Positions 1 through 64,000 of a DNA stretch of 64,000 nucleotides are shown piece by piece. Within the stretch, counting starts at the first letter, position 1; each line of letters opens with the position of its first letter. The stretch comes from Arthrobacter sp. PAMC 25486. GTDB taxonomy: Bacteria; Actinomycetota; Actinomycetes; Actinomycetales; Micrococcaceae. The position numbers and the translations under genes were made by a program. Below the pieces are notes generated by a model, which was not told where the DNA came from, did not search any database, and was given only the letters and a program-made list of their open reading frames with translations. Where the stretch lies: positions 3,680,439 through 3,744,438 of the forward strand of contig NZ_CP007595.1 of assembly GCF_000785535.1 (NCBI RefSeq), in the 5' to 3' direction.

Positions 1-248
1 CCTTTTCGAACAGGGCAAAGTCGCTGCCCTGAACCGCCAGCGTGACAGCGCTGTACTTGAGTTGCTGACCTCCGGAACCAGAGCCCATAGGAAGTCCGCA
101 TCGCAGGGCAGCGTCACCACCTGAAAGGGGAGCAGGCAAGGCACCGCCTCAGTCACGGCAGATAAGGTGGGCCGTTACAGCAGCCAAACAGGGTCTCACA
201 CTGCGGATAGGCAGGGGATGCGAACATCCCAAATCTTTTTTGCCTCGA

Positions 249-290
249 CAAGGGGTGCGTTCCGCCACTGCTGGATGAACGCACCCCTTG
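249..290. terminator. Stem-loop, probable transcription terminator
   Basis: A perfect 14-bp inverted repeat has arms at 249-262 and 277-290 and a 14-nt loop. It lies 11 bp beyond the stop of the leftward small gene at 302-487. There is no clean U-tract on the leftward strand, so termination is inferred from position and stem strength only. Confidence 0.6.
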
Positions 291-301
291 GCCCGACAGT
301 T

Positions 302-487
302 TTAGCCGGCGTCGAAGGACTTGCCGCCATCTTCCTGACCTGGCTCAGATTCTGTTTTTTTGGCGTCGGTTCCCGTCCCATCGGGCAACTCCTCAGGGTT
401 CCTACGCCCCTTAGGCTTTAGCGCTGAGGTTTCTTGGTCCGATTGCGTCGGCGCCTTCGGTTCGTTTGTTTCGTCGTGTGTCTGCAT
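302..487 (-). CDS. Small acidic, disordered hypothetical protein (61 aa)
   Basis: The product begins MQTHDETNEP and is rich in Glu, Asp, Lys, Pro and Thr with almost no hydrophobic residues, so it is probably disordered. The start at 487 was chosen because AGGAGG lies 6 nt upstream of that ATG; a longer reading from 526 has no such site. A strong stem-loop follows the stop. I do not recognise the family. It resembles the small hydrophilic proteins that surround stress genes in this part of the window, but that is context and not evidence of function. Confidence 0.65.
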   Translation of the reverse strand: MQTHDETNEPKAPTQSDQETSALKPKGRRNPEELPDGTGTDAKKTESEPGQEDGGKSFDAG

Positions 488-548
488 AGCGTTCCTCCTC
501 ATTGTTGAATGTATTGCTTGGATCAATTGATGGCCCTGAAGTGGCGGG

Positions 549-1256
549 TCAGTCTCCGGGAACGGCTCCCTGCGCGGCTTGTAACAGCGTTCCGAGCCTG
601 CTCTGGTCTACCTTATCCAGTAACTCCCGGACGTCATCGAAGACTTCCACTGCTCCCGCCTCGTACAATTCCGCTGCGCTGGTGCCGCCGCTGCGCACCC
701 CGATCATGGGTATACCCAGGGCTGCCGCGGCTTTGGCATCCCAGACTGCATCACCCACAAAAAGAGCATGGGTGGTGTCCACGCCTACTGATTTCAGAGC
801 GGCGGCAAGGATGTCAGGAGATGGTTTGCCCTGCGCGGCGTCAGAGGAACTAGTGCTTGCAGCAATGGCGTGATCAGCGTCTAGGGCCTTGCGCAGCACC
901 TCCAGTTCAGTCTGCTCGGCGGATGAGGCCAGGACCACCGCCGCTCCTGCCAGGGCACAATGCTCCAGCAGTGCTGCGGCAGACTCGAAAGGAAGCAGGG
1001 CCGGCCAATAGGTGGAGAAAATGGCGTCATGCGCGTCGATGAGCTTCTGGGTCTGTATGGGGCTGGTGCCATTGCCCAGAATGTGCCGGATTAGTTCTTC
1101 GCCACCCATTCCTATCGCCCTGTGCAGCGCGGCAGCAGGGGCAGTGAAGCTCTGTTGGCGCAAAGCCTGCCACCAAGACAGTGTGTGCAAGTAGTTGGAA
1201 TCGATCAGGGTGCCGTCCACGTCGAATAGTATCGCATGGGAATATTCACTGGCCAT
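549..1256 (-). CDS. HAD-superfamily hydrolase, phosphoglycolate-phosphatase type
   Basis: This 235-aa cytoplasmic protein has the four HAD signatures in order. Motif I is FDVDGTLID near residues 11-19 (nucleophile Asp and acid Asp), motif II is the Ser in VVLASSAEQ, motif III is the Lys in GKPSPDI, and motif IV is LFVGDAVWDA. The helical insert after motif I is a C1-type cap, as in phosphoglycolate phosphatase and beta-phosphoglucomutase. The expected activity is Mg-dependent removal of phosphate from a small phospho-substrate. The substrate cannot be assigned. AAGGAG stands a few bases before the ATG at 1256. Its left neighbours are decayed, so no pathway context is available. Confidence 0.88.
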   Translation of the reverse strand: MASEYSHAILFDVDGTLIDSNYLHTLSWWQALRQQSFTAPAAALHRAIGMGGEELIRHILGNGTSPIQTQKLIDAHDAIFSTYWPALLPFESAAALLEHCALAGAAVVLASSAEQTELEVLRKALDADHAIAASTSSSDAAQGKPSPDILAAALKSVGVDTTHALFVGDAVWDAKAAAALGIPMIGVRSGGTSAAELYEAGAVEVFDDVRELLDKVDQSRLGTLLQAAQGAVPGD

Positions 1257-1421
1257 GGGGCTCTCCTTGCATTCTTAGATCTATTGTCGGCAGTGACGTG
1301 GTCTGCTCTGGTTCCGGCGCACTGGCTCGGCCAAGTTGGTCTAGAAAATCAGCGAAGCCCCCACCGGTTCGGCTTTAGATCCGTCCGGAAGTTATGCCGC
1401 GGCAAGTGTCGGTGGCGGCCA

Positions 1422-2030
1422 CTATATAGCCCGAGGCTCGGGACGCAGCCGCGAAGGCCCGATCTCATGCCCTTGGTCATTGCAGCCGCCCAGAGCGGCA
1501 AAAGTATCCGCTCTAAAGCCCATAAGGGCCCCCTGGATGTGGGGATGATCCTCCTTTCGCTGATGGAGGTTGAGCCGGCGCAGCCTCCGCACTGTACCAA
1601 TAGGGGAGCTGCGCGGTTCAGCAGTGTCCACGACGACGTCAGCACCGCCTGCGGTAAGTTCAAATTGTCTCTGGAGCCAATGCTCCGGGACCTCCGTATC
1701 AGCGTCTGTGTTGGCAATCCAGAATTCTTTAGTCGGCCCTTGCCGTATCAACTCTGCTGGGACGCCGGCGTTTCTAGAAGCTCCCACCCGTCCAACGGCT
1801 ACACGGATCGTATTCACACCTTCACTCCTGGCCAGCGGTGCACCAGTTCCCGGGAGTTGTCTGTTGTGCTGTCCGAGGCAATGGTGATTGACACCGGAAT
1901 ATGCGGACTCAGATTAGCGAAGTATTGTGAGGCTGCTGTCAGTGCATCCAACATCATAGGGAGCAGCCTAGCTTCAACCCGGGCCGGGACGAGAACAGCA
2001 ATTCGCCCTCTGGGTCCTCTCGTTTCAGTG
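1422..2030 (-). pseudogene. Decayed family 2 glycosyltransferase
   Basis: Two leftward reading frames carry consecutive pieces of a GT2 enzyme. The first, about 2025-1814, reads IAVLVPAR then ITIASDSTTDNS and ends at a TGA (1814-1816). The second starts at 1817, one frame over, and carries WIANTDADTEVPEHWL and HPHIQGALMGFRADTFAALGG, the DxD and acceptor-region signatures of GT2. The order matches one ancestral gene with a frameshift near 1817 and a degraded C-terminus after the GG motif. It follows a methyltransferase remnant in the same orientation, an order known from actinobacterial PIG-L/methyltransferase/GT2 clusters. Confidence 0.7.
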
Positions 2031-2270
2031 CCGTAGTTCGGAAGAAATCAAGCATTATGTCATCCTCAACGCAGGCACCTGCACACACCGGCCGCTTCCC
2101 AGCCCGCAGGATAAGGGGCACATCCGCACCGTTTAGCGGGGCGACCATTTCACGCAGTGTCGCTGAGCTCACGTTATAGCCAATCTCGGACAAAACGAAC
2201 AGGTCGAATTTTCTTTCCGGCCAATTCGCGGGAAGAACAGCGAAAATGCGTTGGCGGTTTGCCCATTTTC
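2031..2270 (-). pseudogene. Remnant of a NodS-like class I SAM methyltransferase
   Basis: The leftward frame reads ANWPERKFDLFVLSEIGY followed by NVSSATLREMV. This matches the FDL(I/V)VLSE(V/I)GYY block in the middle of NodS-type SAM methyltransferases. The following HWRHPV region is no longer recognisable in one frame, and the N-terminal SAM-binding GxGxG part is absent. It leads into the broken glycosyltransferase, so both look like remains of one cell-surface modification operon. Only about 80 residues are traceable, so the family call rests on one motif block. Confidence 0.55.
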
Positions 2271-2294
2271 CGTATAACCGTCAGCGTACTTTTC

Positions 2295-2765
2295 TCACCG
2301 GCCTGCGCCGTCGGCGTCCGCCTCCGGTTGAGAGGAAAATGACTCCCTATCCTGGCGGGCGGATTCCGTATTGCTGTCGTTGAGAGGGGCATCCGCTGAC
2401 GGTAGGTCCAAGGACGACTCATCCCCAGGAGCAATGCGCGCCGCGCTGCCCTCTGCTCGGTCCAACTCCTCCCGGTACTGATCGTCAGTGCCCCCAAGTC
2501 GCCCAGCACCTAATTCACCATCACTTGCAGCCTCTTCATCCTCAAAGAAACTTTTGTCGGGAGCACCCAAGCTCACATCATCGCTCAGTGCTTCCTCATC
2601 AGTTTCCTGGCCTCGAAGTGTGGGGTCAGGTGATCCAGGATTGGTGGCAGCATCATCGGGCATTTCGTCTTCGGGGGTGGGAGAGCCGTACCCTCCTTCA
2701 GCCTGATCTGCGGGCTGCTGCCCTCTGAGGGTTTCTTCGCGTTTTTCGTTCTCTTCGATACTCAC
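2295..2765 (-). CDS. Acidic low-complexity hypothetical protein (156 aa)
   Basis: The protein is very rich in Glu, Asp, Ser, Pro and Gly and has no predicted membrane segment or domain. Repeated phrases such as TLRGQ occur twice (near residues 13 and 50). The GTG at 2765 was chosen because AAGGAG lies 6 nt upstream; another GTG at 2792 has no good site. The composition suggests a disordered cytoplasmic protein of the kind common near stress genes in Arthrobacter-like genomes. No function is proposed. Confidence 0.65.
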   Translation of the reverse strand: MSIEENEKREETLRGQQPADQAEGGYGSPTPEDEMPDDAATNPGSPDPTLRGQETDEEALSDDVSLGAPDKSFFEDEEAASDGELGAGRLGGTDDQYREELDRAEGSAARIAPGDESSLDLPSADAPLNDSNTESARQDRESFSSQPEADADGAGR

Positions 2766-2909
2766 GATGTTCTCCTTCGTTGACGGATTCACTCATCAGG
2801 TCTCGCTGTTCTTACTGTAATCACAAGCCGCCGCTTGCGAAAGCCTGCCACGTTGGCAAGAGTGGGTAAGGAACGGGTTACGCCACTGCAAGACAGAGGA
2901 GACAACGGA

Positions 2910-3170
2910 ATGAAAATTATCATAAAAATTCTGAGCCTTGGGGCGAGTCTGGCGGCTGGGGCCGCCGCGCGTAAAGCAATGGCTGCAGGCTGGCGAAAAG
3001 GTACCGGCCATGAGCCACCCAAAAAGGCCGACGACCTTGGGAATCCATTGCCGGGTGTCCTAGTTTTTGCGCTGGCCACAGCAGTCACGGGCGCTGTCAT
3101 TCACGTCATCACACAACGACTTGCACGCAAGGCAACACTGAAGCTGGAAAGCAATCCAGCTGAGGTCTAG
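2910..3170 (+). CDS. DUF4235 membrane protein (86 aa)
   Basis: The sequence fits DUF4235, a small actinobacterial family with an N-terminal amphipathic or hydrophobic helix (MKIIIKILSLGASLAAGAAA), a central charged loop (GWRKGTGHEPPKKADD) and a second hydrophobic helix (GVLVFALATAVTGAVIHVI). The length is typical. The start at 2910 follows AGAGGAGA at good spacing. The function of the family is unknown; it is probably an inner-membrane protein. A strong stem-loop follows. Confidence 0.82.
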   Translation: MKIIIKILSLGASLAAGAAARKAMAAGWRKGTGHEPPKKADDLGNPLPGVLVFALATAVTGAVIHVITQRLARKATLKLESNPAEV

Positions 3171-3214
3171 CTCTCCCACTCATCAAAGTCCCTGCCATGG
3201 CAGGCAGGGAGTTC

Positions 3215-3253
3215 CTGCGGGCACCCGCCCTGACAGCGGCCGGGTGCCCGCAG
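3215..3253 (+). terminator. Strong GC-rich stem-loop after the DUF4235 gene
   Basis: A perfect 13-bp inverted repeat has arms CTGCGGGCACCCG (3215-3227) and CGGGTGCCCGCAG (3241-3253) around a 13-nt loop, 45 bp after the DUF4235 stop. No T-run follows. High-G+C genomes often use such stems without U-tracts, so a terminator is likely but not certain. Confidence 0.65.
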
Positions 3254-4042
3254 ACAAACAAGGACTTTTACTCGTCCCGGGACCACATCACAAGCGTTGC
3301 TCCGAACGAAACACGCCCCTGCCAGAATGAAGGACACAGCCAACGTGAAGCCCGTCTGAGCGAAGTGCGCTGCAGATCAGGGTGCAGCATAGCGGCTGAT
3401 GGCGAACGCAGTTGAAACGACGGTGCCAGAAGCATGGAAGCCATTGCAAGGCAGCTCTCAGCCGTATCTGGCTCTCGTTTCACCCGCGGGGCTCGCACCA
3501 CGGCCGCTGTAGTCTCTCGCTCTGCGATGCCCCTAGCAATACGCAGCGGGTTCGAAGATAAAGATCCAGCACCGGGACTTTTCATCCAAGGATGCGGACG
3601 AAGTTTTGCCTTCGGCAACGGGATTGGTTCGCTACGGTGTGCTCTCGGAGTTTGAGGCTTATATTTCCAGATAATTGGCGGGCGAACTGCCCTACAACTT
3701 GCGTGGTACGGATGTGTTGGTGCTGTATTCGTGCCAGAGGTCTATGAGCGCGGTCACAAGTATTCCCTATGATTTAATTCTTTCGGTGCTTGGCGATGAT
3801 GCGGGCCTTCAACCGGGGAAGGCCCGGTTACGTGCAGTCAGGACCGAGGAATGGAGTGAGCGTTTCCGGCTTCGAAAAACCCGAAGCGCACAGACGTCCG
3901 AGCCAAGACTGGCCACCATTGAGTCGTGCTGGTCCGTACTCCGTAGCTGGCTGAGACCCGGGTGGGTCCGGCTCTGCAGAGAGCTGCTTCCAAAGTTGGT
4001 GGCTCCGGGAGCGGCTTGCTCTGCAGCATAAAACAGCTCCGA
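3254..4042. other. Stretch without a supportable gene
   Basis: Short open frames exist on both strands, but none combines a ribosome-binding site, a recognisable motif and plausible composition. I see no tRNA, IS end or repeat. It may be decayed coding sequence. Confidence 0.4.
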
Positions 4043-4246
4043 CTAAATCACCGGGGGTGCGCTGGGGAAAAACGGGTCCGGATGACCGGGCGCGCTCGGC
4101 TCGGGAACGGGCGGCGGAGGCCCGTTGGGATCATCTGGCTGGGCTGGCTCTGTCGGATCAACAGGCGGTCCGGGGCTTGGGGAAGGATTGACGGGAATCG
4201 GTTCCGGAGCCTGCGGCTGCGGTTCACCGGGCTGGTGCTCGTTCAT
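4043..4246 (-). CDS. Proline-rich hypothetical protein (67 aa)
   Basis: The product consists mostly of Pro, Glu, Asp and Ala (PEPIPVNPSPSPGPPVDP and similar) and must be extended and disordered. There is no signal peptide. A GAAGAGG-like site precedes the ATG at 4246. Short proline-rich proteins of this type are common in Arthrobacter-like genomes. No function can be given, and the biased composition lowers confidence that it is translated. Confidence 0.5.
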   Translation of the reverse strand: MNEHQPGEPQPQAPEPIPVNPSPSPGPPVDPTEPAQPDDPNGPPPPVPEPSAPGHPDPFFPSAPPVI

Positions 4247-4984
4247 GTGTGGCGCCTCTTCTCAGTGGCTGCTGTTCGTGGGGAGACGGGCTGTCCCGAC
4301 GCGAGTGCCGCACTTGTTGCCACTAGTGCGAACGTCATCTCATGCTACCGAGGTTGCCGCGGACCGTCCACGTCCTCGAGAGCAGCATTGGCCCCGAGTA
4401 CATCCTGCGGACCTGCTGGAAGCAGCGCCGGGTCTGGGAATTCATAGAAGACTTCTCCCCTTCGCAGCAATTCCTTGGTGAAGTTCCTGCAAGGTCTATG
4501 CGGCGGGCTCTAGGATTTAGGGACCCGGCCAGGAAGGCTTGAAAAGCACCTAGCTTCACACTCCAATCGATTTTCGGCAACTTAAAAAGACGTAGATATT
4601 TTCCGCTTGTCTGGTTAGAGTCGAAGTGCGGATGAAACAGCCATCATCGAACGAAGCAGAGATCCGTTCAGCGCTGCAGCAAGCGTTGCCTGACCGGATT
4701 TCTGCAAATTTTGCTAAAGCGAAAGGGGAGGACCATCCAAGTCTCAATTCACCACTCCCGGAGAGATCTTCAGCGGCATGAACGGTTTCCGTATGTTTGC
4801 GACAGGGCACCTTGGTGACGCTAAAGAAAAGACTGGCTTGCGCAACGGGCTCTGTGATCCCCTCCATGGTCCCCCGACACGTACCTGAGGATTTATGATC
4901 CGAAATACTGTTTGGGCCTTGGCCCCGAAGCGGGTGAATGTGAGCCTGGAAGCAGCGCAACCGAATCACGAAAGGACAGAGATC
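4247..4984. other. Stretch without a supportable gene
   Basis: A long leftward open frame crosses 4556-5338, but it overlaps the well-supported gene at 4985 and has no family signature. The region probably holds the promoter for the rightward small-gene group at 4985-6103. Confidence 0.4.
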
Positions 4985-5251
4985 ATGCCTGAGAAGCAGA
5001 ATCCCAGCCTGAAGGATCCAGAAATGTACGAGGCTTTGCGCGATGATGGAGCCTCGGAGCAAAAAGCAGCCAGAATCTCCAATGCTGCTGCCAAGAAGGG
5101 ACGATCTGTGGTGGGTCGCAAGGGCGGCAAGTCCAAAGACTATGAGGACTGGACTGTGCCCCAGCTCAAAAACAAGGCCAAAGAAATTGGACTGGGCGGA
5201 TATTCCAAAAAACGTAAGTCGGAACTCATTGAAGCATTGCGTAATTCGTAG
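4985..5251 (+). CDS. Rho-N (SAP-like) domain protein (88 aa)
   Basis: The C-terminal half (DYEDWTVPQLKNKAKEIGL, then a GYSKKRKSELIEALR block) is a Rho termination factor N-terminal or SAP-like helix-extended-helix fold that usually binds nucleic acid. The N-terminal half is basic and Ala-rich (KKGRSVVGRKGGKSK). The start at 4985 follows GAAAGGACAGAG. The protein is far too short to be Rho itself. Similar small proteins occur near ligD/ku in actinobacteria, so a DNA-associated role is plausible but not shown. Confidence 0.78.
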   Translation: MPEKQNPSLKDPEMYEALRDDGASEQKAARISNAAAKKGRSVVGRKGGKSKDYEDWTVPQLKNKAKEIGLGGYSKKRKSELIEALRNS

Positions 5252-5354
5252 TTTCTGACAGTGGCCCGATACCCACCAGTGTCGGTGGAAGTGGAGTCCA
5301 GATCTTGACATCCGGGAGGCTGTCAATCGCCAATTCATTACTTAGGAGAAGAAC

Positions 5355-5828
5355 GTGACTGAGAGCACCAACGAACCTGTGGAGATTTCCACTCGTATGC
5401 GTCCGGGGGAGTGGACGCCGGAATCCTTGGAGCAATTGGTAGGGTCATACCAGCAGAAAATCAAGGACATGGGCGCCCCCACGGAGGAAATTGTGACTAA
5501 CGTCAAAACTCCCGAAGACGGATCAGCCCACGTGCATGTGAGTTGGCGCCATGCGGGCCTGCATACATTCGCAGATCTGGGCCAGAACACCGTCGAGGAG
5601 TCGGAGATATCGCGTGGCCACGGTGAATCTATTCCTGCTGGCGAGCCTACTGAAGATTCTAAGGGCCTCGGTGCTGTGTTCGGTGACGCTGAACGGTCGG
5701 CCATTGACGAACCACCGACCGCACGGTCCCTCAGGGCCAAGGAAAATCAGCCCACAAATGAGTACCGCGTCTTCACCGACGCCAACGGGAAAACCATTGT
5801 CGAGGATGCCAGTACCGCGAAAGAATAG
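5355..5828 (+). CDS. Hypothetical hydrophilic protein (157 aa)
   Basis: This soluble, acidic protein reads from a GTG at 5355 behind TAGGAGAA. It has no recognised domain. A segment near residues 45-80 (VTNVKTPEDGSAHVHVSWRHAGL) looks like regular beta structure, and the rest is polar. It lies between the Rho-N protein and CsbD in a rightward run of small stress-type genes and is probably co-expressed with them. Confidence 0.7.
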   Translation: MTESTNEPVEISTRMRPGEWTPESLEQLVGSYQQKIKDMGAPTEEIVTNVKTPEDGSAHVHVSWRHAGLHTFADLGQNTVEESEISRGHGESIPAGEPTEDSKGLGAVFGDAERSAIDEPPTARSLRAKENQPTNEYRVFTDANGKTIVEDASTAKE

Positions 5829-5869
5829 ATTCTCGGCATGTAAAAGAGAAAATCACAACAGGAGGAATG

Positions 5870-6103
5870 ATGGGTATCGCAGATAAGTTCGACGCAGCCA
5901 AGGACAAAGCCACCGGAAAGATCAAGGAAACTGTAGGCAAGGCCACGGATGACAAGTCGCAGGTCGTCGAGGGTAAGTTGCAGCAGGCCAAGGGTACCGC
6001 CAAGGACAAGCTGGCCGACGCCAAGGCTCACCTCAAGGAGGACTCTAACGACGTTCACACTGATGACACCGAGGGCGGAGCATCCACCACTGGCGGTGCC
6101 TAA
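5870..6103 (+). CDS. CsbD-family stress protein (77 aa)
   Basis: CsbD proteins are small, charged, helical proteins of general stress responses. The sequence shows the family pattern: GIADKFDAAKDKATGKIKE, then two further KATDDKSQVVEGK and AKGTAKDKLADAK helical repeats of about 20 residues. The tail is acidic and Gly/Ser-rich. AGGAGG lies directly upstream; of two adjacent ATGs I chose the second (5870) for better spacing. The biochemical role of the family is unknown. Confidence 0.88.
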   Translation: MGIADKFDAAKDKATGKIKETVGKATDDKSQVVEGKLQQAKGTAKDKLADAKAHLKEDSNDVHTDDTEGGASTTGGA

Positions 6104-6321
6104 CGAGAACACCACCCCGAAGGGGGCAGCGGGTTGGCAGACTCGCTGTCCCCGCGGCGGGTTTTCCGTAGCAGGCTTTCCCGCAACAGTGTTCGATTCG
6201 TGGTTACCGTCATCGTGGCAACACTGCCAATACCTCGTGTGTAGGGGCACTCAGCTTCCAATTTCATTTTTTCAGTGCCGCCGCGGCGCCCGGCCATGCT
6301 TTGGGAAGCTCCGAGGATCCC

Positions 6322-8847
6322 TCACGGCAGGCCAGAGCCTTGCGCATGGCCTAGCTCCCAATGCACGTCCTTGGCTGTTTTGTCGGGACGCCACCCACGC
6401 CAGGTTGCGTGACGCAGTTTGCCGTCAGCGGTGAGTTCAGCGTATTTGACTTCTCCGACCAGTTTAGGTGTTGTCCACACGACGTCGCGCCTGTCCGTGG
6501 CGGCGATGTTCTTGACAGGTGGAGTCTTGCGTTCACTGGTCTTCAGCATGGCTGCAGCCTCCTGCAGTTCATGTTCGGAGAAACCGGTGCCCACCCTTCC
6601 CACATAGCGCAGCCCGCTCTCGTTATGCACGGCAAGTAGTAGTGAGCCGAGGGTTTTGCTGCGGGAGCCGGTACCCTTACGCCAGCCAATGACGATGACT
6701 TCCTGATGTTTTTCGTCCTTGATCTTTAGCCAGTCCGGGCTGCGCTTACCCGGTAGATAGCGGCTTTCCATTTTCTTGGCGACCACACCCTCTAACTGGA
6801 ATTCACGGCTTGTAATCAGCGCTTCTTCAAGAGTTCCCGTGAGGGCAGGCGGCAGGTGGATGTGTCGGCCTTGGGCAACTGCTGTAAGGAGTGACTCGCG
6901 CCGTTGTGAATACGGCTTGTGCTGCAGTGGTTGCACGACGCTCCCAGCACTTGTTTGCAGCGCATCAAAAAGAATCAGCTGGACGGGAACCGTTTTCATG
7001 GCCCTCGCAATATCCTGAGGCTTACTCAGCTTCATGCGTCTCTGTAGTAAGCCGAAATTGGGCCGACCGGACTTGTCCAAGGCGACAATTTCGCCGTCGA
7101 GCACGGACCCGTCAGCGGCCAAAGATGCAAGCTCCTGGAGTTCCGGGTATTGCTGAGTGACATCTCGGCCACTTCTGCTGGCGATACGCACTGTCCCACC
7201 AGCCACACCGGCCATGGCACGCATGCCATCCCATTTCATCTCGAATGACCATGATGTGGAGAAATCCACGCCGTCTGCTGTGGCCGCCGTCGCCAGCATG
7301 GGAGCGGGGAGGTCCAAGGCTTCCCCCGACCAAATTTTCGCCCGCCGCGTCGGCGTGACTAGCCTGTTAACCGCACTATCGGCACCGGGTGAGAGGTCGA
7401 ACTCACCCGCTTTTTTCTGTGTCTGAGGATCGGTATCGGGCGGGTCTTTCATGAGGTGGATCAGCCAATTCTTTGCCCCTCCCATGCCGGGGGTGTTGAT
7501 GAGGGCGTAGCGGCGCAGGACTCCGCCCAAGCCGCCGTCGGGCCTGCCGTGGAGCAATGCAATGACTTCCTTTCCCTCTCGCCATTTCTCCAGTAAGCAT
7601 GTTCCGGCGTCCCAAATGGTGACAGTACCTGCTCCGTACTCACCTTGAGGAATGGTGCCTTCGAAGGAACCATAGCCTAAGGGGTGGTCCTCCGTCATGA
7701 CGGCGAGCCGGTTTTCAGTATGTTCTAGGGGCGGGCCTTTGGGGACGGCCCAGGACACCAGGACGCCGGAATGTTCGAGTCGGAAATCCCAATGCAGTCG
7801 AGACGCGTGATGTTCCTGAATGACAAACGTGGGTTCGGAGGAAGCGGCGTCTTTCGCAGCTTGGAGGGGGACCGGCTCGGGGGTTTTGCCAGCGTCGCGC
7901 ATGGACCGGTATTTCTGAAGCCGGTCCACTGCCTCTGGCTGATCCTCGACTGGTTGCTGCAAACCCAAATTACTGATGGGGTCGATTCCTTGTTTGACCC
8001 TCGCTACCACTTCGTGGAGTTCGAGCTGGCGCAGTTCGGGGTCCGCAATCTCATCCCACAATCGTGGGGCGGCAACGGTGGGCCTAGTCCTTCCGCGGAG
8101 TGAGTACGGGCAGATAGTGGTCTTGGCTTCGCTATTTTGACTCCAGTCAATCAGAACCTTGCCGTTCCGCAATGACTTTTTCATGTCAGAGACGATCAGG
8201 TCCGGATGGTCCGATTCCAAAGACCTGGCAAGTTCATGAGCGACTTCTGCAATGTCTGTGGAATCATGATTGCCGTCCAGAGCCGCATAGAGATGGATGC
8301 CCTTGGACCCGCTCGTGACCGGATAGGCCTCCAAGCCCATGGCAGTGAGCAGTTCACGGCACAGCTGCGCAGCCTCGGCACACTCCCTGAGGCCGGCACC
8401 ATCCCCTGGATCCAAGTCCAGAATCAGCCGGTCGGGTCTTGCTGGCTTCGCGTCGGGACCAAACCTCCACTGTGGAACATGGATTTCCAGTGCGGCCACT
8501 TGGCCAAACCATGCCAAAACGGCAGCCTCGTTGACGAGGGGATAAGTATTGACATGGTCCTTGTGCATGAGGATTTGCCGAGGAACCCAGTCTGGCGCTG
8601 AGTTCTCAAGGTCTTTTCGAAAAAAGACTTTTCCAGGCTTCTCGGCCGTGCCCACTCCGTCCACCCAGCGTTTTCGTGTAGCGGGGCGCCTCGCCGCCTG
8701 TGGAATCAGGACATGGGCCACCTGGGCGTAGTAACCCAGCACATCAGCCTTGGTGGTGCCGGAATCAGGGTAAAACACCTTGTCCAAATTGCTGAGCTTT
8801 AGACGGTGGCCGGCAACATTCACGAGTTGATTTGCTGAACGGGACAC
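6322..8847 (-). CDS. ligD: Multidomain ATP-dependent DNA ligase D of bacterial NHEJ
   Basis: LigD repairs double-strand breaks with Ku. The 841-aa product has the actinobacterial order. The polymerase/primase domain (about 10-290) has the metal aspartates in ILDLDPGD (D144, D146) and LIDW (D234). The 3'-phosphoesterase domain (about 340-435) contains QEHHASRLHWDFRLE. The ligase domain (about 515-841) has the adenylated Lys538 in FEMKWDGMR, followed by GRDVTQQYPEL and DGEIV. The start is the GTG at 8847, with AAGGAGG at good spacing; an upstream in-frame extension lacks such a site and would run into the ku promoter region. All catalytic residues checked are present, so it is probably active. 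It is divergent from ku across 146 bp. Confidence 0.95.
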   Translation of the reverse strand: MSRSANQLVNVAGHRLKLSNLDKVFYPDSGTTKADVLGYYAQVAHVLIPQAARRPATRKRWVDGVGTAEKPGKVFFRKDLENSAPDWVPRQILMHKDHVNTYPLVNEAAVLAWFGQVAALEIHVPQWRFGPDAKPARPDRLILDLDPGDGAGLRECAEAAQLCRELLTAMGLEAYPVTSGSKGIHLYAALDGNHDSTDIAEVAHELARSLESDHPDLIVSDMKKSLRNGKVLIDWSQNSEAKTTICPYSLRGRTRPTVAAPRLWDEIADPELRQLELHEVVARVKQGIDPISNLGLQQPVEDQPEAVDRLQKYRSMRDAGKTPEPVPLQAAKDAASSEPTFVIQEHHASRLHWDFRLEHSGVLVSWAVPKGPPLEHTENRLAVMTEDHPLGYGSFEGTIPQGEYGAGTVTIWDAGTCLLEKWREGKEVIALLHGRPDGGLGGVLRRYALINTPGMGGAKNWLIHLMKDPPDTDPQTQKKAGEFDLSPGADSAVNRLVTPTRRAKIWSGEALDLPAPMLATAATADGVDFSTSWSFEMKWDGMRAMAGVAGGTVRIASRSGRDVTQQYPELQELASLAADGSVLDGEIVALDKSGRPNFGLLQRRMKLSKPQDIARAMKTVPVQLILFDALQTSAGSVVQPLQHKPYSQRRESLLTAVAQGRHIHLPPALTGTLEEALITSREFQLEGVVAKKMESRYLPGKRSPDWLKIKDEKHQEVIVIGWRKGTGSRSKTLGSLLLAVHNESGLRYVGRVGTGFSEHELQEAAAMLKTSERKTPPVKNIAATDRRDVVWTTPKLVGEVKYAELTADGKLRHATWRGWRPDKTAKDVHWELGHAQGSGLP

Positions 8848-8993
8848 GTTAGGCCTCCTTGGTGGACATAGTTCATTGTTACCGTGTGGTGAATTCTTTG
8901 CCACCCCTGCCCGTGATCGCACCCCGGACACCGCTGTTTCATACCACCGGCTATCCTCTGGAAAAGACCCAACGATGGTGCTTAGCTGGATCC
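8848..8993. promoter_or_regulatory. Divergent ligD/ku promoter region
   Basis: These 146 bp separate the GTG of ligD from the ATG of ku and must hold both promoters. No clear operator or sigma-type consensus stands out by eye. Confidence 0.5.
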
Positions 8994-10004
8994 ATGAGAT
9001 CAATATGGACTGGTTCGATTGCTTTTGGTTTAGTCAATGTGCCCGTCAAAGCGTATGGGGCCACGCAAGATCATGATGTGGATTTGCACCAAGTCCACGA
9101 TGCCGACGGCGGCCGCATCCGCTACCAGCGACGTTGCGAGGTCTGTGGTAAGAAAATCGATTATGGGCATATCGAGAAGGCCTTTGACGACGGAGACCGG
9201 ACAGTGGTGCTTAGTGAGGAAGACATTGAGTCCCTGCCAGCGGAAAGGAGCCGCGAAATTGACGTGGTGCAGTTCGTGCCCAACAACCAAATCGATCCCA
9301 TCATGCTCGAACGTAGCTACTACCTGGAACCCGACTCAAAGTCTCGCAAGGCCTACCGACTGCTGGTAAAGACCCTGGAAAATACGGAGCTGACGGCGGT
9401 GGTCAAATTTGCCCTGCGGCAGAAAACTCGGTTGGGAGCACTGCGGGTCAGCGGCAAGGTTCTGGTTCTACAGGGGATCCTCTGGGCTGACGAGGTGCGC
9501 GACCCCAGTTTTCTGGACTCCTCGGGAACAGCCAAAATCAGTGCACAGGAACTGAAGATGTCTTCGGCTTTGGTTGATCAGTTCCGCGGAGACTTTAATC
9601 CAAGTGATTTTGCGGATGACTATCAACTAGAGTTGCGAAGCCTGATTGACGAGAAAATAAAGCACGGCGATTCCCTAGACACTGCAGCGACTTTTGGGGA
9701 TGAAGAGGAAACAGAGAAAGAGGGCAACTCCGGGGGCAACGTCATTGACCTGATGGAAGCGCTCAAACGCAGCGTGGACCAAAAAAGAGTCCGTGCAGCC
9801 ACCCAAGGTGACAGCACAAAAAAGGGTGCGAGTGGAGCATCCACTGCCAAGAAGCCCGGCATTAAAGCCAAGCCAAAAGGAGCCGAAAAAATGACGGCCA
9901 AAACCTCCGCATCAAAGAAAACAGCTGCCAAAGTAAAATCAACGGCCAAGAAACCAGCAGCGAAGAAGACTGCCGCCGCTACAGCTACACGCAAGGGAGC
10001 TTAA
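8994..10004 (+). CDS. ku: Ku DNA-end-binding protein with lysine/alanine-rich tail
   Basis: Bacterial Ku is a homodimeric ring that binds DNA ends and recruits LigD. The N-terminus MRSIWTGSIAFGLVNVPVK is the family signature and fixes the start at 8994 despite a weak ribosome-binding site. The beta-barrel core (about 1-255) contains CEVCGKKIDYGHI, a Zn-knuckle-like trace, and the bridge region. The last 65 or so residues are KKTAAK/KKPAAK repeats, a histone-H1-like basic tail found in some actinobacterial Ku proteins and linked to DNA binding and end bridging. The 336-aa length is longer than minimal Ku because of this tail. The next gene starts 3 bp downstream. Confidence 0.95.
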   Translation: MRSIWTGSIAFGLVNVPVKAYGATQDHDVDLHQVHDADGGRIRYQRRCEVCGKKIDYGHIEKAFDDGDRTVVLSEEDIESLPAERSREIDVVQFVPNNQIDPIMLERSYYLEPDSKSRKAYRLLVKTLENTELTAVVKFALRQKTRLGALRVSGKVLVLQGILWADEVRDPSFLDSSGTAKISAQELKMSSALVDQFRGDFNPSDFADDYQLELRSLIDEKIKHGDSLDTAATFGDEEETEKEGNSGGNVIDLMEALKRSVDQKRVRAATQGDSTKKGASGASTAKKPGIKAKPKGAEKMTAKTSASKKTAAKVKSTAKKPAAKKTAAATATRKGA

Positions 10005-10007
10005 CCC

Positions 10008-10502
10008 ATGAGAAGATCGTCGGCCACACCAGCAGATGGGCCCGACGCCGCCCATCAACGCGGACCCGGAGTCTCCGACGCCACGGTGGAGGCCCTCGGC
10101 AAACTCTCCGAAGCCCTCGAAGTGGTTGAGCACGCCAGAGGGCTTCTTTACGGTTTTCACCGGCTTACTGGAAAAGCCGATCTGGCACTGGGGGAGGCAG
10201 TGCAGATGTTGAGAGAGGCAGGCCATGTAGAACTGGGTGATGACATTGAGCGTCAAATAGTGGGCCGCAACATCATCAGCGGCCGGTGGAGCTTCCAAGC
10301 CGTTGAGGACTACGACGACGGGTACTATGCCGAATTCAAGGCTGCCGAGAAGCGAGCCAGAGACGAGCTATTAGGCGGCAAGCGGCACGTATATGAGGCG
10401 GAGATGAAAGAGGACCGCAGAACGCACGGTCAGGAACATCACGAGGCGAGGCCGGAACTTGTGCAGAACTCCGATACGGATCACCTCTCTGGACAAAACT
10501 AG
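10008..10502 (+). CDS. Conserved hypothetical protein next to ku (164 aa)
   Basis: This soluble, mostly helical protein starts 3 bp after the ku stop, so it is almost certainly co-transcribed and perhaps translationally coupled. The middle (VEALGKLSEALEVVEHARGLLYGFHRLTGKAD and the region near GRNIISGRWSFQAVEDYDDGYY) looks conserved in style; the tail is rich in charged residues and His. No enzyme motif is visible. A link to end joining is inferred from position only. Confidence 0.78.
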   Translation: MRRSSATPADGPDAAHQRGPGVSDATVEALGKLSEALEVVEHARGLLYGFHRLTGKADLALGEAVQMLREAGHVELGDDIERQIVGRNIISGRWSFQAVEDYDDGYYAEFKAAEKRARDELLGGKRHVYEAEMKEDRRTHGQEHHEARPELVQNSDTDHLSGQN

Positions 10503-10696
10503 TCCGCGATGGAGTGCCCGGACCGTCCAATCAGATAACTCTGGAAACTTAAAGACAGAGGCCGGCGAAGGCAATGAGGTGGTTGTGATTGGCACAGCAC
10601 GGGCCTAGCCTAGAAACACAAGAAGAAGCCGCAGATCACAGGCGTAACCGAGTAGCTGGCTGTGGGAGCTGCACCGAATGACAGGAGCGCGTCACT

Positions 10697-10855
10697 ATGG
10701 GAATCATTATTGGTCTGTTAGTCATCTGGATCGTTGTGTCGGTACTGGGATTTGCCATCAAGGGCCTGTTCTGGTTAGCAATCATTGGCATCGTCCTATT
10801 TCTTGCCACGGCCGCAATCGGCTGGGCCCGCAATAGAGGCTCCATTCGAAGCTGA
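10697..10855 (+). CDS. Small two-helix membrane protein (52 aa)
   Basis: The product is MGIIIGLLVIWIVVSVLGF, a short AIKG turn, FWLAIIGIVLFLATAAIGWA, and a basic C-terminal RNRGSIRS tail. This gives two transmembrane helices with the positive end inside. AGGAG lies 9 nt before the ATG. Such tiny hydrophobic proteins are common in Arthrobacter-like genomes. The function is unknown. It is followed after 30 bp by the DJ-1-family gene. Confidence 0.72.
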   Translation: MGIIIGLLVIWIVVSVLGFAIKGLFWLAIIGIVLFLATAAIGWARNRGSIRS

Positions 10856-10885
10856 CCCAAGGACGGCAATGGGAGGAAACCTGCC

Positions 10886-11440
10886 GTGGCCAATGAAATT
10901 AACGGTAAGCGCATCGCTTTTTTGGTGGCCCCGAACGGGGTCGATCACCATGAGCTGGTCATTTTGTGGGAGGCGGTCAAGGACGCAGGAGGCAAACCAA
11001 TGCTTCTATCCACCTCCGGAGGATCCATCATGACAGTTCGATCGGGTGAAAAAGCCGGGGAAATTTTCCTCGTGGATGGGCTGGTAGGCACCCTAAAAGC
11101 GACTAATTTTTCCGCGTTGGTTTTGCCCGGAGGAGCAGATCATGTTCAGACTCTGCGTGGCAGCAGTGAAACGAACCGCATAATCACTGAATTTGTCTCG
11201 GCTGGCAAACCTGTCGCCGCAATCTCCCAAGGCCCGGCAATCCTCATCAATTCTGGAGTTCTGGCAGGGAAGTCGCTGACCGGATGGCCAGGAATGGCTG
11301 ACGATGTCCTTCACGCCGGGGCAGAGTGGGCAGATAAAGACGTCCATTTTTGTCCCAACAACAGCTGGATGCTCATCACCGGCCGATCGACGCAAACACT
11401 GCCGAAATTTACTGAAGCAATGGTAAGAGCCTTCATTTAG
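10886..11440 (+). CDS. DJ-1/PfpI-family protein lacking the usual Cys nucleophile
   Basis: The 184-aa length and fold landmarks fit the DJ-1/PfpI family: beta-strand KRIAFLVAPNGVDHHEL with a probable elbow Glu23, LVLPGGADHVQTLR near 78-91, and the nucleophile-elbow block at 109-120. In active members that block reads AAICHGP. Here it reads AAISQGP, so Ser114 and Gln115 replace Cys and His. The protein is therefore unlikely to act as a Cys-dependent protease, glyoxalase or deglycase; a Ser-based or non-catalytic role is possible. The GTG start follows GGGAGG. Confidence 0.85.
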   Translation: MANEINGKRIAFLVAPNGVDHHELVILWEAVKDAGGKPMLLSTSGGSIMTVRSGEKAGEIFLVDGLVGTLKATNFSALVLPGGADHVQTLRGSSETNRIITEFVSAGKPVAAISQGPAILINSGVLAGKSLTGWPGMADDVLHAGAEWADKDVHFCPNNSWMLITGRSTQTLPKFTEAMVRAFI

Positions 11441-11466
11441 TCTGCAGCCGAGCACACCAAAGCGAC

Positions 11467-11640
11467 ACCGTGCCTTATCCGCGAGTACCTGCCCTAAGGC
11501 ATCGAACTCACCACCCACTAACCCTTTCTAGACTCCACCGCAGACGAAATCAACGACCGTCCCCGCTCCGCGTTTGGATACCTGCCACACGAGAAGTGTT
11601 CATCAAACTACTCAACGACAACGGTGCTAAGACGGCTTGA
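11467..11640 (+). pseudogene. 3' remnant of an IS30-family transposase
   Basis: The rightward frame reads LIREYLP, stop, GIELTTH, stop, and then DSTADEINDRPRSAFGYLP. After a frameshift it continues TREVFIKLLNDNGAKTA to a stop. This is the typical C-terminus of IS30 transposases (IREYLPKGTDL, ELNNRPR, LGY). Two in-frame stops and one frameshift show it is dead, and the rest of the element is missing. Confidence 0.72.
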
Positions 11641-11732
11641 CACCGCCGGAACCTCCGCAAGTCCGACCACACACGTTAGCTTTACTCTCACTTTCCCTTT
11701 GGCAGAAGATCAGTGAAGCTAGAAAATCGTTG

Positions 11733-12215
11733 TTAGAGATTGAGCGTTCGGCTCTCCCCGACGTCGATCTCTTCGCCGGTCATTCGGGCCTTGGCCCACT
11801 GGAAAACGGTGGAGATTGCTCCTCCTGGGGATTCCCAATATTGTGCCCCCTCGGGACGAACACGAATCAGGACCAAATCCTTGGACTCAGGACCGTCAGG
11901 ATAGAAGGCTGCTGCGGCTTCATTCCACATCTCCCGAGCTTTAGGTTCGCTGGTGATGATCGCTGCAAAGCCATGAACGGAGAGCCAGTCGTTCTTTCCG
12001 GTGAAGGAAAGATTAACCTGAGATTCGGTGCCAACTTCTTCTACGGGACTTGCCCCGATGGAGCTGAAGAACCATAGCTCTCCATCGTCTTCAACTTTCA
12101 TTACTGTCATGGGCCAGCCCTGAAGCGTATTATCTGCTCCTACGGCTGTCATCATGCAGATTCGATGGTGTCCGATCATGTCTATGACTTTATGAATATC
12201 TTCATTCGAGGACAT
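11733..12215 (-). CDS. Pyridoxamine 5'-phosphate oxidase-like (general stress protein 26) family
   Basis: The 160-aa protein has the split-barrel PPOX pattern: RICMMTAVGADNTLQGWPMTV, ELWFFSS, NLSFTGKNDWLSVHGFAAI and a C-terminal EGAQYWESPGG block typical of GSP26-like flavin-binding proteins. It probably binds FMN or F420 as a dimer; the substrate is unknown. I chose the ATG at 12215, behind a GAAAGG-like site, over a longer reading with a non-family N-terminus. Its neighbour is also a stress-type gene. Confidence 0.85.
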   Translation of the reverse strand: MSSNEDIHKVIDMIGHHRICMMTAVGADNTLQGWPMTVMKVEDDGELWFFSSIGASPVEEVGTESQVNLSFTGKNDWLSVHGFAAIITSEPKAREMWNEAAAAFYPDGPESKDLVLIRVRPEGAQYWESPGGAISTVFQWAKARMTGEEIDVGESRTLNL

Positions 12216-12362
12216 AGTGCTTAGCCTTTCGTTAGCTATGGATTCCGCGTCCATTTCCAATCCCACCGAAAGGGACGCAGATAGCGGGTTTTCGGTGTTG
12301 GTGAGGCGCTGAGGAAGATGCACCCACCACCAAGCGGTCGACACGGGATTGGTCTGGTCTAG

Positions 12363-12632
12363 TCAGGCTGTGGTTTTGGAGCGGCCGGTAACAGCGCCAT
12401 AGGTCCCGGCGACGATGAATCCTCCGCCGATCGTGAGGAGCCAAGAACCGAGGTTCCCAACCCCCATCTTCCCATCATCGAAGAGCAGATCATCGGTAAA
12501 CCCACCAACAATTCCTCCGAGCACGCCTAAGCCGAGGCTGGTAAACCACCCTCCGCCGCCCTTACCTGGCATGACGGCACTAACGATGACTCCCACAATA
12601 AGTCCCAATACGATCCAACCAATGAAACCCAT
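12363..12632 (-). CDS. GlsB/YeaQ/YmgE-family membrane protein
   Basis: The 89-aa protein has the family layout of three Gly-rich hydrophobic helices: GFIGWIVLGLIVGVIVSAV, the MPGKGGGGW loop, GLGVLGGIVGG, and a last helix LLTIGGGFIVAGTYG. Members (formerly called transglycosylase-associated) are envelope stress proteins of unknown mechanism. GGGAGG precedes the ATG at ideal spacing. Confidence 0.9.
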   Translation of the reverse strand: MGFIGWIVLGLIVGVIVSAVMPGKGGGGWFTSLGLGVLGGIVGGFTDDLLFDDGKMGVGNLGSWLLTIGGGFIVAGTYGAVTGRSKTTA

Positions 12633-12944
12633 GATTCCTCCCTGTGAAAATGTACATTACAGATCAGGGTTGGATTTCTCAAGACCACAGTCGGTCGTAA
12701 GAGAGCATCGGAAGTTGCTTCATATTTGCTGTAGCGGCGGCACTTTATTCAGTGCAGGTATTTTCATGGCTGAACTCTCCGGTGTTGCGTTCCCAATAGG
12801 CTCTCATGAGCCACTGAACGAGATCAGCCTGCGAGCAACATTTCATAGACACCAGTGAGACCTCTGCCCACAAAATTCCAGTGTGCATGGTTCAAGTCGA
12901 GCTTCAGGTCCTACAAGGAATACTGCCTGCCAAGCGGATCAGTC

Positions 12945-13440
12945 CTACGGCCAAGCCCACAGTCGCCAAGGTGCGTGCAGACGCTCGGTGTCCCAAACGG
13001 ATGCTGGCAAGTATTTGAAAGAGTGGTGGGCCGAACGCGACAGTGCCGGGTCGAAGATCGCCGCCACGCTGACCAGCATCACCGAGCAGGCGTTGCGCTT
13101 AGCCGGAACCGTCTGGGAAGAGGCTGTCCGTACGGCCACTGCTGAGCATGCCATCCTCGAAAAGGTTTAGCGGGATGGAAGAGTCCCAAAGGAGCGTGAA
13201 ACCAATGGGCTCGCCACCGACCTCGGCACCGCCAACCGCACCCACCAAGCAGCCGTGACGGAATTGCGGACCCAAGTCGAGGAGGCCATTAAGGCCGCCC
13301 GCGACAATGTGTCAGCAGCTGCCGTGTCCCATGACCAGTGACCAGCTGGCCCCGCATCTTGCAACATGACGTAGAACTCGCAGAGCTCATGCGCCAACTC
13401 GCTGAGGCGCGCCGTGGTCATGGGTGGCGGTCGGGTTTGA
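12945..13440 (+). pseudogene. KfrA-type plasmid-associated DNA-binding protein, decayed
   Basis: One frame gives KPTVAKVRADARC; the next frame continues SQTDAGKYLKEWWAERDSAG and then ITEQALRLAGTVWEEAV up to LEKV and a TAG stop (13168-13170). The same frame then resumes with VPKERETNGLATDLG and TELRTQVEEAIKAARDN. Joined, this is the KfrA N-terminal DNA-binding domain (GKPTV..VR..LG...T....L..W) and the start of its coiled coil. A frameshift in the helix-turn-helix and an in-frame stop show decay. KfrA proteins belong to plasmid partition and replication regions, so plasmid-derived DNA once entered here. Confidence 0.68.
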
Positions 13441-13669
13441 GGGCGTGCCGGTCGTCATCGCTGTAATATTGCTAGCGCGATTTGTTAAGCCCAGTCCAGC
13501 GATTACTGGCGAGAAGGAGGCAACGACTCTGATCGCTCCCTCGCCTGACCGCCGAGGCATTTCGTTTCCAAGACGGGTATTTTGATCGGCGGCGATCGGA
13601 TAATGGATACTTGACGCCAAATTGTATGCGCCAAGCCAGAGCATCATTCGGGGAGTCAAGTGACCTTAG

Positions 13670-15379
13670 CCTCGAGATTTCATGGCGGTATGACTTTGCG
13701 GCGTCATTAAAGCCTGAAAGGTGCCTCTGACATGGGAAAATGTAGTTATCACACAACATTTTCTACAAAGTTTCAGGAGCTCCTTGCAGGTGAACAACAT
13801 TACCGGTTTTTACCCGTCCGTTCGAGTCGATGGCACCGGCGATGGGGTCGTGTCCCAGGGCGGCGGGATCGTCCTGACGGAGATGATGAAGGCTTCTGGC
13901 CTGACCGCTGGGTTGGCCGAGGTTCTGGAGCCGTGGCGCAAGCCGTTCGCCACCCATAACCCTGGCAAGATCCTCACGGATCTGGCGTTGTCGTTGGCAA
14001 CGGGCGGTGACTTCGTCTCCGACATTGACCGGCTCCGCAACGGACCCGAGGTCTATGGCCTGATCGCCTCGGATCCCACGATCAGCCGCTTGTTCAAGGT
14101 CCTGGCCACCGTACAGCCTGCGAAGGTGTTAGTGGCGGTCAACAAGGCCCGTGCCGCATCCAGGGCGCATGTGTGGGAACAGGCCGGAGAAGACTCGCCA
14201 CTACACGGTGCCAGCAGGAAGAACCCCTTGGCCATCGATCTCGATGCTTCCCTGGTGAATTCCCATTCGGAAAAGGATGACGCGCGCCCGACGTGGAAGA
14301 AGGGTTTCGGCTTCCACCCGTTGTGTTCCTACGTTGACCACGGCGCCGCAGGTACCGGCGAGCCCTTGGTGACCTTGTTGCGGCCCGGCAACGCCGGCTC
14401 GAACACGGTCGCCGACCACATCCAAGTCGTCAAGGACTCCATCAAACAACTACCTGCTGGGTGGCGGTCCGGGCGGAAGATTATGCTCCGCACCGATTCC
14501 GCCGGTGGCACTCATGGGTTCCTAGACTGGCTTACCGACAAGCGCCGAAACTTCTCCTACTCCGTCGGGTTCACGATCAGCGAGGCCGTCGCCACGGTGC
14601 TGCCGTTAATCCCAAAGAAGGGCTGGTCCCGGGCCTACGACAGCGACGGCACCGAACGAGACGGCGCCTGGGTTGCCGACATCACCGGCATGCTCGATCT
14701 GTCCTCGTGGCCGGCAGGGATGCGGATCATCGTCCGTAAGGAAATCCCGCACGTGGGCGCCCAGTTGAGGATCACCGACATCGACGGGCACCGGTACACG
14801 GCCATCGCGACGAACCAGGAACATGGCCAACTCGCTGACCTTGACGTCAGCCACCGGCTCCGCGCCCGCTGTGAAGACAGGATCCGCAACGCCAAAGACA
14901 CCGGCTTCGCGAACCTGCCCTTCAAATCCTTCACCGCCAACGAACTCTGGTGCCATGTGGTCATGATGGCCACCGAGCTCATGGCCTGGACCCAAATGAT
15001 CGGCTTCAAGGACTCCAAAGCCCGCCGGTGGGAACCGAAAAAGCTCCGGGCCAGGCTTTTTGAAATCGGCGGGAAACTCGCCAAACACGCCCGCCAAACA
15101 ACCCTGCACCTGGCCTCCAAAGCACCAGAGGTGCAATTGCTGCTCAAGGCAGTGAAAAGGATCGCCGCGCTCAGCCCGCCATAAACGGCAGCAAGCCGAC
15201 CATCCGAACTCACCCCAGGAGGGCCAGAACCAGCACCACCGTGACCGGTGTGGAACCGTCACCGACAACCGCCCCACAGGACAGCGGCCAGAATGTCACA
15301 CCCAAATGCCAAACTAAGACCATTCAGGCAGACGGTCAGCCCTGATCCACCAGAAACCTCGTGTCATGAAAGTTCGAGG
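13670..15379 (+). mobile_element. IS1380-family insertion sequence (1.71 kb)
   Basis: The left end CCTCGAGATTTCATG (13670) and the complement of the right end, CCTCGAACTTTCATG (ending 15379), match at 13 of 15 positions and enclose one intact transposase gene. The 4-bp flanks differ (TTAG and CGTG), so no target duplication is visible. This fits the right flank having been changed, since a group II intron starts at 15381. A second copy of the right end, without the element, lies near 48.3 kb. Confidence 0.8.
13790..15184 (+). CDS. IS1380-family DDE transposase
   Basis: The 464-aa protein carries the IS1380 hallmarks: GGIVLTEMMKASGL near the N-terminus, the DFVSDIDRLR block, the first Asp in LAIDLDASLVNSHSEKD, the second Asp in IMLRTDSAGGTHGFLDWL, and the C-terminal Glu region FTANELWCHVVMMATELMAW. 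The length is normal and there are no internal stops, so it may be active. The GTG at 13790 follows AGGAGCTCC; the frame is open upstream to 13721 without a better start. Confidence 0.9.
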   Translation: MNNITGFYPSVRVDGTGDGVVSQGGGIVLTEMMKASGLTAGLAEVLEPWRKPFATHNPGKILTDLALSLATGGDFVSDIDRLRNGPEVYGLIASDPTISRLFKVLATVQPAKVLVAVNKARAASRAHVWEQAGEDSPLHGASRKNPLAIDLDASLVNSHSEKDDARPTWKKGFGFHPLCSYVDHGAAGTGEPLVTLLRPGNAGSNTVADHIQVVKDSIKQLPAGWRSGRKIMLRTDSAGGTHGFLDWLTDKRRNFSYSVGFTISEAVATVLPLIPKKGWSRAYDSDGTERDGAWVADITGMLDLSSWPAGMRIIVRKEIPHVGAQLRITDIDGHRYTAIATNQEHGQLADLDVSHRLRARCEDRIRNAKDTGFANLPFKSFTANELWCHVVMMATELMAWTQMIGFKDSKARRWEPKKLRARLFEIGGKLAKHARQTTLHLASKAPEVQLLLKAVKRIAALSPP

Positions 15380-15991
15380 CGTGCGCCACGAGGCGCTTGT
15401 AGTTCGAATGGAGGTGTAAGACCTCGGTCTTCCGGCACTCGTAGGTGCTGGTTGAAGCTGACGGCAGCTGAGCCCATGGATTGATGGGTGAGGTGGGAGC
15501 AGCCGTGACAAAGTCGGAACGGTCCGGGATTCCTTGACGGACCGTGTCTGGTGAGCGAGGCGAGAAGGTATACGAAAGGAACCGGCGTTGTTACACCTCT
15601 TCAACTTTCACCTGCTCTAACCAAGGAAATTTGGGCAGGGTTGCGGTGCGCACCCACCGACTGATTGTTCAGGTCGGTTGGGGAACTCTTGGTCTGGTTT
15701 GCCTCGTTGGGGCCAGGAGATCACGGTGAAGGTCTACGGCGTAGCCGTGATGATGCCGCAGGGGTAAAGCCGGGTGCCTAACTCGCTGATCGAATGCAAG
15801 TGAACGTGGGAACCAGAAACGTTTCGTTCCGTACTGCTGTTTGTGGGTGGTGCGGATAGACACTTTGCCTGTTGAAGGGCGTTTCTGGGGCGGAGTCGCC
15901 GTAGTAGTCCGAGGCCGGGAAAGCCGGTCACATGGCGAAGGGCGGCAGTGTGTCAGGTAGTGGAATCGTGTAGAAGGTTGGAGGTTCATTG

Positions 15992-17455
15992 GTGAATACC
16001 GGTGATGACATGCGTGCCCGCAGTGATGCGGCGTCGGTGTTAGTACAACGGATGCAGGTAAAGCTACATCGGTGGGCCGGGAGTGATCCCGGCAAGAAGT
16101 TTGATGATCTGTTTAACCTTGTCTGTGACCCCGATTTCCTTCTGGTTGCGTGGGAACGCGTGGCCGGTAACCGGGGTGCGCAGACGCCCGGGATTGATCA
16201 GGTAACGAAAGAAACCATCAATTTCTGGGTCGGGGCGCAGGAGTTCATTGATCACATCCGTGGTTTGTTGAGGTCGGGCACTTTCCGGCCGCAACCAGTG
16301 CGACGGGTAGAAATCCCTAAAGGCAGTGGTAGTGGGAAGATCAGGCAACTGGGTATTCCCACACTGGCTGACAGGGTGGTGCAGGCGTCGCTGAAACTAG
16401 TGCTGGAACCGATCTTCGAGGCGGACTTTGCGCCGTTTTCGTATGGGTTCCGGCCGAATCGGCGGGCACAGGACGCTATCGCAGACATTCACCACTTCGC
16501 TATTGCGGGGTATGAGACGGTGCTTGAAGCCGATATCAAGGCGTGTTTTGATCGTATCGATCACACCGCGTTGATGGGCCAAGTGCGCCGTCGGGTGAGT
16601 GACAAGCGAGTGCTGGCACTGATCAAGGCATTCCTCAAGGCCGGGATCATGACTCGGGACGGTCAGCTGATCGGCTCGAAAACCGGCACTCCCCAGGGCG
16701 GGATTCTCTCCCCGTTGCTGGCTAATATTGCGTTGAACGTGCTTGATGAGTATGCCGCTAAGGCATGGTCGGAGCGTATGGGCACTAACTACCAGCGGCA
16801 AAAGCTGATCGCCAAGGGCGGTGCCACATGGAAGCTCATCCGATACGCTGACGATTTCGTATGCGTTATCAGAGGGACGAGCGGCCATGCGGAAACGCTG
16901 AAGGAGGAGATCAGGGAGGTTCTAGCCCCGCTGGGGCTGGAGTTCTCGGAAGAGAAGACCGGGGTAGTCACGATCGATGAGGGATTCGATTTTCTCGGAT
17001 TCACGATTCAGCGGCGCCGCAAGCGCGGGACGAACAAGTCCTACGTGTATACGGTGCCGTCGCAGAAATCGATCAAGTCCGTGCGGTCAAAGATCGCACA
17101 AGCCTGTTACAGATCGACCCTGCATCAGGACTTTTCTGAGCTGCTCAAGCGGCTTAATCGGATCCTGGGCGGGTGGGCCAACTACTTCCGGCATGGCGTC
17201 TCGAAGAGTGTCTTTGGAAACATTGACAACTACGCGTGGCAACGTGTTTGGAGATGGTTGAAGAAGAAACACGGACGCATGAAGATACGGGACATGAAAC
17301 GTAGATTCTGCATCAATGGATGGCAATTTGCCACGGCAACAACTCGTTTCACCGGGGCCTCAACAGTCCCAGTAACGCGCTACCGTTACCGCGGCAAGAA
17401 CATCCCGAACCCGTGGAATCAACAGCCCTTGAACATCCGTATCACCGCCGGGTAA
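15992..17455 (+). CDS. ltrA: Group II intron reverse transcriptase/maturase
   Basis: The 487-aa protein copies the intron into DNA and helps it fold. It shows RT blocks in order: PKGSGSGKIRQLGIPTLADRVVQ, FSYGFRPNRRAQDAI, VLEADIKACFDRIDH, GTPQGGILSPLLANIAL and the catalytic LIRYADDFV. The maturase X domain follows (FLGFTIQRRRKRG, LNRILGGWANYFRHG). The C-terminus ends in a basic NIPNPWNQQPLNIRITAG without the HNH endonuclease cysteines and histidines. It is therefore an endonuclease-minus type, which would use nicks at replication forks. GTG at 15992 follows GGAGG; a TTG at 15989 is the alternative. Confidence 0.93.
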   Translation: MNTGDDMRARSDAASVLVQRMQVKLHRWAGSDPGKKFDDLFNLVCDPDFLLVAWERVAGNRGAQTPGIDQVTKETINFWVGAQEFIDHIRGLLRSGTFRPQPVRRVEIPKGSGSGKIRQLGIPTLADRVVQASLKLVLEPIFEADFAPFSYGFRPNRRAQDAIADIHHFAIAGYETVLEADIKACFDRIDHTALMGQVRRRVSDKRVLALIKAFLKAGIMTRDGQLIGSKTGTPQGGILSPLLANIALNVLDEYAAKAWSERMGTNYQRQKLIAKGGATWKLIRYADDFVCVIRGTSGHAETLKEEIREVLAPLGLEFSEEKTGVVTIDEGFDFLGFTIQRRRKRGTNKSYVYTVPSQKSIKSVRSKIAQACYRSTLHQDFSELLKRLNRILGGWANYFRHGVSKSVFGNIDNYAWQRVWRWLKKKHGRMKIRDMKRRFCINGWQFATATTRFTGASTVPVTRYRYRGKNIPNPWNQQPLNIRITAG

Positions 17456-17466
17456 TGATGCATGGA

Positions 17467-17500
17467 GAGCCGGATGCGGTGAGAGTCGCACGTCCGGTTC
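17467..17500 (+). ncRNA. Group II intron domain V
   Basis: This 34-nt hairpin begins GAGCCGGATGCGG and ends CGCACGTCCGGTTC, with a GAGA tetraloop. It matches the standard domain V: a two-part helix with the AGC-type catalytic triad near its 5' base. It lies 12 nt after the maturase stop, the expected position. Confidence 0.88.
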
Positions 17501-17657
17501 GGCGGGCAGCCACGGCGAAACCCGGCCCAGTAATGGGCAAACGGGCGCGCCGTGGCTGACCCAACTAACGAGCTCGAATGCCGCGATTCAACACTCCACC
17601 GCTGATTGGCCGGCCTGCGGGCCATGATGATCCGGCAAGGACTCCCACTGCCGCTAG

Positions 17658-17676
17658 ATAGGTTAGGCTTAGCTTA
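17658..17676 (+). promoter_or_regulatory. Putative IdeR/DmdR iron box
   Basis: The site ATAGGTTAGGCTTAGCTTA matches 15 of 19 positions of the actinobacterial iron box TTAGGTTAGGCTAACCTAA. It sits 34 bp before the chosen start of the siderophore-reductase gene. It should give iron-dependent repression of the operon at 17710-22833. The match was made by eye. Confidence 0.65.
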
Positions 17677-17709
17677 CTTAGGTTGGATGAGGGTTGCTCT
17701 AGTCGAAAA

Positions 17710-18591
17710 ATGGTTGTGTTAATGCCGAAGGTTTTCCCCACAGTTCCTCGAATGTTCGATGCTGTGACAGTATCCAAGATGTTCGTGACACCGTCGATGA
17801 TTCGGGTTCGCTTCGGAGGGCCTGAACTAGAGCATTTCGAGACCTCGGGGGTTCCTGACGAGAGGCTGCGGCTACTGTTCGGAGAGGGCGAAGACCAAAC
17901 CGTACGCAGCTACACCGTGCGCACGTTCGATCCTCGAGGCCCGTTTCTCGATGTGGATTTCGTTGTTCATGACGGTGGTGTCGCGGTCGATTGGGCGGTC
18001 CACGCACAACTCGGTGATCGCTTGAAGATTTCTGAAGCCCGCGGCTGGTATAGGCCCCCCGCCGACAGTGGCTGGCAGTTACTCGTCGCCGACATGACAG
18101 CACTGCCCGCATTGACCCGCGCCGTGGAGCAACTCCCCGCAGGCTCTCAAGCTTTTGTCATCGCTTCAGTGCCAAATCAAGCAGACGAACAGGTTGTTTC
18201 AACTCGGGGCTTTGTGTCCTACCAGTGGCTCCATACCGATCTGAGAGAACTTGCAGGTCAAGAGACCACGGAGAAGACGGCCAGCAAACTGTCATTGCCT
18301 AAAGCGGTCCGATCTTTCAATCTTCCGGATGGTCCCGGATATGTATGGGCCGCTACCGAGGCAACCGAGGCACGGGAGATCCGTAAATACTTCCATCGTG
18401 AGCTTTCTTGGACTCCTGACAGATTCGAGATCAAAGGCTATTGGCGTCGCGACAATGAACGTTGGCAGCAGCGCTACGCCCAAGTCGAAAAACACATTGA
18501 TGCTCTCCGGGAGCAAGCCGTGGCCGACGGCAAATCCGGTTTCGAACTAACCCGTATCCTCGACAACGCACTCGAACGCGCCGGTTTATAA
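17710..18591 (+). CDS. Siderophore-interacting protein (FAD-linked ferric-siderophore reductase)
   Basis: SIP/ViuB-family proteins reduce ferric siderophores in the cytoplasm and release Fe(II). The FAD-binding RSYTVRTFD motif lies near residues 68-76. A ferredoxin-reductase-like barrel precedes it, and the C-terminal NAD(P)H-binding domain has GYVWAATEATEAREIRKYF and KGYWRR, both typical of the family. The start is uncertain between 17710, 17722 and an upstream TTG; 17710 keeps distance from the iron box. It is the first gene of a complete uptake operon. Confidence 0.9.
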   Translation: MVVLMPKVFPTVPRMFDAVTVSKMFVTPSMIRVRFGGPELEHFETSGVPDERLRLLFGEGEDQTVRSYTVRTFDPRGPFLDVDFVVHDGGVAVDWAVHAQLGDRLKISEARGWYRPPADSGWQLLVADMTALPALTRAVEQLPAGSQAFVIASVPNQADEQVVSTRGFVSYQWLHTDLRELAGQETTEKTASKLSLPKAVRSFNLPDGPGYVWAATEATEAREIRKYFHRELSWTPDRFEIKGYWRRDNERWQQRYAQVEKHIDALREQAVADGKSGFELTRILDNALERAGL

Positions 18592-18627
18592 ATCAATTAC
18601 CCGCTTCATATCTACGTTAGGACACCC

Positions 18628-19626
18628 ATGAGAATTTCCAATACGGGCAACCGTCGATACGCCATAGGCGCCGCCGTTCTATCTCTCACAATGTTGTTTG
18701 TGACAGCGTGTTCCTCTTCAGAAGCCAAAACTGACACCTCGACGGTCAGCCAAATTCGCACCATCGAAACGCCAATGGGACTCGTTGAAATTCCGAAAGA
18801 CCCCCAGCGCATAGTCAGCCTGGACGCATATGTCGGATTGCAAACTCTTGATGAACTAGGTGTACCTGTTGTAGCTACAGGAACCCTAGGAGGTGGGCTA
18901 AGGAGACTCGTCAGCGAAGATGCGCAGGCATTGCCCTCTATTGGTGTCACTGCACTCGACGATGTTCAACTCGAAGCGATCGCCGCAGCTGCCCCTGACC
19001 TGATCGTCGGCCGGCAACCCATCGGGGAAAAGTACTACGATGAATTGTCCAGCATCGCTCCCACTGTGTTGATTCCCTTCGTGTACTGGCGGGACCAGTA
19101 CATCGGTGTTGCTGATGCTGCCGGACTCGTGGCCGAGGCCACAGAGAATTTGAGTGCACTCGATGAAAGTATCGCCACCCTCCGTACTGATGTCAAGGCG
19201 GCATGGCCCGATGGGGTTCGCTTGTCAGTGGTTCGGGTATCGGACACCTCCGGTGACGTGCGCACCTACAACACACTCGATGCGTCGACTACTTTTTTGT
19301 ACGCCGATATTCTTTCAGGTGTAGGAATTACCCCCACTGCAAACTCCTTGCGCGGTGCCGACCCGACCAAGGTCAACTCTGCTGTTAGTTCAGAAAACCT
19401 CTCCCTGATTGACGGTGACGTGATCATCTACTACGTGGGCGCGGGAGGCCAAGCCGACGCGGGAACGGCTGTCGAAGAAGCTCTGACGACAAACCCGTTG
19501 TGGTCGAAGCTATCCGCAGTACAAGCTGACAAGGCATTCCAAGTCAACTCGGCGCCGTGGTTTGATGCATACAACTTGGCCGGCGCAAATGCCGTGATCG
19601 AAGATCTCCGGAGAATTCTGCTCTAA
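18628..19626 (+). CDS. Ferric-siderophore ABC transporter, substrate-binding lipoprotein
   Basis: The signal peptide RRYAIGAAVLSLTMLFVTAC ends in a lipobox (VTAC), so the mature protein is anchored by Cys28. The FecB/FepB-type body follows, with RIVSLDAYVGLQTLDELGVPVVATG, PDLIVGRQPIGEKYYDELSSIAP, and a C-terminal WFDAYNLAGANAVIEDL. It should bind the iron-siderophore outside the membrane and hand it to the permeases encoded downstream. The gap to the first permease gene is about 170 bp. Confidence 0.92.
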   Translation: MRISNTGNRRYAIGAAVLSLTMLFVTACSSSEAKTDTSTVSQIRTIETPMGLVEIPKDPQRIVSLDAYVGLQTLDELGVPVVATGTLGGGLRRLVSEDAQALPSIGVTALDDVQLEAIAAAAPDLIVGRQPIGEKYYDELSSIAPTVLIPFVYWRDQYIGVADAAGLVAEATENLSALDESIATLRTDVKAAWPDGVRLSVVRVSDTSGDVRTYNTLDASTTFLYADILSGVGITPTANSLRGADPTKVNSAVSSENLSLIDGDVIIYYVGAGGQADAGTAVEEALTTNPLWSKLSAVQADKAFQVNSAPWFDAYNLAGANAVIEDLRRILL

Positions 19627-19797
19627 CAGCCAAGTTCTGGATCGGTGAACCCCACGCCGTCAGATCAGGAGGCTTCCGCCCCGCTCCGAATAAGGAAATT
19701 CACCGATGAATGTCGCTTCTCTCTTGCAGTCACTGAGCTCGCACCGACAATCGAACTGCTGGAATGAGTGCGGTCTCACGAATGTGGTTGCCGCATG

Positions 19798-20862
19798 ACC
19801 TCAGTAACGGTCAACAACACTCAACCACCAGCCAAAAGCACGCCACAGGGCGTGGCACACAGGAACAGCATTCGTTCGCTCGGTCTGCTGGCGGCGGTGG
19901 CAGGGTTGCTTGCGGTTGCGATTCTGAGTATTACGATCGGATCGAAATTGACTCCGATCCCTGTATCTGATGTGTGGCATGCGCTCTTCCAACCCACTGG
20001 CACCGAAAATGACTCCATAGTGCGTGATATGCGAGTGCCGCGAACACTCGTCGCGTTAACGGTAGGGGTTGCCATAGGCGTGTCAGGTGCTTTGATTCAG
20101 GCACTGACACGCAACCCTCTAGCCGACCCAGGCATTCTTGGAGTGAACGCGGGTGCAGCGTTTTTCGTCGCTCTCGGAGTTGCCTTCTTTGGCGTTGGAT
20201 CGATCAGTGGGTATGTGTGGTTTGCATTCGGGGGTGCCTTGGTGGTGACGGTCGCGGTTTATCTGATCGGTGCGGCTGGCCGGGGGCCTGCGGATCCCAT
20301 CCGGCTCACCCTAGCGGGTGTGGCGTTGGGTGCTGTATTGGCAGGGATCACAACGGCCATGACTCTGCTTGACCCGCAGGCATTTGACCAGATGCGCAAC
20401 TGGAATGCGGGGTCAGTAACCGGGCGGAGTTTGGACGTCATTGGACCAGTGCTGCCGTTTTTAGTGATCGGACTCGTGCTGGCACTGCTCATTGCTCGTC
20501 CTCTGAACGCGATTGCGCTTGGGGAGGATCTCGCTAATTCGTTGGGAGTCAACGTTATGGGTATGCGAGTGACCGCCATCATCGCGGTCACCCTGCTGGC
20601 CGGTGGGGCGACAGCGATCGCTGGGCCGATCGGGTTCGTTGGATTAATGGTTCCCCACATTGCGCGGTGGATCGTTGGCCCGGACCAACGGTGGATCATT
20701 GCCTACACTATGGTGCTCGCTCCGATCCTACTGTTGGTTTCGGACATTGTGGGCCGAGTGGTGATACGTCCAGGTGAGATCCCTGTTGGTATCGTGACAG
20801 CGTTCATCGGCGCGCCGGTCCTGATCGTGCTGATCCGTCGCAAGAAGGCGAGTGGCCTGTGA
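19798..20862 (+). CDS. FecCD-family iron-siderophore permease, first subunit
   Basis: This 354-aa protein has about nine or ten membrane helices and the BtuC/FecCD signatures VRDMRVPRTLVALTVGVAIGVSGALIQALTRNPLADPGILGVNAGA and GFVGLMVPHIARW, the latter contacting the ATPase. It forms a heterodimeric channel with the next gene. The start is uncertain: ATG 19798 and GTG 19768 both lack a clear ribosome-binding site. Its end overlaps the next start by 4 bp. Confidence 0.92.
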   Translation, partial: TSVTVNNTQPPAKSTPQGVAHRNSIRSLGLLAAVAGLLAVAILSITIGSKLTPIPVSDVWHALFQPTGTENDSIVRDMRVPRTLVALTVGVAIGVSGALIQALTRNPLADPGILGVNAGAAFFVALGVAFFGVGSISGYVWFAFGGALVVTVAVYLIGAAGRGPADPIRLTLAGVALGAVLAGITTAMTLLDPQAFDQMRNWNAGSVTGRSLDVIGPVLPFLVIGLVLALLIARPLNAIALGEDLANSLGVNVMGMRVTAIIAVTLLAGGATAIAGPIGFVGLMVPHIARWIVGPDQRWIIAYTMVLAPILLLVSDIVGRVVIRPGEIPVGIVTAFIGAPVLIVLIRRKKASGL

Positions 20863-21938
20863 ACTCCGTGATGGAAGATACCTCCGGAAGGAAAGCCCGA
20901 ATCGACTTCGGCCGCGCCGTTGTACGCTTTCGGAGGGGCCCAGTCTCGTTGCGCTTCAATGTACGTCCCCTCGTTGCCAGCCTGCTCATCGTCGCTGTCG
21001 CGATATTAGTCAGCATGACTGCTCTCGCCTCTGGCCAGTTTCAGCTCACTTTCGGAGACGTCGTCCTGGCTTTGCTTGGCAAACAAGACGGCCTCGCGCA
21101 CACGGTGGTGGTGGAGTGGCGCGCCCCTCGCGTATTGTCGGCGCTGGTATTTGGTGCGGCACTGGGTGCCTCCGGAGCGATCTTTCAATCATTGACACGG
21201 AACCCGTTGGCGAGTCCGGATATCATCGGCTTCTCTGCCGGTTCCTACACCGGCGCGCTACTGGTGATGCTCGCCGTCGGAGGTTCCTATCTTCAAATCG
21301 CCGCAGGTGCCCTTACCGGCGGCTTGGCCACCGCCCTGGTCGTCTATGTGTTTGCCTACAACCGTGGCCTGCAGGGGTTCCGATTAATCATCGTTGGCAT
21401 AGCTATCAGTGCGATGCTCGCGTCGCTAAACACGTGGCTGATGCTCACTGCCGAACTTGAAGTAGCGATGAGCGCTTCCCTCTGGGGTGCAGGATCGCTC
21501 AATGCAATCACCTGGGAACAAGTGTTGACGGCTACAGCAGTCATCGCGGTGCTATTGACCGTATGTGGGTTGCTGGGCCGTCCGATGCGCCAACTTGAAA
21601 TGGGTGATGACGCGGCCAAGGCCCTAGGCGTGCGAGCTGAACCCGCCCGGCTCAGCCTTATTATTGTCGGTGTTGCACTGACTGCGACAGTTACCGCGGC
21701 TGCTGGCCCGATAACTTTCGTAGCGTTGGCGGCCCCGCAAATCGCTCGTCGTCTGACCCGCACACCGGGCGTCACAGTGGGCGGAGCCTCGTGTGTGGGT
21801 GCGCTGCTACTGGCTTGCTCCGACTACATAGCCCAGCACTTATTGCCTTCCGCACTTCCGGTAGGACTGGTGACGGTAGTGATCGGTGGCACCTACTTGG
21901 TCTGGCTTCTGATCCACGAGGTGAGGCGCCGTGCCTGA
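20859..21938 (+). CDS. FecCD-family iron-siderophore permease, second subunit
   Basis: The 359-aa partner permease starts at a GTG overlapping the previous stop (GTGA), indicating translational coupling. Family blocks are VVEWRAPRVLSALVFGAALG, SGAIFQSLTRNPLASPDIIGF and the coupling segment FVALAAPQIARRL. The N-terminal 35 residues are basic and cytoplasmic, before about nine helices. Together with 19798-20862 it completes the membrane part of the importer. Confidence 0.92.
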   Translation: MNSVMEDTSGRKARIDFGRAVVRFRRGPVSLRFNVRPLVASLLIVAVAILVSMTALASGQFQLTFGDVVLALLGKQDGLAHTVVVEWRAPRVLSALVFGAALGASGAIFQSLTRNPLASPDIIGFSAGSYTGALLVMLAVGGSYLQIAAGALTGGLATALVVYVFAYNRGLQGFRLIIVGIAISAMLASLNTWLMLTAELEVAMSASLWGAGSLNAITWEQVLTATAVIAVLLTVCGLLGRPMRQLEMGDDAAKALGVRAEPARLSLIIVGVALTATVTAAAGPITFVALAAPQIARRLTRTPGVTVGGASCVGALLLACSDYIAQHLLPSALPVGLVTVVIGGTYLVWLLIHEVRRRA

Positions 21939-21978
21939 ACGAGTAGTATCCGAATGAAAAGCCAATGAAGGAACCCTT

Positions 21979-22833
21979 GTGAAGAACAACACCCTCCTCG
22001 GAAACTCCACGCATGCAGAGGGAAAAAATTCCGTGCCGACCAGACTCTGGGTCGAGGACGCCACGATAGGCTACGACAAGCGCCTCATTTCCGAGCATCT
22101 GAGTGTGTCAATACCCGACAACTCTTTCACCGTCATCGTCGGTCCCAACGCCTGCGGCAAATCGACTCTACTGCGGGGACTTTCGCGTCTACTGAAGCCA
22201 ACAGCAGGGCAAGTGGTCCTTGATGGGCGAGCGATCAATACGTACAAAGCAAAAGACGTCGCGCGCAGATTGAGCTTATTGCCGCAGTCTGCGCTCGCGC
22301 CTGACGGGATCACTGTCTCTGACCTAGTGGCACGGGGACGGTATCCCCACCAGAATCTGATAAGGCAGTGGACGCAGACCGATGAGGATGCCGTTATCGA
22401 AGCCATGGAGGCCACCGGCGTTACTGACCTATCGGCTCGACTGGTCGACGAGCTTTCTGGCGGGCAACGTCAACGGGTATGGGTGGCGATGGCCCTAGCG
22501 CAACAGACTGATATCTTGTTGCTCGATGAACCGACCACCTTCTTGGACATCGCCCACCAAATCGAACTCCTGGAACTGTTCACCGACCTGCACCACGCGG
22601 GACGCACCATGGTTGCGGTGCTGCACGACCTGAATCAGGCCGCTCGTTATGGAACGCATTTGATCGCTATGAAGGACGGAGCAGTGGTTGCCGAAGGGAC
22701 GCCTGATCAGATCGTGACGGCTGACATCGTCGAGCAGGTCTTCGGCCTGCGGTGTGTTGTCATGCCCGACCCTGTGACCGGTACACCCACGGTCACGCCC
22801 CTGGGCCGGGACAGGTCAGCGCCGTCTTCATAG
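21979..22833 (+). CDS. Iron-siderophore ABC transporter ATPase
   Basis: This FepC-type ATPase (284 aa) drives the importer. It has Walker A GPNACGKSTLL near residues 55-65, the Q-loop in LLPQSALAPDGITV, the signature LSGGQRQRVW, Walker B ILLLDEPTTFLD, and the switch His in VLHDLNQA. All catalytic elements are present. It closes the operon; I see no clear terminator stem after it. Confidence 0.94.
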   Translation: MKNNTLLGNSTHAEGKNSVPTRLWVEDATIGYDKRLISEHLSVSIPDNSFTVIVGPNACGKSTLLRGLSRLLKPTAGQVVLDGRAINTYKAKDVARRLSLLPQSALAPDGITVSDLVARGRYPHQNLIRQWTQTDEDAVIEAMEATGVTDLSARLVDELSGGQRQRVWVAMALAQQTDILLLDEPTTFLDIAHQIELLELFTDLHHAGRTMVAVLHDLNQAARYGTHLIAMKDGAVVAEGTPDQIVTADIVEQVFGLRCVVMPDPVTGTPTVTPLGRDRSAPSS

Positions 22834-22959
22834 TGACTGAGACAGGTATGCTCCCGTGAAGCAGTTCCAATCAAGACGTTAAACTCGATAGCTCGCGAGA
22901 CCTCCGTTCAACGATCCTCTGCGGAGGACCCCAAAATGGATAGTCCACCGCAACCAGGG

Positions 22960-23293
22960 TCAGAACACGCTCGCGGTCCGGCCCTCAGTATCGGCAATAA
23001 GGCCAGTTGCGACAACGGCCTTCCCTGACTTGTTGAGCCGTGCCACGATATCCTGCCGCAGTGATGCAAAATCACTGGCGACATATCCAATTCTCTGGCC
23101 AGCGGCCTTGAGCGCGACAGCCCATTTCTCAGCCGGGTTCCCCGGCTCTGGAGCCAAATCCACGTCAACTATTTGCCCCGACTTCAAGCCTCGAAATCCA
23201 GCCTTGTGGAAGTGTCCGTCGCGCACATATTGGGAGTCGCACATTTCAATACCCCGGGGGTCAGCAATCCTGTAGATTCCGTGCGGGTACTAG
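22960..23293 (-). pseudogene. Fragment resembling a HIRAN domain
   Basis: The leftward frame, open from about 23293, reads IADPRGIEMCDSQYV, then DVDLAPEPGNPAEKWAVALK, AAGQRIGYVASDFASLRQ and TGLIADTEGRTASVF before a stop. The pattern (acidic strand, EPxNP...AVA, G..IGYV..DFA) is that of HIRAN domains, found in DNA-repair and helicase proteins or alone. The frame is closed by a TAG upstream, has no good start there, and ends abruptly, so it is probably a remnant. The ATG at 23244 is the only conventional start. Confidence 0.42.
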
Positions 23294-23398
23294 TGTTCTC
23301 CACGAGGCGGACGTAGAGGGGGAGACTCAACTAAAGTGCTCGCGAAATGAGGCATCTACAGTATTACGCGAGTGCTCAACGTGAGCCTGATTGGGCCC

Positions 23399-23412
23399 TT
23401 GCATATATGCAA
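23399..23412. promoter_or_regulatory. Perfect palindrome upstream of the XRE regulator
   Basis: TTGCATATATGCAA is a perfect 14-bp palindrome ending 22 bp before the ATG at 23435. Its place fits an autoregulatory operator for the XRE-type protein. A CTCGCG/CGCGAG inverted pair lies about 60 bp further upstream. Confidence 0.5.
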
Positions 23413-23434
23413 TGCTGACCGTAGGCTTGGTTGT

Positions 23435-24130
23435 ATGGTTACTCCAACAGCGGCGTCTATCGTTACTCGAATGCGCCTCAAGCGGCAGCTCAGCAAGACG
23501 GCATTTGCTGAGCTTATTGGTCTGCATGCTTCAACGATCACCAGGATTGAGTCGGGAGCAGTTGAGCCGACGTATGCGATGTTGCAGCGGATCGCTTCAG
23601 GAGCTGGGTTTCAGTTGACGGAAACTTTGTCTGATTCGGGTAGTGACGTGCCCTATGCGGTGGCCTTGGACCGTATCCAAAATGCCACTGGTGCAGAGCG
23701 GCGTCGGCTCCTTGGGAAACTGGCTCAGACGGCGAATCTGGCTCCTGTTGCAAAGAGGCCTGGTGTGCGCATCTTCGCCCTTGATTCTTCCCTCGCAGAG
23801 TTCGTCCGGCGGCTTGAAGAGCAGGGTGCGAATCCCGTTGTTTCGTCATTGGAGGCTGTCTCAGGTGATGTTTCCCAGACCAGTTCCTTCACGCCCGTCG
23901 TGTATGTCGATGATCCTGAAAAGCTAATGGATTTGCCGGCAATGTCGCCTTCTGCGAAGGCAAGTGTTGTGGTTTTGCCGTCGACGGAGAGCGCGCGTCG
24001 GTTCATGCGCAAGGTGGAGGGGACAGCCATGGTGAGTGCGGAGTGGGGGATGCTTGACGCTCTGGCTTCTCCGGGGCGCCAGGCCGATGTTGCGCTCAGC
24101 TTCCTGCCAGCGTTTGCTCAAGCAGCATGA
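23435..24130 (+). CDS. XRE-family HTH protein, probable antitoxin or regulator
   Basis: The 231-aa protein has an N-terminal XRE helix-turn-helix (about residues 5-65: MRLKRQLSKTAFAELIGL then HASTITRIESGAVEPTYAML) and a C-terminal part of about 160 residues with no recognised fold. The ATG at 23435 is chosen over an upstream reading because the HTH begins immediately after it; the ribosome-binding site is weak. It overlaps the nucleotidyltransferase gene by 4 bp (ATGA), the normal antitoxin-before-toxin order. The palindrome at 23399-23412 would be its binding site. The C-terminal region may neutralise the partner; this is inference. Confidence 0.78.
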   Translation: MVTPTAASIVTRMRLKRQLSKTAFAELIGLHASTITRIESGAVEPTYAMLQRIASGAGFQLTETLSDSGSDVPYAVALDRIQNATGAERRRLLGKLAQTANLAPVAKRPGVRIFALDSSLAEFVRRLEEQGANPVVSSLEAVSGDVSQTSSFTPVVYVDDPEKLMDLPAMSPSAKASVVVLPSTESARRFMRKVEGTAMVSAEWGMLDALASPGRQADVALSFLPAFAQAA

Positions 24131-25029
24131 GCGATAGTTCAGGGATTCCTCGCCAGCCGCGCATGGAAGATGCCAGGTATGGGGCTGAACGCTCGAGACG
24201 GCTGCTGATCACGACCATTATTGCGTTGGGTCCGTATGCAGAGGCGCTAACTATTGTCGGTGCGCATGCGGTTCATGTTTGGGTCCAAAAGAAGTGGGGA
24301 CCCATTGACATGGAATCGACACGAGACGGCGACCTTGTTATTGATCCGGTCTTTGTCGCGGAAGACCCCAAAATACTAGATCTCATGGCTTCAATTGGCT
24401 TGGAGCCTGCACGGGAGGAACGTCCAGGGATCTACGGGTATTCCAGCGAACGGGGACTGCCGTGGGAGCAACGCGCAACCGTGGATCTTCTGGTGCCTGA
24501 AGGATATGCCGGCAAGAAGGGCCGAACAGCAAGGATTGTCGGGCAGGACAAGGCCACGACCCGGGCTTACGGGTTGGAACTGGCAGTCCACGACCGAGTC
24601 CTCACAGAAATATCCACGATTGACGCAGAGCCCACCATTTCCGCCAAATCCTATGTGGCAGGTCCCTCGGCGCTTCTGATTGCCAAGGCCCATAAAGTCC
24701 ACGAACGGCTGGCTGAGGTGTCTCGGCGTCCGGACAGGCTACGACCGAAGGACTCCGGGGATATCGCCCTGCTGATGATGGTCACCGACGGCGCTGAAGT
24801 TGCCGAGACTATGATGTTCCATGCTCGAGCACACGCCGAGATCCGCAACGTTGTCAACGAGGGAGTGAGTCACCTCATTGCCATGTACTCCGCACAGAAC
24901 GCCACTCTTGTTCGTGAGCATATGGTCGACAGCTTGGCCACACGCTTTCAAGAGCAGGATTTGCTCGCTGACGTCGACACTTGGCTGGCCGCATTCTCCG
25001 CCAGATTTCAAATGATCGAAAGTAGCTAG
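24127..25029 (+). CDS. AbiEii-like nucleotidyltransferase, probable type IV toxin
   Basis: The 300-aa protein has a nucleotidyltransferase-like core: the helix-strand VGAHAVHVW near 44-52, then ESTRDGDLVID at 63-73, matching the (R/S)xTxDxDL motif of AbiEii/AbiGii enzymes with Asp67 and Asp69 as likely metal ligands. TVDLLVPEG (about 118) supplies the third Asp strand, and the C-terminal half is helical (SALLIAKAHKVHERL). AbiEii toxins transfer nucleotides, in studied cases to tRNA. Coupling to the XRE gene suggests a toxin-antitoxin or phage-defence unit. Unlike classic AbiE, the partner is XRE-type and not the AbiEi winged helix. Confidence 0.75.
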   Translation: MSDSSGIPRQPRMEDARYGAERSRRLLITTIIALGPYAEALTIVGAHAVHVWVQKKWGPIDMESTRDGDLVIDPVFVAEDPKILDLMASIGLEPAREERPGIYGYSSERGLPWEQRATVDLLVPEGYAGKKGRTARIVGQDKATTRAYGLELAVHDRVLTEISTIDAEPTISAKSYVAGPSALLIAKAHKVHERLAEVSRRPDRLRPKDSGDIALLMMVTDGAEVAETMMFHARAHAEIRNVVNEGVSHLIAMYSAQNATLVREHMVDSLATRFQEQDLLADVDTWLAAFSARFQMIESS

Positions 25030-25091
25030 GCAGGTCAGACTTGTGCGCGCCCGTCTCTGCCGTAGGCGCTTCAGGGCGAACCTGGACAGGC

Positions 25092-25339
25092 GTGTCCAAG
25101 ACACTGACTGGACGAACGTGATGCTGAAGCCGTCGACTGGCCTGCATGGGATCTCGCTCAGAAGTCAACGATGCGGCATCGAATATTTTGGGATGGTTAT
25201 GCATTGGTCTGAAAGAACGGATGAATGTAACCGACTCATTAGAAACACATTAAATTGGGCGACAATTGCCCACTCTTCAGTACCATCCATTGTTGCGCGC
25301 CGTTCGCACCAACAAAGGCCAGGAACGACTATTGGCAAG
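25092..25339 (+). repeat. Diverged dispersed repeat, copy A
   Basis: This segment aligns with 47948-48249 in the same orientation. Shared blocks are GTCCAAGACACTGACTGG versus GTCCAAAGTACTGATTGG, CATCGAATATTTTGG versus CATCGAATGTTTTGG, the identical TTCAGTACCATCCATTGTT (25276-25294 here), and AAAGGCCAGGAA followed by TTGGCAA. Spacing differs by tens of bases. It codes for nothing intact; each copy could be a decayed piece of the same mobile or coding unit. The rest of 25340-25738 shows no supportable gene. Confidence 0.65.
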
Positions 25340-25738
25340 TCGAAATTGACGATAGAGGCGACAGCGGGGTGATGAACGTTGATAGCTGACGATAGATTTG
25401 AGGCATCGCACATGCCTCTGACCTGCGGCGATAGCTTTCCGTGCGAATTTGGCAGAATAATTCCACCTGCCTATCCAACTCAGCAACAACGGTTGGAATC
25501 CTGAGGATCCCCGGCGACTGGATTACCCCCTTCCCGCGCCGACGTTGATAGCCGGATACAGGATGGACGTAGTTTTGTCATGGCCCGCTCCCGGGGTTCT
25601 CGCAATTAGGCGTGCGCACCTTCGCTGGATCCGGAGTTATTGATTAAGTCCACGATAGAACCGATGTCGGCTGCGGCCACCCGATGTACTTGCCCTGTAA
25701 TCTCGTTCTATTACTACCAAGAACCCTAGGAGGCATGT

Positions 25739-26012
25739 GTGGTTCGCGCAGAAAATGGGACGCTCGCCGGCGTTCTCGAAGGCAAGAAGCAGTACCAGAT
25801 TCCGCTCTACCAACGCGTGTACTCGTGGGGCAACAAGCAGTTGCGCCAATTGTGGACTGACGTCGTAGAGTTGGGGCGCGCCTTGGGTGACGATCCAAAG
25901 GCATCGCACTTCATCGGCTCCCTCGTACTTGCGAGCAGTCCTGACTTCGGCGCAATCGGTGTCAACAAATTCCTTGTCGTGGACGGCCAGCAGCGCCTGA
26001 CATCGCTCACTG
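25739..26012 (+). pseudogene. 5' fragment of a DUF262 (GmrSD-like) gene
   Basis: From a GTG behind AGGAGG the frame reads YQIPLYQRVYSWG, QLRQLWTDVVEL, HFIGSLVLASS and FLVVDGQQRLTSLT. These are the N-terminal motifs of DUF262, the nuclease/NTPase domain of type IV restriction proteins such as GmrSD, including the DGQQR signature. After about residue 90 the similarity stops and the frame runs into sequence that reads better on the opposite strand. Only the first fifth or so of a normal DUF262 protein remains, so it is inactive. Confidence 0.75.
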
Positions 26013-26191
26013 ACCGCATAGTTGTACCGGGCAGCAGCGGCATGAATGGCGGCCGCTGCCTCCACATCGCTTGGTCCGTTGCGCAGGAGGCGGTCGACCC
26101 ATCCCTCCCATATTTCGCGCTGGTTTTTGATGTTTCGCTCCAGCCGGCGTTCTTCAAAGGTCGGCTTGGGGGCAGTCGCTGAGGTGTCCAT
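26012..26191 (-). pseudogene. 5' fragment of an unidentified gene, fused tail-to-tail to the DUF262 fragment
   Basis: The leftward frame from an ATG at 26191 reads MDTSATAPKPTFEERRLERN and IREIWEGW-like helical sequence (NQREIWEGWVDRLLRNGP), then VEAAAAIHAAAARYNYAV, which looks like natural protein. Beyond about 26012 the frame is the antisense of DUF262 codons. This implies that a deletion joined two genes in opposite orientation. The family is unknown. Confidence 0.45.
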
Positions 26192-26436
26192 GCAGCCCAT
26201 GTGTGCGGAAGCCGGTGTGTCCGTCCCCGCAGCGGTCAGCGCTAGTTGGCAATGAACCGGTTTGCATAGTCGTTGGCCGTCTCCGGTGCGTCGTCCCGGG
26301 CCCAACACTTCATCACCAGGAAGCGGCTCTCCACCCCAGAATCCAGAGCGGTGGACACCGTGCTTTATGGCGCCTTAGAAACCCTGCAACAAATCATGGT
26401 GGGCGTGCTCGCACGCTGCCTCCAACCTAAAAACTG

Positions 26437-27408
26437 CTACGAACGCTCCTGATGGAATCTGCTGAGAACCTCATTGACTTCCACCGGATGGCTTTCATGT
26501 GGTTGGGCGGCCAGTGGCATCTCCAGCCGGATAAGTTCCGACTGCATCGGCAGGCGTTCAGGTCCGTTGAGGGCCAGCCACATGAGCTGATCCGCGTATT
26601 CGTCGTCTTTCTGACGCGCATACCAAGTGAAACCCACATAGCCTGGGAAAACAGCGAGAGGGTCAAAACCCCAGCGTCCAACGCGCGCTTGTGCCTCATT
26701 GGGCACAGTTGGGTCCGTCCGAGCCGCATGCCGCTTCACGGTTCGCAGGATCACCAAGCCGACGGCAATCACAAACAAGATCACAAACCAGGCCATCGAT
26801 GCGCCCACAGGATCGTCTGGCTTTATTGCTTCACAGTTGCCCGGAGTCATGATGGTGCCCGGATCTTTGAGTAACTCCAAGCATTCGTCGTAGGTCAATG
26901 CGCCGCCTGCGTCTATGGACGCTGCGATCTTGCCCATGAGCAGGTTGAACAGTAGACCGATCCCGGCGAGGCCGGCAACAACAAAACCGAGAATCGACAT
27001 CACTTTTAGCCTGACCTGCCTCACCCGAGCAGGGTGGTTCACAAATCGCCGTATCTCATCTTGGGGAATTTCGGCTTGCGCTCGTCCAATGACACGCGCC
27101 CACCCCTGTCTCCAATCGGAGTCCCGGTTGCGGATGGACTGTGCCAGATGGATGCCCCTATCTCTCCACTGCAGGTAGGCGATGCCATCAGGGGTCTGCC
27201 GCCACATCGCGAATTGATGATTCCTTGTTTGCTGCGCCATCTTCTGCTGGAGAGCCAGTTGCTCTTCCTGAGCAGCCGCCGCACGACGGGTCTGGTCTGC
27301 GGTGGCTGCTTGAAAGCCAGCAGTCATCCAGGCTGCTGTTGATGTGCTTTGCGTATTCGCTTCAATATTCCGGAGGGAATTTATCTTCGCTTGGTAGTAA
27401 TTCACCAT
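26437..27408 (-). CDS. Hypothetical membrane protein with two TM helices (323 aa)
   Basis: The first 100 or so residues are hydrophilic and helical, rich in Ala and Gln (QEEQLALQQKMAQQTRNHQF), and may form a coiled coil. A first TM helix (MSILGFVVAGLAGIGLLFNLL, about 142-165) and a second (MAWFVILFVIAVGLVILRTV, about 208-228) enclose a short loop with two Cys residues (ECLELL, GNCEA) that could pair. A cytoplasmic tail follows. The ATG at 27408 has AAGGGG upstream. I do not recognise the family. It is divergent from the large envelope protein at 27942, so the two may be functionally linked. Confidence 0.72.
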   Translation of the reverse strand: MVNYYQAKINSLRNIEANTQSTSTAAWMTAGFQAATADQTRRAAAAQEEQLALQQKMAQQTRNHQFAMWRQTPDGIAYLQWRDRGIHLAQSIRNRDSDWRQGWARVIGRAQAEIPQDEIRRFVNHPARVRQVRLKVMSILGFVVAGLAGIGLLFNLLMGKIAASIDAGGALTYDECLELLKDPGTIMTPGNCEAIKPDDPVGASMAWFVILFVIAVGLVILRTVKRHAARTDPTVPNEAQARVGRWGFDPLAVFPGYVGFTWYARQKDDEYADQLMWLALNGPERLPMQSELIRLEMPLAAQPHESHPVEVNEVLSRFHQERS

Positions 27409-27941
27409 ATTCTTACCCCTTTTTTGCACCAGCTTCTGCGGCGCTTGATATCAGAAAATTCATGTGATTCGGGTTGGCGGGCAGCATCAACGTCCCGGCC
27501 CGGACGGTTGGCATCCTGCTCAGCCGGGAAGGTATTTTCGCATTGGACGGAGCTTTGGGTGGGCCACTTTCCGGGCTGCATTCAGCATGCGTCAAAGACC
27601 AAGGGACAGTCGGTGGTTCAAGGCTGCCTCACAGTCGGTGGTTATGAAATAATTTCGCATTTGATGGGAGGCCGAAATCGGTCGCATTGGAATTTACTGT
27701 ACCTCAGCCACTCCAGCGGACCCCGTTCGTGGGTGGTTCCCCCGTGTGGCTGCACCGAGTCTTTCCCGGACAGGAACCGGGAAGTGGATCTGTTTGCCCT
27801 CGGGGCGGTGGCAATGAGTTCTGACAGCTCTCTAGGGCCGGCTGCTCAAGTTTTGGTTGACATCTGGCTCCAAGATGTCGTTGGTCTCTGGAGTTAGTGA
27901 AACATCTGCATCTGGCCGATATGGTCTGGCAGGATGTGAAG
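27409..27941. promoter_or_regulatory. Divergent intergenic region between two membrane-protein genes
   Basis: About 530 bp separate the divergent genes. No gene with a proper start signal or family motif is visible in it. It must contain both promoters, and the length leaves room for a small RNA or an operator, neither of which I can demonstrate. Confidence 0.4.
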
Positions 27942-29882
27942 ATGACTACTGTTGTGCGGAAGTACGCACCCAAAGCCCTTTGGCTCATCATCGGCGCTCT
28001 CCTGACAGCAGCAACTTTGGTGGTGGGCCTGCTGGTCTGGCATCAGGTCAAGCCGCTAACTGATGGCGTGCAGCTCGGAACCGAAGGTGCTTCGGTTGCT
28101 GTCGCATTTCCTTCGTCTTTAGGAACCAAGGCTGCGATCAAGCCCACTGCGCCTACGGAAGAGATGATCGAGGCAGCTCCTAACTCATTTAAACTCGTCG
28201 GGGTTGCAGAGTTTGAGGTGACTCACGGCGAGTTTCCGGAAGCGGGTGCTCTGGTATCGATTAACCTCCCGGCGCCTTTGGCAGAGGGCCATGAGCTGCT
28301 CATTACGCACTGGAATGAAGACGTAAAGACTTGGGAACCGGCAACTACTGACCTGTCTGCCGACAGGATGATTGCGACTGCGCAAGTGCCTCATTTTTCC
28401 AAATATGGATTTTGGGATTATCTATTCAATGCGGCCAATCAAGTGATGGGCAACGCGGCAACTACGGGAGTCACCTGCGATGCGCCGCTACCAGACTGGG
28501 TGGAGCCGGAGTTCTTTGACGACATTAATGGACCGGTCCTTTGGTGTGGTGGCAGGGACGCCTACAACCCGGACATCCTGGTCGCGAAGTTGAAGATGAA
28601 CAGAGGGTACGCGGCGAAAATCACCACTGCGCTCGACCCAGAGTATAAATGGTCAGATCTCTGGGACGGGATGGGCCCGGAAACAATGGTAAACATGCTG
28701 GCCATGGCCAACCTGTCCTCAGTGAACAAAACGACCAACGATTACATCGTGCAGCCTTTGGGCGAATATAGCTTTGGCTTCAACAGGGGGGCCGTCGAGA
28801 AATTCTATGCCGATGGCAAATGGGACAAGCCACTTATCGAAGTCAGCGTGGGGTGGGTCTATACGGCGTTTGGTTTTCTGTACAGTGAATTGAAGGATGC
28901 GGTAGGCGGCGACGTTGCCGCAACTTTCACCGCCCTGGCTCTGGCCCAATGCGCCTATGATGTCAACGACGGTGTTGTCGGAACGGACTCAGTCAGCCTC
29001 TTTACGACATCGATGAGTTGCATCGAGACTAGTCTCGACGGTCTGCACAATGGTGCTCTGGCGTTTCTGACGAAGAAGTTGCCTAAAACATCCAAGACGG
29101 CCTTGGCGAATCGCCTCAAACCAGCGGCCGCGAAGATGAAGACGATTCTGAAGATCTATTCCGCAGCTTCAATGGCCACCCGGATTATGACCTCAGTCGG
29201 TGACCAGGGATTGACGGACATCACCCGTCAATTCCTCTATAGCCCCTCGCTTAAGGCGATCCAGGACGCCGCCGCCGCAAAGAAGTCGGCTTCACTCCAA
29301 ACCTTCACAACGACCAGTGCGGACCTGACGTTCAGCTTCAAATACCCAGCAAGTTGGGCGGTTATTGAGAGCGACGTTGGTCTCAAAATTCTCAACGCTG
29401 AAGGGGAACAACTTGGGCATCTGCAGGCATTGTTGGTTTGGGGCTCTGAGGGTTTGCCAATAACTATGCCTATTCTTGATCCCATGCACACTGGGAGTTT
29501 TATAGTTCAGGAACCCTGCACAGATTGCACCCTAACAGTCACTTCCAAGATACTCGATGCAGCTCAAGCCACAGGGGCAGCCGATTACCCTTTACCTAAG
29601 CCTCCAATGGAGGTTCTCAACTGGCCCAAACGTTTCGGTGTATTCGTTGCGCCTGGCAAGACAGTGCAGCCTTCGACAGTGGACCCCCGATTGACCTATG
29701 CCGTACTGGTGCTTAATCCGACGGAAAGGAACTCTTTCGGCTATGAAAGCCGAGTGCTGCTGGTCGGTGGGCGGAAGTACTTCTCTACGTTGCCGGATGC
29801 GCAAGCGTGGATGGAAAGTGATGAGCACGGCCAGCTCGTGGACCTCATGGCTTCGATTCGCGCCAACACACCCTTTAAATAG
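27942..29882 (+). CDS. Large membrane-anchored envelope protein of unknown function (646 aa)
   Basis: A single N-terminal TM or uncleaved signal (ALWLIIGALLTAATLVVGLLVW, about 11-32) is followed by an extracytoplasmic body. An early beta-rich domain ends in VPHFSKYGFWDYLF, a phrase seen in surface Ig-like or adhesion modules. A long helical middle region contains several Cys residues, and a C-terminal region starting TTTSADLTFSFKYPASWAVIES resembles PsbP-like domains. I chose ATG 27942 because AGGAT lies 8 nt upstream; GTG 27897 and ATG 27921 are alternatives. No family name can be given for the whole protein. It is divergent from the two-TM protein at 26437-27408. Confidence 0.75.
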   Translation: MTTVVRKYAPKALWLIIGALLTAATLVVGLLVWHQVKPLTDGVQLGTEGASVAVAFPSSLGTKAAIKPTAPTEEMIEAAPNSFKLVGVAEFEVTHGEFPEAGALVSINLPAPLAEGHELLITHWNEDVKTWEPATTDLSADRMIATAQVPHFSKYGFWDYLFNAANQVMGNAATTGVTCDAPLPDWVEPEFFDDINGPVLWCGGRDAYNPDILVAKLKMNRGYAAKITTALDPEYKWSDLWDGMGPETMVNMLAMANLSSVNKTTNDYIVQPLGEYSFGFNRGAVEKFYADGKWDKPLIEVSVGWVYTAFGFLYSELKDAVGGDVAATFTALALAQCAYDVNDGVVGTDSVSLFTTSMSCIETSLDGLHNGALAFLTKKLPKTSKTALANRLKPAAAKMKTILKIYSAASMATRIMTSVGDQGLTDITRQFLYSPSLKAIQDAAAAKKSASLQTFTTTSADLTFSFKYPASWAVIESDVGLKILNAEGEQLGHLQALLVWGSEGLPITMPILDPMHTGSFIVQEPCTDCTLTVTSKILDAAQATGAADYPLPKPPMEVLNWPKRFGVFVAPGKTVQPSTVDPRLTYAVLVLNPTERNSFGYESRVLLVGGRKYFSTLPDAQAWMESDEHGQLVDLMASIRANTPFK

Positions 29883-29967
29883 GCCATGCAGTCAACGCCG
29901 GACAGTCTTGGCTCTGTTTTGACCCGTCGTTCACACATTCCCACAATATTGCGTACCCCCAGGTTGC

Positions 29968-31383
29968 GTCCCGTGGAGTGGTGGAGTTTTCCTCAACACC
30001 GTGCGGGTCAGTGCTTTGATTATGCTGCAGTGAGTTCTGGGAGCAAAATTCCTTCTTCTACTGGGGTGGGCGTTGTGGTGCTCATGGTCTTGAGTTCGGT
30101 CATGGAGGCTTCGGAGAGGTAGCGGCGGTCCCCGGCTTCCCATTCATCGTGTTGCTCGACGAGGACGGCGCCGGCGAGCCGGAGCAGGGCTGTGGGGTTG
30201 GGGAAGACCCCGACGACATCGGTGCGCCGTTTGATTTCCTTGTTGACCCGTTCCATGAGTTGGTAGACCAGATCTGGCGCCAGTGCCGGGTCGGGAAGCC
30301 GGTGAACGCGAGCACGTCTTCTCGGGCGTCGCCGAGCATTGCGGCGACTTTGGGATGGGATTTTTGCAGCATTCTGGTGACTTCATCGAACTGGGTGTTC
30401 ACGTGTTCGGCGTCGGGTTGGGCGAAGGCGGTGCGGATGATTGAGCCGACCATGTCCTGGGATCCCTTGGACACGATCGAGAGCACGTTTCGCATGGAAT
30501 GCACCCGGCAGCGCTGCCAGGAAGCTCCCTGGAAGACCATGGCGATGGCCTTCTTCAAGCCTATGTGGGCATCGGAGATCGTCAGCTTCACCCCGTCGAG
30601 TCCACGGGTTTTCATGGAACGCAGGAACGCGGTCCAGAACCCTTCGTTCTCGCTGTCGCCAACATCGAAGCCCAGGACTTCCCGGCGCCCGTCCGCCGCC
30701 ACCCCGAAAGCGACCACGACGGCTTGGGAGACGACCCGGTGCCCGACCCTGGCCTTGCAGTAGGTCGCATCGAGGAACACGTACCGGTAGTCCATGGTGG
30801 AGAGGTCACGGTCACGGAAAGCACCGACTTCATGGTCCAGGTCCTCGCAGATCCGGGAGACCTCGGACTTGGAAATCCCGGTGTCGGCCCCGAGTGCCTT
30901 GACCAGATCGTCGACCTTGCGGGTGGAAAACCCGTGCAGATAGGCCTCCATCACCACGGCGTAGAGGGCCCGGTCAACACGACGGCGCCGTTCGAGCAAC
31001 GCAGGGAAGAACGAGCCATTCCGCAGCTTGGGAATCTTCAGGTTCAAATCCCCAGCCGTGGTCGTCAAAGTCCTGGTTCGGGAGCCGTTGCGCTGGGTGG
31101 TGCGCGCCTCGGAGCGTTCGAAGGGGCCGGCGCCGATGAACACGGTGGCCTCAGCCTCGATGAGTTGTTGATACAAGGTTTCGGTCCCGGTACGGATCCG
31201 GTCGGAGACGTCGGTGAGTTTGAGTTGTCCCAGAAGATCGAGCAGGGCAGACTGGTCTAGAGCCATCGTGTGTTTGTGTCCTTTGTGAGTAACTTTGATC
31301 GGTTCTCACTGACCATCGCACGATGGCTCTTCACGTCGGAAATCCGATACTCAGACGCCGGGAACTACACCACTCCACGGGAC
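29968..31383. mobile_element. IS256-family element (1.42 kb) with inactivated transposase
   Basis: The left end GTCCCGTGGAGTGGTGGAG (29968) and the complement of the right end GTCCCGTGGAGTGGTGTAG (to 31383) form near-perfect terminal inverted repeats. They enclose a leftward IS256-type transposase. The 8-bp flanks (CAGGTTGC and GTAACCGA) do not match, so no duplication is visible, suggesting an old copy or rearranged flanks. Confidence 0.8.
30020..31266 (-). pseudogene. Frameshifted IS256-family transposase
   Basis: The leftward frame from 31266 carries the IS256/mutator-type core: YVFLDATYCKARVGHRVVSQAVVVAFG, GFDVGDSENEGFW, KLTISDAHIGLKKAI and QRCRVHSMRNVLS, then FTGFPTRHWRQIWSTN. There the frame breaks. 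The proper C-terminus (MERVNKEIKRRTDVVGVFPN through LPELTAA) continues in another frame from about 30256 to 30020. In intact relatives WSTNP(L/M)ERVNKEIKRR is continuous, so a small indel near 30256-30270 has destroyed the gene. Confidence 0.88.
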
Positions 31384-31454
31384 GTAACCGAGATGTCACC
31401 GTGGTCGATCGAAGTTTGGCTCGCACGGTGTCGTGGCCTTGTCCATTCCTATGC

Positions 31455-31920
31455 TTACTTCAGTTCCATTTCGATGAAAACGAACTCGTCGAGTCCGTCA
31501 TTGACGACGTAGTGCGTATCCGGTTAGCTCAGGTTGACTGGATGTCCATCCGAAGTTGCGCCAACCATGGACGTTTCAGGAGCGCCAGAATGGGTTCTGC
31601 GACGAATAAGACTGATTCGAGCTCGCTTGACGGCTGCCGCTGACCCAACCTGAGCAAACCGGATACGCATTGACGACGTTATGTTCACCTCCGGCTGGCC
31701 GCTGGTATGAGCTGCCCAAAGACAATTCGTTGACAGTAGCTCCGTATGGTGTGTGTAACGTCAGCTGGCCGGTGTTCATCGGGACCACGACGTAGTCAAA
31801 TTCGTGAATGTGCCATCCTGTTTCCGAATTCGGAGGAAATCTCCATTCGGTAACCCGCACCCGGTCGTTGTCAATCTATATGGTCGCTTGGGCCGTCTGT
31901 TGTAGCTGACGCTCTGTCAT
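31455..31920 (-). pseudogene. Cupin-domain gene broken by an amber codon and a MITE
   Basis: The gene starts 10 bp after the MHS transporter stop. Frame from 31920: MTERQLQQTAQATI, TAG, IDNDRVRVTEWRFPPNSETG, then WHIHEFDYVVVPMNTG and GGEHNVV. There a 161-bp element intervenes. After one 8-bp duplication the frame resumes exactly as NDGLDEFVFIEMELK and a stop. Removing the element and one duplication restores a continuous 98-codon frame except for the amber at codon 15. Metal-binding HxH and a later His are present, so the ancestor was a small one-domain cupin, perhaps an isomerase, lyase or binding protein. A GTG re-start after the amber is possible but would still meet the insert. Confidence 0.82.
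31511..31671. mobile_element. 161-bp MITE with 8-bp target duplication
   Basis: The ends are AGTGCGTATCCGGTTAGCTC (31511) and, complemented, AATGCGTATCCGGTTTGCTC (ending 31671). The match continues for 6 more bases with only 2 mismatches in 26. GACGACGT at 31503-31510 and again at 31672-31679 is a perfect 8-bp target duplication. The element encodes nothing. Such non-autonomous elements are mobilised by a transposase recognising the same ends; an 8-bp duplication is compatible with IS256 or ISL3 types among others. Confidence 0.85.
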
Positions 31921-31930
31921 GGTGGTACGC

Positions 31931-33244
31931 CTACTCGACGGTGATTTTTGCGGCCTTAGTTGCAAAATGCATGGATACGAAGCTGATGATACCCAAGACC
32001 GCCAGATATGCGGCGATCGGCCACCATTGGCGTCCCGACCAGGCATACAACCCGGTTGCAATGAAGGGAGAGAGTCCTCCTGCGAACACGGCAGCCAGCT
32101 GATAGCCCATTGAAACGGCACTGGTACGAATCTCCACCGGAAAGAGCGAACCCATGATCGCCGGCTCCAGTGCGAACATGGCACAAGCAATGGCAATGGC
32201 AGCCGTCATGGCCAAGGTGATCACCACAAAATTTCCGGTGTTGAACATCAGGAAGAAAGGGAAAGCGATGACGATGGAAGCGGCGGCCGCCCACAGAAAG
32301 AGCCGTCTATGACCAACTTTCTCTGACCATGTGCCAAATAGTGGGATGAGAACAAACTCGACGGCGGAGCAGATGAGCACAGCACTCAGGAGCGGCCCCT
32401 TTTCGAGCCCCAGGGCATCCACGCCGTAAGTCAAGGCAAAAACGGTCACAACATAGAAGACCGAATTTTCTGAGAAACGGATGCCGGCGGCCAGCAGAAT
32501 GACACGCCAATGCTCGGTGATGGCAGTCTTGACCGGCATTTTCTGAACTTTTCCTGTTTTGAGCGCGTTCTCGAATTCAGGCGATTCATCCAGGGTCATG
32601 CGGATAACCAAGCCAACAATCACCAGAACGAAACTTGCAACGAACGGGATTCGCCAGCCCCAGCTCAGGAACTGCTCATCCGGCAACATGGTCAGCAGGG
32701 CAAAGGCGCCCGTGGAAAGAATGGTTCCAACTGGAACACCCATTTGGGGTATGGAACCAAAGAATCCTTTCCTCCCCTTGGGGGCGTGCTCGACAGCCAT
32801 CATGACGGCGGCACCCCACTCACCGCCAACACCGAAGCCTTGGATCAGGCGGAGCATGACCAAGAGGATGGGCGCCCAAACGCCAATCTGTGCATAAGTG
32901 GGCAGCAATCCGATGGCGGCGGTGGCAAAGCCCATGATGAGCAAGGTGACGACGAGGATCTTCTTGCGCCCAACCTTGTCGGCCAGATTTCCAAAGATGG
33001 CCCCACCCAGCGGACGGGCAGCAAAACCCACCCCGAATGAACCAAAGGCTAGGAGCGTGCCAATGAGCGGGTCAGCGGACGGGAAGAACACTTTGCCGAA
33101 TACGAGGGCTGATGCTGTGCCGTAAAGAAAGAAGTCGTACCATTCGATGCTGGTGCCGATGAAGCTCGCGACCGCCACTTTGGTGGCCGAGGACTTCTTA
33201 GCGGTTCCGGGTTTTCCCGGGACGAGTTGCTCTTGAACTACCAT
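31931..33244 (-). CDS. MHS-family MFS transporter (first of two)
   Basis: This 437-aa, 12-TM symporter belongs to the metabolite:H+ symporter group, which imports carboxylates and zwitterions. Signatures are FIGTSIEWYDFFLYGTAS at the first helix, GFAARPLGGAIFGNLADKVGRK between helices 2 and 3, LIQGFGVGGEWGAAVMM and SWGWRIPF. AAAGGAG precedes two adjacent ATGs; I chose 33244 for spacing. It lies downstream of the hydroxyacyl-CoA dehydrogenase gene, with a 190-bp gap that could hold its own promoter, and upstream of the broken cupin. Confidence 0.93.
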   Translation of the reverse strand: MVVQEQLVPGKPGTAKKSSATKVAVASFIGTSIEWYDFFLYGTASALVFGKVFFPSADPLIGTLLAFGSFGVGFAARPLGGAIFGNLADKVGRKKILVVTLLIMGFATAAIGLLPTYAQIGVWAPILLVMLRLIQGFGVGGEWGAAVMMAVEHAPKGRKGFFGSIPQMGVPVGTILSTGAFALLTMLPDEQFLSWGWRIPFVASFVLVIVGLVIRMTLDESPEFENALKTGKVQKMPVKTAITEHWRVILLAAGIRFSENSVFYVVTVFALTYGVDALGLEKGPLLSAVLICSAVEFVLIPLFGTWSEKVGHRRLFLWAAAASIVIAFPFFLMFNTGNFVVITLAMTAAIAIACAMFALEPAIMGSLFPVEIRTSAVSMGYQLAAVFAGGLSPFIATGLYAWSGRQWWPIAAYLAVLGIISFVSMHFATKAAKITVE

Positions 33245-33434
33245 CATTTCTCCTTTGAAAGTTGGTGCCGACGCTGTGGGGCATCTAGATATTGAGACTA
33301 AGAGGTGACGGCCGAAAACCACCCTGTCCGGTGTGGACAGTCCATGGAATGAAATATGAATCATGGATATTGTTCGCAGTGTTCTCGACCGCTGTCCGTC
33401 GGGGTTGGGCCGTGGTCGCCGGTATCGCCGTGTA

Positions 33435-34262
33435 CTACCAGGTGAAGAACCCTTGCCCGCTCTTGCGACCAAGTTCCCCGCGCGCCACTTTCTCACGGAG
33501 AATTCGGGGCGGCTCAAAGCGCGGGCCGAGCGTCCGGCTCAGGTGCTCACTGATGGCGAGCCTGATGTCCAGCCCCACCATGTCAGTCATGCGCAATGGT
33601 CCGACACCGTGCTGGTACCCCAGAACCATCCCGGCATCAATATCTTCGGCAGTGGCGATCCCCTCCTCCACCATTCGCATCGCTTCCAAACCCAGCGCAA
33701 CGCCCAGTCTGCTCGTGGCAAAGCCGGGCGAGTCCTGTACAAGGATTGGCTTGCGGCCTAGGCTGACGGTGCATTGGACAGCCAGTTCAACGGTCTCCGG
33801 CGAAGTTTGCGCACCGATCACCAGCTCGATCAATTGTGTTGCCGGCACCGGTTGAAAGAAGTGCATCCCCACCAAACGCTCGGGCCGAACCAGGCCAAGG
33901 GCCAGCTCGGAAATGCTCAGCGAGCTGGTATTGGAACACAAGAGCCGGGGCTGCAGGACCTTCTCCGCGTTCGCCAATACCTGCCCCTTGAGCTCGGCGG
34001 TCTCGGGCACGGATTCGATGACAAAGTCGGTGCCAGCGACCTCTTCCACTCGTTCGGCCAGCTGGAGTCTGGTGGTGCGGTAGTCCTGACCGTCTTGCGC
34101 GGCGAAAATCATCGAACCGGCATTGTTTCGCTGCTTGTCGGAGGGGTCAACCAGCGCCACCTTCCACCCGGTAGCAAGAAACGTCTGTGCGATCCCGGCA
34201 CCCATGGTGCCCGCACCGATAACGGTCACATGGTTGCCAAATATGTCATTGGTCATGGACAT
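33435..34262 (-). CDS. 3-Hydroxyacyl-CoA dehydrogenase-family NAD-dependent enzyme
   Basis: The 275-aa protein has the N-terminal Rossmann motif VTVIGAGTMGAGIAQTFL, the FVIESVPE block, the catalytic region SNTSSLSISELA with GMHFFQPVPATQLIELV (His in HFF), and the C-terminal helical domain with FATSRLGVALGLEAMRMVEEG and GVGPLRMTDMVGLD. It oxidises a beta-hydroxy group with NAD. The family also includes L-carnitine 3-dehydrogenase and L-gulonate 3-dehydrogenase, so the substrate need not be a CoA thioester. It is 8 bp downstream of the SDR gene. Confidence 0.9.
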   Translation of the reverse strand: MSMTNDIFGNHVTVIGAGTMGAGIAQTFLATGWKVALVDPSDKQRNNAGSMIFAAQDGQDYRTTRLQLAERVEEVAGTDFVIESVPETAELKGQVLANAEKVLQPRLLCSNTSSLSISELALGLVRPERLVGMHFFQPVPATQLIELVIGAQTSPETVELAVQCTVSLGRKPILVQDSPGFATSRLGVALGLEAMRMVEEGIATAEDIDAGMVLGYQHGVGPLRMTDMVGLDIRLAISEHLSRTLGPRFEPPRILREKVARGELGRKSGQGFFTW

Positions 34263-34270
34263 GGTGCCCC

Positions 34271-35020
34271 CTAAAGTCGAGGTGCAAGTTGGAGTCCGCC
34301 AGCGACATGGAGCACTTCGCCGGTAATGAACGATGCGTCAGCACTGGCAAAGAAGGCCGTCGCATTGGCGACATCCTCAGGGGTGGCAACCCTGCGCATC
34401 GGCGTCATACGTGCATAGCGGGCAAAATTTGCGACCCGCTCCCCGCCCATGCCCATCGCGTCCACGAAGGACGTATCAACCGGGCCGGGCGCCACTACAT
34501 TGCAGGTGCCGCCGGTTTCTCCCAATTCCTGTGCCATGGTTCTACACAATCCCACCACACCGGCCTTGGACGCGGTGTAGGCCGGATTTCCGCCGGAAAG
34601 CCAGGTGCGGGAGCCGATCATGATCACGCGCGCAGCAGTGCTCTTGAGCAGGTGGGGCATGGCAGCCGAACTGACCACGAACGCGCCGCGCAGGTTGATC
34701 GCCATGGTCCGATCGAAATCTGCCAAGGCCGTGGTGGTCATGCCACCGGTGGGCGCGATGCCCGCATTGTTTACGACGACGTCGAGTCCGCCCAGCGTTT
34801 CGTGCACCTTCGCCATCGCCGTAGTGACGGAATGGTCATCAGAGACATCCATGTGCAGCGGCACCGAGCGGGGGATTGTGGCACAGACTGCGGCGGCCCG
34901 CTCGACGGCGGCATCTGTGACGACAACGGTGAACCCGTCATTTCCCAATCGCCGGGCAATTGCGGAGCCAAAAGCTCCGCCGGCTCCTGTGACCAGGGCG
35001 ATCCTTGATGGTGCAGGCAT
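34271..35020 (-). CDS. SDR-family oxidoreductase
   Basis: This classical 249-aa SDR has the NAD(P)-binding ALVTGAGGAFGSAIAR, DMDV-like HMDVSDDHSV, VVNNAG, the catalytic Ser in VIMIGSRTW, Tyr-x3-Lys in PAYTASKAGVVGL, and a C-terminal FITGEVLHVAGG. All catalytic residues are present. The expected role is oxidation or reduction of a hydroxyl or keto group in the same pathway as its neighbours. AAAGGA precedes the ATG. Confidence 0.92.
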   Translation of the reverse strand: MPAPSRIALVTGAGGAFGSAIARRLGNDGFTVVVTDAAVERAAAVCATIPRSVPLHMDVSDDHSVTTAMAKVHETLGGLDVVVNNAGIAPTGGMTTTALADFDRTMAINLRGAFVVSSAAMPHLLKSTAARVIMIGSRTWLSGGNPAYTASKAGVVGLCRTMAQELGETGGTCNVVAPGPVDTSFVDAMGMGGERVANFARYARMTPMRRVATPEDVANATAFFASADASFITGEVLHVAGGLQLAPRL

Positions 35021-35056
35021 ATTTACGGTCCTTTCTAACTGATGCTCAGAGGAATC

Positions 35057-36196
35057 TTATGCGGCGACGAGCCGAACTGCTGCTTCCTGCCTGAACCCCG
35101 TAATGATGCGGCGAAGGCCGGTGAATTTGGAACGGAGCACGGGATCTTCAACGTCCACGTACAGGGGCCCGCCACCCAGTTCGCCAAGTTTCTCAGGAGT
35201 GCAGACGATAAAAACATCCTGCGGGTCAAGCTGGTGCAATATTTGGGTATCAAGCTGCTGATTGCCTCGACCAAAGAGGAATCCCTGGCCGCCAATGGGG
35301 GACAGCACTACCTGTATACGTTGTCCGCGCGTTAAATCGTGCAGTTGTGCTGCGGAACAATCGGCGGCGACGACCCGGCCGCGGTGCACTACGTCCACAC
35401 CCAGGAGGGTCGACTCCAAGTTGAGTCCGCCGGCAATCGCCGACACTGTGGTGCCGGGCCCCAGCAGGCACATTGCATCAGGATCCATGCGGGCGTGGCA
35501 TTCCTTGGCCAGCCCGGCCAGGGAATCCTGGGATTCAGGGCGGGAGCCCAGTTTGCCGCCCTGCACCTGGCGCCCCGAACCGAGTACCTTCACACGTTCA
35601 TACAGGACGGAGGAAATGATGCCCTCGCGGCGGGCCTGTTCATCAATGTCGACGATTTCGGCAGTGCTAGTGGTGGCCCTGCCCTGTGCCAATTGCGCAA
35701 CCAGGGCGGCGGCGGACTCGGGGGATCTGGCAAAAACGCCCGACTGCATTTTGACGCCTGCCGGGATCCCCAGTAGAACATCGTCCGGGCCGAGGCGTGC
35801 GGCGACATCCCGGGCGGTCCCATCGCCGCCCACAAACGTGATGACGTCCAATTCCATTGCCGAAAGTTCCGTGACAACGGCACGCGTGTGGGAGGCCGTC
35901 GTCCTCCCGGAGACAGTGACCGGGACGACGACGGTCGGCTGGCCCAGCCCCGTCTGCCGGGTTGCATCCTCCCCCAGCGGACCGGGACCGCACACCAGCT
36001 CATGGCGAACATTGAGACGGGCGAGTTCACGCAGAAAACTCACTGCCCGGTCCCCACTGTGGGGGACAGCTCCCCGTCGCAGCGCTTCCCGCTGGATGTC
36101 TTCCCCATCGCTGCCCTTGAGCCCGGCCGGCCCGCCCAGCCCCGCGACGGGGTTGACGACCAAGCCGACGCGTATTGCCTGCCCGAGCGGGTTCAT
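35057..36196 (-). CDS. AcoX-like ATP-NAD kinase-family protein
   Basis: The 379-aa protein has the NAD-kinase/diacylglycerol-kinase signatures VGLVVNPVAGLGG at the N-terminus and ITFVGGDGTARDVAARLG with GIPAGVKMQSGVF in the middle. The C-terminal part (LLGPGTTVSAIAGGLNLESTLLGVDV, SPIGGQGFLFGRGNQQL) is that of the AcoX group, named from acetoin clusters and of unclear function. GGDGT suggests ATP binding. Its start overlaps the end of gcvPB by 4 bp, so it is coupled to the glycine decarboxylase subunits, an association worth noting. Confidence 0.88.
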   Translation of the reverse strand: MNPLGQAIRVGLVVNPVAGLGGPAGLKGSDGEDIQREALRRGAVPHSGDRAVSFLRELARLNVRHELVCGPGPLGEDATRQTGLGQPTVVVPVTVSGRTTASHTRAVVTELSAMELDVITFVGGDGTARDVAARLGPDDVLLGIPAGVKMQSGVFARSPESAAALVAQLAQGRATTSTAEIVDIDEQARREGIISSVLYERVKVLGSGRQVQGGKLGSRPESQDSLAGLAKECHARMDPDAMCLLGPGTTVSAIAGGLNLESTLLGVDVVHRGRVVAADCSAAQLHDLTRGQRIQVVLSPIGGQGFLFGRGNQQLDTQILHQLDPQDVFIVCTPEKLGELGGGPLYVDVEDPVLRSKFTGLRRIITGFRQEAAVRLVAA

Positions 36197-37878
36197 CGGT
36201 GATGGGCCTTGGGCGGGCGCTGCCTTTGCGTCAGGTCCGCCGCTGCCTGCCAGCGTGGCGGGGCTGGAAACTTCTCACCGCCGTACTTTCTACGGTACGC
36301 GCGCCAGGACGTGGCCCAAGTGTCGGGGTCCGTCATTGCATCTACGTCAACGGTGTGGATGCTGCTGCGGTGGGGTGCGCTGTGCAACAATTCCGGGTTG
36401 GTGCGTGCTTCCTGGGCGGTATGGCGCAATGCGGCAATGTACTCGTCGAGCTCACGCTTGGAATATGACTCGGTGGGTTCCAAGGTCACAGGTTCCGGGA
36501 CGATATACGGGTGATGGCTCGTCCAATAGTGGAAGCCGTAGTCGGCCATGCGGGCACCGATTTCACCGGTCGTAATACCGGTCTGCGCCGTCAGGTCAGA
36601 CCAGCTGTAGCGCACCTGCTCCACCCGGTGCTGGCCCTCAGAATAAGGGACACTGATACCGTCGATTTTCAGGACTTCGGCGAGTAGATAATTGTTGTTT
36701 AAGACTGCGATTTCTGAAACCTGACGCAGTCCCTCCGGGCCCAACGAGCGGATCCAAGCGTAGGCGCGGATCAAGTTCGGAATGACCCCATGGAACGGGC
36801 GGACATCGGCGGTGGCCGCGTCGTCCTGCGCCGTCAGCGTGTAGCCGGTGTCACTGGGACGAACCCGGCGCCCGGGCAGGAATGGCGCCAACTCGGCGGT
36901 GGCTCCAATAGCTCCGGCAGCAGGACCTCCACAGGCGTGAGGCGTCGAGAATGTTTTGTGCAAGTTGAAGTGGCACAGGTCAAAGCCGGCTTCCCGTGCC
37001 CGGGTGATTCCCAGCAGCCCGTTGGCATTCGCTTGGTCGTAGACGCATATGCCACCCACCGCATGCACTGCATCCACGTACTCGGTGATGCGCGGATTGA
37101 AGATGCCCGTGTCCTCGGGGTTGGTTATGAACAAGGCCGCAGTCCGCTCGGACAACACCGATTTGAGCGCCTCAAGGTCGGGGAAGCCGTTTTCGTCGGG
37201 GTACAAGGTGATCACCTTGTACCCCGCGGTTTTGGCCGTCGCAGCATTTGATGGGTGGGAAAAGATGGTGGTGATCACCTCATCGCGGACCTGCCCGGCG
37301 CCCCGGTCCGCATGGTAGGCCTGGACGATCTTCACGTTGCCATAGATGGCAGCGGACCCCGATCCTGCCTGCAGGCTGACTGCATCCATGCCCGAGATTT
37401 CCGCCAGATAATCTTCGAGTTCGGACAGGACCTGCAAGGTGCCCTGGACGGTGGACTCGTGCTGAAGCGGATGCATGTGCACGGACTGTGGCGAGCGGAC
37501 AAAGCGCTCGTTAGCCTTGGGGCTGTACTTCATGGTGCAGGTGCCCTGGCCGATGTCCACGTTCAGGTCCGCGCCCAAAGTTTCCTGCGAGAGGCGCAAA
37601 TAATGCCGGAGCACCTGGGACTGCCCAATTTGCGGCAACGTCAGAGCTGCCGTGCGGCGGAACGACTGCTCAGGCGTGCCCTGAAGATCGGCGGCCTCGA
37701 CGACGGGCACGTGGATCCCTTGATGCCCTTCCGCATGGAGCTGGAAGATCAAAGGCTCATCCCATCGAACGGCCTGATATTCGCGCAAAAGCGGTTTTTC
37801 GACCGTAAAAACAGACTCCCGCTGAGTCTCGGCCCGTGGGGTGGCCGGATCGGTAGGAACAGATTCGAGTGGAGTCAT
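36193..37878 (-). CDS. gcvPB: Glycine decarboxylase P-protein subunit 2
   Basis: This 561-aa PLP enzyme is the C-terminal-half homologue of P-protein. It contains the PLP-lysine motif FNLHKTFSTPHACGGP, preceded by VYDQANANGLLG, and FIQGTCTMKYSPKANE-like sequence (GQGTCTMKYSPKANE) near residue 110. With subunit 1 it decarboxylates glycine and passes aminomethyl to lipoyl H-protein. It overlaps gcvPA by 4 bp and the AcoX-like gene by 4 bp. The first 45 or so and last 40 residues are longer than in typical subunits. No H-, T- or L-protein gene lies in the window. Confidence 0.93.
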   Translation of the reverse strand: MTPLESVPTDPATPRAETQRESVFTVEKPLLREYQAVRWDEPLIFQLHAEGHQGIHVPVVEAADLQGTPEQSFRRTAALTLPQIGQSQVLRHYLRLSQETLGADLNVDIGQGTCTMKYSPKANERFVRSPQSVHMHPLQHESTVQGTLQVLSELEDYLAEISGMDAVSLQAGSGSAAIYGNVKIVQAYHADRGAGQVRDEVITTIFSHPSNAATAKTAGYKVITLYPDENGFPDLEALKSVLSERTAALFITNPEDTGIFNPRITEYVDAVHAVGGICVYDQANANGLLGITRAREAGFDLCHFNLHKTFSTPHACGGPAAGAIGATAELAPFLPGRRVRPSDTGYTLTAQDDAATADVRPFHGVIPNLIRAYAWIRSLGPEGLRQVSEIAVLNNNYLLAEVLKIDGISVPYSEGQHRVEQVRYSWSDLTAQTGITTGEIGARMADYGFHYWTSHHPYIVPEPVTLEPTESYSKRELDEYIAALRHTAQEARTNPELLHSAPHRSSIHTVDVDAMTDPDTWATSWRAYRRKYGGEKFPAPPRWQAAADLTQRQRPPKAHHR

Positions 37879-39287
37879 TTCACGATGCCCTTCAGTGCGG
37901 TGGCCAGCTGGTCAATGTCAGTAGTTGAGGTTAGTTCCGTGACGCAAACAATCGCCGTGCGCTCGGAATCGATCGAGTCCGCACATTCAGGGGCCAACAC
38001 CGCCTGAATCTCTGCCCCGCCATAGATGCCCTGCGCCAACAAAGCACTATTGACCTCCGCCACGTTTTGGCTGCGATAACGGATGGCGAACTCGCGCCAG
38101 TGCGCTGTGTCTTCGTGCAAGACCGCAAGGCCATCGATGCAGGCAAGGGCCCGCATGGCGTATCGGGTTCGGCTGGCGATTGTGTCACCAATGGCACCCA
38201 TGCCAGCGGGGCCCATGAGCGCCAGGTAGGCGCCGGCGGTGATGCCCCAGAGTGCCGCAGCCGTCCCCACCCACTCGACGCCTTCATCACGCATGGCCAG
38301 CGACGTACGCTCATAGGCGACATCGCAGAACCCCAATTCTCCTGCCACCCTAGTGGGGGCAAGCCCAAACAGACGGGAGGGAAACTCGAAAACGAACCTT
38401 TCGTCGTCGTGCGTGGCAATGAAGCCGCCATTGGCACCGCCAAAGTGCATGCCCAAACCCAGCGATTGAATGTCGCCGCACACGATGTCCGCGCCCCAGG
38501 AGGCTGGGGATTCCATGAAACCCAGGCTGAGCGGGTCCGTGGAACAAACCATTATTGACCCGTTGGCGTGTGCAGCCGCCGCAATCAGTGAAGCCTCCTG
38601 TTCGATCGCGCCAAAGATGTTGGGAGTTTCCAGGAAAACGGCGGCAGTGTCATGATCCAGCAGGGCCAGAACATCGTCGGCATGGACATGACCAGTTTCC
38701 GGGCGTACCGGTACATAGGTGACGTCCATGGCGCCAGCTAAGAAGGTGTCGATCTTGGCCCGTTTGCCACCGGCAATGGCCTCGGAGACAATGACGCGCG
38801 GACGCCCAGTGATGCGCCCCGCCATCCGAAGGGCAGTGGCGGCCGCCTGGTAGCCGTCATAGGTGGGGACGTTCACCACATCCATTTCCAACAGTTCCGC
38901 CATCAGCGATGTGTATTCATAGATGGCCTGCCATTTGCCATGGTCTTCATAGGGCTCGCCGGCATATGCGGTCAGGAATTCGGCACGTTGGTTGATTTCA
39001 TCACAGACAGCCGGCACATGGTGGTTGTAGCAACCCGACCCCAAAAAGGAGAGCACATCCGTGGTTGGCGTGTTCCGTGACAGGAGGCGTTGCATATGGC
39101 GGTCCAGCTCGGCCTCGGCGCTCAACGCCGGGGGCAGGTCCAGGGGAGCAGTGAGGCGCAGCCCAGCGGGAATGCTGGCGAAAAGCTCCTCGATTGAGTG
39201 GACGCCAATCACCTCGAGCATGGCCTGTTTCGTTGCCGGTGCGGAGTTCGGAATATAGGGGTGAACGGGCGTTGAAAGTTGGTCCAT
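37875..39287 (-). CDS. gcvPA: Glycine decarboxylase P-protein subunit 1
   Basis: The 470-aa protein is the N-terminal-half homologue of P-protein: PYIPNSAPATKQAMLEVIGV at the start, FLGSGCYNHHVPAVCDEI, LTAYAGEPYEDHGKWQAIYEYTS with the core of the subunit-1 signature, and GLGMHFGGANGGFIA. It lacks the PLP lysine, as expected. GGAGG precedes the ATG at 39287, the first gene of the leftward run. Most actinobacteria use a fused P-protein, so the split form in this island suggests transfer or a specialised duty. Confidence 0.93.
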   Translation of the reverse strand: MDQLSTPVHPYIPNSAPATKQAMLEVIGVHSIEELFASIPAGLRLTAPLDLPPALSAEAELDRHMQRLLSRNTPTTDVLSFLGSGCYNHHVPAVCDEINQRAEFLTAYAGEPYEDHGKWQAIYEYTSLMAELLEMDVVNVPTYDGYQAAATALRMAGRITGRPRVIVSEAIAGGKRAKIDTFLAGAMDVTYVPVRPETGHVHADDVLALLDHDTAAVFLETPNIFGAIEQEASLIAAAAHANGSIMVCSTDPLSLGFMESPASWGADIVCGDIQSLGLGMHFGGANGGFIATHDDERFVFEFPSRLFGLAPTRVAGELGFCDVAYERTSLAMRDEGVEWVGTAAALWGITAGAYLALMGPAGMGAIGDTIASRTRYAMRALACIDGLAVLHEDTAHWREFAIRYRSQNVAEVNSALLAQGIYGGAEIQAVLAPECADSIDSERTAIVCVTELTSTTDIDQLATALKGIVK

Positions 39288-39451
39288 GGATACCTCCTGG
39301 ATAGTGTGCTGTGACGGACCGCCAATGGCAGGTTTCATTTGAATCTACGGAGGTATCTTGTCGATTCAGATATCCAGAACGGACAATTCTGCTGAATCCT
39401 TATACGTCATGTCTAAGCTGGCTCTTCGACGCACTGCCTAGAGTGGAACCC
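39288..39451. promoter_or_regulatory. Divergent gcvPA/amidohydrolase control region
   Basis: The 164 bp between the divergent starts should hold both promoters. Short inverted motifs are visible: CAGAA-7 nt-TTCTG (about 39373-39389) and TGAATC/GATTCA (about 39339 and 39364). Either could be the PucR/CdaR regulator's site. It is too short for a tandem glycine riboswitch, and I see none. Confidence 0.4.
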
Positions 39452-41092
39452 ATGAAGCTGGATTTCCTGATTAAGAACGCAAATATCCTCACCATGAACC
39501 CGGCCCGGCCCTGGGCGCATTCCTTGGGCGTATGGAACGGGCGCATTGCCGGACTTGACGACGACGTCACGGCACTGCCAACACACCGAACCATTGATCT
39601 TGGCGGGTTGACGGTGACACCTGGATTCCAGGATGTGCACAACCACATGGCGGCATTTGGGCAACAGCTGCAGGAGATTGACGCCAGCGGGTTCACGTCG
39701 GCCGAGGAACTCTATGATGCCGTGGCCGCCAGCGCTGCGGAGAATCCCAACCGTGAATGGATCACCGGTTCCGGCTATGACCAGACACGCATTGGAGGAC
39801 ACCCCGAACGGCACAAGCTTGATGCTGCGTCGCAAGGACGAAAGGTCATGTTCATACACCGGACTTCTCACATGCTGGTGGCGAGTACGGCCGTCTTTGA
39901 GACCGTCGGTGCCATGCACCCCGACTATCCAGTGAGGGCTGGCGGTTTTCTTGAGCGGGATGCCGACGGCATACCCACCGGTCTCGTGGCGGAGCAGGCA
40001 ATGGCGCCTTTTAGGGATCTTCGCAAACCTTTCAGTGAACTGGACTTGGTTACCGCACTGGGGCTAGCCAGTGAACAGTATGTGGCGGAGGGGTTGACAT
40101 CAGTGGCGGAGGCCGGAATCGGGGCTTCCCCCATTGTGGGGTCCAGCCCCGTGGAGCTCGCAGCCTACCAGCGCGGCCACGAATCAGGCGCCATCCGCGT
40201 GCGAACACAGCTCATGGTGGCCATGGAGAATTTTCACCCCCTGGCCACGGCTCCTTCCGACGGGTACAGCCAAGGAATCGACCTGGGAATGCATACGGGG
40301 TTTGGTGGAGAACGGCTCAGCATTGGCCCGGTCAAAATATTCACCGACGGCGCTCTCATGAGCCGCACCGCATCCATGACCGAGAATTTCTGCGGACACA
40401 ACCATGCCGGAGTCATGCAATTTGGTTTTGAGCAGTTGCGGGACCTTGCCGTGGCGGCACACACCGGAGGCTGGCAGCTGGCCGTGCACGCCATTGGCGA
40501 CCACGCCGTTGACGTCGCGCTGGATGTTATTGCCGCAGCAACCGCCTCGAAGCGACGCCCGGATCCGCGCCACCGGATTGAACACGCATCAGTCGTGCGC
40601 GAAGATCAGTTGACCCGATTTGTTGAATTGGGTGTCATTCCTTCGCCGCAGGGACGGTTTGTCCATGAGCTTGGCGACGGTGTTGCCGAGGTCGTTGGAA
40701 TCGAGCGGATGCCATGGACCTACAGGCACAAGTCGTTCCTGGACGCGGGGCTTGTGGTGCCGGGCGGTTCCGACCGTCCAGTGGTCAAGGGTGCTCCGTT
40801 GCCCGCCATGCAAGCAATGGTGGAACGGCTGACATCCTCAGGACGGGAGTTCTCCCGGCACGAGGGCGTCTCAGCCTTCGAGGCGTTGCGGAGTTATACG
40901 GTGCATTCGGCTTTTGCCTCCAGGGAAGAACATTTCAAGGGATCCTTGAAGTCCACTTATGTGGCCGACCTGGTGGTGCTGGATCAAGACCCCCTAGCAG
41001 TCCCCACGGAGGCGATCGGCCATATAAATGTGCTGGCAACGATCATTGGCGGTGCTGTCGAGTTTGACCCGCAAGGCATCATGGCCGGCTAG
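39452..41092 (+). CDS. YtcJ-type metal-dependent amidohydrolase
   Basis: The 546-aa protein fits the amidohydrolase 3 (YtcJ) family: LIKNANILTMNPARPWAHSLGVWNGRIAG at the start, metal motif GFQDVHNHM (His-x-His), the long insert typical of the family, KIFTDGALMSRTA, HAIGDHAVD, HRIEHASVV and GSDRPVVKGAPL. It should hydrolyse an amide or cyclic ureide in the cytoplasm. The ATG at 39452 begins the family N-terminus; a longer reading from 39311 lacks support. Its 3' end overlaps the converging PucR gene by 14 bp. Confidence 0.9.
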   Translation: MKLDFLIKNANILTMNPARPWAHSLGVWNGRIAGLDDDVTALPTHRTIDLGGLTVTPGFQDVHNHMAAFGQQLQEIDASGFTSAEELYDAVAASAAENPNREWITGSGYDQTRIGGHPERHKLDAASQGRKVMFIHRTSHMLVASTAVFETVGAMHPDYPVRAGGFLERDADGIPTGLVAEQAMAPFRDLRKPFSELDLVTALGLASEQYVAEGLTSVAEAGIGASPIVGSSPVELAAYQRGHESGAIRVRTQLMVAMENFHPLATAPSDGYSQGIDLGMHTGFGGERLSIGPVKIFTDGALMSRTASMTENFCGHNHAGVMQFGFEQLRDLAVAAHTGGWQLAVHAIGDHAVDVALDVIAAATASKRRPDPRHRIEHASVVREDQLTRFVELGVIPSPQGRFVHELGDGVAEVVGIERMPWTYRHKSFLDAGLVVPGGSDRPVVKGAPLPAMQAMVERLTSSGREFSRHEGVSAFEALRSYTVHSAFASREEHFKGSLKSTYVADLVVLDQDPLAVPTEAIGHINVLATIIGGAVEFDPQGIMAG

Positions 41093-42623
41093 GCCCCTCG
41101 GCCTGGGCCATCTCGCGGAACTCAGATGCCAGCCACAATTCAAGAAGATCCGAGGCGTTGTTCAGGTCCCGGCCTGTGAGCTCGGAGATTTTTGCCAGAC
41201 GGGCGCGCATCGTATGGCGGTGGACGCCAAGCTGAATCGCGGCGGATTCAACATTGCTGGCATTCTCCAGAAACGAGCGCAGGGCCAGAACCAGTTGCGA
41301 CGTGCCTTGAAGATCCTTGTCGTCCAAGGGCTGCAGGACGGCGTCCGCGAAATTGGCCCGTTCTGCGGGGTCGCCAAGCATCAGCATCGCCCGGTAGCCG
41401 CTGCTGCCCTGCAACGCGATGAAAGGGACGTTGCGGCTTTTTGCAAGGTCTCGTGCACGGGCGGCCTGGCGCAGGCTCAAGGCCGAATTCTCTGGATTCA
41501 CAACGGTGCCCATGCCGACAGGACCGGTGCCGGCTTTGGCGAGGATTTCAGTGAGGGCAGCGGCGACCTCTTCGGTGGGATCACAGAGGAGCATGATCAA
41601 TTCGCCTGCCCTTCTCCGGGTCAGCACGTCAGAGCAGGCATCCTTGAGCCCAGACACGATGGCAGTGACCAGCGGGGCGCTGGTGCCTTCCGGCAAGGAA
41701 ACGCACTGGACGGTGGTGCATTCCACCCCGGCTCGGGCAAGTCGGACTGTGGCCTCAATGGGGCTCAAGTTTCCGGCGGTCAGGGCGTCGACGGCGCGGC
41801 CCCGGGCCACCCGGTTCTGATAGTTTCCGGAATGGCGCAGTTCCAGGAGCACACACAAAAGTGATGTCACCATGCTAAGGATCGCCCGGTCGTAGGTGGA
41901 CATTTGGCCGCGTTTGACGGCGATCATGACGCCCCGCAGCCGACCTTGTGTGCCAAGCGGCGAGACGACTGTCGCATCGACGGCATCGTCGGTGGTGATC
42001 GACCAGCGAAGGCCGTCAAACATGCGGTCCCGGATCTCATCTCGCCGCAGCTCAAATTCGTTCTGCGCCACGGCACCGCTGCTGGCCACGAGGCGAAGTG
42101 TCGGGTCGTAGACGGCGGAGATGAAGCTCGTGTTCGATGCGAACGCCCGCAGGACGGCGTCCACACCGTCTGGGGAAACCGCCGCTTCGGACAACTGGCG
42201 TTGGGCCAGGAGGGCTCGGCGTAACGGTTCCGTTTGTTCCTGGTTGAGCGCGTCACTGACACGGCGGACCACTGATTGCAACGCCGTGTCTTCTGGCACA
42301 TGCACAAGCACAAGGCCGGACGCATCCGCCGCATCCACCAGCATGGCGGGAATAGTGTTGTGCGGGAGTGAGCCCCCGGTGCTCAGGCCCAAGGCGGCAA
42401 CGCCTGTCGCGGCCAAGCGTGCGCAGTAGTCGAAGGTGTCGGTTGGGTCACGGAACAGGTCAAGCCCCGTGGTGAGTAACAGTTCTTGTCCAGCGAGCCA
42501 TGGTGTGGGGTCGTGCAGCTCGCTGACATGGGCCCACTTGACCTCCGGGTCCGCACTCCGTGGTCCTGCAACACGGGTTAAGCCAAGCTCTGGGAAGACT
42601 AGGACGGTGGAAAGTCTCAACAA
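41079..42623 (-). CDS. PucR/CdaR-family transcriptional regulator
   Basis: The 514-aa protein has an N-terminal PucR sensor domain (about 1-130: KWAHVSELHDPTPWLAGQELLLTTG), a middle GGDEF-like CdaR domain (about 300-420), and a C-terminal HTH (FLENASNVESAAIQLGVHRHTMRARLAKI near 450-480). Such regulators control purine, amino-acid and polyamine catabolism in response to the substrate. It is placed between the two divergent parts of the island and is transcribed towards the amidohydrolase and away from the second MHS gene. Confidence 0.9.
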   Translation of the reverse strand: MLRLSTVLVFPELGLTRVAGPRSADPEVKWAHVSELHDPTPWLAGQELLLTTGLDLFRDPTDTFDYCARLAATGVAALGLSTGGSLPHNTIPAMLVDAADASGLVLVHVPEDTALQSVVRRVSDALNQEQTEPLRRALLAQRQLSEAAVSPDGVDAVLRAFASNTSFISAVYDPTLRLVASSGAVAQNEFELRRDEIRDRMFDGLRWSITTDDAVDATVVSPLGTQGRLRGVMIAVKRGQMSTYDRAILSMVTSLLCVLLELRHSGNYQNRVARGRAVDALTAGNLSPIEATVRLARAGVECTTVQCVSLPEGTSAPLVTAIVSGLKDACSDVLTRRRAGELIMLLCDPTEEVAAALTEILAKAGTGPVGMGTVVNPENSALSLRQAARARDLAKSRNVPFIALQGSSGYRAMLMLGDPAERANFADAVLQPLDDKDLQGTSQLVLALRSFLENASNVESAAIQLGVHRHTMRARLAKISELTGRDLNNASDLLELWLASEFREMAQAEGPSRP

Positions 42624-42857
42624 GGGCTCTCATGCTCCATTCGCGGTGTAAGAATCCGCATAGTTCCCTGCCTGGTGCAGCAGTCCGGGGTGTTGATTAC
42701 AAGCCTGATCCTTCGATGTGCCAAGGGCGCTATCCGCACTGGATAGACAAGTCTCCAGAATGTACTTGGCGGATATTCGAGTGACCACCATCTCATGAAA
42801 GTCTCATGTGAGGCAAAGCACATCGGCGGACGGTCCGCACTTACAAAGGAGACACAG

Positions 42858-44207
42858 TTGAGCACCAACACCACTTCGCGTCGCGCACTAAACCGTGTCG
42901 CCGCATCAGCCTTCGCTGGCACGGCAATGGAATGGTATGACTATATTTTGTATGGCACGGCATCCGCCGTCGTTTTTGCTCATTTGTTCTTCCCTTCACA
43001 TGATCTGGCTGTGGCGACCATGTTGTCATTTGCGACCTTTGCCGCGGGATTCGTGGCACGGCCATTGGGTGCCATCATCTTTGGCCATCTCGGCGACAAA
43101 TTGGGGCGCCGAACCGCGGTCATCGGCTCGATCGTCTTGATGGGTATCTCCACAGGAGTAATCGGCCTGCTTCCGAACTATCCGGCCGTGGGCATCATTG
43201 CGCCGCTGGCGCTGCTGCTGCTTCGGTTGTTTCAGGGCATCTCCGCTGGCGGCGAATGGGGAGGAGCAATGGTGTTGGTTCTGGAGCATGCGCCGAAAAA
43301 GAAGCACGGTATCTACGCAGCGATTCCCCAGCTTGGCTCACCCGTAGCTACACTGCTCTCCACGGGTGCGCTGGCCATCGTGGCAACGCTTCCCAACGAC
43401 GACTTCCTGACTTGGGGCTGGCGTATCCCCTTCCTGATGGCATTCCCCTTTCTTGGGGTGGCGTTGTACCTTCGCTTCCGTGTCGAGGAATCCCCAGTCT
43501 TCAAACAGATGCAGGCCGAGCATGTCGTCGTCAAGGTGCCCCTTGTTAGCGCCATCCGTCATACGGGCGGCCGCATGCTCCTTGGTGGCATGGCAGCGCT
43601 GCTGGGCGGTTCGGGCTTCTTCATCATGACCACATTCATGATCAGCTACGGCACCAACGTCTTGGGTTTTGAACGTCAAACAATGCTCAACGCCACGCTA
43701 TTCGGGGCGGTGGCCCAGATCGTCGTCATCGTTGTTTCGGGGCGGATGGCAGATAAAATCGGTGCTTGGAAGGTCTGCGCCGGCGGGGCGCTAATCTCAG
43801 CTTTGGCCGCGTTCCCGGTATTTGCGCTGGTGGACACGGGTAACGCAGCACTTGCCACTCTGGGTGTCGTCCTCGGGATGGGGGCCTTGACCATCCCCTA
43901 CGGTCCCATCGGTTCCCTGCTCTCAGGCATGTTTCCCGCCCAGTACCGGTACAGTGCCATGGCCGTCTCCTACAACGTTTTTGGCATCATTGGAGGTTTC
44001 CTGCCCATCATTTCCCAGGTCCTGCTGGTTCAGACAGGCAACGCGTCCTGGGGTGTTGCGCTCTTGCTTATGGGAGTGTCCCTCATCAGCATGGTCGGGG
44101 CCATAGGTGCAGGCTCGCGCGGCGTGGCGGCCAAGCGGGCCAAGGAGGACATCGCCGAGCAAGCTCGCGGAACGTCCGACTCCGACGACGACATGGTGCC
44201 AGCCTAG
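42858..44207 (+). CDS. MHS-family MFS transporter (second of two)
   Basis: The 449-aa, 12-TM symporter has the MHS signatures FAGTAMEWYDYILYGTAS, GFVARPLGAIIFGHLGDKLGRR, LFQGISAGGEWGGAMVL and TWGWRIPF. The start is taken as TTG 42858, with AAAGGAG 7 nt upstream; ATG 42795 has no ribosome-binding site. It leads a rightward operon with the ThDP enzyme and aldehyde dehydrogenase, so it probably imports their substrate. Confidence 0.92.
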   Translation: MSTNTTSRRALNRVAASAFAGTAMEWYDYILYGTASAVVFAHLFFPSHDLAVATMLSFATFAAGFVARPLGAIIFGHLGDKLGRRTAVIGSIVLMGISTGVIGLLPNYPAVGIIAPLALLLLRLFQGISAGGEWGGAMVLVLEHAPKKKHGIYAAIPQLGSPVATLLSTGALAIVATLPNDDFLTWGWRIPFLMAFPFLGVALYLRFRVEESPVFKQMQAEHVVVKVPLVSAIRHTGGRMLLGGMAALLGGSGFFIMTTFMISYGTNVLGFERQTMLNATLFGAVAQIVVIVVSGRMADKIGAWKVCAGGALISALAAFPVFALVDTGNAALATLGVVLGMGALTIPYGPIGSLLSGMFPAQYRYSAMAVSYNVFGIIGGFLPIISQVLLVQTGNASWGVALLLMGVSLISMVGAIGAGSRGVAAKRAKEDIAEQARGTSDSDDDMVPA

Positions 44208-44276
44208 GCCGACACTGTATTGCCAGGCCGCACCGGGTCCGTCCCGGCCGAACGAACCAACAAGAAGGAAGAATTC

Positions 44277-45929
44277 GTGAAGACCACATCCGCACAGGTG
44301 GGCGAATCGCCCGTGACACAGATCAGTGCCGGCCACTTGATCGTCAAACAACTGGAATCACTCGGCGTGCCGCGCGTCTACTGCGTCCCAGGCGAAAGCT
44401 ATCTGGACACACTGGACGGACTATACGATTCCAGCATTCGCACAGTAGTTTGCCGGCAGGAGGGCGGCGCCGGACTCATGGCGCTTACGGAGGGCCGGCT
44501 CACGGGGCTCCCAGGTGTTGCTATGGTGACACGCGGCCCGGGCGCCGCCAATGCGATGATCGCCGTTCATACGGCGTGGCAAGACGCGACACCAATGTTG
44601 CTGTTTGTGGGTTTGGTGCCCACCCACCAACGTGACCGGGAAGCGTTCCAGGAGTTCTCCCTGCAGGGCTGGTTTGGCACAACCGCCAAGAAAGTATTTG
44701 TCTTGGACACCCCGGAACAAGCCGCAAAAATCGTCGCGGAGGCTGCACACCTGGCTGTCTCCGGGCGACCGGGGCCCGTGGTCATTGGACTGCCGGAAGA
44801 AGTGCTGCGCCACAATGTGCCCTTTGTAGTGGAGAAACCACGAGCGCTGCCCGTGGGGGACGCTGGCGCACACTCCCATGCCGCCGTCGTGCAATATTTG
44901 AACGAGGCCCAGCGGCCCCTCATTATTGCTGGCGGCGAGGGATGGAAGGCGTCCTCCGCGGAGGCGCTCGCCGCCTGGGCAGAAGCGAAGTCCATTCCTG
45001 TAGCCACTGACTTCCGCGCCTATGACGTGATCGATAATTCCAGTCCGGCCTTCGTGGGCATGTTGGGTTACGGCCGGGACAAGAACCTTAGCGGTTATGT
45101 GGACCGGGCTGATTTGATCATCTATTTGGGTGCGCTCCACACCGACGTGCTGAGCGACGGCTATTCAATCGGCAACGGCGCCCGTACCGTGGTTGTCTCG
45201 GCAGACCCCGGCGTCAGGGCGCACAGCGGCACCATCGACCTGCAGGTTCTGGCTTCACCAGCACGTTTTGTTGAAGATGCGGTGGAGATTGCCGGGACCC
45301 GGCGGAACGACATTGACGGTTGGATGGCGGCCGGACACAGTGCCTGGCAGACGTATTCCACAGCCCTTGAAGACGGCGGCATCGGCGTGGACCTGAGCCA
45401 GGTTATGGCAACCCTGCACCGAATGCTGCCGCGCGACGCCGTCGTGACGTACGGGGCTGGGAATCATGCCATCTGGCCCCAGCGCTTTCTCGCCTCCCAC
45501 CAGTACCCGTCGGTGGTGGCACCGAAAAACGGTGCCATGGGAGTCGGCATCCCCGCCGCGGTCGCTGCCAGCTTGGTCTTTCCGGAACGGCAGGTGATCT
45601 CCGTGGCCGGAGACGGCTGTTTCCTCATGAATGGCCAGGAGCTGGCGACAGCGGTCGCCGAACGCACACGACTCATCGTGCTCGTCGTGGACAACTCCTG
45701 TTACGGCACCATCGTCCAGCATCAGGAGCGGGACTATCCGGGCCGACCCAGCGGAACATCGCTGGAAAACCCCGATTTTGCCACTCTGGCACGGGCTTAC
45801 GGAGCCTTCGGGGTTCAGGTTAAAGACGCCGCGGACTTTGCCGAAGCATTTGCTCAAGCTCTTGAGTTTGACGGGCCTGCCGTGCTGCACCTCATTACAG
45901 ATTCAACGACCCGCGGACCCGCGGTCTAG
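44277..45929 (+). CDS. Thiamine-diphosphate-dependent enzyme (acetolactate synthase/decarboxylase superfamily)
   Basis: The 550-aa protein has the three ThDP-fold domains: an N-terminal PYR domain with [15 protein letters not shown], the catalytic Glu in [17 protein letters not shown] and [15 protein letters not shown]; a middle domain; and the C-terminal PP domain with the ThDP motif [16 protein letters not shown] ... VVDNSCYG. It probably decarboxylates a 2-oxo acid to an aldehyde, or ligates or cleaves an acyloin. The substrate cannot be assigned. GTG 44277 follows AAGGAAG. The aldehyde dehydrogenase starts 16 bp later, which suits an aldehyde product. Confidence 0.9.
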
Positions 45930-45945
45930 CGAAGGAAACCAGACT

Positions 45946-47361
45946 ATGATCACCCTTGGAAATGTCATTGACGGCCAAGTCGTCTTTAGCGACATCAACC
46001 TGCCGTTTCACAACCCCGCCACAGGCCAGCAAATTGGTGTGGCCCCGGACAGCTCACCGGAACAAATTGACGCCGCCATCAACGCGGCATCACGTGCATT
46101 CCTCGGCTGGAAGAAAAGTACCCCGTCGCAGCGGCAGAGGGTGCTCCTGCAGCTGGCCGACTTGATCGAATCAAACGTGGAGTTGTTTCTGGATGCGGAG
46201 GTTGCATGCACCGGAAAGCCCCGCGCCGCAACCCGCACCATCGAGATACTGCGGTCAGCGGATCAACTAAGATTCTTCGCCGGCGCGGCGCGGACCCTCT
46301 CCGGAAATGGGCAGGCGGAATACCTGGAGGGGTTCAGCACTGTGACACGGAGGGAGCCCATCGGGGTGGTCGCCCAGATTACACCGTGGAACTATCCGCT
46401 TATGATGGCCGTTTGGAAGATCGGCGCCGCATTGGCGGCGGGCAACACCTTGGTGATCAAGCCTGCAGACACAACGCCCTACAGCACGGTCCTGTTGGCC
46501 CAGATGGCCCAGCAGTTTCTGCCCAAAGGGGTACTTAATGTGGTTTGCGGGGGGCGTGAGGCGGGCGCCGCCTTGGTGGCACATCCTCGCCCGGAGCTTG
46601 TGGCCATCACGGGCAGCACGCGGGCCGGCAGGGAGGTCATGACCAGTGCGGCCGAATCTTTGAAGGATGTCCATTTGGAGCTCGGCGGAAAGGCGCCAGC
46701 CATCGTGTTCGACGACGTGGACGTCGAAAAAACAGCGAAGTCACTGGCCATCCATGCATTCTTCAACGCCGGTCAGGACTGCACTGCCATCACCCGTGTT
46801 CTGGTACACGAATCCATCTACGAGGAAATGTGCGCCCAGCTTGCCAAAGCGGCGGCAGCCACTACCTACGGCGGACCCGAGGAGGGTGCCATGGATATCG
46901 GCCCCCTGAACAGCCCTGCCCAGCTGGTGCGTGTCAAAGAGTACATCGACCAACTGCCAGCCCATGCGAAAGTGCTGGCAGGGGGAACTGTCCACGGTCC
47001 CGGGAATTTCTTTGCACCGACCGTGGTCGCTGACGTCCGCCAGAACGATGCCATCGTGCAGGAGGAGTTGTTTGGGCCGGTCGTGACGGTGCAGGCAATT
47101 CGAAGTGAAGAGGAGGCCGTGGTCCTCGCCAACGACAGCGATTATGGCCTGGCGGCCAGTGTGTGGACGCGAGACATTGGCCGAGCCAACCGGGTCATCA
47201 ATGCCCTGGATTATGGGGAGACCTGGATCAACTGCCATCAAGTCTGTCCGGCGGAGGCTCCCCACGGTGGCTTCAAACATTCAGGCAACGGCAAAGACCT
47301 GTCTGTTTATGCGCTGGAAAGCTACACTCGCGTGAAATCGGTGACGACCTCATTGGCATAG
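45946..47361 (+). CDS. NAD(P)-dependent aldehyde dehydrogenase (aminobutyraldehyde-dehydrogenase-like)
   Basis: The 471-aa enzyme has [23 protein letters not shown], cofactor-binding [11 protein letters not shown], the general base Glu in [15 protein letters not shown], the catalytic Cys in [11 protein letters not shown], and [18 protein letters not shown] and the general sequence style are those of gamma-aminobutyraldehyde and betaine-aldehyde dehydrogenases. It would oxidise the aldehyde made by the ThDP enzyme. It ends the operon; degraded IS and kinase fragments follow directly. Confidence 0.93.
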
Positions 47362-47475
47362 GGCATGTCGCATTGTTGGAGCAGCCAGATGAGGACTGAA
47401 AAAGAGGCGACTCCGGAGCGGTAGGCGATTGTGAGCTTGTCGCAGCGATTGGCTATGCTCCGCCAATGCATCACC
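47346..47475 (-). pseudogene. 3' remnant of an IS5-family transposase
   Basis: The leftward frame reads HWRSIANRCDKLTIAYRSG then VASFSVLIWLLQQCDM. This is the C-terminal end of IS5-type transposases (R..IA.RYDK....Y...V.....L.WL). The rest of the gene and the IS ends are absent. It overlaps the aldehyde dehydrogenase stop region, so the element once ended close to that gene. Confidence 0.6.
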
Positions 47476-47488
47476 AGACAACGCGACG

Positions 47489-47866
47489 CGCAACAACGCC
47501 GCAGATGCCCGCGTCTCCGTCTCCGGAACGCGCATCGTCCTACAGAATCTGGTGCAAAACGCGATCCGCTATGCAGGTTCTGCGGGACCCATCGAGGTAC
47601 ACGCACACAGGGGCCCGACCTGGATCCGGCTCGAAGTACTCAACGGTGGAGCGGGAATCCGGGAGCCAGAGAGGGCGGCGGGCACATTCCATCGCGAGGC
47701 AGGCCAAGAGAATCCCGGCACCGGACTTGGCGTCGAGAATACGGCGCAAACAATCGAGTATTTAGGCGGTGGGCTGAAGTTGTTGCATCGGGCGAGGGAG
47801 GGGAGTGGCACACTCGCGCATGCCACGATCCCGCTCGACGAGCCCTCTGAGGAACCCCACACCTTG
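47489..47866 (+). pseudogene. HATPase_c remnant of a sensor histidine kinase
   Basis: The rightward frame reads NNAADARVSVSGTRIVLQNL, VQNAIRYAGSAGPIEVHAH (N-box), WIRLEVLNGGAGI, GTGLGVENTAQTIEYLGG (G-box) and GTLAHATIPLDE. This is the ATP-binding end of a histidine kinase without the sensor, HAMP or dimerisation parts. The D-box (DxGxG) is degraded to NGGAGI. The frame then runs into unrelated sequence until 48061. Confidence 0.68.
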
Positions 47867-47947
47867 TCCCCCTCACTTGAGGTCTTCCTGAGGCACCTGT
47901 GCGGTGGTATATCCGGAGCACGGACGTCAAACGGTACCTGGCCACGC

Positions 47948-48249
47948 ATGTCCAAAGTACTGATTGGGGCCCCGTGTTTTTCGGGATCCAGGTGTTGTTC
48001 GAAGGGCGCCAGACCATCACTAACGGGCCGGATGCGTGCCTTTACAGCAGGAGGTGGCTGACATGCGCAGGAATTGGACGGATCTGTCCCGGATGTGACA
48101 TCGAATGTTTTGGCAGCAAAAATTAATTATCCCAAACCGTAGATGGATGCAACCGAATCATTAAATTGAATGATAACTGCCATCTGTTCAGTACCATCCA
48201 TTGTTATGCTTTCGTCGTACTGCCAAAGGCCAGGAAAGCCTTTTGGCAA
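47948..48249 (+). repeat. Diverged dispersed repeat, copy B
   Basis: This is homologous to 25092-25339. The identical 19-mer TTCAGTACCATCCATTGTT is at 48187-48205, and flanking blocks are shared in the same order. Copy B is joined about 17 bp later to an IS1380 right-end remnant. Between the conserved blocks the two copies have diverged and differ by indels, so duplication is not recent. Confidence 0.65.
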
Positions 48250-48265
48250 CACTGCATTGCCCCCT

Positions 48266-48301
48266 GACCCGCCAGAAACCTCGTGTCATGAAAATTCGAG
48301 G
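48266..48301. mobile_element. Isolated IS1380-type right end
   Basis: GCCAGAAACCTCGTGTCATG followed by AAAATTCGAGG matches the right terminus of the IS1380 element at 13670-15379 (about 27 of 29 bases over the shared part). No transposase sequence is attached, so it is a relic of a deleted copy. From 48302 to 48429 nothing else is recognised. Confidence 0.65.
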
Positions 48302-48429
48302 TTAGGAAAGAGAACCTGCGAGCAAGAAGCGGTAAACGAACATTATGATTCCCCTAGTTATCGAAAAATGTTTGCGCTGCAATGATGTGCGGGCATCACG
48401 GACTTCGGCTTCGTAGCCCCATCCTGCGT

Positions 48430-49050
48430 TTAGAGGAGCCCAGTTTCTCTAGCCAAGGTCACTGCTTTGGCGCGGCTCTCAACGTTGAGTTTGGTGAACA
48501 GATGCACCAGATGAGTCTTCACCGTGGCTTCAGTGACGAAGAGTTCCCGGGCGATCTCACGGTTCGATGCCCCCGTTTCCAGAAGCTTCAGAACTTCAAG
48601 TTGACGCTCGGTGAGCTGCAAACGCGGGTGGCGCATGCCGTGCACAACGCGCTGCGCCATCTCCGGGGCCAGCACCATGCCACCGCGTGCAGCCTCCTTC
48701 AGGGAAGAGATAATGGTCGATGGAGTGACGTCCTTGAGCAGGTATCCGGCGGCACCTGCTTCGATGGCGCGGAGAATCTCCACGTCGTGGTCGAAGGTGG
48801 TCAAGATGATCACAGCAGGTGCTTGCCGTTGGCCACGCAGTGCCGCCGTGGTTTGAACACCATCGATGCCTGCGCCTAAACGTAGATCGCACAGCACCAC
48901 GTCAGGGTTCAGATGTTCAGCCAACGCGATCGCTTCCTCACCAGAGGCGGCCTCGCCCACCACCACGACTTGATTATTGAGTTCGATGAGGGTTCGCAGG
49001 CCTGTGCGCACCACGGGGTGGTCATCGACTAAAAGCACAGTTATTGCCAC
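48430..49050 (-). CDS. NarL/LuxR-family response regulator
   Basis: The 206-aa protein has a receiver domain (about 1-120) with DD9-10, the phospho-acceptor Asp55 in VVLCDLRLG, Thr in LTTFD and Lys in YLLKD. A LuxR-type HTH follows (about 145-200: LTERQLEVLKLLETGASNRE). It starts 2 bp after the histidine kinase stop and is its cognate partner. The pair probably controls the MMPL transporter upstream in the same transcript. Confidence 0.94.
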   Translation of the reverse strand: MAITVLLVDDHPVVRTGLRTLIELNNQVVVVGEAASGEEAIALAEHLNPDVVLCDLRLGAGIDGVQTTAALRGQRQAPAVIILTTFDHDVEILRAIEAGAAGYLLKDVTPSTIISSLKEAARGGMVLAPEMAQRVVHGMRHPRLQLTERQLEVLKLLETGASNREIARELFVTEATVKTHLVHLFTKLNVESRAKAVTLARETGLL

Positions 49051-49052
49051 TG

Positions 49053-50342
49053 TCAGCTTCCATCCCTGGGGTGCAGAGCAAGTGGGACATGGGCCGAAAG
49101 CGCGGCACCATCGCCAGGGCTGCTCTCCACATCCAGGCCGCCGCCGAGTTCTCGCAATCTGGCCCGCATCGAGTGCAGACCATACCCGCCAGCACCGGTG
49201 CCGCTCAAGGGCTCAAAGGTGGTGTCCCACGCGGGGACGTCGAATCCGCACCCGTCATCGACGATGTCAAGGCGCACGGAATCACCGGCGTCGGCCAGAT
49301 TCAACACGACTCTCGTCGCCCCTGCGTGCTGTCTGACATTGGCCAGCGCGGATTGCGCTGTGCGCAGCAACGCGACCTCGACGGCGGTGGGCAACACCGG
49401 CAGCCGCTCATCGATACGCACTTGTGTCTTCAGACCGCTTTCGGCCTCAAGACGGTTTAGCATGCGTCCCAGCGCGCTTGCCAAGGCCCGATCTTCGAGT
49501 TCGGCAGGTGCCAGCGCGGAAACGATCCTGCGTACGTCGCCCAAATTGTCACGGGCCAAGGCATCGATCTGTGACAGGGTACGAGGCATGCGCTCCTTAG
49601 CCCCGTTCTCCAAAGCAACTGTGGCTAGGAGGGAAATTGAGGACAGTCCTTGAGCGATGGTGTCATGGATATCGCGTGAGATGCGGGTGCGTTCCTCGTG
49701 CGCCCCGGACATCCGCTGCGTTTGAGCGAGTTCTTCTTGCAAGGCAACCATTTCTTTTTGGGCATGCATCAGCGAAATAACGAGTCGCTGGCGCTCTCGA
49801 AGGTCGTTGGCCAGTTCGCTATAACCGCGGGCGATGCTCAGCGCAAACACGCCGCCGAGTATGGGGCCAACGATCCCGGCGAAGTTTACGGCGCCATATT
49901 GGAGGATAGGGGCTGCGGTGACCATCCCCACCACCACGGCTGAGAAAACCACCGCCCAGCGCCAGGGCAGGATATAGCCAGCGAGCAGCCAGAGAGGGAA
50001 AGCCAGCCAAGCGAATTCAGCTGAAACGCTCACGGCTGCGAACCAAAGAAGAGCCAAACCGAAGAGCCACCGGCCATCGACATGGCCCTCGGGGACGCGT
50101 CCGGCCACGAGAATGCCAGCTAGGTACCAACAAGAAAACACGAAAGCACTGGAGATTACAAGGGTTAGTGGGGCCCCGCTGATAGCGGCGCGTGCCGCGG
50201 AAATCACGATGAGGGAAACGGTGAGTAGATGGAGTCCGAGCTGCATCGAGCGAATGGTGGCGCTCGTAGTGCGCGGCTCGCGCCGCACACTACGCCCACC
50301 GGAACTACTGGGTGAGGGCTTCCTGATCAGAGTAGGTACCAC
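49053..50342 (-). CDS. NarL-type sensor histidine kinase
   Basis: The 429-aa protein has several N-terminal TM helices (about 30-175), a coiled linker (AQKEMVALQEELAQTQRM), the HisKA_3 phospho-site RISRDIHDTIAQGLSSISLL, and the HATPase with ANVRQHAGATRV, DIVDDGCGFD and GGYGLHSMRARL. It would sense a membrane or envelope signal and phosphorylate the next-encoded regulator. The GTG at 50342 follows GGAGG and overlaps the end of the MMPL gene by 38 bp, so the two are coupled. Confidence 0.92.
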   Translation of the reverse strand: MVPTLIRKPSPSSSGGRSVRREPRTTSATIRSMQLGLHLLTVSLIVISAARAAISGAPLTLVISSAFVFSCWYLAGILVAGRVPEGHVDGRWLFGLALLWFAAVSVSAEFAWLAFPLWLLAGYILPWRWAVVFSAVVVGMVTAAPILQYGAVNFAGIVGPILGGVFALSIARGYSELANDLRERQRLVISLMHAQKEMVALQEELAQTQRMSGAHEERTRISRDIHDTIAQGLSSISLLATVALENGAKERMPRTLSQIDALARDNLGDVRRIVSALAPAELEDRALASALGRMLNRLEAESGLKTQVRIDERLPVLPTAVEVALLRTAQSALANVRQHAGATRVVLNLADAGDSVRLDIVDDGCGFDVPAWDTTFEPLSGTGAGGYGLHSMRARLRELGGGLDVESSPGDGAALSAHVPLALHPRDGS

Positions 50343-52440
50343 GGGTTGGCCCTCCTTCGGGGCACTCTTCAGAGCTGTCACCACTGTTGTCCGGGAGCCG
50401 AGGCGCTGGCCGGGGCCACCAGATACGGTCACCGACCAGGCTGAAGATAGCAGGAACAATGATGGTGCGCACCAGCAAGGTGTCCACCAATACTCCCAGC
50501 CCAACGATCAGGCCAAGTTGGCCGAGGGTGACGAGCGGGAGCATCCCCAACGCGGCGAAAACGGCGGCCAGTACGATCCCGGCGCTGGTGATTACCCCTC
50601 CGGTGCTGGCGACGGCGCGCACCATGCCTTGCTTGGTGCCATGGGTGGCCGCCTCGCTCCTGGCCCGATGGACCAGAAAGATCGTGTAATCAATGCCGAG
50701 GGCAACAAGGAACAGGAACGCCAGCAGCGGCACCTGCAAATCCAGGGCGTCCTGGCCAAAGAGGACACGACTCAGCCAGGAGCCCGCCCCGATCGCGGCG
50801 ATGGCGCTGACCATGTTGACCAACAGCAGCAGCACTGGAGCCACAACCGAGCGTAGCAGCACCAACAGCACAATGAAGCTCACCGCCAGTACCAGCGGGG
50901 CGATCAACAGCAAGTCCTTTTGGTTTCCTGCCCGGGCATCGACATCTTCGGCCACAGCCCCGCCTACCATGGCGTCTGCGCCGTCAACCCCATGGACAGA
51001 ATCCCGCAAATTATCAACAAGTGCCAAACTCTCGGGCGTGCCGGGTCCGGGTTCACCGGTGACCAGCAACTTACTCAGCTCACCGTTATCGGATGTACCC
51101 AGTAGCGTCACCCGTACTACCCCAGGGATGTCCGCGGCAGCTCGTACCTGGTCAATTGCGGAGCTATTGGCGAGCACAATCATCGGCTGTGATTCACCGG
51201 CGGGAAAATGCTCAGAGAGCGTTTCTAGTCCGGAAGCCGATTCGGAAGCGACCCGAAATTTCTCGGTCTGCGTCAGGCCCACGGAAGTGCCGAACAGCCC
51301 CGTGGCCATGATGGCCAGCAACGCTCCGCCGGCGATGATCGCCACCACTGGGCGGCGCACAACGCGGGTGGCAATCGCACCCCATACTTGCTTGCGGTTC
51401 GCGCTCAGACCGGGGCGTGGAACGAAGGGCCAAAAGACGTTCCGGCCACACACCGCCAACAATGGCGGAAGCGCACCCAGCACGGCGACCAGGGCTATCA
51501 CCAGACCGATCGCAGAGGAAATACCCAAACCACGGGTGCCGGGAATGACAGCAAAGACTAGCGTCGCCAACGAAAGTACTACGGTCACGTTCGAGGCAAG
51601 AACTGCAGGAGCGGTGCCACGCCAAGCGTTCGTTAGGGCGAGCCGGTGATCGTCGGTCTTCAGCAATTCTTCCCTGTAGCGAGAGATGAGTAGCAATGCG
51701 TAATTTGTTCCAGCGCCGAATACCAAAACGCTAATAATGCCTGCATCGAACTCCAGGCCCAAAGCGGTGCCGACTTCGTCGGTGACCAGGCCAGCTAGGC
51801 GGTCTGCCAGGGCCACAATGATCAGAGGAATCAGCCACAGGATTGGGGAGCGGTAGGTGATGATCAGCAGCAAGGCGACGATGCCGATCGTGACCAGCAG
51901 CAAAGTAAAGTCTGCCCCCTCAAACGACGCCGCGATGTCGGCTCCGAAGGCGGATCCGCCGGTCACCTGTAGGGTCATGCCCTCCACGGGATTGCTAGCA
52001 AGCTCTGCCCGAAGGTCCTTGACTGTTTGTGCAGTGGCGGTGTTGTCTGAGCCCAAGGTAATGGCGGTCTGGATGACGGCGGCTTGCCCGTCCTCGCTGG
52101 TGAACGGCTTCATGGCCTCATGGCCGGTGGCGGCGTCGATGCCTGGAGTCAGCCCGGTAAGGGCTGCCATGTTAGCTTCGGTCAGTGCACCGCCGTCGTC
52201 ACGGGTGGCCACTATTAGCACTGAGCCTTCGTCGCTGCCGGGGAACTGATCCGTGAGCGCCTTGACTTGGGCTGATTCAGATGTGCTCGGCGAAATGGAA
52301 TTTCCCGAAGGGGTCTGCGCGGAGCTGAGCAGGCCGAATAGGGCCACGATGGCCAACAGGACGACAGCGAGGGAAATCCAAGCACCCCGTCGGGAAGTAA
52401 GACGCTCAGGGAGGGAGAGGCGGTGCCGTGAATTAGACAT
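50305..52440 (-). CDS. MMPL-family RND-type membrane transporter
   Basis: The 711-aa protein has the MMPL layout: TM1, a periplasmic loop (SESAQVKALTDQFPGSDEGSVLIVATRDDGG), TM2-6 with GFDAGIISVLVFGAGTNYALLLISRYREEL, a repeat of the same fold, and a second GIDYTIFLVHRARSEAATHGTKQG motif. It exports lipids, siderophores or drugs using the proton gradient. It is shorter than mycobacterial MmpL proteins. Its ribosome-binding site is unclear. The coupled kinase and regulator suggest induction by membrane-active compounds. Confidence 0.92.
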   Translation of the reverse strand: MSNSRHRLSLPERLTSRRGAWISLAVVLLAIVALFGLLSSAQTPSGNSISPSTSESAQVKALTDQFPGSDEGSVLIVATRDDGGALTEANMAALTGLTPGIDAATGHEAMKPFTSEDGQAAVIQTAITLGSDNTATAQTVKDLRAELASNPVEGMTLQVTGGSAFGADIAASFEGADFTLLLVTIGIVALLLIITYRSPILWLIPLIIVALADRLAGLVTDEVGTALGLEFDAGIISVLVFGAGTNYALLLISRYREELLKTDDHRLALTNAWRGTAPAVLASNVTVVLSLATLVFAVIPGTRGLGISSAIGLVIALVAVLGALPPLLAVCGRNVFWPFVPRPGLSANRKQVWGAIATRVVRRPVVAIIAGGALLAIMATGLFGTSVGLTQTEKFRVASESASGLETLSEHFPAGESQPMIVLANSSAIDQVRAAADIPGVVRVTLLGTSDNGELSKLLVTGEPGPGTPESLALVDNLRDSVHGVDGADAMVGGAVAEDVDARAGNQKDLLLIAPLVLAVSFIVLLVLLRSVVAPVLLLLVNMVSAIAAIGAGSWLSRVLFGQDALDLQVPLLAFLFLVALGIDYTIFLVHRARSEAATHGTKQGMVRAVASTGGVITSAGIVLAAVFAALGMLPLVTLGQLGLIVGLGVLVDTLLVRTIIVPAIFSLVGDRIWWPRPAPRLPDNSGDSSEECPEGGPTRGTYSDQEALTQ

Positions 52441-52556
52441 GAATTCATTGCATCATTTGCCGTCAGCGCGCCACATCGCCTAACTGGTTGACCCTGAACT
52501 CAATCCTTCGGTTGATGCAAAAGCCTAGCGTCTCTGGATTCGTACCGTCGTTTCAC

Positions 52557-53267
52557 TTATCGGTCATCGGGTTTGAAGACCAACCTTAGAGCACACATGC
52601 CGAGCACAAATCCACCAAAGGGCAGAGCGAAACCGAAAACAGCGTAGAGATGAATCTCGCCGGTCAACAAGGGCCCCTCGTTATTGTCGATGAGCATGAT
52701 GGCTCCCACCGCTGCCGCCCCGGCCAATATAGCAACGATGAGCTGTTGGAAGAACCCCGTGAGGTAGCGGCGGACTGCCGGGCGCGCCAGCAGGCGCACA
52801 TTCATCGAGAACCGCCCGTGTTCTAAGTCCTCACTGGTTTTCTTGATCCGGCGCGGCACCCGAGCAAGCATTGGCAGCAGGGCCATCATGCGTTGCTCGA
52901 ACTGGTCCTTGAGACGTCCGACGCTGATTTTATCTGAGACAAGACGGCTACGCTCTGCGCGGGCCGCGGTCACCAAGTCCATGCCGGGGTCAATGATTAG
53001 CAAGATGCCTTCGACGGCGGCCAGCGCCCGGAAGGCTGCCCCAATCTGAGAAGGGACCGAAAACTTGCGCGCCAACACGAGCGCGCACAGCTCTGTGAAC
53101 ATTTTCTGACTCCCACCGGCTCGGAATCCGGTCCGGAAGCGGGTGAGTAGCTGTCCGAAGGAGCGTTCCACAGCGCGAACGTCTAGGTCCTCTGGACGGT
53201 CAAGGAGTTCAATAAGTGCATCGGTCGCCCCGGCGGCGGCGTTCTTGTCAGTGGCGTACAGCATCAT
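52557..53267 (-). pseudogene. UbiB/AarF (ABC1 kinase) C-terminal half, truncated by IS3
   Basis: The leftward frame shows the C-terminal part of ABC1/UbiB proteins: DKNAAAGATDALIELLDRPEDLDVRAVER, LCALVLARKFSVPSQIGAAFRALAAVEGILLIIDPGMDL, and two C-terminal TM helices. The N-terminal kinase-like half, with the KxGQ and ATP-binding motifs, is absent. The frame is closed by TAA about 20 bp upstream, near the end of the IS3 element at 53301. Beyond the other IS end I find no matching 5' half, so a deletion went with the insertion. The remaining ATG at 53267 could still give a 236-aa product of doubtful use. Confidence 0.78.
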
Positions 53268-53348
53268 GTCCAGAGCCGACTGGGTTTATAGGCAGCTCAG
53301 TACTGAGGTGTGTCAAGAATCTGAGACAGTTGGTTAGTTTCTTTTGGG

Positions 53349-54185
53349 TTAGGCAGCAGCGAGTTGTAGCTGGTTTGGGGTGTTGAAGTTGGCCATGGCT
53401 GTTGCTGGTGGCAGGCCGTTGTTGTGGGTGTGTGGTCTCCACCGGTTGTAGAAGGCCTCGATATAGCGCATGGTGGCCCGTCTGGCGTCCTGGCGGGTGT
53501 CGAAGCTGTAGTGGTGGTAGAACTCGTTCTTAAGGGAGGAGAACGCTGATTCAGCCACGGCATTGTCCCAGCACACGCCTTTGGCTCCCATGGACTGGCG
53601 GATGTTATTTCCGGTGCACCATGTGCCCATTTCACTGGAGGTGTATTGCGTTCCATGGTCGGAATGAAAAATTGCTCTGGCTTGCAGATGGCCATTGTCT
53701 CTGGCCATTTCCAGTGCCTTGACGCACAGTGAAGCGCGCATGTGGTCCGCCATGGCCCAGCCAACGATCATGCGGGTGCACAGGTCGATGACGGTGGCCA
53801 GATACAGCCAGCCCTCACCGGTGCGCAGATACGTGATGTCTCCGACGAGGCGGATGCCAGGGGTATCTGCGGTGAAGTCACGGCCGATGAGATCCTTGAA
53901 CACTGCGTCCGGATCGCAGGGGATGGTGGTGCGTTTGAAGGCGCGCATCCGCCTGGCCTGCCACCCGTTTTCAGCCATGATCGTGGCCACGGTTCCCACG
54001 GAGACCTCGACTCCGTCAGCCGCTAGTTTCGTGTGAACCATGCGGTGGCCAAAGATCCCATCGGAGGAATCGAACATAGTCTTCACTTGATCGGTCAGCT
54101 CCCGGTGGCGGATGGTTGTGGGCGTATCGGTGGCATCTCGCCAGCGGTAGTACGAGGACCTGGGCACATCCAGTTGCCGGCACAT
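53349..54185 (-). CDS. IS3-family transposase OrfB (integrase core)
   Basis: The frame has the IS3 DDE integrase domain: Asp in IRLVGDITYLRTGEGWLYLA, Asp in IFHSDHGTQYTSSEM, and Glu in CWDNAVAESAFSSLKNEFYH. The stand-alone ATG (MCRQLDVPRSSYYRWRD) is probably not the true start. The same frame is open back to the A7G slippery site, where it joins orfA to give an OrfAB fusion. It is intact and probably active. Confidence 0.93.
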   Translation of the reverse strand: MCRQLDVPRSSYYRWRDATDTPTTIRHRELTDQVKTMFDSSDGIFGHRMVHTKLAADGVEVSVGTVATIMAENGWQARRMRAFKRTTIPCDPDAVFKDLIGRDFTADTPGIRLVGDITYLRTGEGWLYLATVIDLCTRMIVGWAMADHMRASLCVKALEMARDNGHLQARAIFHSDHGTQYTSSEMGTWCTGNNIRQSMGAKGVCWDNAVAESAFSSLKNEFYHHYSFDTRQDARRATMRYIEAFYNRWRPHTHNNGLPPATAMANFNTPNQLQLAAA

Positions 54186-54241
54186 CCACGCGACTTTCTC
54201 TCCAGCGTTCTCCTGCTGCTGAACAAAGCGGTAGGTGTCAT

Positions 54242-54532
54242 CTACCGTTGCTCTTTGGCGAAGAACGCGGAAACTTTTTTTAGGAATTCATTTTCCCGCT
54301 CCACTTCACGCAGCCGGGCCTCCATGGCCTTGTATTTAGCGGGATCTACCGGGTCATCATGCTTCCGGCGGCCCCCTTCTTGACTGTCACGGGAGAGCTT
54401 GACCCAGCGTTTGAGAGCGGTCAGGGAGATGCCGAGTTCAGCCGCCACCAGCGCTAGCGGGCGGCCAGAAGAATCTGCTAACGCAACAGCGTCGGCCTTG
54501 AACTCATCAGGATAGGTTGGTCGAGAAGACAT
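54242..54532 (-). CDS. IS3-family transposase OrfA
   Basis: The 96-aa protein has the transposase_8 HTH (YPDEFKADAVALADSSGRPL then LALVAAELGISLTALKRWV) and a C-terminal leucine-zipper-like coil (AMEARLREVERENEFLKKVSAFF). It binds IS ends and supplies the N-terminus of the OrfAB transposase through frameshifting. A weak purine-rich site precedes the ATG. Confidence 0.93.
   Translation of the reverse strand: MSSRPTYPDEFKADAVALADSSGRPLALVAAELGISLTALKRWVKLSRDSQEGGRRKHDDPVDPAKYKAMEARLREVERENEFLKKVSAFFAKEQR
54275..54281 (-). promoter_or_regulatory. A7 slippery site for -1 ribosomal frameshifting
   Basis: Read leftward, the sequence is CCTAAAAAAAGTTTCC in the last codons of orfA. From this site the -1 frame is continuous (KSFRVLRQRATVDDTYRF onward) into OrfB without a stop. 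This is the standard IS3-family arrangement for OrfAB. Confidence 0.85.
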
Positions 54533-54736
54533 GGGAACAATCCTTTCAGGAACTGTCTCACATCATTAGAGCACCTCAGTACATCAGATTTCAGCCATGC
54601 GCGCGGTCTAAGAGCCGCGATGCTTGGACCGAAACTTGATAAATTCTCGAACGAATTCTTCGGTACGTTGGGAAGATCAACGGTTTGATAAGAACTTCTC
54701 ATGATTCTGAGCCCTATAAGAAATGGACGTGCATTC

Positions 54737-56158
54737 TTAAGCCTGTGGTGGTTGCATATATGTTCCGGTGTCGTTGCGACCACGGGAAAGCGGGTGGATT
54801 TGGCCAAACCCAGTAACGCCCCTGGTATAGGCGGAGTAGCTTGCGCGTTCATGTTGAGCAAACCAATCGCTCAGGGCGCCCGTAAGCTCATTCCTGACAC
54901 CTCTGGCTGATGGGAGGTCGTATCGATTTTCTTGCTCGCTGGGATCGGTCTGTCGGTCGTAGAGCTCGCAGGGGCCCTCGGCTCTTATGACGAGTTTCCA
55001 TTGCCCATCTGTGATCATGCGACCTTGTCCATACTCCGCCAAAACTGTCACGGTCTCTGCGGATTTGTGCGGTACGCCACCACGTAGGAGTTCGGCGAAC
55101 GATTTGCTGACGGCCCACTCATCATGCGGTGCCTCTACACCGGCGAGTTCGCAAACCGTAGCGTGCCACGACGCGGCGCTTATCAAATCGCCGCTAACGC
55201 CTGTTGCTCCTCCCGGAACTTTTACGAGGGCAGGAACACGCACTGAGTTGTCCCAAAAATTCAAGGGAAAAGTCCCATTGCCCTTCCCCCAGATCCCGTG
55301 GTGTCCGCACGAGAAGCCGTTGTCTGAGGTGAACAAAACTACTGTGTTTTCCCAAGTACCTTGCCGTTCCAGCTCTGCACGAATTAATCCGAGACCTTCG
55401 TCTACAGCAGTCAGGGATGCGCAGTAGCCGGCTATGTGCGGGGCAGGGTCGGCGAATGCTGCTGCAAAATCGCGTTTACGTGGATTTGTCCAAGGATGTC
55501 GTTCCTCCCTCGGAACAGACGGAAAATCCGTGTCAGCGTAATGGTCTAGATACTCCTGTGGGTGATTGTCAATCCATGGGTCGTGAGGCGCCGTGTAGTT
55601 CACTTGCAAATAGAAGGGTCGTGAAGCATCTCGTTGCTGGAGAAAAGTTACGGCATTGTCTGTTATTGCGTGGGTTAAGTAACGTTCTTCGATCTCGGGT
55701 TCGCCACCCTGCCATATAGGCGCATTGAAGTAGGGTCCGCCGCCATGGCGGTGGGCATACCAACTAGAAAATCCCGGCGCAGCCCGTTGGGAATGCCCTA
55801 CATGCCATTTACCGCTCATCATGCACTCGTAGCCTGCATTGTCCAGCAGTTCGGGGGTTGTTGGTTGACCTTCCAGGTATCTATCTGGGTAGGCATCCGG
55901 GGAGGCCTCCCCGACGAGCCAGTCGTGAATGCCATGAGCTGATGGCATCCGACCTGTGATGAGTGATGCGCGTGCGGGAGAGCAGACAGGTGACGCGCAA
56001 TAGAACTCATCCAGTTCCAGGCTCTCCTTCAAGAGCGTGTCCAGATGTGGCATCACTAGTTCTGGCATTCGCCAGGGCACTGCCCAGCGACCTTGATCGT
56101 CGGTCAGGACCACGAGGAAGTTCAACCGAGGACGGGTATCTTTGCCTATCAATGTCAT
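54737..56158 (-). CDS. Sulfatase (formylglycine-dependent), second gene of pair
   Basis: This 473-aa type I sulfatase removes sulfate esters. It has the metal Asp pair in LVVLTDDQG, the C59-S-P-A-R motif in ASPVCSPARASLITGR (Cys converted to formylglycine), GYECMMSGKWHVG, and LFTSDNGFSCGHHGIWGKG. There is no signal peptide, so it is cytoplasmic. It overlaps the upstream sulfatase gene by 4 bp. Proximity to a carbohydrate ABC importer suggests desulfation of an imported sulfated sugar. Confidence 0.93.
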   Translation of the reverse strand: MTLIGKDTRPRLNFLVVLTDDQGRWAVPWRMPELVMPHLDTLLKESLELDEFYCASPVCSPARASLITGRMPSAHGIHDWLVGEASPDAYPDRYLEGQPTTPELLDNAGYECMMSGKWHVGHSQRAAPGFSSWYAHRHGGGPYFNAPIWQGGEPEIEERYLTHAITDNAVTFLQQRDASRPFYLQVNYTAPHDPWIDNHPQEYLDHYADTDFPSVPREERHPWTNPRKRDFAAAFADPAPHIAGYCASLTAVDEGLGLIRAELERQGTWENTVVLFTSDNGFSCGHHGIWGKGNGTFPLNFWDNSVRVPALVKVPGGATGVSGDLISAASWHATVCELAGVEAPHDEWAVSKSFAELLRGGVPHKSAETVTVLAEYGQGRMITDGQWKLVIRAEGPCELYDRQTDPSEQENRYDLPSARGVRNELTGALSDWFAQHERASYSAYTRGVTGFGQIHPLSRGRNDTGTYMQPPQA

Positions 56159-57516
56159 GCTGATCCTTCGCTCATTCCAAAACCCAATTGGCGACGTCGA
56201 CTGCGGAAGTTATTGACTGCCTCGACGTACCCAGGCATGTTTATCCTGTTGCTGCTTTCGGTGGGGTCCGCGATCAGGTCAAAAAGTATTTCGCTATTGT
56301 CGTCCTCGTAGTACTGATACTTCAGCGCGTCACGCTTGATCATGAGATTTGAACCAGCAAATTGAGAGACTGACTCATTGTCCCAAGAGCTAGATGCGTC
56401 AAAGAGCGATGTAAGGGGTCGGCTCTCGAGCCCACCCGGGATTGGGATATCTGCTAGCTCGCACAGTGTCGCAAAAAGATCGCAGAGGTTGACGTTTTCA
56501 TTGACGCGACCTGTTGGTAAACGACCTGGTGCCCTGATGAACAGCGGCACGCGAACGCTGGCCTCAAAGAACTTTTGTTTCTCCCACACCCCGTGTTCAC
56601 CCAGCATTTCACCGTGGTCAGACGTGTAGACAATAATCCAGTCGTCCAGGTTCTGTCCTACGTCTTCCAGTGCTGCAATTATTCGACCGAATCTCTCGTC
56701 GACATTCTCGATCATCGAATAGTAGGCGGCAGTGGCACTTCGGGCTTCGGACTCGCTGACCTCATGCCCCGGACGCGCACGGAAATTGCCACCGAGGAAA
56801 GGATGATCAAAAAATTCTTGGTCGGTAAAGAGCGGCACACGGTCGTAGTAGTACTCAAACAGCTCGCGGCGACTGGTGGCAAATGGATAATGTGGCTCGT
56901 TTAGACTGACCTTCAGGAGGAGTGGCACATCAGGTGTGGCCCGACCATAGGCCTCATCTTGAAAGAATCGATCGATAAAGACCAAGGCCCCCTCCACTGC
57001 GAGGGCATCATCAAGTCCCCACGTGTTTTCTTTGAGACCAGAATTCTTGATCTCGTCGATCATGGACCATTTGTGGACGCCGGGAGAGACGAATCGTGAG
57101 AAATCCCTATCATCCCGATCACCGATGAACGATGAACCCACTTCTTGCTCAGCGCCAATGCGCCGACGCCACCCTTGCATTTGGTCTTGGCCTAAGTGAT
57201 GTAACTTGCCGCAGGCCACTGTTTGATAGCCGTGTTGGCTGAATGTACGTGCAAAAGTCAGGTAACCCGGCTCTAGATCTTGGCCGAAATGCTCCACTCC
57301 AAGCGACCTAGGGAATTTTCCTGCGGCGATCGATTGGCGCGCGGGGATACATATGGGCGAGGGTGTATACGCGTTATCAAACACTGTGGCGGTGCTGGCC
57401 AGATCGTCCAATACCGGGGTGCGAACAAGCTGATTTCCGAGAAAGCCAGCGATGTCTGGCCTATGTTCATCGCTCATCAGGAACAAGATGTTCGGAGCTT
57501 TGCCTTTAGGGCTCAC
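56155..57516 (-). CDS. Sulfatase (formylglycine-dependent), first gene of pair
   Basis: The 453-aa protein has NILFLMSDEHRPD, the C56-I-P-A-R motif in PSPICIPARQSIAAGK, ACGKLHHLG, and IVYTSDHGEMLGEHGVWEK. It is a type I sulfatase, different enough from its neighbour to use another linkage, and also without a signal peptide. The GTG start follows GGAGG. It is divergent from the DeoR-LacI regulator across about 150 bp, so that regulator probably controls it. Confidence 0.92.
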   Translation of the reverse strand: MSPKGKAPNILFLMSDEHRPDIAGFLGNQLVRTPVLDDLASTATVFDNAYTPSPICIPARQSIAAGKFPRSLGVEHFGQDLEPGYLTFARTFSQHGYQTVACGKLHHLGQDQMQGWRRRIGAEQEVGSSFIGDRDDRDFSRFVSPGVHKWSMIDEIKNSGLKENTWGLDDALAVEGALVFIDRFFQDEAYGRATPDVPLLLKVSLNEPHYPFATSRRELFEYYYDRVPLFTDQEFFDHPFLGGNFRARPGHEVSESEARSATAAYYSMIENVDERFGRIIAALEDVGQNLDDWIIVYTSDHGEMLGEHGVWEKQKFFEASVRVPLFIRAPGRLPTGRVNENVNLCDLFATLCELADIPIPGGLESRPLTSLFDASSSWDNESVSQFAGSNLMIKRDALKYQYYEDDNSEILFDLIADPTESSNRINMPGYVEAVNNFRSRRRQLGFGMSEGSA

Positions 57517-57664
57517 CGTGGAACCTCCATCATTCTTCAGTGAACGTAGGTAGGACGGTCGTCAGCTGGACGATCGACCGTATGCCAGATACAACACTAT
57601 GTAAATTTTAGTTAGAATGGCTGGTAATGAACAAAAAGTAACAATACTTAGGGAGATCGACCAC

Positions 57665-58771
57665 ATGCTACCAACTGAGAGACATGAGCTCATTCTCAAG
57701 GAACTTGCGACGCATGGTTCACTCACCATCGCGGATTTCGCGGAGCGTGTGGGGTTCTCGGGGATGACCGTTCGGCGGGACTTGGATGAACTAGCAGCCA
57801 AGGGGATCTTGGAAAGAGTTCATGGTGGCGCGATTCCCCTCCTGGCACCAGACGCCAAGAGTGTCGCCAACCAGTTGTGGACGGCTGGAAACGGCGCAGC
57901 AACGATCGGTATGTTAGTTCCGCAATCTGGCTACTATTTTTCGGGCATTATTAGGGGCGCCGAAGCTGCTGCAGCTCAACTTGGTGTGCGGCTGGTACTT
58001 GCAGTGTCCAACTACTCGGCCGCGGATGAGTATCGCCAGGTGAAGCGTTTGCTCAATGTCGGAGTGAATGGACTCCTGGTAACTCCCAGTTCGGCGGTTC
58101 TGGATGGCCAGGAGATTATGGAACTCCTGTCGAGTGCTGAAGTTCCGGTTGTGATCGTTGAGCGGTCCATTGATGAAGTTCACGAGGAAGGTAACCTCGA
58201 GGCCGTACGAAGCGATCACGTCAGGGGGGCCGAGATCGCGGTGAACCATTTGATCTCTCTGGGTCATCAACGTATTGCCTTGTTGATGCATGAGGGCAAT
58301 CCAACTGCTCCCGCCGTAGCAATGGGCTATCGGAAGGCATTGTCACGAAGCTCCATGCCGGTCAACGAGGCCATGATCATGGGCCTTCCCCAGCTTCACG
58401 AAGATCCGGATATACGCCACGAGATGCTCCCTAAGATCGTTGAAAATTGTCTTTCGGGGGGCGCTACGGCCATGATTGTCGTCAATGATGAAGCGGCTAT
58501 TCAGCTGACGAATGTTGTACTTGAGCGGGGTATCGACGTTCCTGCGGCCATGTCTATCGTCTCTTACGATGACGAAGTCGCTGCGCTGGCCGAAGTGCCA
58601 TTGACCGCAGTCGCGCCACCAAAGTTTGATGTTGGCGTTCAGGCCGTCAGGACTTGTTTCGCTAGGATGTCTGGGTCATCTAGCTTGACCACAGCAGCTT
58701 TTCAGAGGATCAATTTATCTCCGATCCTCACAGTCAGGGAGTCGACTGGGCCCGTGCGTCCGTCAATCTAG
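57665..58771 (+). CDS. Composite regulator: DeoR-type HTH with LacI-type sensor domain
   Basis: The 368-aa protein begins with a DeoR helix-turn-helix (TERHELILKELATHGSLTIA, then SGMTVRRDLDELAAKGILERVHGGA, about 3-60). It continues with a LacI/GalR periplasmic-binding-like domain: IGMLVPQSGYYFSGIIRGAE, GVNGLLVTPSS, VRSDHVRGAEIAVNHLISLGHQRIALL, and ISIVSYDDEVAAL-like sequence. A sugar would bind between the two lobes. ATG 57665 follows TAGGGAG; ATG 57617 lacks a site. It lies between the sulfatases and the importer and probably controls both. Confidence 0.9.
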   Translation: MLPTERHELILKELATHGSLTIADFAERVGFSGMTVRRDLDELAAKGILERVHGGAIPLLAPDAKSVANQLWTAGNGAATIGMLVPQSGYYFSGIIRGAEAAAAQLGVRLVLAVSNYSAADEYRQVKRLLNVGVNGLLVTPSSAVLDGQEIMELLSSAEVPVVIVERSIDEVHEEGNLEAVRSDHVRGAEIAVNHLISLGHQRIALLMHEGNPTAPAVAMGYRKALSRSSMPVNEAMIMGLPQLHEDPDIRHEMLPKIVENCLSGGATAMIVVNDEAAIQLTNVVLERGIDVPAAMSIVSYDDEVAALAEVPLTAVAPPKFDVGVQAVRTCFARMSGSSSLTTAAFQRINLSPILTVRESTGPVRPSI

Positions 58772-58967
58772 ACGTACCCAAGTTCCGCCTAGCGATGCTG
58801 GAACGGTGCTCTGCTCACACGTCTAAGGCTGCTGGCTTAGCGAGCTTGTGCCTAGCTAAAGGAAAACGAGTCGGCACCAACGACGGCGCGGATCCCGAGC
58901 GGAACGTACGCCGTGGTGCAGGAAGCACTGGTGCGGCCACGCCCGGCTACATGTCCAGCAATGTTAA

Positions 58968-58981
58968 ATAATGTTCATTAT
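58968..58981. promoter_or_regulatory. Inverted repeat upstream of the ABC importer operon
   Basis: ATAATGTTCATTAT has 6-bp arms around a TT spacer. It lies 73 bp before the permease start and 13 bp before a TTGACT that could be a -35 element. It is a candidate operator for the DeoR-LacI regulator. The remainder of 58772-59053 shows no gene. Confidence 0.45.
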
Positions 58982-59820
58982 CTACAACTTGTGTTGACTT
59001 GTGAAACTTGTGGATGTGAGACTTGGCTCACTTGCTAGTGATTGGACATTCTTATGACTCTGTTGGTGACTCGAGGCGACAAGACCGTCGCTGTCTCCGA
59101 GGGATCCCGAGCGGAACGACCCGATAAACCAAGGCGCGTGGCGTTCGGAGCCAAGTTCCGCCGGGACCGTTCACTGCTCATTATGGTATTGCCTGCTGTG
59201 GTGCTGTTGCTTGCGTTTGTTTACCTTCCACTACTCGGCAACATTATCGCGTTTATGGATTACGTACCGTTCATTCCGATTGAGCAGTCGCCCCTGATTG
59301 GTTTGGCAAACTTTGAAAAGTTGTTCGCGAATCCGGCGTTTTGGAATGCAGTTTCAAATACATTGCAACTCACAGTCCTTCAGTTGTTACTTTACTTTCC
59401 GGTGCCGATCGCACTGGCACTGTATATAAACAGCCTAGCTATTCCAGTTGTGCGGCGATTTTTGCAGTCAGTAATTTACCTTCCTCATTTCCTTTCCTGG
59501 GTAATTGTAGTGGCATTCTTCCAGCAAATCTTGGGCGGAAGTGGCGCAATCAGTCAGGTTCTTATCCAGAATGATGCACCTGGACTGGATGTCTTGACGA
59601 ATCCGGATATATTTAAATTGCTTCTGACGTCCCAGATTATTTGGAAGGATGCTGGATGGGGAACGATCATCTTTATCGCTGCCCTGGCTTCCATTGATGA
59701 ATCGCTGTACGAGTCTGCGGCCATCGATGGCGCGGGGACATGGCATCGTTTCTGGCATGTGACTCTGCCTGGTATTCGGCCCATCATCGTATTGCTACTC
59801 ATTCTTCGTCTGGGTGACTC

Positions 59821-62257
59821 CAGGACTCCGGACACGCTCGGGTGACGGGTTTGCGAGTTCGTTGATTTTTCGGGATTTCCCTTGGTGAAAGCCTGTTAAT
59901 TTTGCCCACTCTTCGATATAATAGATCCAAGAAACAGTGTCTCTTGGAAGGGTGAAATGATGAGTGTTATGACTGCTCAACCTCCTCTTCCTGTGGCGAT
60001 GGTTCTGGATGCTGTGCCGCTGGGTCTGGCCGGGGAACTGGTGAGGGACGCCGATGGTGGTGGCACGGTTTTTCTTCACGGCCAAACTTCGTTTTCCTGG
60101 GACGCGGGGGACGAAGCCGGCCGCCGCTGGGCAGCGGTGAAACTAGCGGCGATGAAGGCCGCCGGAGTCGGTGAGATCGCCGCCGTCTTTGATGTCACCC
60201 CGTCAACGGTGTGGTTATGGAAGCAGTTGCTGGCTGATGGCGGCATCATCGCTTTAGTGCCGGAAAAGAAGGGGCCAAAGAAAGCTTCCCTACTCACCGG
60301 CGCTGTCATCACCCGGATCGTGGAACTGCGCAGCACGGGCCTGTCCCAGCAGGCCGTCGGCAACGCGGTAGGCGTCTCTGAGTTCAGCGTCCGCCGGGCC
60401 CTGAAAATCGCTGCGGAACAAGCCACTACTGACGCTGCGGACATAGCCGCCGCGGGTAACCCTGAGCCCCTAGAACCAGCACCCGCTGTTGCGCAACAGC
60501 GGGAACTACCGATCTTGCCGGCCTCGGCACCCCGCACGGCCGAGCGAGCCGCTGCCAGCATGCTCGAGTGCGCTGCTCCGGTGTTTGCCCCGGCCGCACA
60601 TATCCGTCACGCCGGGCTGTTTCTGGCGTTCCCCGCCCTGGAAACCACCGGCCTGCTCGCCTGCGCGAAGGAGGTTTACGGGGCGTTGCCGAATGGGTTC
60701 TACGGCCTCGAAACCGTCCTGATCGATAGTGTGCTGCGGGCATTGGCTGGGGAAGCCCGTGCAGAGGGCTCCACCCGTTTTGACCCGGAAGAGCTGGGGC
60801 GGGTGTTGGGTTTGGATCGGGCACCTGAAGTGAAAACCATCCGCCGTCGGATCGGCCAACTCGCCGAGAGCGGCAAGGCCCAGGAAATGATCGCCGCCTT
60901 GGCCAAACACCATCTGGCCGGCACCGGTCCTGGTGGTGAGGACCTGGCAGCGATCCTCTACGTTGACGGGCATGTGCGCGCCTATCAGGGCACGAAAAAG
61001 ATCGGGCGGCTCTACTCCACGAGGTTGAAGTTCCCGGTCCCGGCGACCGAGGAAACCTGGGTCACCGACGCGAACGGCGCCCCCGTGTTCGTTGTCATGG
61101 CCGCACCGGGTGCGTCCCTGGCCGCCGAACTACGCGACCTGCTGCCGGAACTGCGCACAACTGTCGGGGACGACCGCCGGGTGCTGGTTGGTTTTGACCG
61201 TGGCGGCTGGTCACCGGCACTGTTCAAACACATGGATGCGGCTGGTTTTGATGTGCTGACCTGGCACAAAGGCACCACCGAAGACATCAAGGAAGACCTC
61301 TTCAAAGAGGTCACCCATACCGATGAACACGGCCAGACACGGTCCTGGTCGGTCGCTGACACGCTCGTTGACCTGCCCCTGAACACCACCAAGAAAACTG
61401 GGGAAGTGTTCAACATCCGCCAGATCAGCCGCATCGTGGCCACCACCGGTGGCGGCACCCGGCAAATCCATATCCTGACCACAGACAAAGACCTTCCTGC
61501 CGGGGAGGTCGTGTATCGGATGGGGAACAGGTGGCGGCAGGAAAACCAGTTCCGCTACGCCCGCATGCACTTCGAGCTCGACTCCCATGACTCCTACCGT
61601 TCAAGCGATGACAACGAGGACCGGATGGTGCCGGAACCAGCGAAGGCCCGCGCCTACCAAAAAGTTGTTGCCGCCCGGCGCCACCACGCAGAAGCAGCAG
61701 CCGTGGCCGATCTGAACCTGCTGGCCCTGAAAACCCCGGCCCAGGGCACGGATGAAGTCACGGTGACCAGCGCCATGCACAACCACGTCATGGCACCAGT
61801 ATGGGAAGCAGAAAATGCCTTGGCTGCTGCTGAAAAGATTCATCAGGGAATCCCGGCGAAGATCCGCCTCGGCGACCTGAACCCCGGCCAGCAAGTCCTG
61901 GATACCGAGGTGAAGATGATCCACACCGGCATCCGGATGGCCGCCTACAACACCGCGATGACGATCGCCCGGGAGATCCGCACCAACACCGGCTACCGTC
62001 GCGCGAACCAGGAAGCCCACGCCCTCATGCGCCAGATGTTCCATCAGAGTGGCGACATCAACACCACCGAGCCCGGATACCTGACCATCACCTTGGACCC
62101 GCTACCGACCACAGCGAAAACTGCGGCCGCCGCCGAACTCTGCAACCACCTGACCGCCGCCGAAACCCGCTACCCCGGCAGCAACCTGATCCTCAAATAC
62201 GCCATCAAAACCAAGACCCCGGCTCTTATCAATTAAATCGTGATGTCAGGAGTCCTG
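59821..62257 (+). mobile_element. 2.44-kb insertion sequence with 5-bp target duplication
   Basis: The left end CAGGACTCCGGACA (59821) and the complement of the right end CAGGACTCCTGACA (to 62257) match at 13 of 14 positions. GACTC flanks both sides (59816-59820, 62258-62262) and is the target duplication. It contains one long transposase gene. The family cannot be fixed by eye; it is unusually large for a one-gene IS. The perfect duplication and intact host reading frame show a fairly recent insertion. Confidence 0.9.
59957..62236 (+). CDS. Large transposase of the 2.4-kb IS (759 aa)
   Basis: The protein fills the element. An N-terminal region of about 180 residues contains two HTH-like segments (GVGEIAAVFDVTPSTVWLWK and GLSQQAVGNAVGVSEFSVRRAL). 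The central region has an RNase-H-like pattern: AAILYVDGHVRAYQG (Asp), RVLVGFDRGGWSPALF (Asp), and VVYRMGNRWRQENQFRYARMH (Glu), consistent with a DDE transposase. The C-terminus is helical. Similar proteins are annotated only as putative transposases. Two adjacent ATGs follow GGAAGGG. Confidence 0.85.
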   Translation: MMSVMTAQPPLPVAMVLDAVPLGLAGELVRDADGGGTVFLHGQTSFSWDAGDEAGRRWAAVKLAAMKAAGVGEIAAVFDVTPSTVWLWKQLLADGGIIALVPEKKGPKKASLLTGAVITRIVELRSTGLSQQAVGNAVGVSEFSVRRALKIAAEQATTDAADIAAAGNPEPLEPAPAVAQQRELPILPASAPRTAERAAASMLECAAPVFAPAAHIRHAGLFLAFPALETTGLLACAKEVYGALPNGFYGLETVLIDSVLRALAGEARAEGSTRFDPEELGRVLGLDRAPEVKTIRRRIGQLAESGKAQEMIAALAKHHLAGTGPGGEDLAAILYVDGHVRAYQGTKKIGRLYSTRLKFPVPATEETWVTDANGAPVFVVMAAPGASLAAELRDLLPELRTTVGDDRRVLVGFDRGGWSPALFKHMDAAGFDVLTWHKGTTEDIKEDLFKEVTHTDEHGQTRSWSVADTLVDLPLNTTKKTGEVFNIRQISRIVATTGGGTRQIHILTTDKDLPAGEVVYRMGNRWRQENQFRYARMHFELDSHDSYRSSDDNEDRMVPEPAKARAYQKVVAARRHHAEAAAVADLNLLALKTPAQGTDEVTVTSAMHNHVMAPVWEAENALAAAEKIHQGIPAKIRLGDLNPGQQVLDTEVKMIHTGIRMAAYNTAMTIAREIRTNTGYRRANQEAHALMRQMFHQSGDINTTEPGYLTITLDPLPTTAKTAAAAELCNHLTAAETRYPGSNLILKYAIKTKTPALIN

Positions 62258-62481
62258 GACTCGTTGACGGTGGGATTCGAACAAGTTCTTCTGCAGCGCG
62301 ACGGTGTAGGCCCGGCCGCAGCAGAAGTGCTGGATACGTTCGTCTATTTTCATGGAGTCGTTGACGGTGACTGGGGTGTTGGCGCAGCAGCTGGCCTGGT
62401 AAAGGGCGTCGTGGGTTTGGTCCTCATATTGATGGCTAATAAAGCGGCCCATCTACTAGGAGAACAAGGAATCTATTCGAA

Positions 62482-63399
62482 ATGATGCAGCAAACACTTT
62501 CAAAAAAACTTCGGATTGCATCCGAGGCGCGTCCTGCGTGGGCGGGCCGGCCTACGATTTGGGGATCGACGCTTCGCGGAGTTGCCTTCTTAATACTGTG
62601 CGTATTGGTTCTATTTCCCTTCCTCGTTGTCGTTTCGACCTCAATTGCAACGCAGGAAGCGCTTGACGCTAACGGTGGATTTGTAATATTTCCAACAGAC
62701 GTATCATTCCAGGCATATGACCAGATATTCAACGGTGGAGTAGTCACTAGGGCGCTACTTGTTAGCGCAGGCGTGACACTAACCGGAACAGCGATCAGTT
62801 TGCTGACGACCGTATTGGCTGCATACGGACTGAGCAGGACGGGATCACTCTTTCAGAAACCTCTCCTAACCATCGTTTTGCTCACCTTTCTGTTTGCGCC
62901 CGGAATTATCCCCTTGTACCTAATGGTCAAGCAACTTGGTCTGCTGAACAATTACTGGGCCTTGATTTTGCCCGTTGCGGTTAATGCTTTCAACTTGGTC
63001 ATAGTTCGTGGATTCTTCATGAATATTCCAAAAGAGCTTTTGGAGGCAGCCCGAATCGACGGTGCAAGTGAGTGGCGTACCCTATTTCAGATCGTTATGC
63101 CACTGTCAAAGGGTGTGATAGCAGTAATTGGATTGTTTTATGCAGTAAGTTATTGGAACGCATTTTTCTCCTCAATGCTCTATCTGAACGACTCCACCAT
63201 GTGGCCGTTACAACTAGTTCTCCGAACGTACGTTTTGCAAGCAACACCGCTAGTGTCCGACACCATGATGGCGCTGCCACCAATGCAGTCAGTGCAAATG
63301 GCGGTTGTTGTTATCGCAGTTGTCCCAATTGTTGCCGTGTATCCGTTCCTTCAGCGTCACCTAAGTAAGGGTGTTTTGACGGGTGCGGTAAAGGGTTAA
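62482..63399 (+). CDS. Carbohydrate ABC permease (LplC/UgpE type)
   Basis: The 305-aa, six-TM partner permease has LRGVAFLILCVLVLFPFLVVVSTS, APGIIPLYLMVKQLGLLNN, the EAA-loop PKELLEAARIDGASEWRTLFQIVMPLSKG, and a C-terminal KGVLTGAVKG typical of LplC-like permeases. Its ATG overlaps the stop of the split permease gene (ATGATG/TGA). It is intact, but expression and assembly probably suffer from the upstream IS. Confidence 0.93.
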   Translation: MMQQTLSKKLRIASEARPAWAGRPTIWGSTLRGVAFLILCVLVLFPFLVVVSTSIATQEALDANGGFVIFPTDVSFQAYDQIFNGGVVTRALLVSAGVTLTGTAISLLTTVLAAYGLSRTGSLFQKPLLTIVLLTFLFAPGIIPLYLMVKQLGLLNNYWALILPVAVNAFNLVIVRGFFMNIPKELLEAARIDGASEWRTLFQIVMPLSKGVIAVIGLFYAVSYWNAFFSSMLYLNDSTMWPLQLVLRTYVLQATPLVSDTMMALPPMQSVQMAVVVIAVVPIVAVYPFLQRHLSKGVLTGAVKG

Positions 63400-63427
63400 G
63401 TAAGTATTTCTCGAAAGGAATAATAGA

Positions 63428-64000
63428 ATGACTAAGAACATCAATGAAGTTCCGCTCGGTCGGCGTTCATTCATCAAGGGAGCCGCCTTTGGTCTCGGGG
63501 CCGTAGCCCTGGGCGGCCCACTTCTATCAGCGTGCGGCGCGCCGTCACCGTCGACCCTGGCCGGACCGTCCTCTATGGTGGCGTTGCCCACCTACGTGGC
63601 TCAAGCAATTCCGAAGCCGGACTTGGAAGCGCCAAATCCGCAAGTGCAGAATACCTATCTCCGCTACCCCGCAGAGAAAATTACCACCGTCAAGGGCGCT
63701 GTCGGAACTGGCAAGTCGGTGACGGCACTGGTCATGACCTACTCGCAGCCGCCAGCGGCTCTGGCTCAGAACTCCTATTGGCAGTTCATCAACAAAGAGC
63801 TCAATATTGATTTTCAGCCCGTACTCGCGGCAGCAAACGACTTCTCGGCAAAGTTTGCAGCGACAATGGCTGGCAGCGATATTCCAGACATGGTGTCCAT
63901 ACCAGTGTTTCTTGGTCTCCCGCGTGTCCAAGAGATGTACAAGTCGATCTTCCAAGACCTGAGCGAATTCCTGTCAGGTGATGCGATCAAGGACTACCCG
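63428..64000 (+). CDS. Extracellular solute-binding lipoprotein of carbohydrate ABC importer (5' part)
   Basis: The gene begins behind AAAGGA and runs off the window end after 191 codons. The N-terminus has a twin-arginine-like RRSFIKGAAFGLGAVALGG and a lipobox LLSAC, so export by Tat and lipid anchoring are likely. The mature part (NSYWQFINKELNIDFQPVLA, FAATMAGSDIPDMVSI) fits LplA-type family 1 solute-binding proteins. It supplies substrate specificity for the two permeases. Confidence 0.9.
   Translation, partial: MTKNINEVPLGRRSFIKGAAFGLGAVALGGPLLSACGAPSPSTLAGPSSMVALPTYVAQAIPKPDLEAPNPQVQNTYLRYPAEKITTVKGAVGTGKSVTALVMTYSQPPAALAQNSYWQFINKELNIDFQPVLAAANDFSAKFAATMAGSDIPDMVSIPVFLGLPRVQEMYKSIFQDLSEFLSGDAIKDYP

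Follow-up and report, generated by a model that had tools for sequence, protein, structure and literature searches.

The IS1595 family is reportedly the subject of a 2009 study by Siguier et al. MITEs, in turn, are thought to derive from ISs via internal deletion and to be mobilised in trans (PMC3852290). Table 4 of the same paper lists an IS1595-family MITE from Haloquadratum walsbyi with 165 bp, seven copies, 25-bp repeats, 8-bp duplications and a partner IS, ISHwa6. According to the available excerpt of PMC8101967, IS1595 members usually make 8-bp duplications and carry an N-terminal zinc finger, except in the IS1016 group. ISApl4, which belongs to that group, makes 8-bp duplications and prefers A/T-rich sites (PMC12561309, excerpt). 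A recently described bacterial MITE is MITEPye1 of Paracoccus yeei, which is related to IS1182 (PMC11578231, excerpt). Among the open-licence literature matches listed, none concerned IS1595-family MITEs from Arthrobacter-type bacteria, which is weak evidence of absence; the excerpts of PMC3281130, PMC2991359 and PMC9208149 add nothing on IS1595 MITEs.

Here we analyse a 64,000-bp stretch of DNA (the window, C1:3680439-3744438) from the 4.59-Mb, single-contig genome of Arthrobacter sp. PAMC 25486, in which a gene for a cupin-fold protein is split by a 161-bp insert. We put the probability at about 0.94 that the insert is a MITE derived from an IS1595-family IS by internal deletion and moved into the cupin gene in trans by an IS1595-family transposase. 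This one genome offers a set that can be checked: two identical copies, an autonomous IS whose ends match theirs, an origin for the core, and a target pattern.

Results

Structure and boundaries of the element

The first-pass annotation of this DNA had described 26-bp imperfect terminal repeats, matching at 24 of 26 positions, around a 161-bp insert with an 8-bp duplication. Both features were borne out, with GACGACGT on either side of the insert (Table 1). The direct repeat around the element is actually 12 nt long, CATTGACGACGT, because the right end of the element, CATT, equals the flank by chance. A second copy elsewhere in the genome, identical at 161 of 161 positions, fixes the boundary. 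It lies within its own 8-bp duplication, AGGCGACT, which by eye cannot be extended, so the boundary is set at 161 + 8. The genome contains these two MITE copies. The second one sits in a hairpin arm just downstream of a class II fumarase-like ORF (by eye), and its 8-bp duplication appears to leave the hairpin whole (L011:2470-2667).

Table 1. Coordinates of the features at the interrupted cupin locus (positions in the window)
Feature	Coordinates	Strand	Evidence
Interrupted cupin-fold gene (pseudogene)	31455..31920	-	reading frames, homologues, alignment A1
Target duplication GACGACGT, left copy	31503..31510	.	sequence comparison
161-bp element, probable MITE	31511..31671	.	ends, duplications, identical second copy C1:4134976-4135136
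Left terminal inverted repeat, 26 bp	31511..31536	+	first 25 and first 24 bp equal the two resident-IS ends
Decayed IS1595-family transposase 5' end	31565..31646	+	MITE 55-136 collinear with G018 transposase codons 7-33
Right terminal inverted repeat, 26 bp	31646..31671	-	2 mismatches against the left repeat
Target duplication GACGACGT, right copy	31672..31679	.	sequence comparison
In-frame TAG, cupin codon 15	31876..31878	-	sense codon at the same column in 20/20 relatives read

The genome was searched with the element's ends, as the annotation had suggested. The end pattern, at up to three mismatches, occurs seven times: at the four MITE ends, at both ends of an IS, and at a single end of another IS that has decayed. 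The reversed control pattern gave 0 occurrences, and the end-sequence matches are not chance. The earlier statement that the element has no coding capacity holds, the longest stop-free run in the MITE being 48 codons, but its core is the decayed remnant of part of a transposase gene, interrupted by stops.

As RNA, the complete element has a strong predicted fold (z -6.64 and -5.52), as would a structured RNA or a non-mobile repeat that owes nothing to a transposon. The core alone, on the minus strand, has a z of +0.86, and the fold derives from the terminal repeats. Each copy also has a different 8-bp duplication, which marks transposition, and an IS with the same ends exists. On these three grounds a structured RNA was ruled out, and we regard this reading as extremely improbable.

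A second transposon family is represented close by. An IS256-family (Mutator-type) transposase ORF, at 30100-31266, ends about 245 bp from the MITE. The IS256 family also makes 8-9-bp duplications. This transposase could have moved the MITE if the latter had acquired its ends by convergence. The inverted repeats of the IS256-family element, GGTTGCGTCCCGTGGAGTGGTGGAGTT (29962-29988 and 31363-31389), are however unlike the MITE ends, and both the ends and the core of the MITE match IS1595 elements. An IS256-family origin was ruled out by the differing terminal repeats, and such a driver is hardly credible. The IS256-family element itself (29962-31389) has 27-nt ends at 93%, with no target duplication seen around it by eye. 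Its ORF looks frameshifted: the family match is lost at residue 337 and continues in another frame at 30020-30256 (by eye). A degraded relative lies at C1:2971345-2972029.

The cupin gene and its counterparts in relatives

The cupin gene starts with an ATG at 31920 and reads in frame 1 up to the insert. Beyond the insert it reads in frame 2, which encodes DGLDEFVFIEMELK and reaches a stop codon at 31455-31457. The insert and one duplication together make 169 bp, or 3 × 56 + 1, so the two frames agree once both are removed. The restored cupin has 98 codons, the length of its closest relative, P0001 (98 aa, 81%), which is uninterrupted where the cupin is split and reads DGNDEFVFIEMELK. The frame restoration claimed at first reading thus holds, as does the second lesion, a TAG at codon 15 counted from the ATG (Table 1). 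The open piece at 31576-31860 matches Cupin_2 with an E-value of 9.4e-4, which falls short of the Pfam cut-off, and has no NCBIfam family match. A 64-aa piece of the cupin has 117 homologues, the best at 81%. For annotation, pseudogene is the better label for this cupin, which carries two lesions.

A cupin match at E <= 0.001 was found in 44 of 395 family genomes, the own genome included. From the 43 others we read 20 cupin loci (L040, L077-L095). None of the 20 contains the insert, and in each the column of the TAG holds a sense codon; uninterrupted cupin copies exist in relatives. One of these loci, L086 (G029, another genus), has the cupin among the same neighbours, but moved and inverted. 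Those neighbours are a 3-hydroxyacyl-CoA dehydrogenase (67%), an MFS transporter (80%) and, by eye, a short-chain dehydrogenase. The dehydrogenase/transporter/cupin gene set of window positions 31455-35020 is thus also kept in L086, with the cupin rearranged.

The annotation had proposed to look in a related strain for the site without the insert and with the cupin whole. This was obtained in part: the 20 loci are uninterrupted, and one of them has the same neighbours, but they include no strictly orthologous empty site. No sister strain of the window's species was found for comparison of the cupin locus. The converse, the 161 bp as a conserved part of relatives, was not seen in the 20 loci read.

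An IS1595-family element with the same ends

An IS with the same ends, which the annotation had proposed to look for, is present in the same genome and belongs to the IS1595 family. This resident IS (C1:262586-263609, 1024 bp) has ends that are identical at 24 of 24 positions and lies in an 8-bp duplication, ACGGGTGT. Its ends match the left end of the MITE over 25 and 24 bases. The transposase carries a DDE_Tnp_IS1595 domain and an N-terminal zinc ribbon, with matches over the cut-off to PF12762 (1.2e-31), PF12760 (3e-13) and NF033547 IS1595 (7.3e-59). The genome has no other PF12762 match.

Six extra residues lie in the zinc ribbon of the resident transposase, which reads ECAHCHCHCHCHRQ where G018 and G010 have ECADCHRQ. 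The expansion is absent from all three aligned relatives, and the IS is 18 bp longer than its 1006-bp relatives. The activity of the resident transposase is therefore uncertain. The extra residues are encoded by tandem 6-bp units (L009:2874-2899), a short repeat expansion. At C1:564526 lies the one end that can still be recognised in a decayed IS relative (L010:2027-2480), which is 74% identical to the IS in a 317-column alignment.

G018, G019 and G215 carry related ISs, 1006-1007 bp long and again with 8-bp duplications. An 8-bp duplication accordingly flanks each of the four ISs read at both ends, the resident one and these three. The open frame of the G019 IS begins late, so this IS may be broken. 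The duplications of the G018 IS and the resident IS are nearly the same (ACGGGCGT and ACGGGTGT), and their flanks differ (L014, L009); the two insertion sites are therefore not one locus. Another genome, G405, has nine PF12762 matches (L103, L106, L109, L111, L113, L115-L118), five of them no more than about 110 bases from where a contig begins. Its IS1595 element is present in several copies and seems to break the assembly.

Origin of the MITE core

An origin of the core unrelated to ISs was considered and dropped: plain BLAST saw the ends only, and this picture was overturned by a profile search and a shuffle test. The profile was a covariance model, R1, which combined the own MITE with a MITE in G452 and a right-hand part from Specibacter cremeus. 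R1 also matches the 5' ends of ISs, the resident IS among them (E 0.0033; the E-values are rough). Pairwise, positions 55-136 of the own MITE are collinear with positions 56-136 of the G018 IS at a score of 37, which 0 of 500 shuffles reach. The G452 MITE scores 47 against the resident (G000) IS, 43 against G018 and 51 against G019, each with 0/500 shuffles, and 33 against G215 (2/500). The own core scores 30 against the resident IS (14/500), 29 against G019 (10/500) and 28 against G215 (27/500), where the best match falls in a different part of the IS. These weak scores make the direct ancestor of the own core a diverged relative rather than the resident IS.

In the collinear alignments, those of the own MITE with G018 and of the G452 MITE with the ISs, the starts in IS and MITE are 1 bp apart and the ends agree. 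An in-frame remnant can be read in both MITEs, as WTFQERQNGFCDE followed by stops in the own copy and as LTFRESQEWFRDERACFWLPV followed by a stop in G452; the counterpart in the G018 IS is KTILEFQARFGDEQACLDYL. In the G018 IS the transposase begins at position 38. Position 136 is therefore the end of codon 33, and the match covers codons 7-33. From position 136 the MITE runs directly into the right terminal repeat. The MITE thus looks like an internal-deletion derivative that lost about 850 bp, judging from the lengths.

The pathway that we propose begins with an internal deletion in an IS1595-family IS, which would have retained about 136 bp on the left and a terminal repeat of about 25 bp on the right. 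The left part would comprise the terminal repeat, the leader and approximately the first 33 transposase codons, which have decayed since. The transposase of the 1024-bp resident IS, or of a relative now lost, would have recognised the shared ends and, acting in trans, inserted the MITE at an 8-bp target with AT flanks in the cupin gene, with duplication of the 8 bp.

Which transposase acted bears on a variant of this explanation, in which the driver was a different IS1595-family element, now absent and perhaps of the lineage from which the core came, and the resident IS is a bystander with similar ends. The G018 IS resembles the core more closely than the resident IS does, the resident transposase has the zinc-ribbon expansion, and two MITE-bearing genomes have no PF12762 match, all of which suits an absent driver. 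Against it, the resident IS is the genome's only PF12762 match, its two ends equal the left end of the MITE for 25 and 24 bp, and it sits at a site that conforms to the target pattern described below. We consider an absent driver unlikely, though well short of negligible, and the resident IS the likely driver.

A target pattern common to MITE and IS sites

We compiled 12 target sites, seven with both duplications and five with the left side only, the latter being unverified as duplications. The last base of the target 8-mer is T in 7/7 full sites and in 12/12 overall, and the first base is A in 5/7 and 10/12. Preceding the 8-mer are A (10/12), T (10/12) and A (9/12); following it, in the seven full sites, are T (7/7), A (5/7) and T (6/7). 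The resulting consensus, ATAA-N6-TTAT, is common to MITE and IS sites, which supports a common transposase. At the base composition of the window, T in 7/7 has a chance of 1.8e-5, a figure for a pattern that was noticed before testing. The single sites are only in part palindromic. With four bases added on each side of the 8-mer, 31 of 56 pairs match where about 14 are expected; site by site, 3, 4, 4, 6, 3, 6 and 5 of 8 pairs match.

Hairpins stand out at two of the seven full sites, the G215 IS (z -3.4) and the second own MITE copy (z -4.3). The other five show no standout fold (z -1.2 to 1.4), so a preference for hairpins is unsupported. The G215 IS has inserted at the centre of a palindrome whose 11-bp arms are perfect (L041:1470-2540).

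The annotation had held that the element must be moved by a transposase encoded elsewhere. The IS with shared ends, the duplications and the target pattern agree with this; the movement in trans itself, and by the resident IS in particular, we infer from these likenesses in sequence.

Distribution of the MITE

The MITE extends beyond the window's genus. G452, from another genus, has a 161-bp element (L042:1366-1526) that is 69% identical and flanked by the duplication AGGTCCAT. Every MITE copy for which both flanks are available thus has a duplication: GACGACGT and AGGCGACT in the own genome, AGGTCCAT in G452. Specibacter cremeus (G011), also of the Micrococcaceae, has four MITE places, each broken by a gap, with 1, 43, 11 and 9 Ns in the first 142 bases. 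In the right part, two of these places match over 74 bp at 91% identity, and a third matches over 64 bp at 89%. At E <= 0.001 there is no PF12762 match in the assemblies of these two MITE-bearing genomes, G011 and G452.

A DNA search matched 9 of 395 family genomes. Three have MITE copies (G000, G011, G452), and five match at the ends of ISs or IS remnants (G010, G018, G019, G215 and, by eye, G190). A 22-base match in G409 was dropped, as no end sequence lies nearby. With R1, 13 of 395 family genomes matched at E <= 0.01, a tally that mixes MITEs with IS ends because several matches lack paired ends. Matches in G056, G285 and G197, and six of seven in G405, were rejected as paired-end MITEs on account of a mismatched right terminal repeat; those in G004, G237, G247 and G019:C29 cover only model positions 50-137 or so. 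Across the order, R1 matched 1 of 396 genomes, the own one, at E <= 0.001 and with stricter filters. A plasmid source was rejected, the MITE having no match in the plasmid collection. The resident IS matches 11 records of that collection, one of them over at least 80% of the IS length, at 66.9%.

The 161-bp length in two genera at 69% identity, together with the two bearers that have no IS1595 transposase in their assemblies, allows a tentative and somewhat unlikely reading. The present MITE may be a branch of an old Micrococcaceae MITE lineage of fixed length that outlives its driver and is re-mobilised when an IS1595 element with compatible ends arrives, aimed at the palindromic target ATAA-N6-TTAT and sometimes within hairpins. 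MITEs of similar length may instead have arisen by independent deletions, and partner ISs may be concealed in assembly gaps.

Discussion

For the MITE in the cupin gene, a sister copy and a core origin have been identified, and with them a likely driver, the resident IS. The second identical copy, the origin of the core and the shared target pattern go beyond the first-pass annotation. IS1595-family MITEs are already in print, and the present one is ordinary biology that is unusually well documented.

The partner IS shares with the IS1595 family its terminal repeats, its 8-bp duplication and, in the transposase, a zinc ribbon and the DDE_Tnp_IS1595 domain, whereas the MITE has no transposase. 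Among the best 40 of 259 plasmid records, an IS of Rhodococcus sp. DMU1 ranks first (64.2%), and the named ISs are ISAcr1 (40.8%), ISCsp2 (38.3%) and ISRhtr1 (37.4%). ISApl4, as its excerpt describes it, differs from the present MITE in being a full 712-bp IS with 14-bp ends of different sequence. MITEPye1 and the present MITE, as far as the excerpt on the former goes, are both small and transposase-free, with parent-like terminal repeats, duplications, few copies and hairpin potential. The present MITE differs in having an IS1595 parent rather than an IS1182 one, and in that a piece of the parent transposase gene is recognisable. The Haloquadratum walsbyi MITE, on its table entry, has nearly the same build, with 165 bp, 25-bp repeats and 8-bp duplications. 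That element is archaeal and has seven copies, and the likeness is one of tabulated description rather than of compared sequence.
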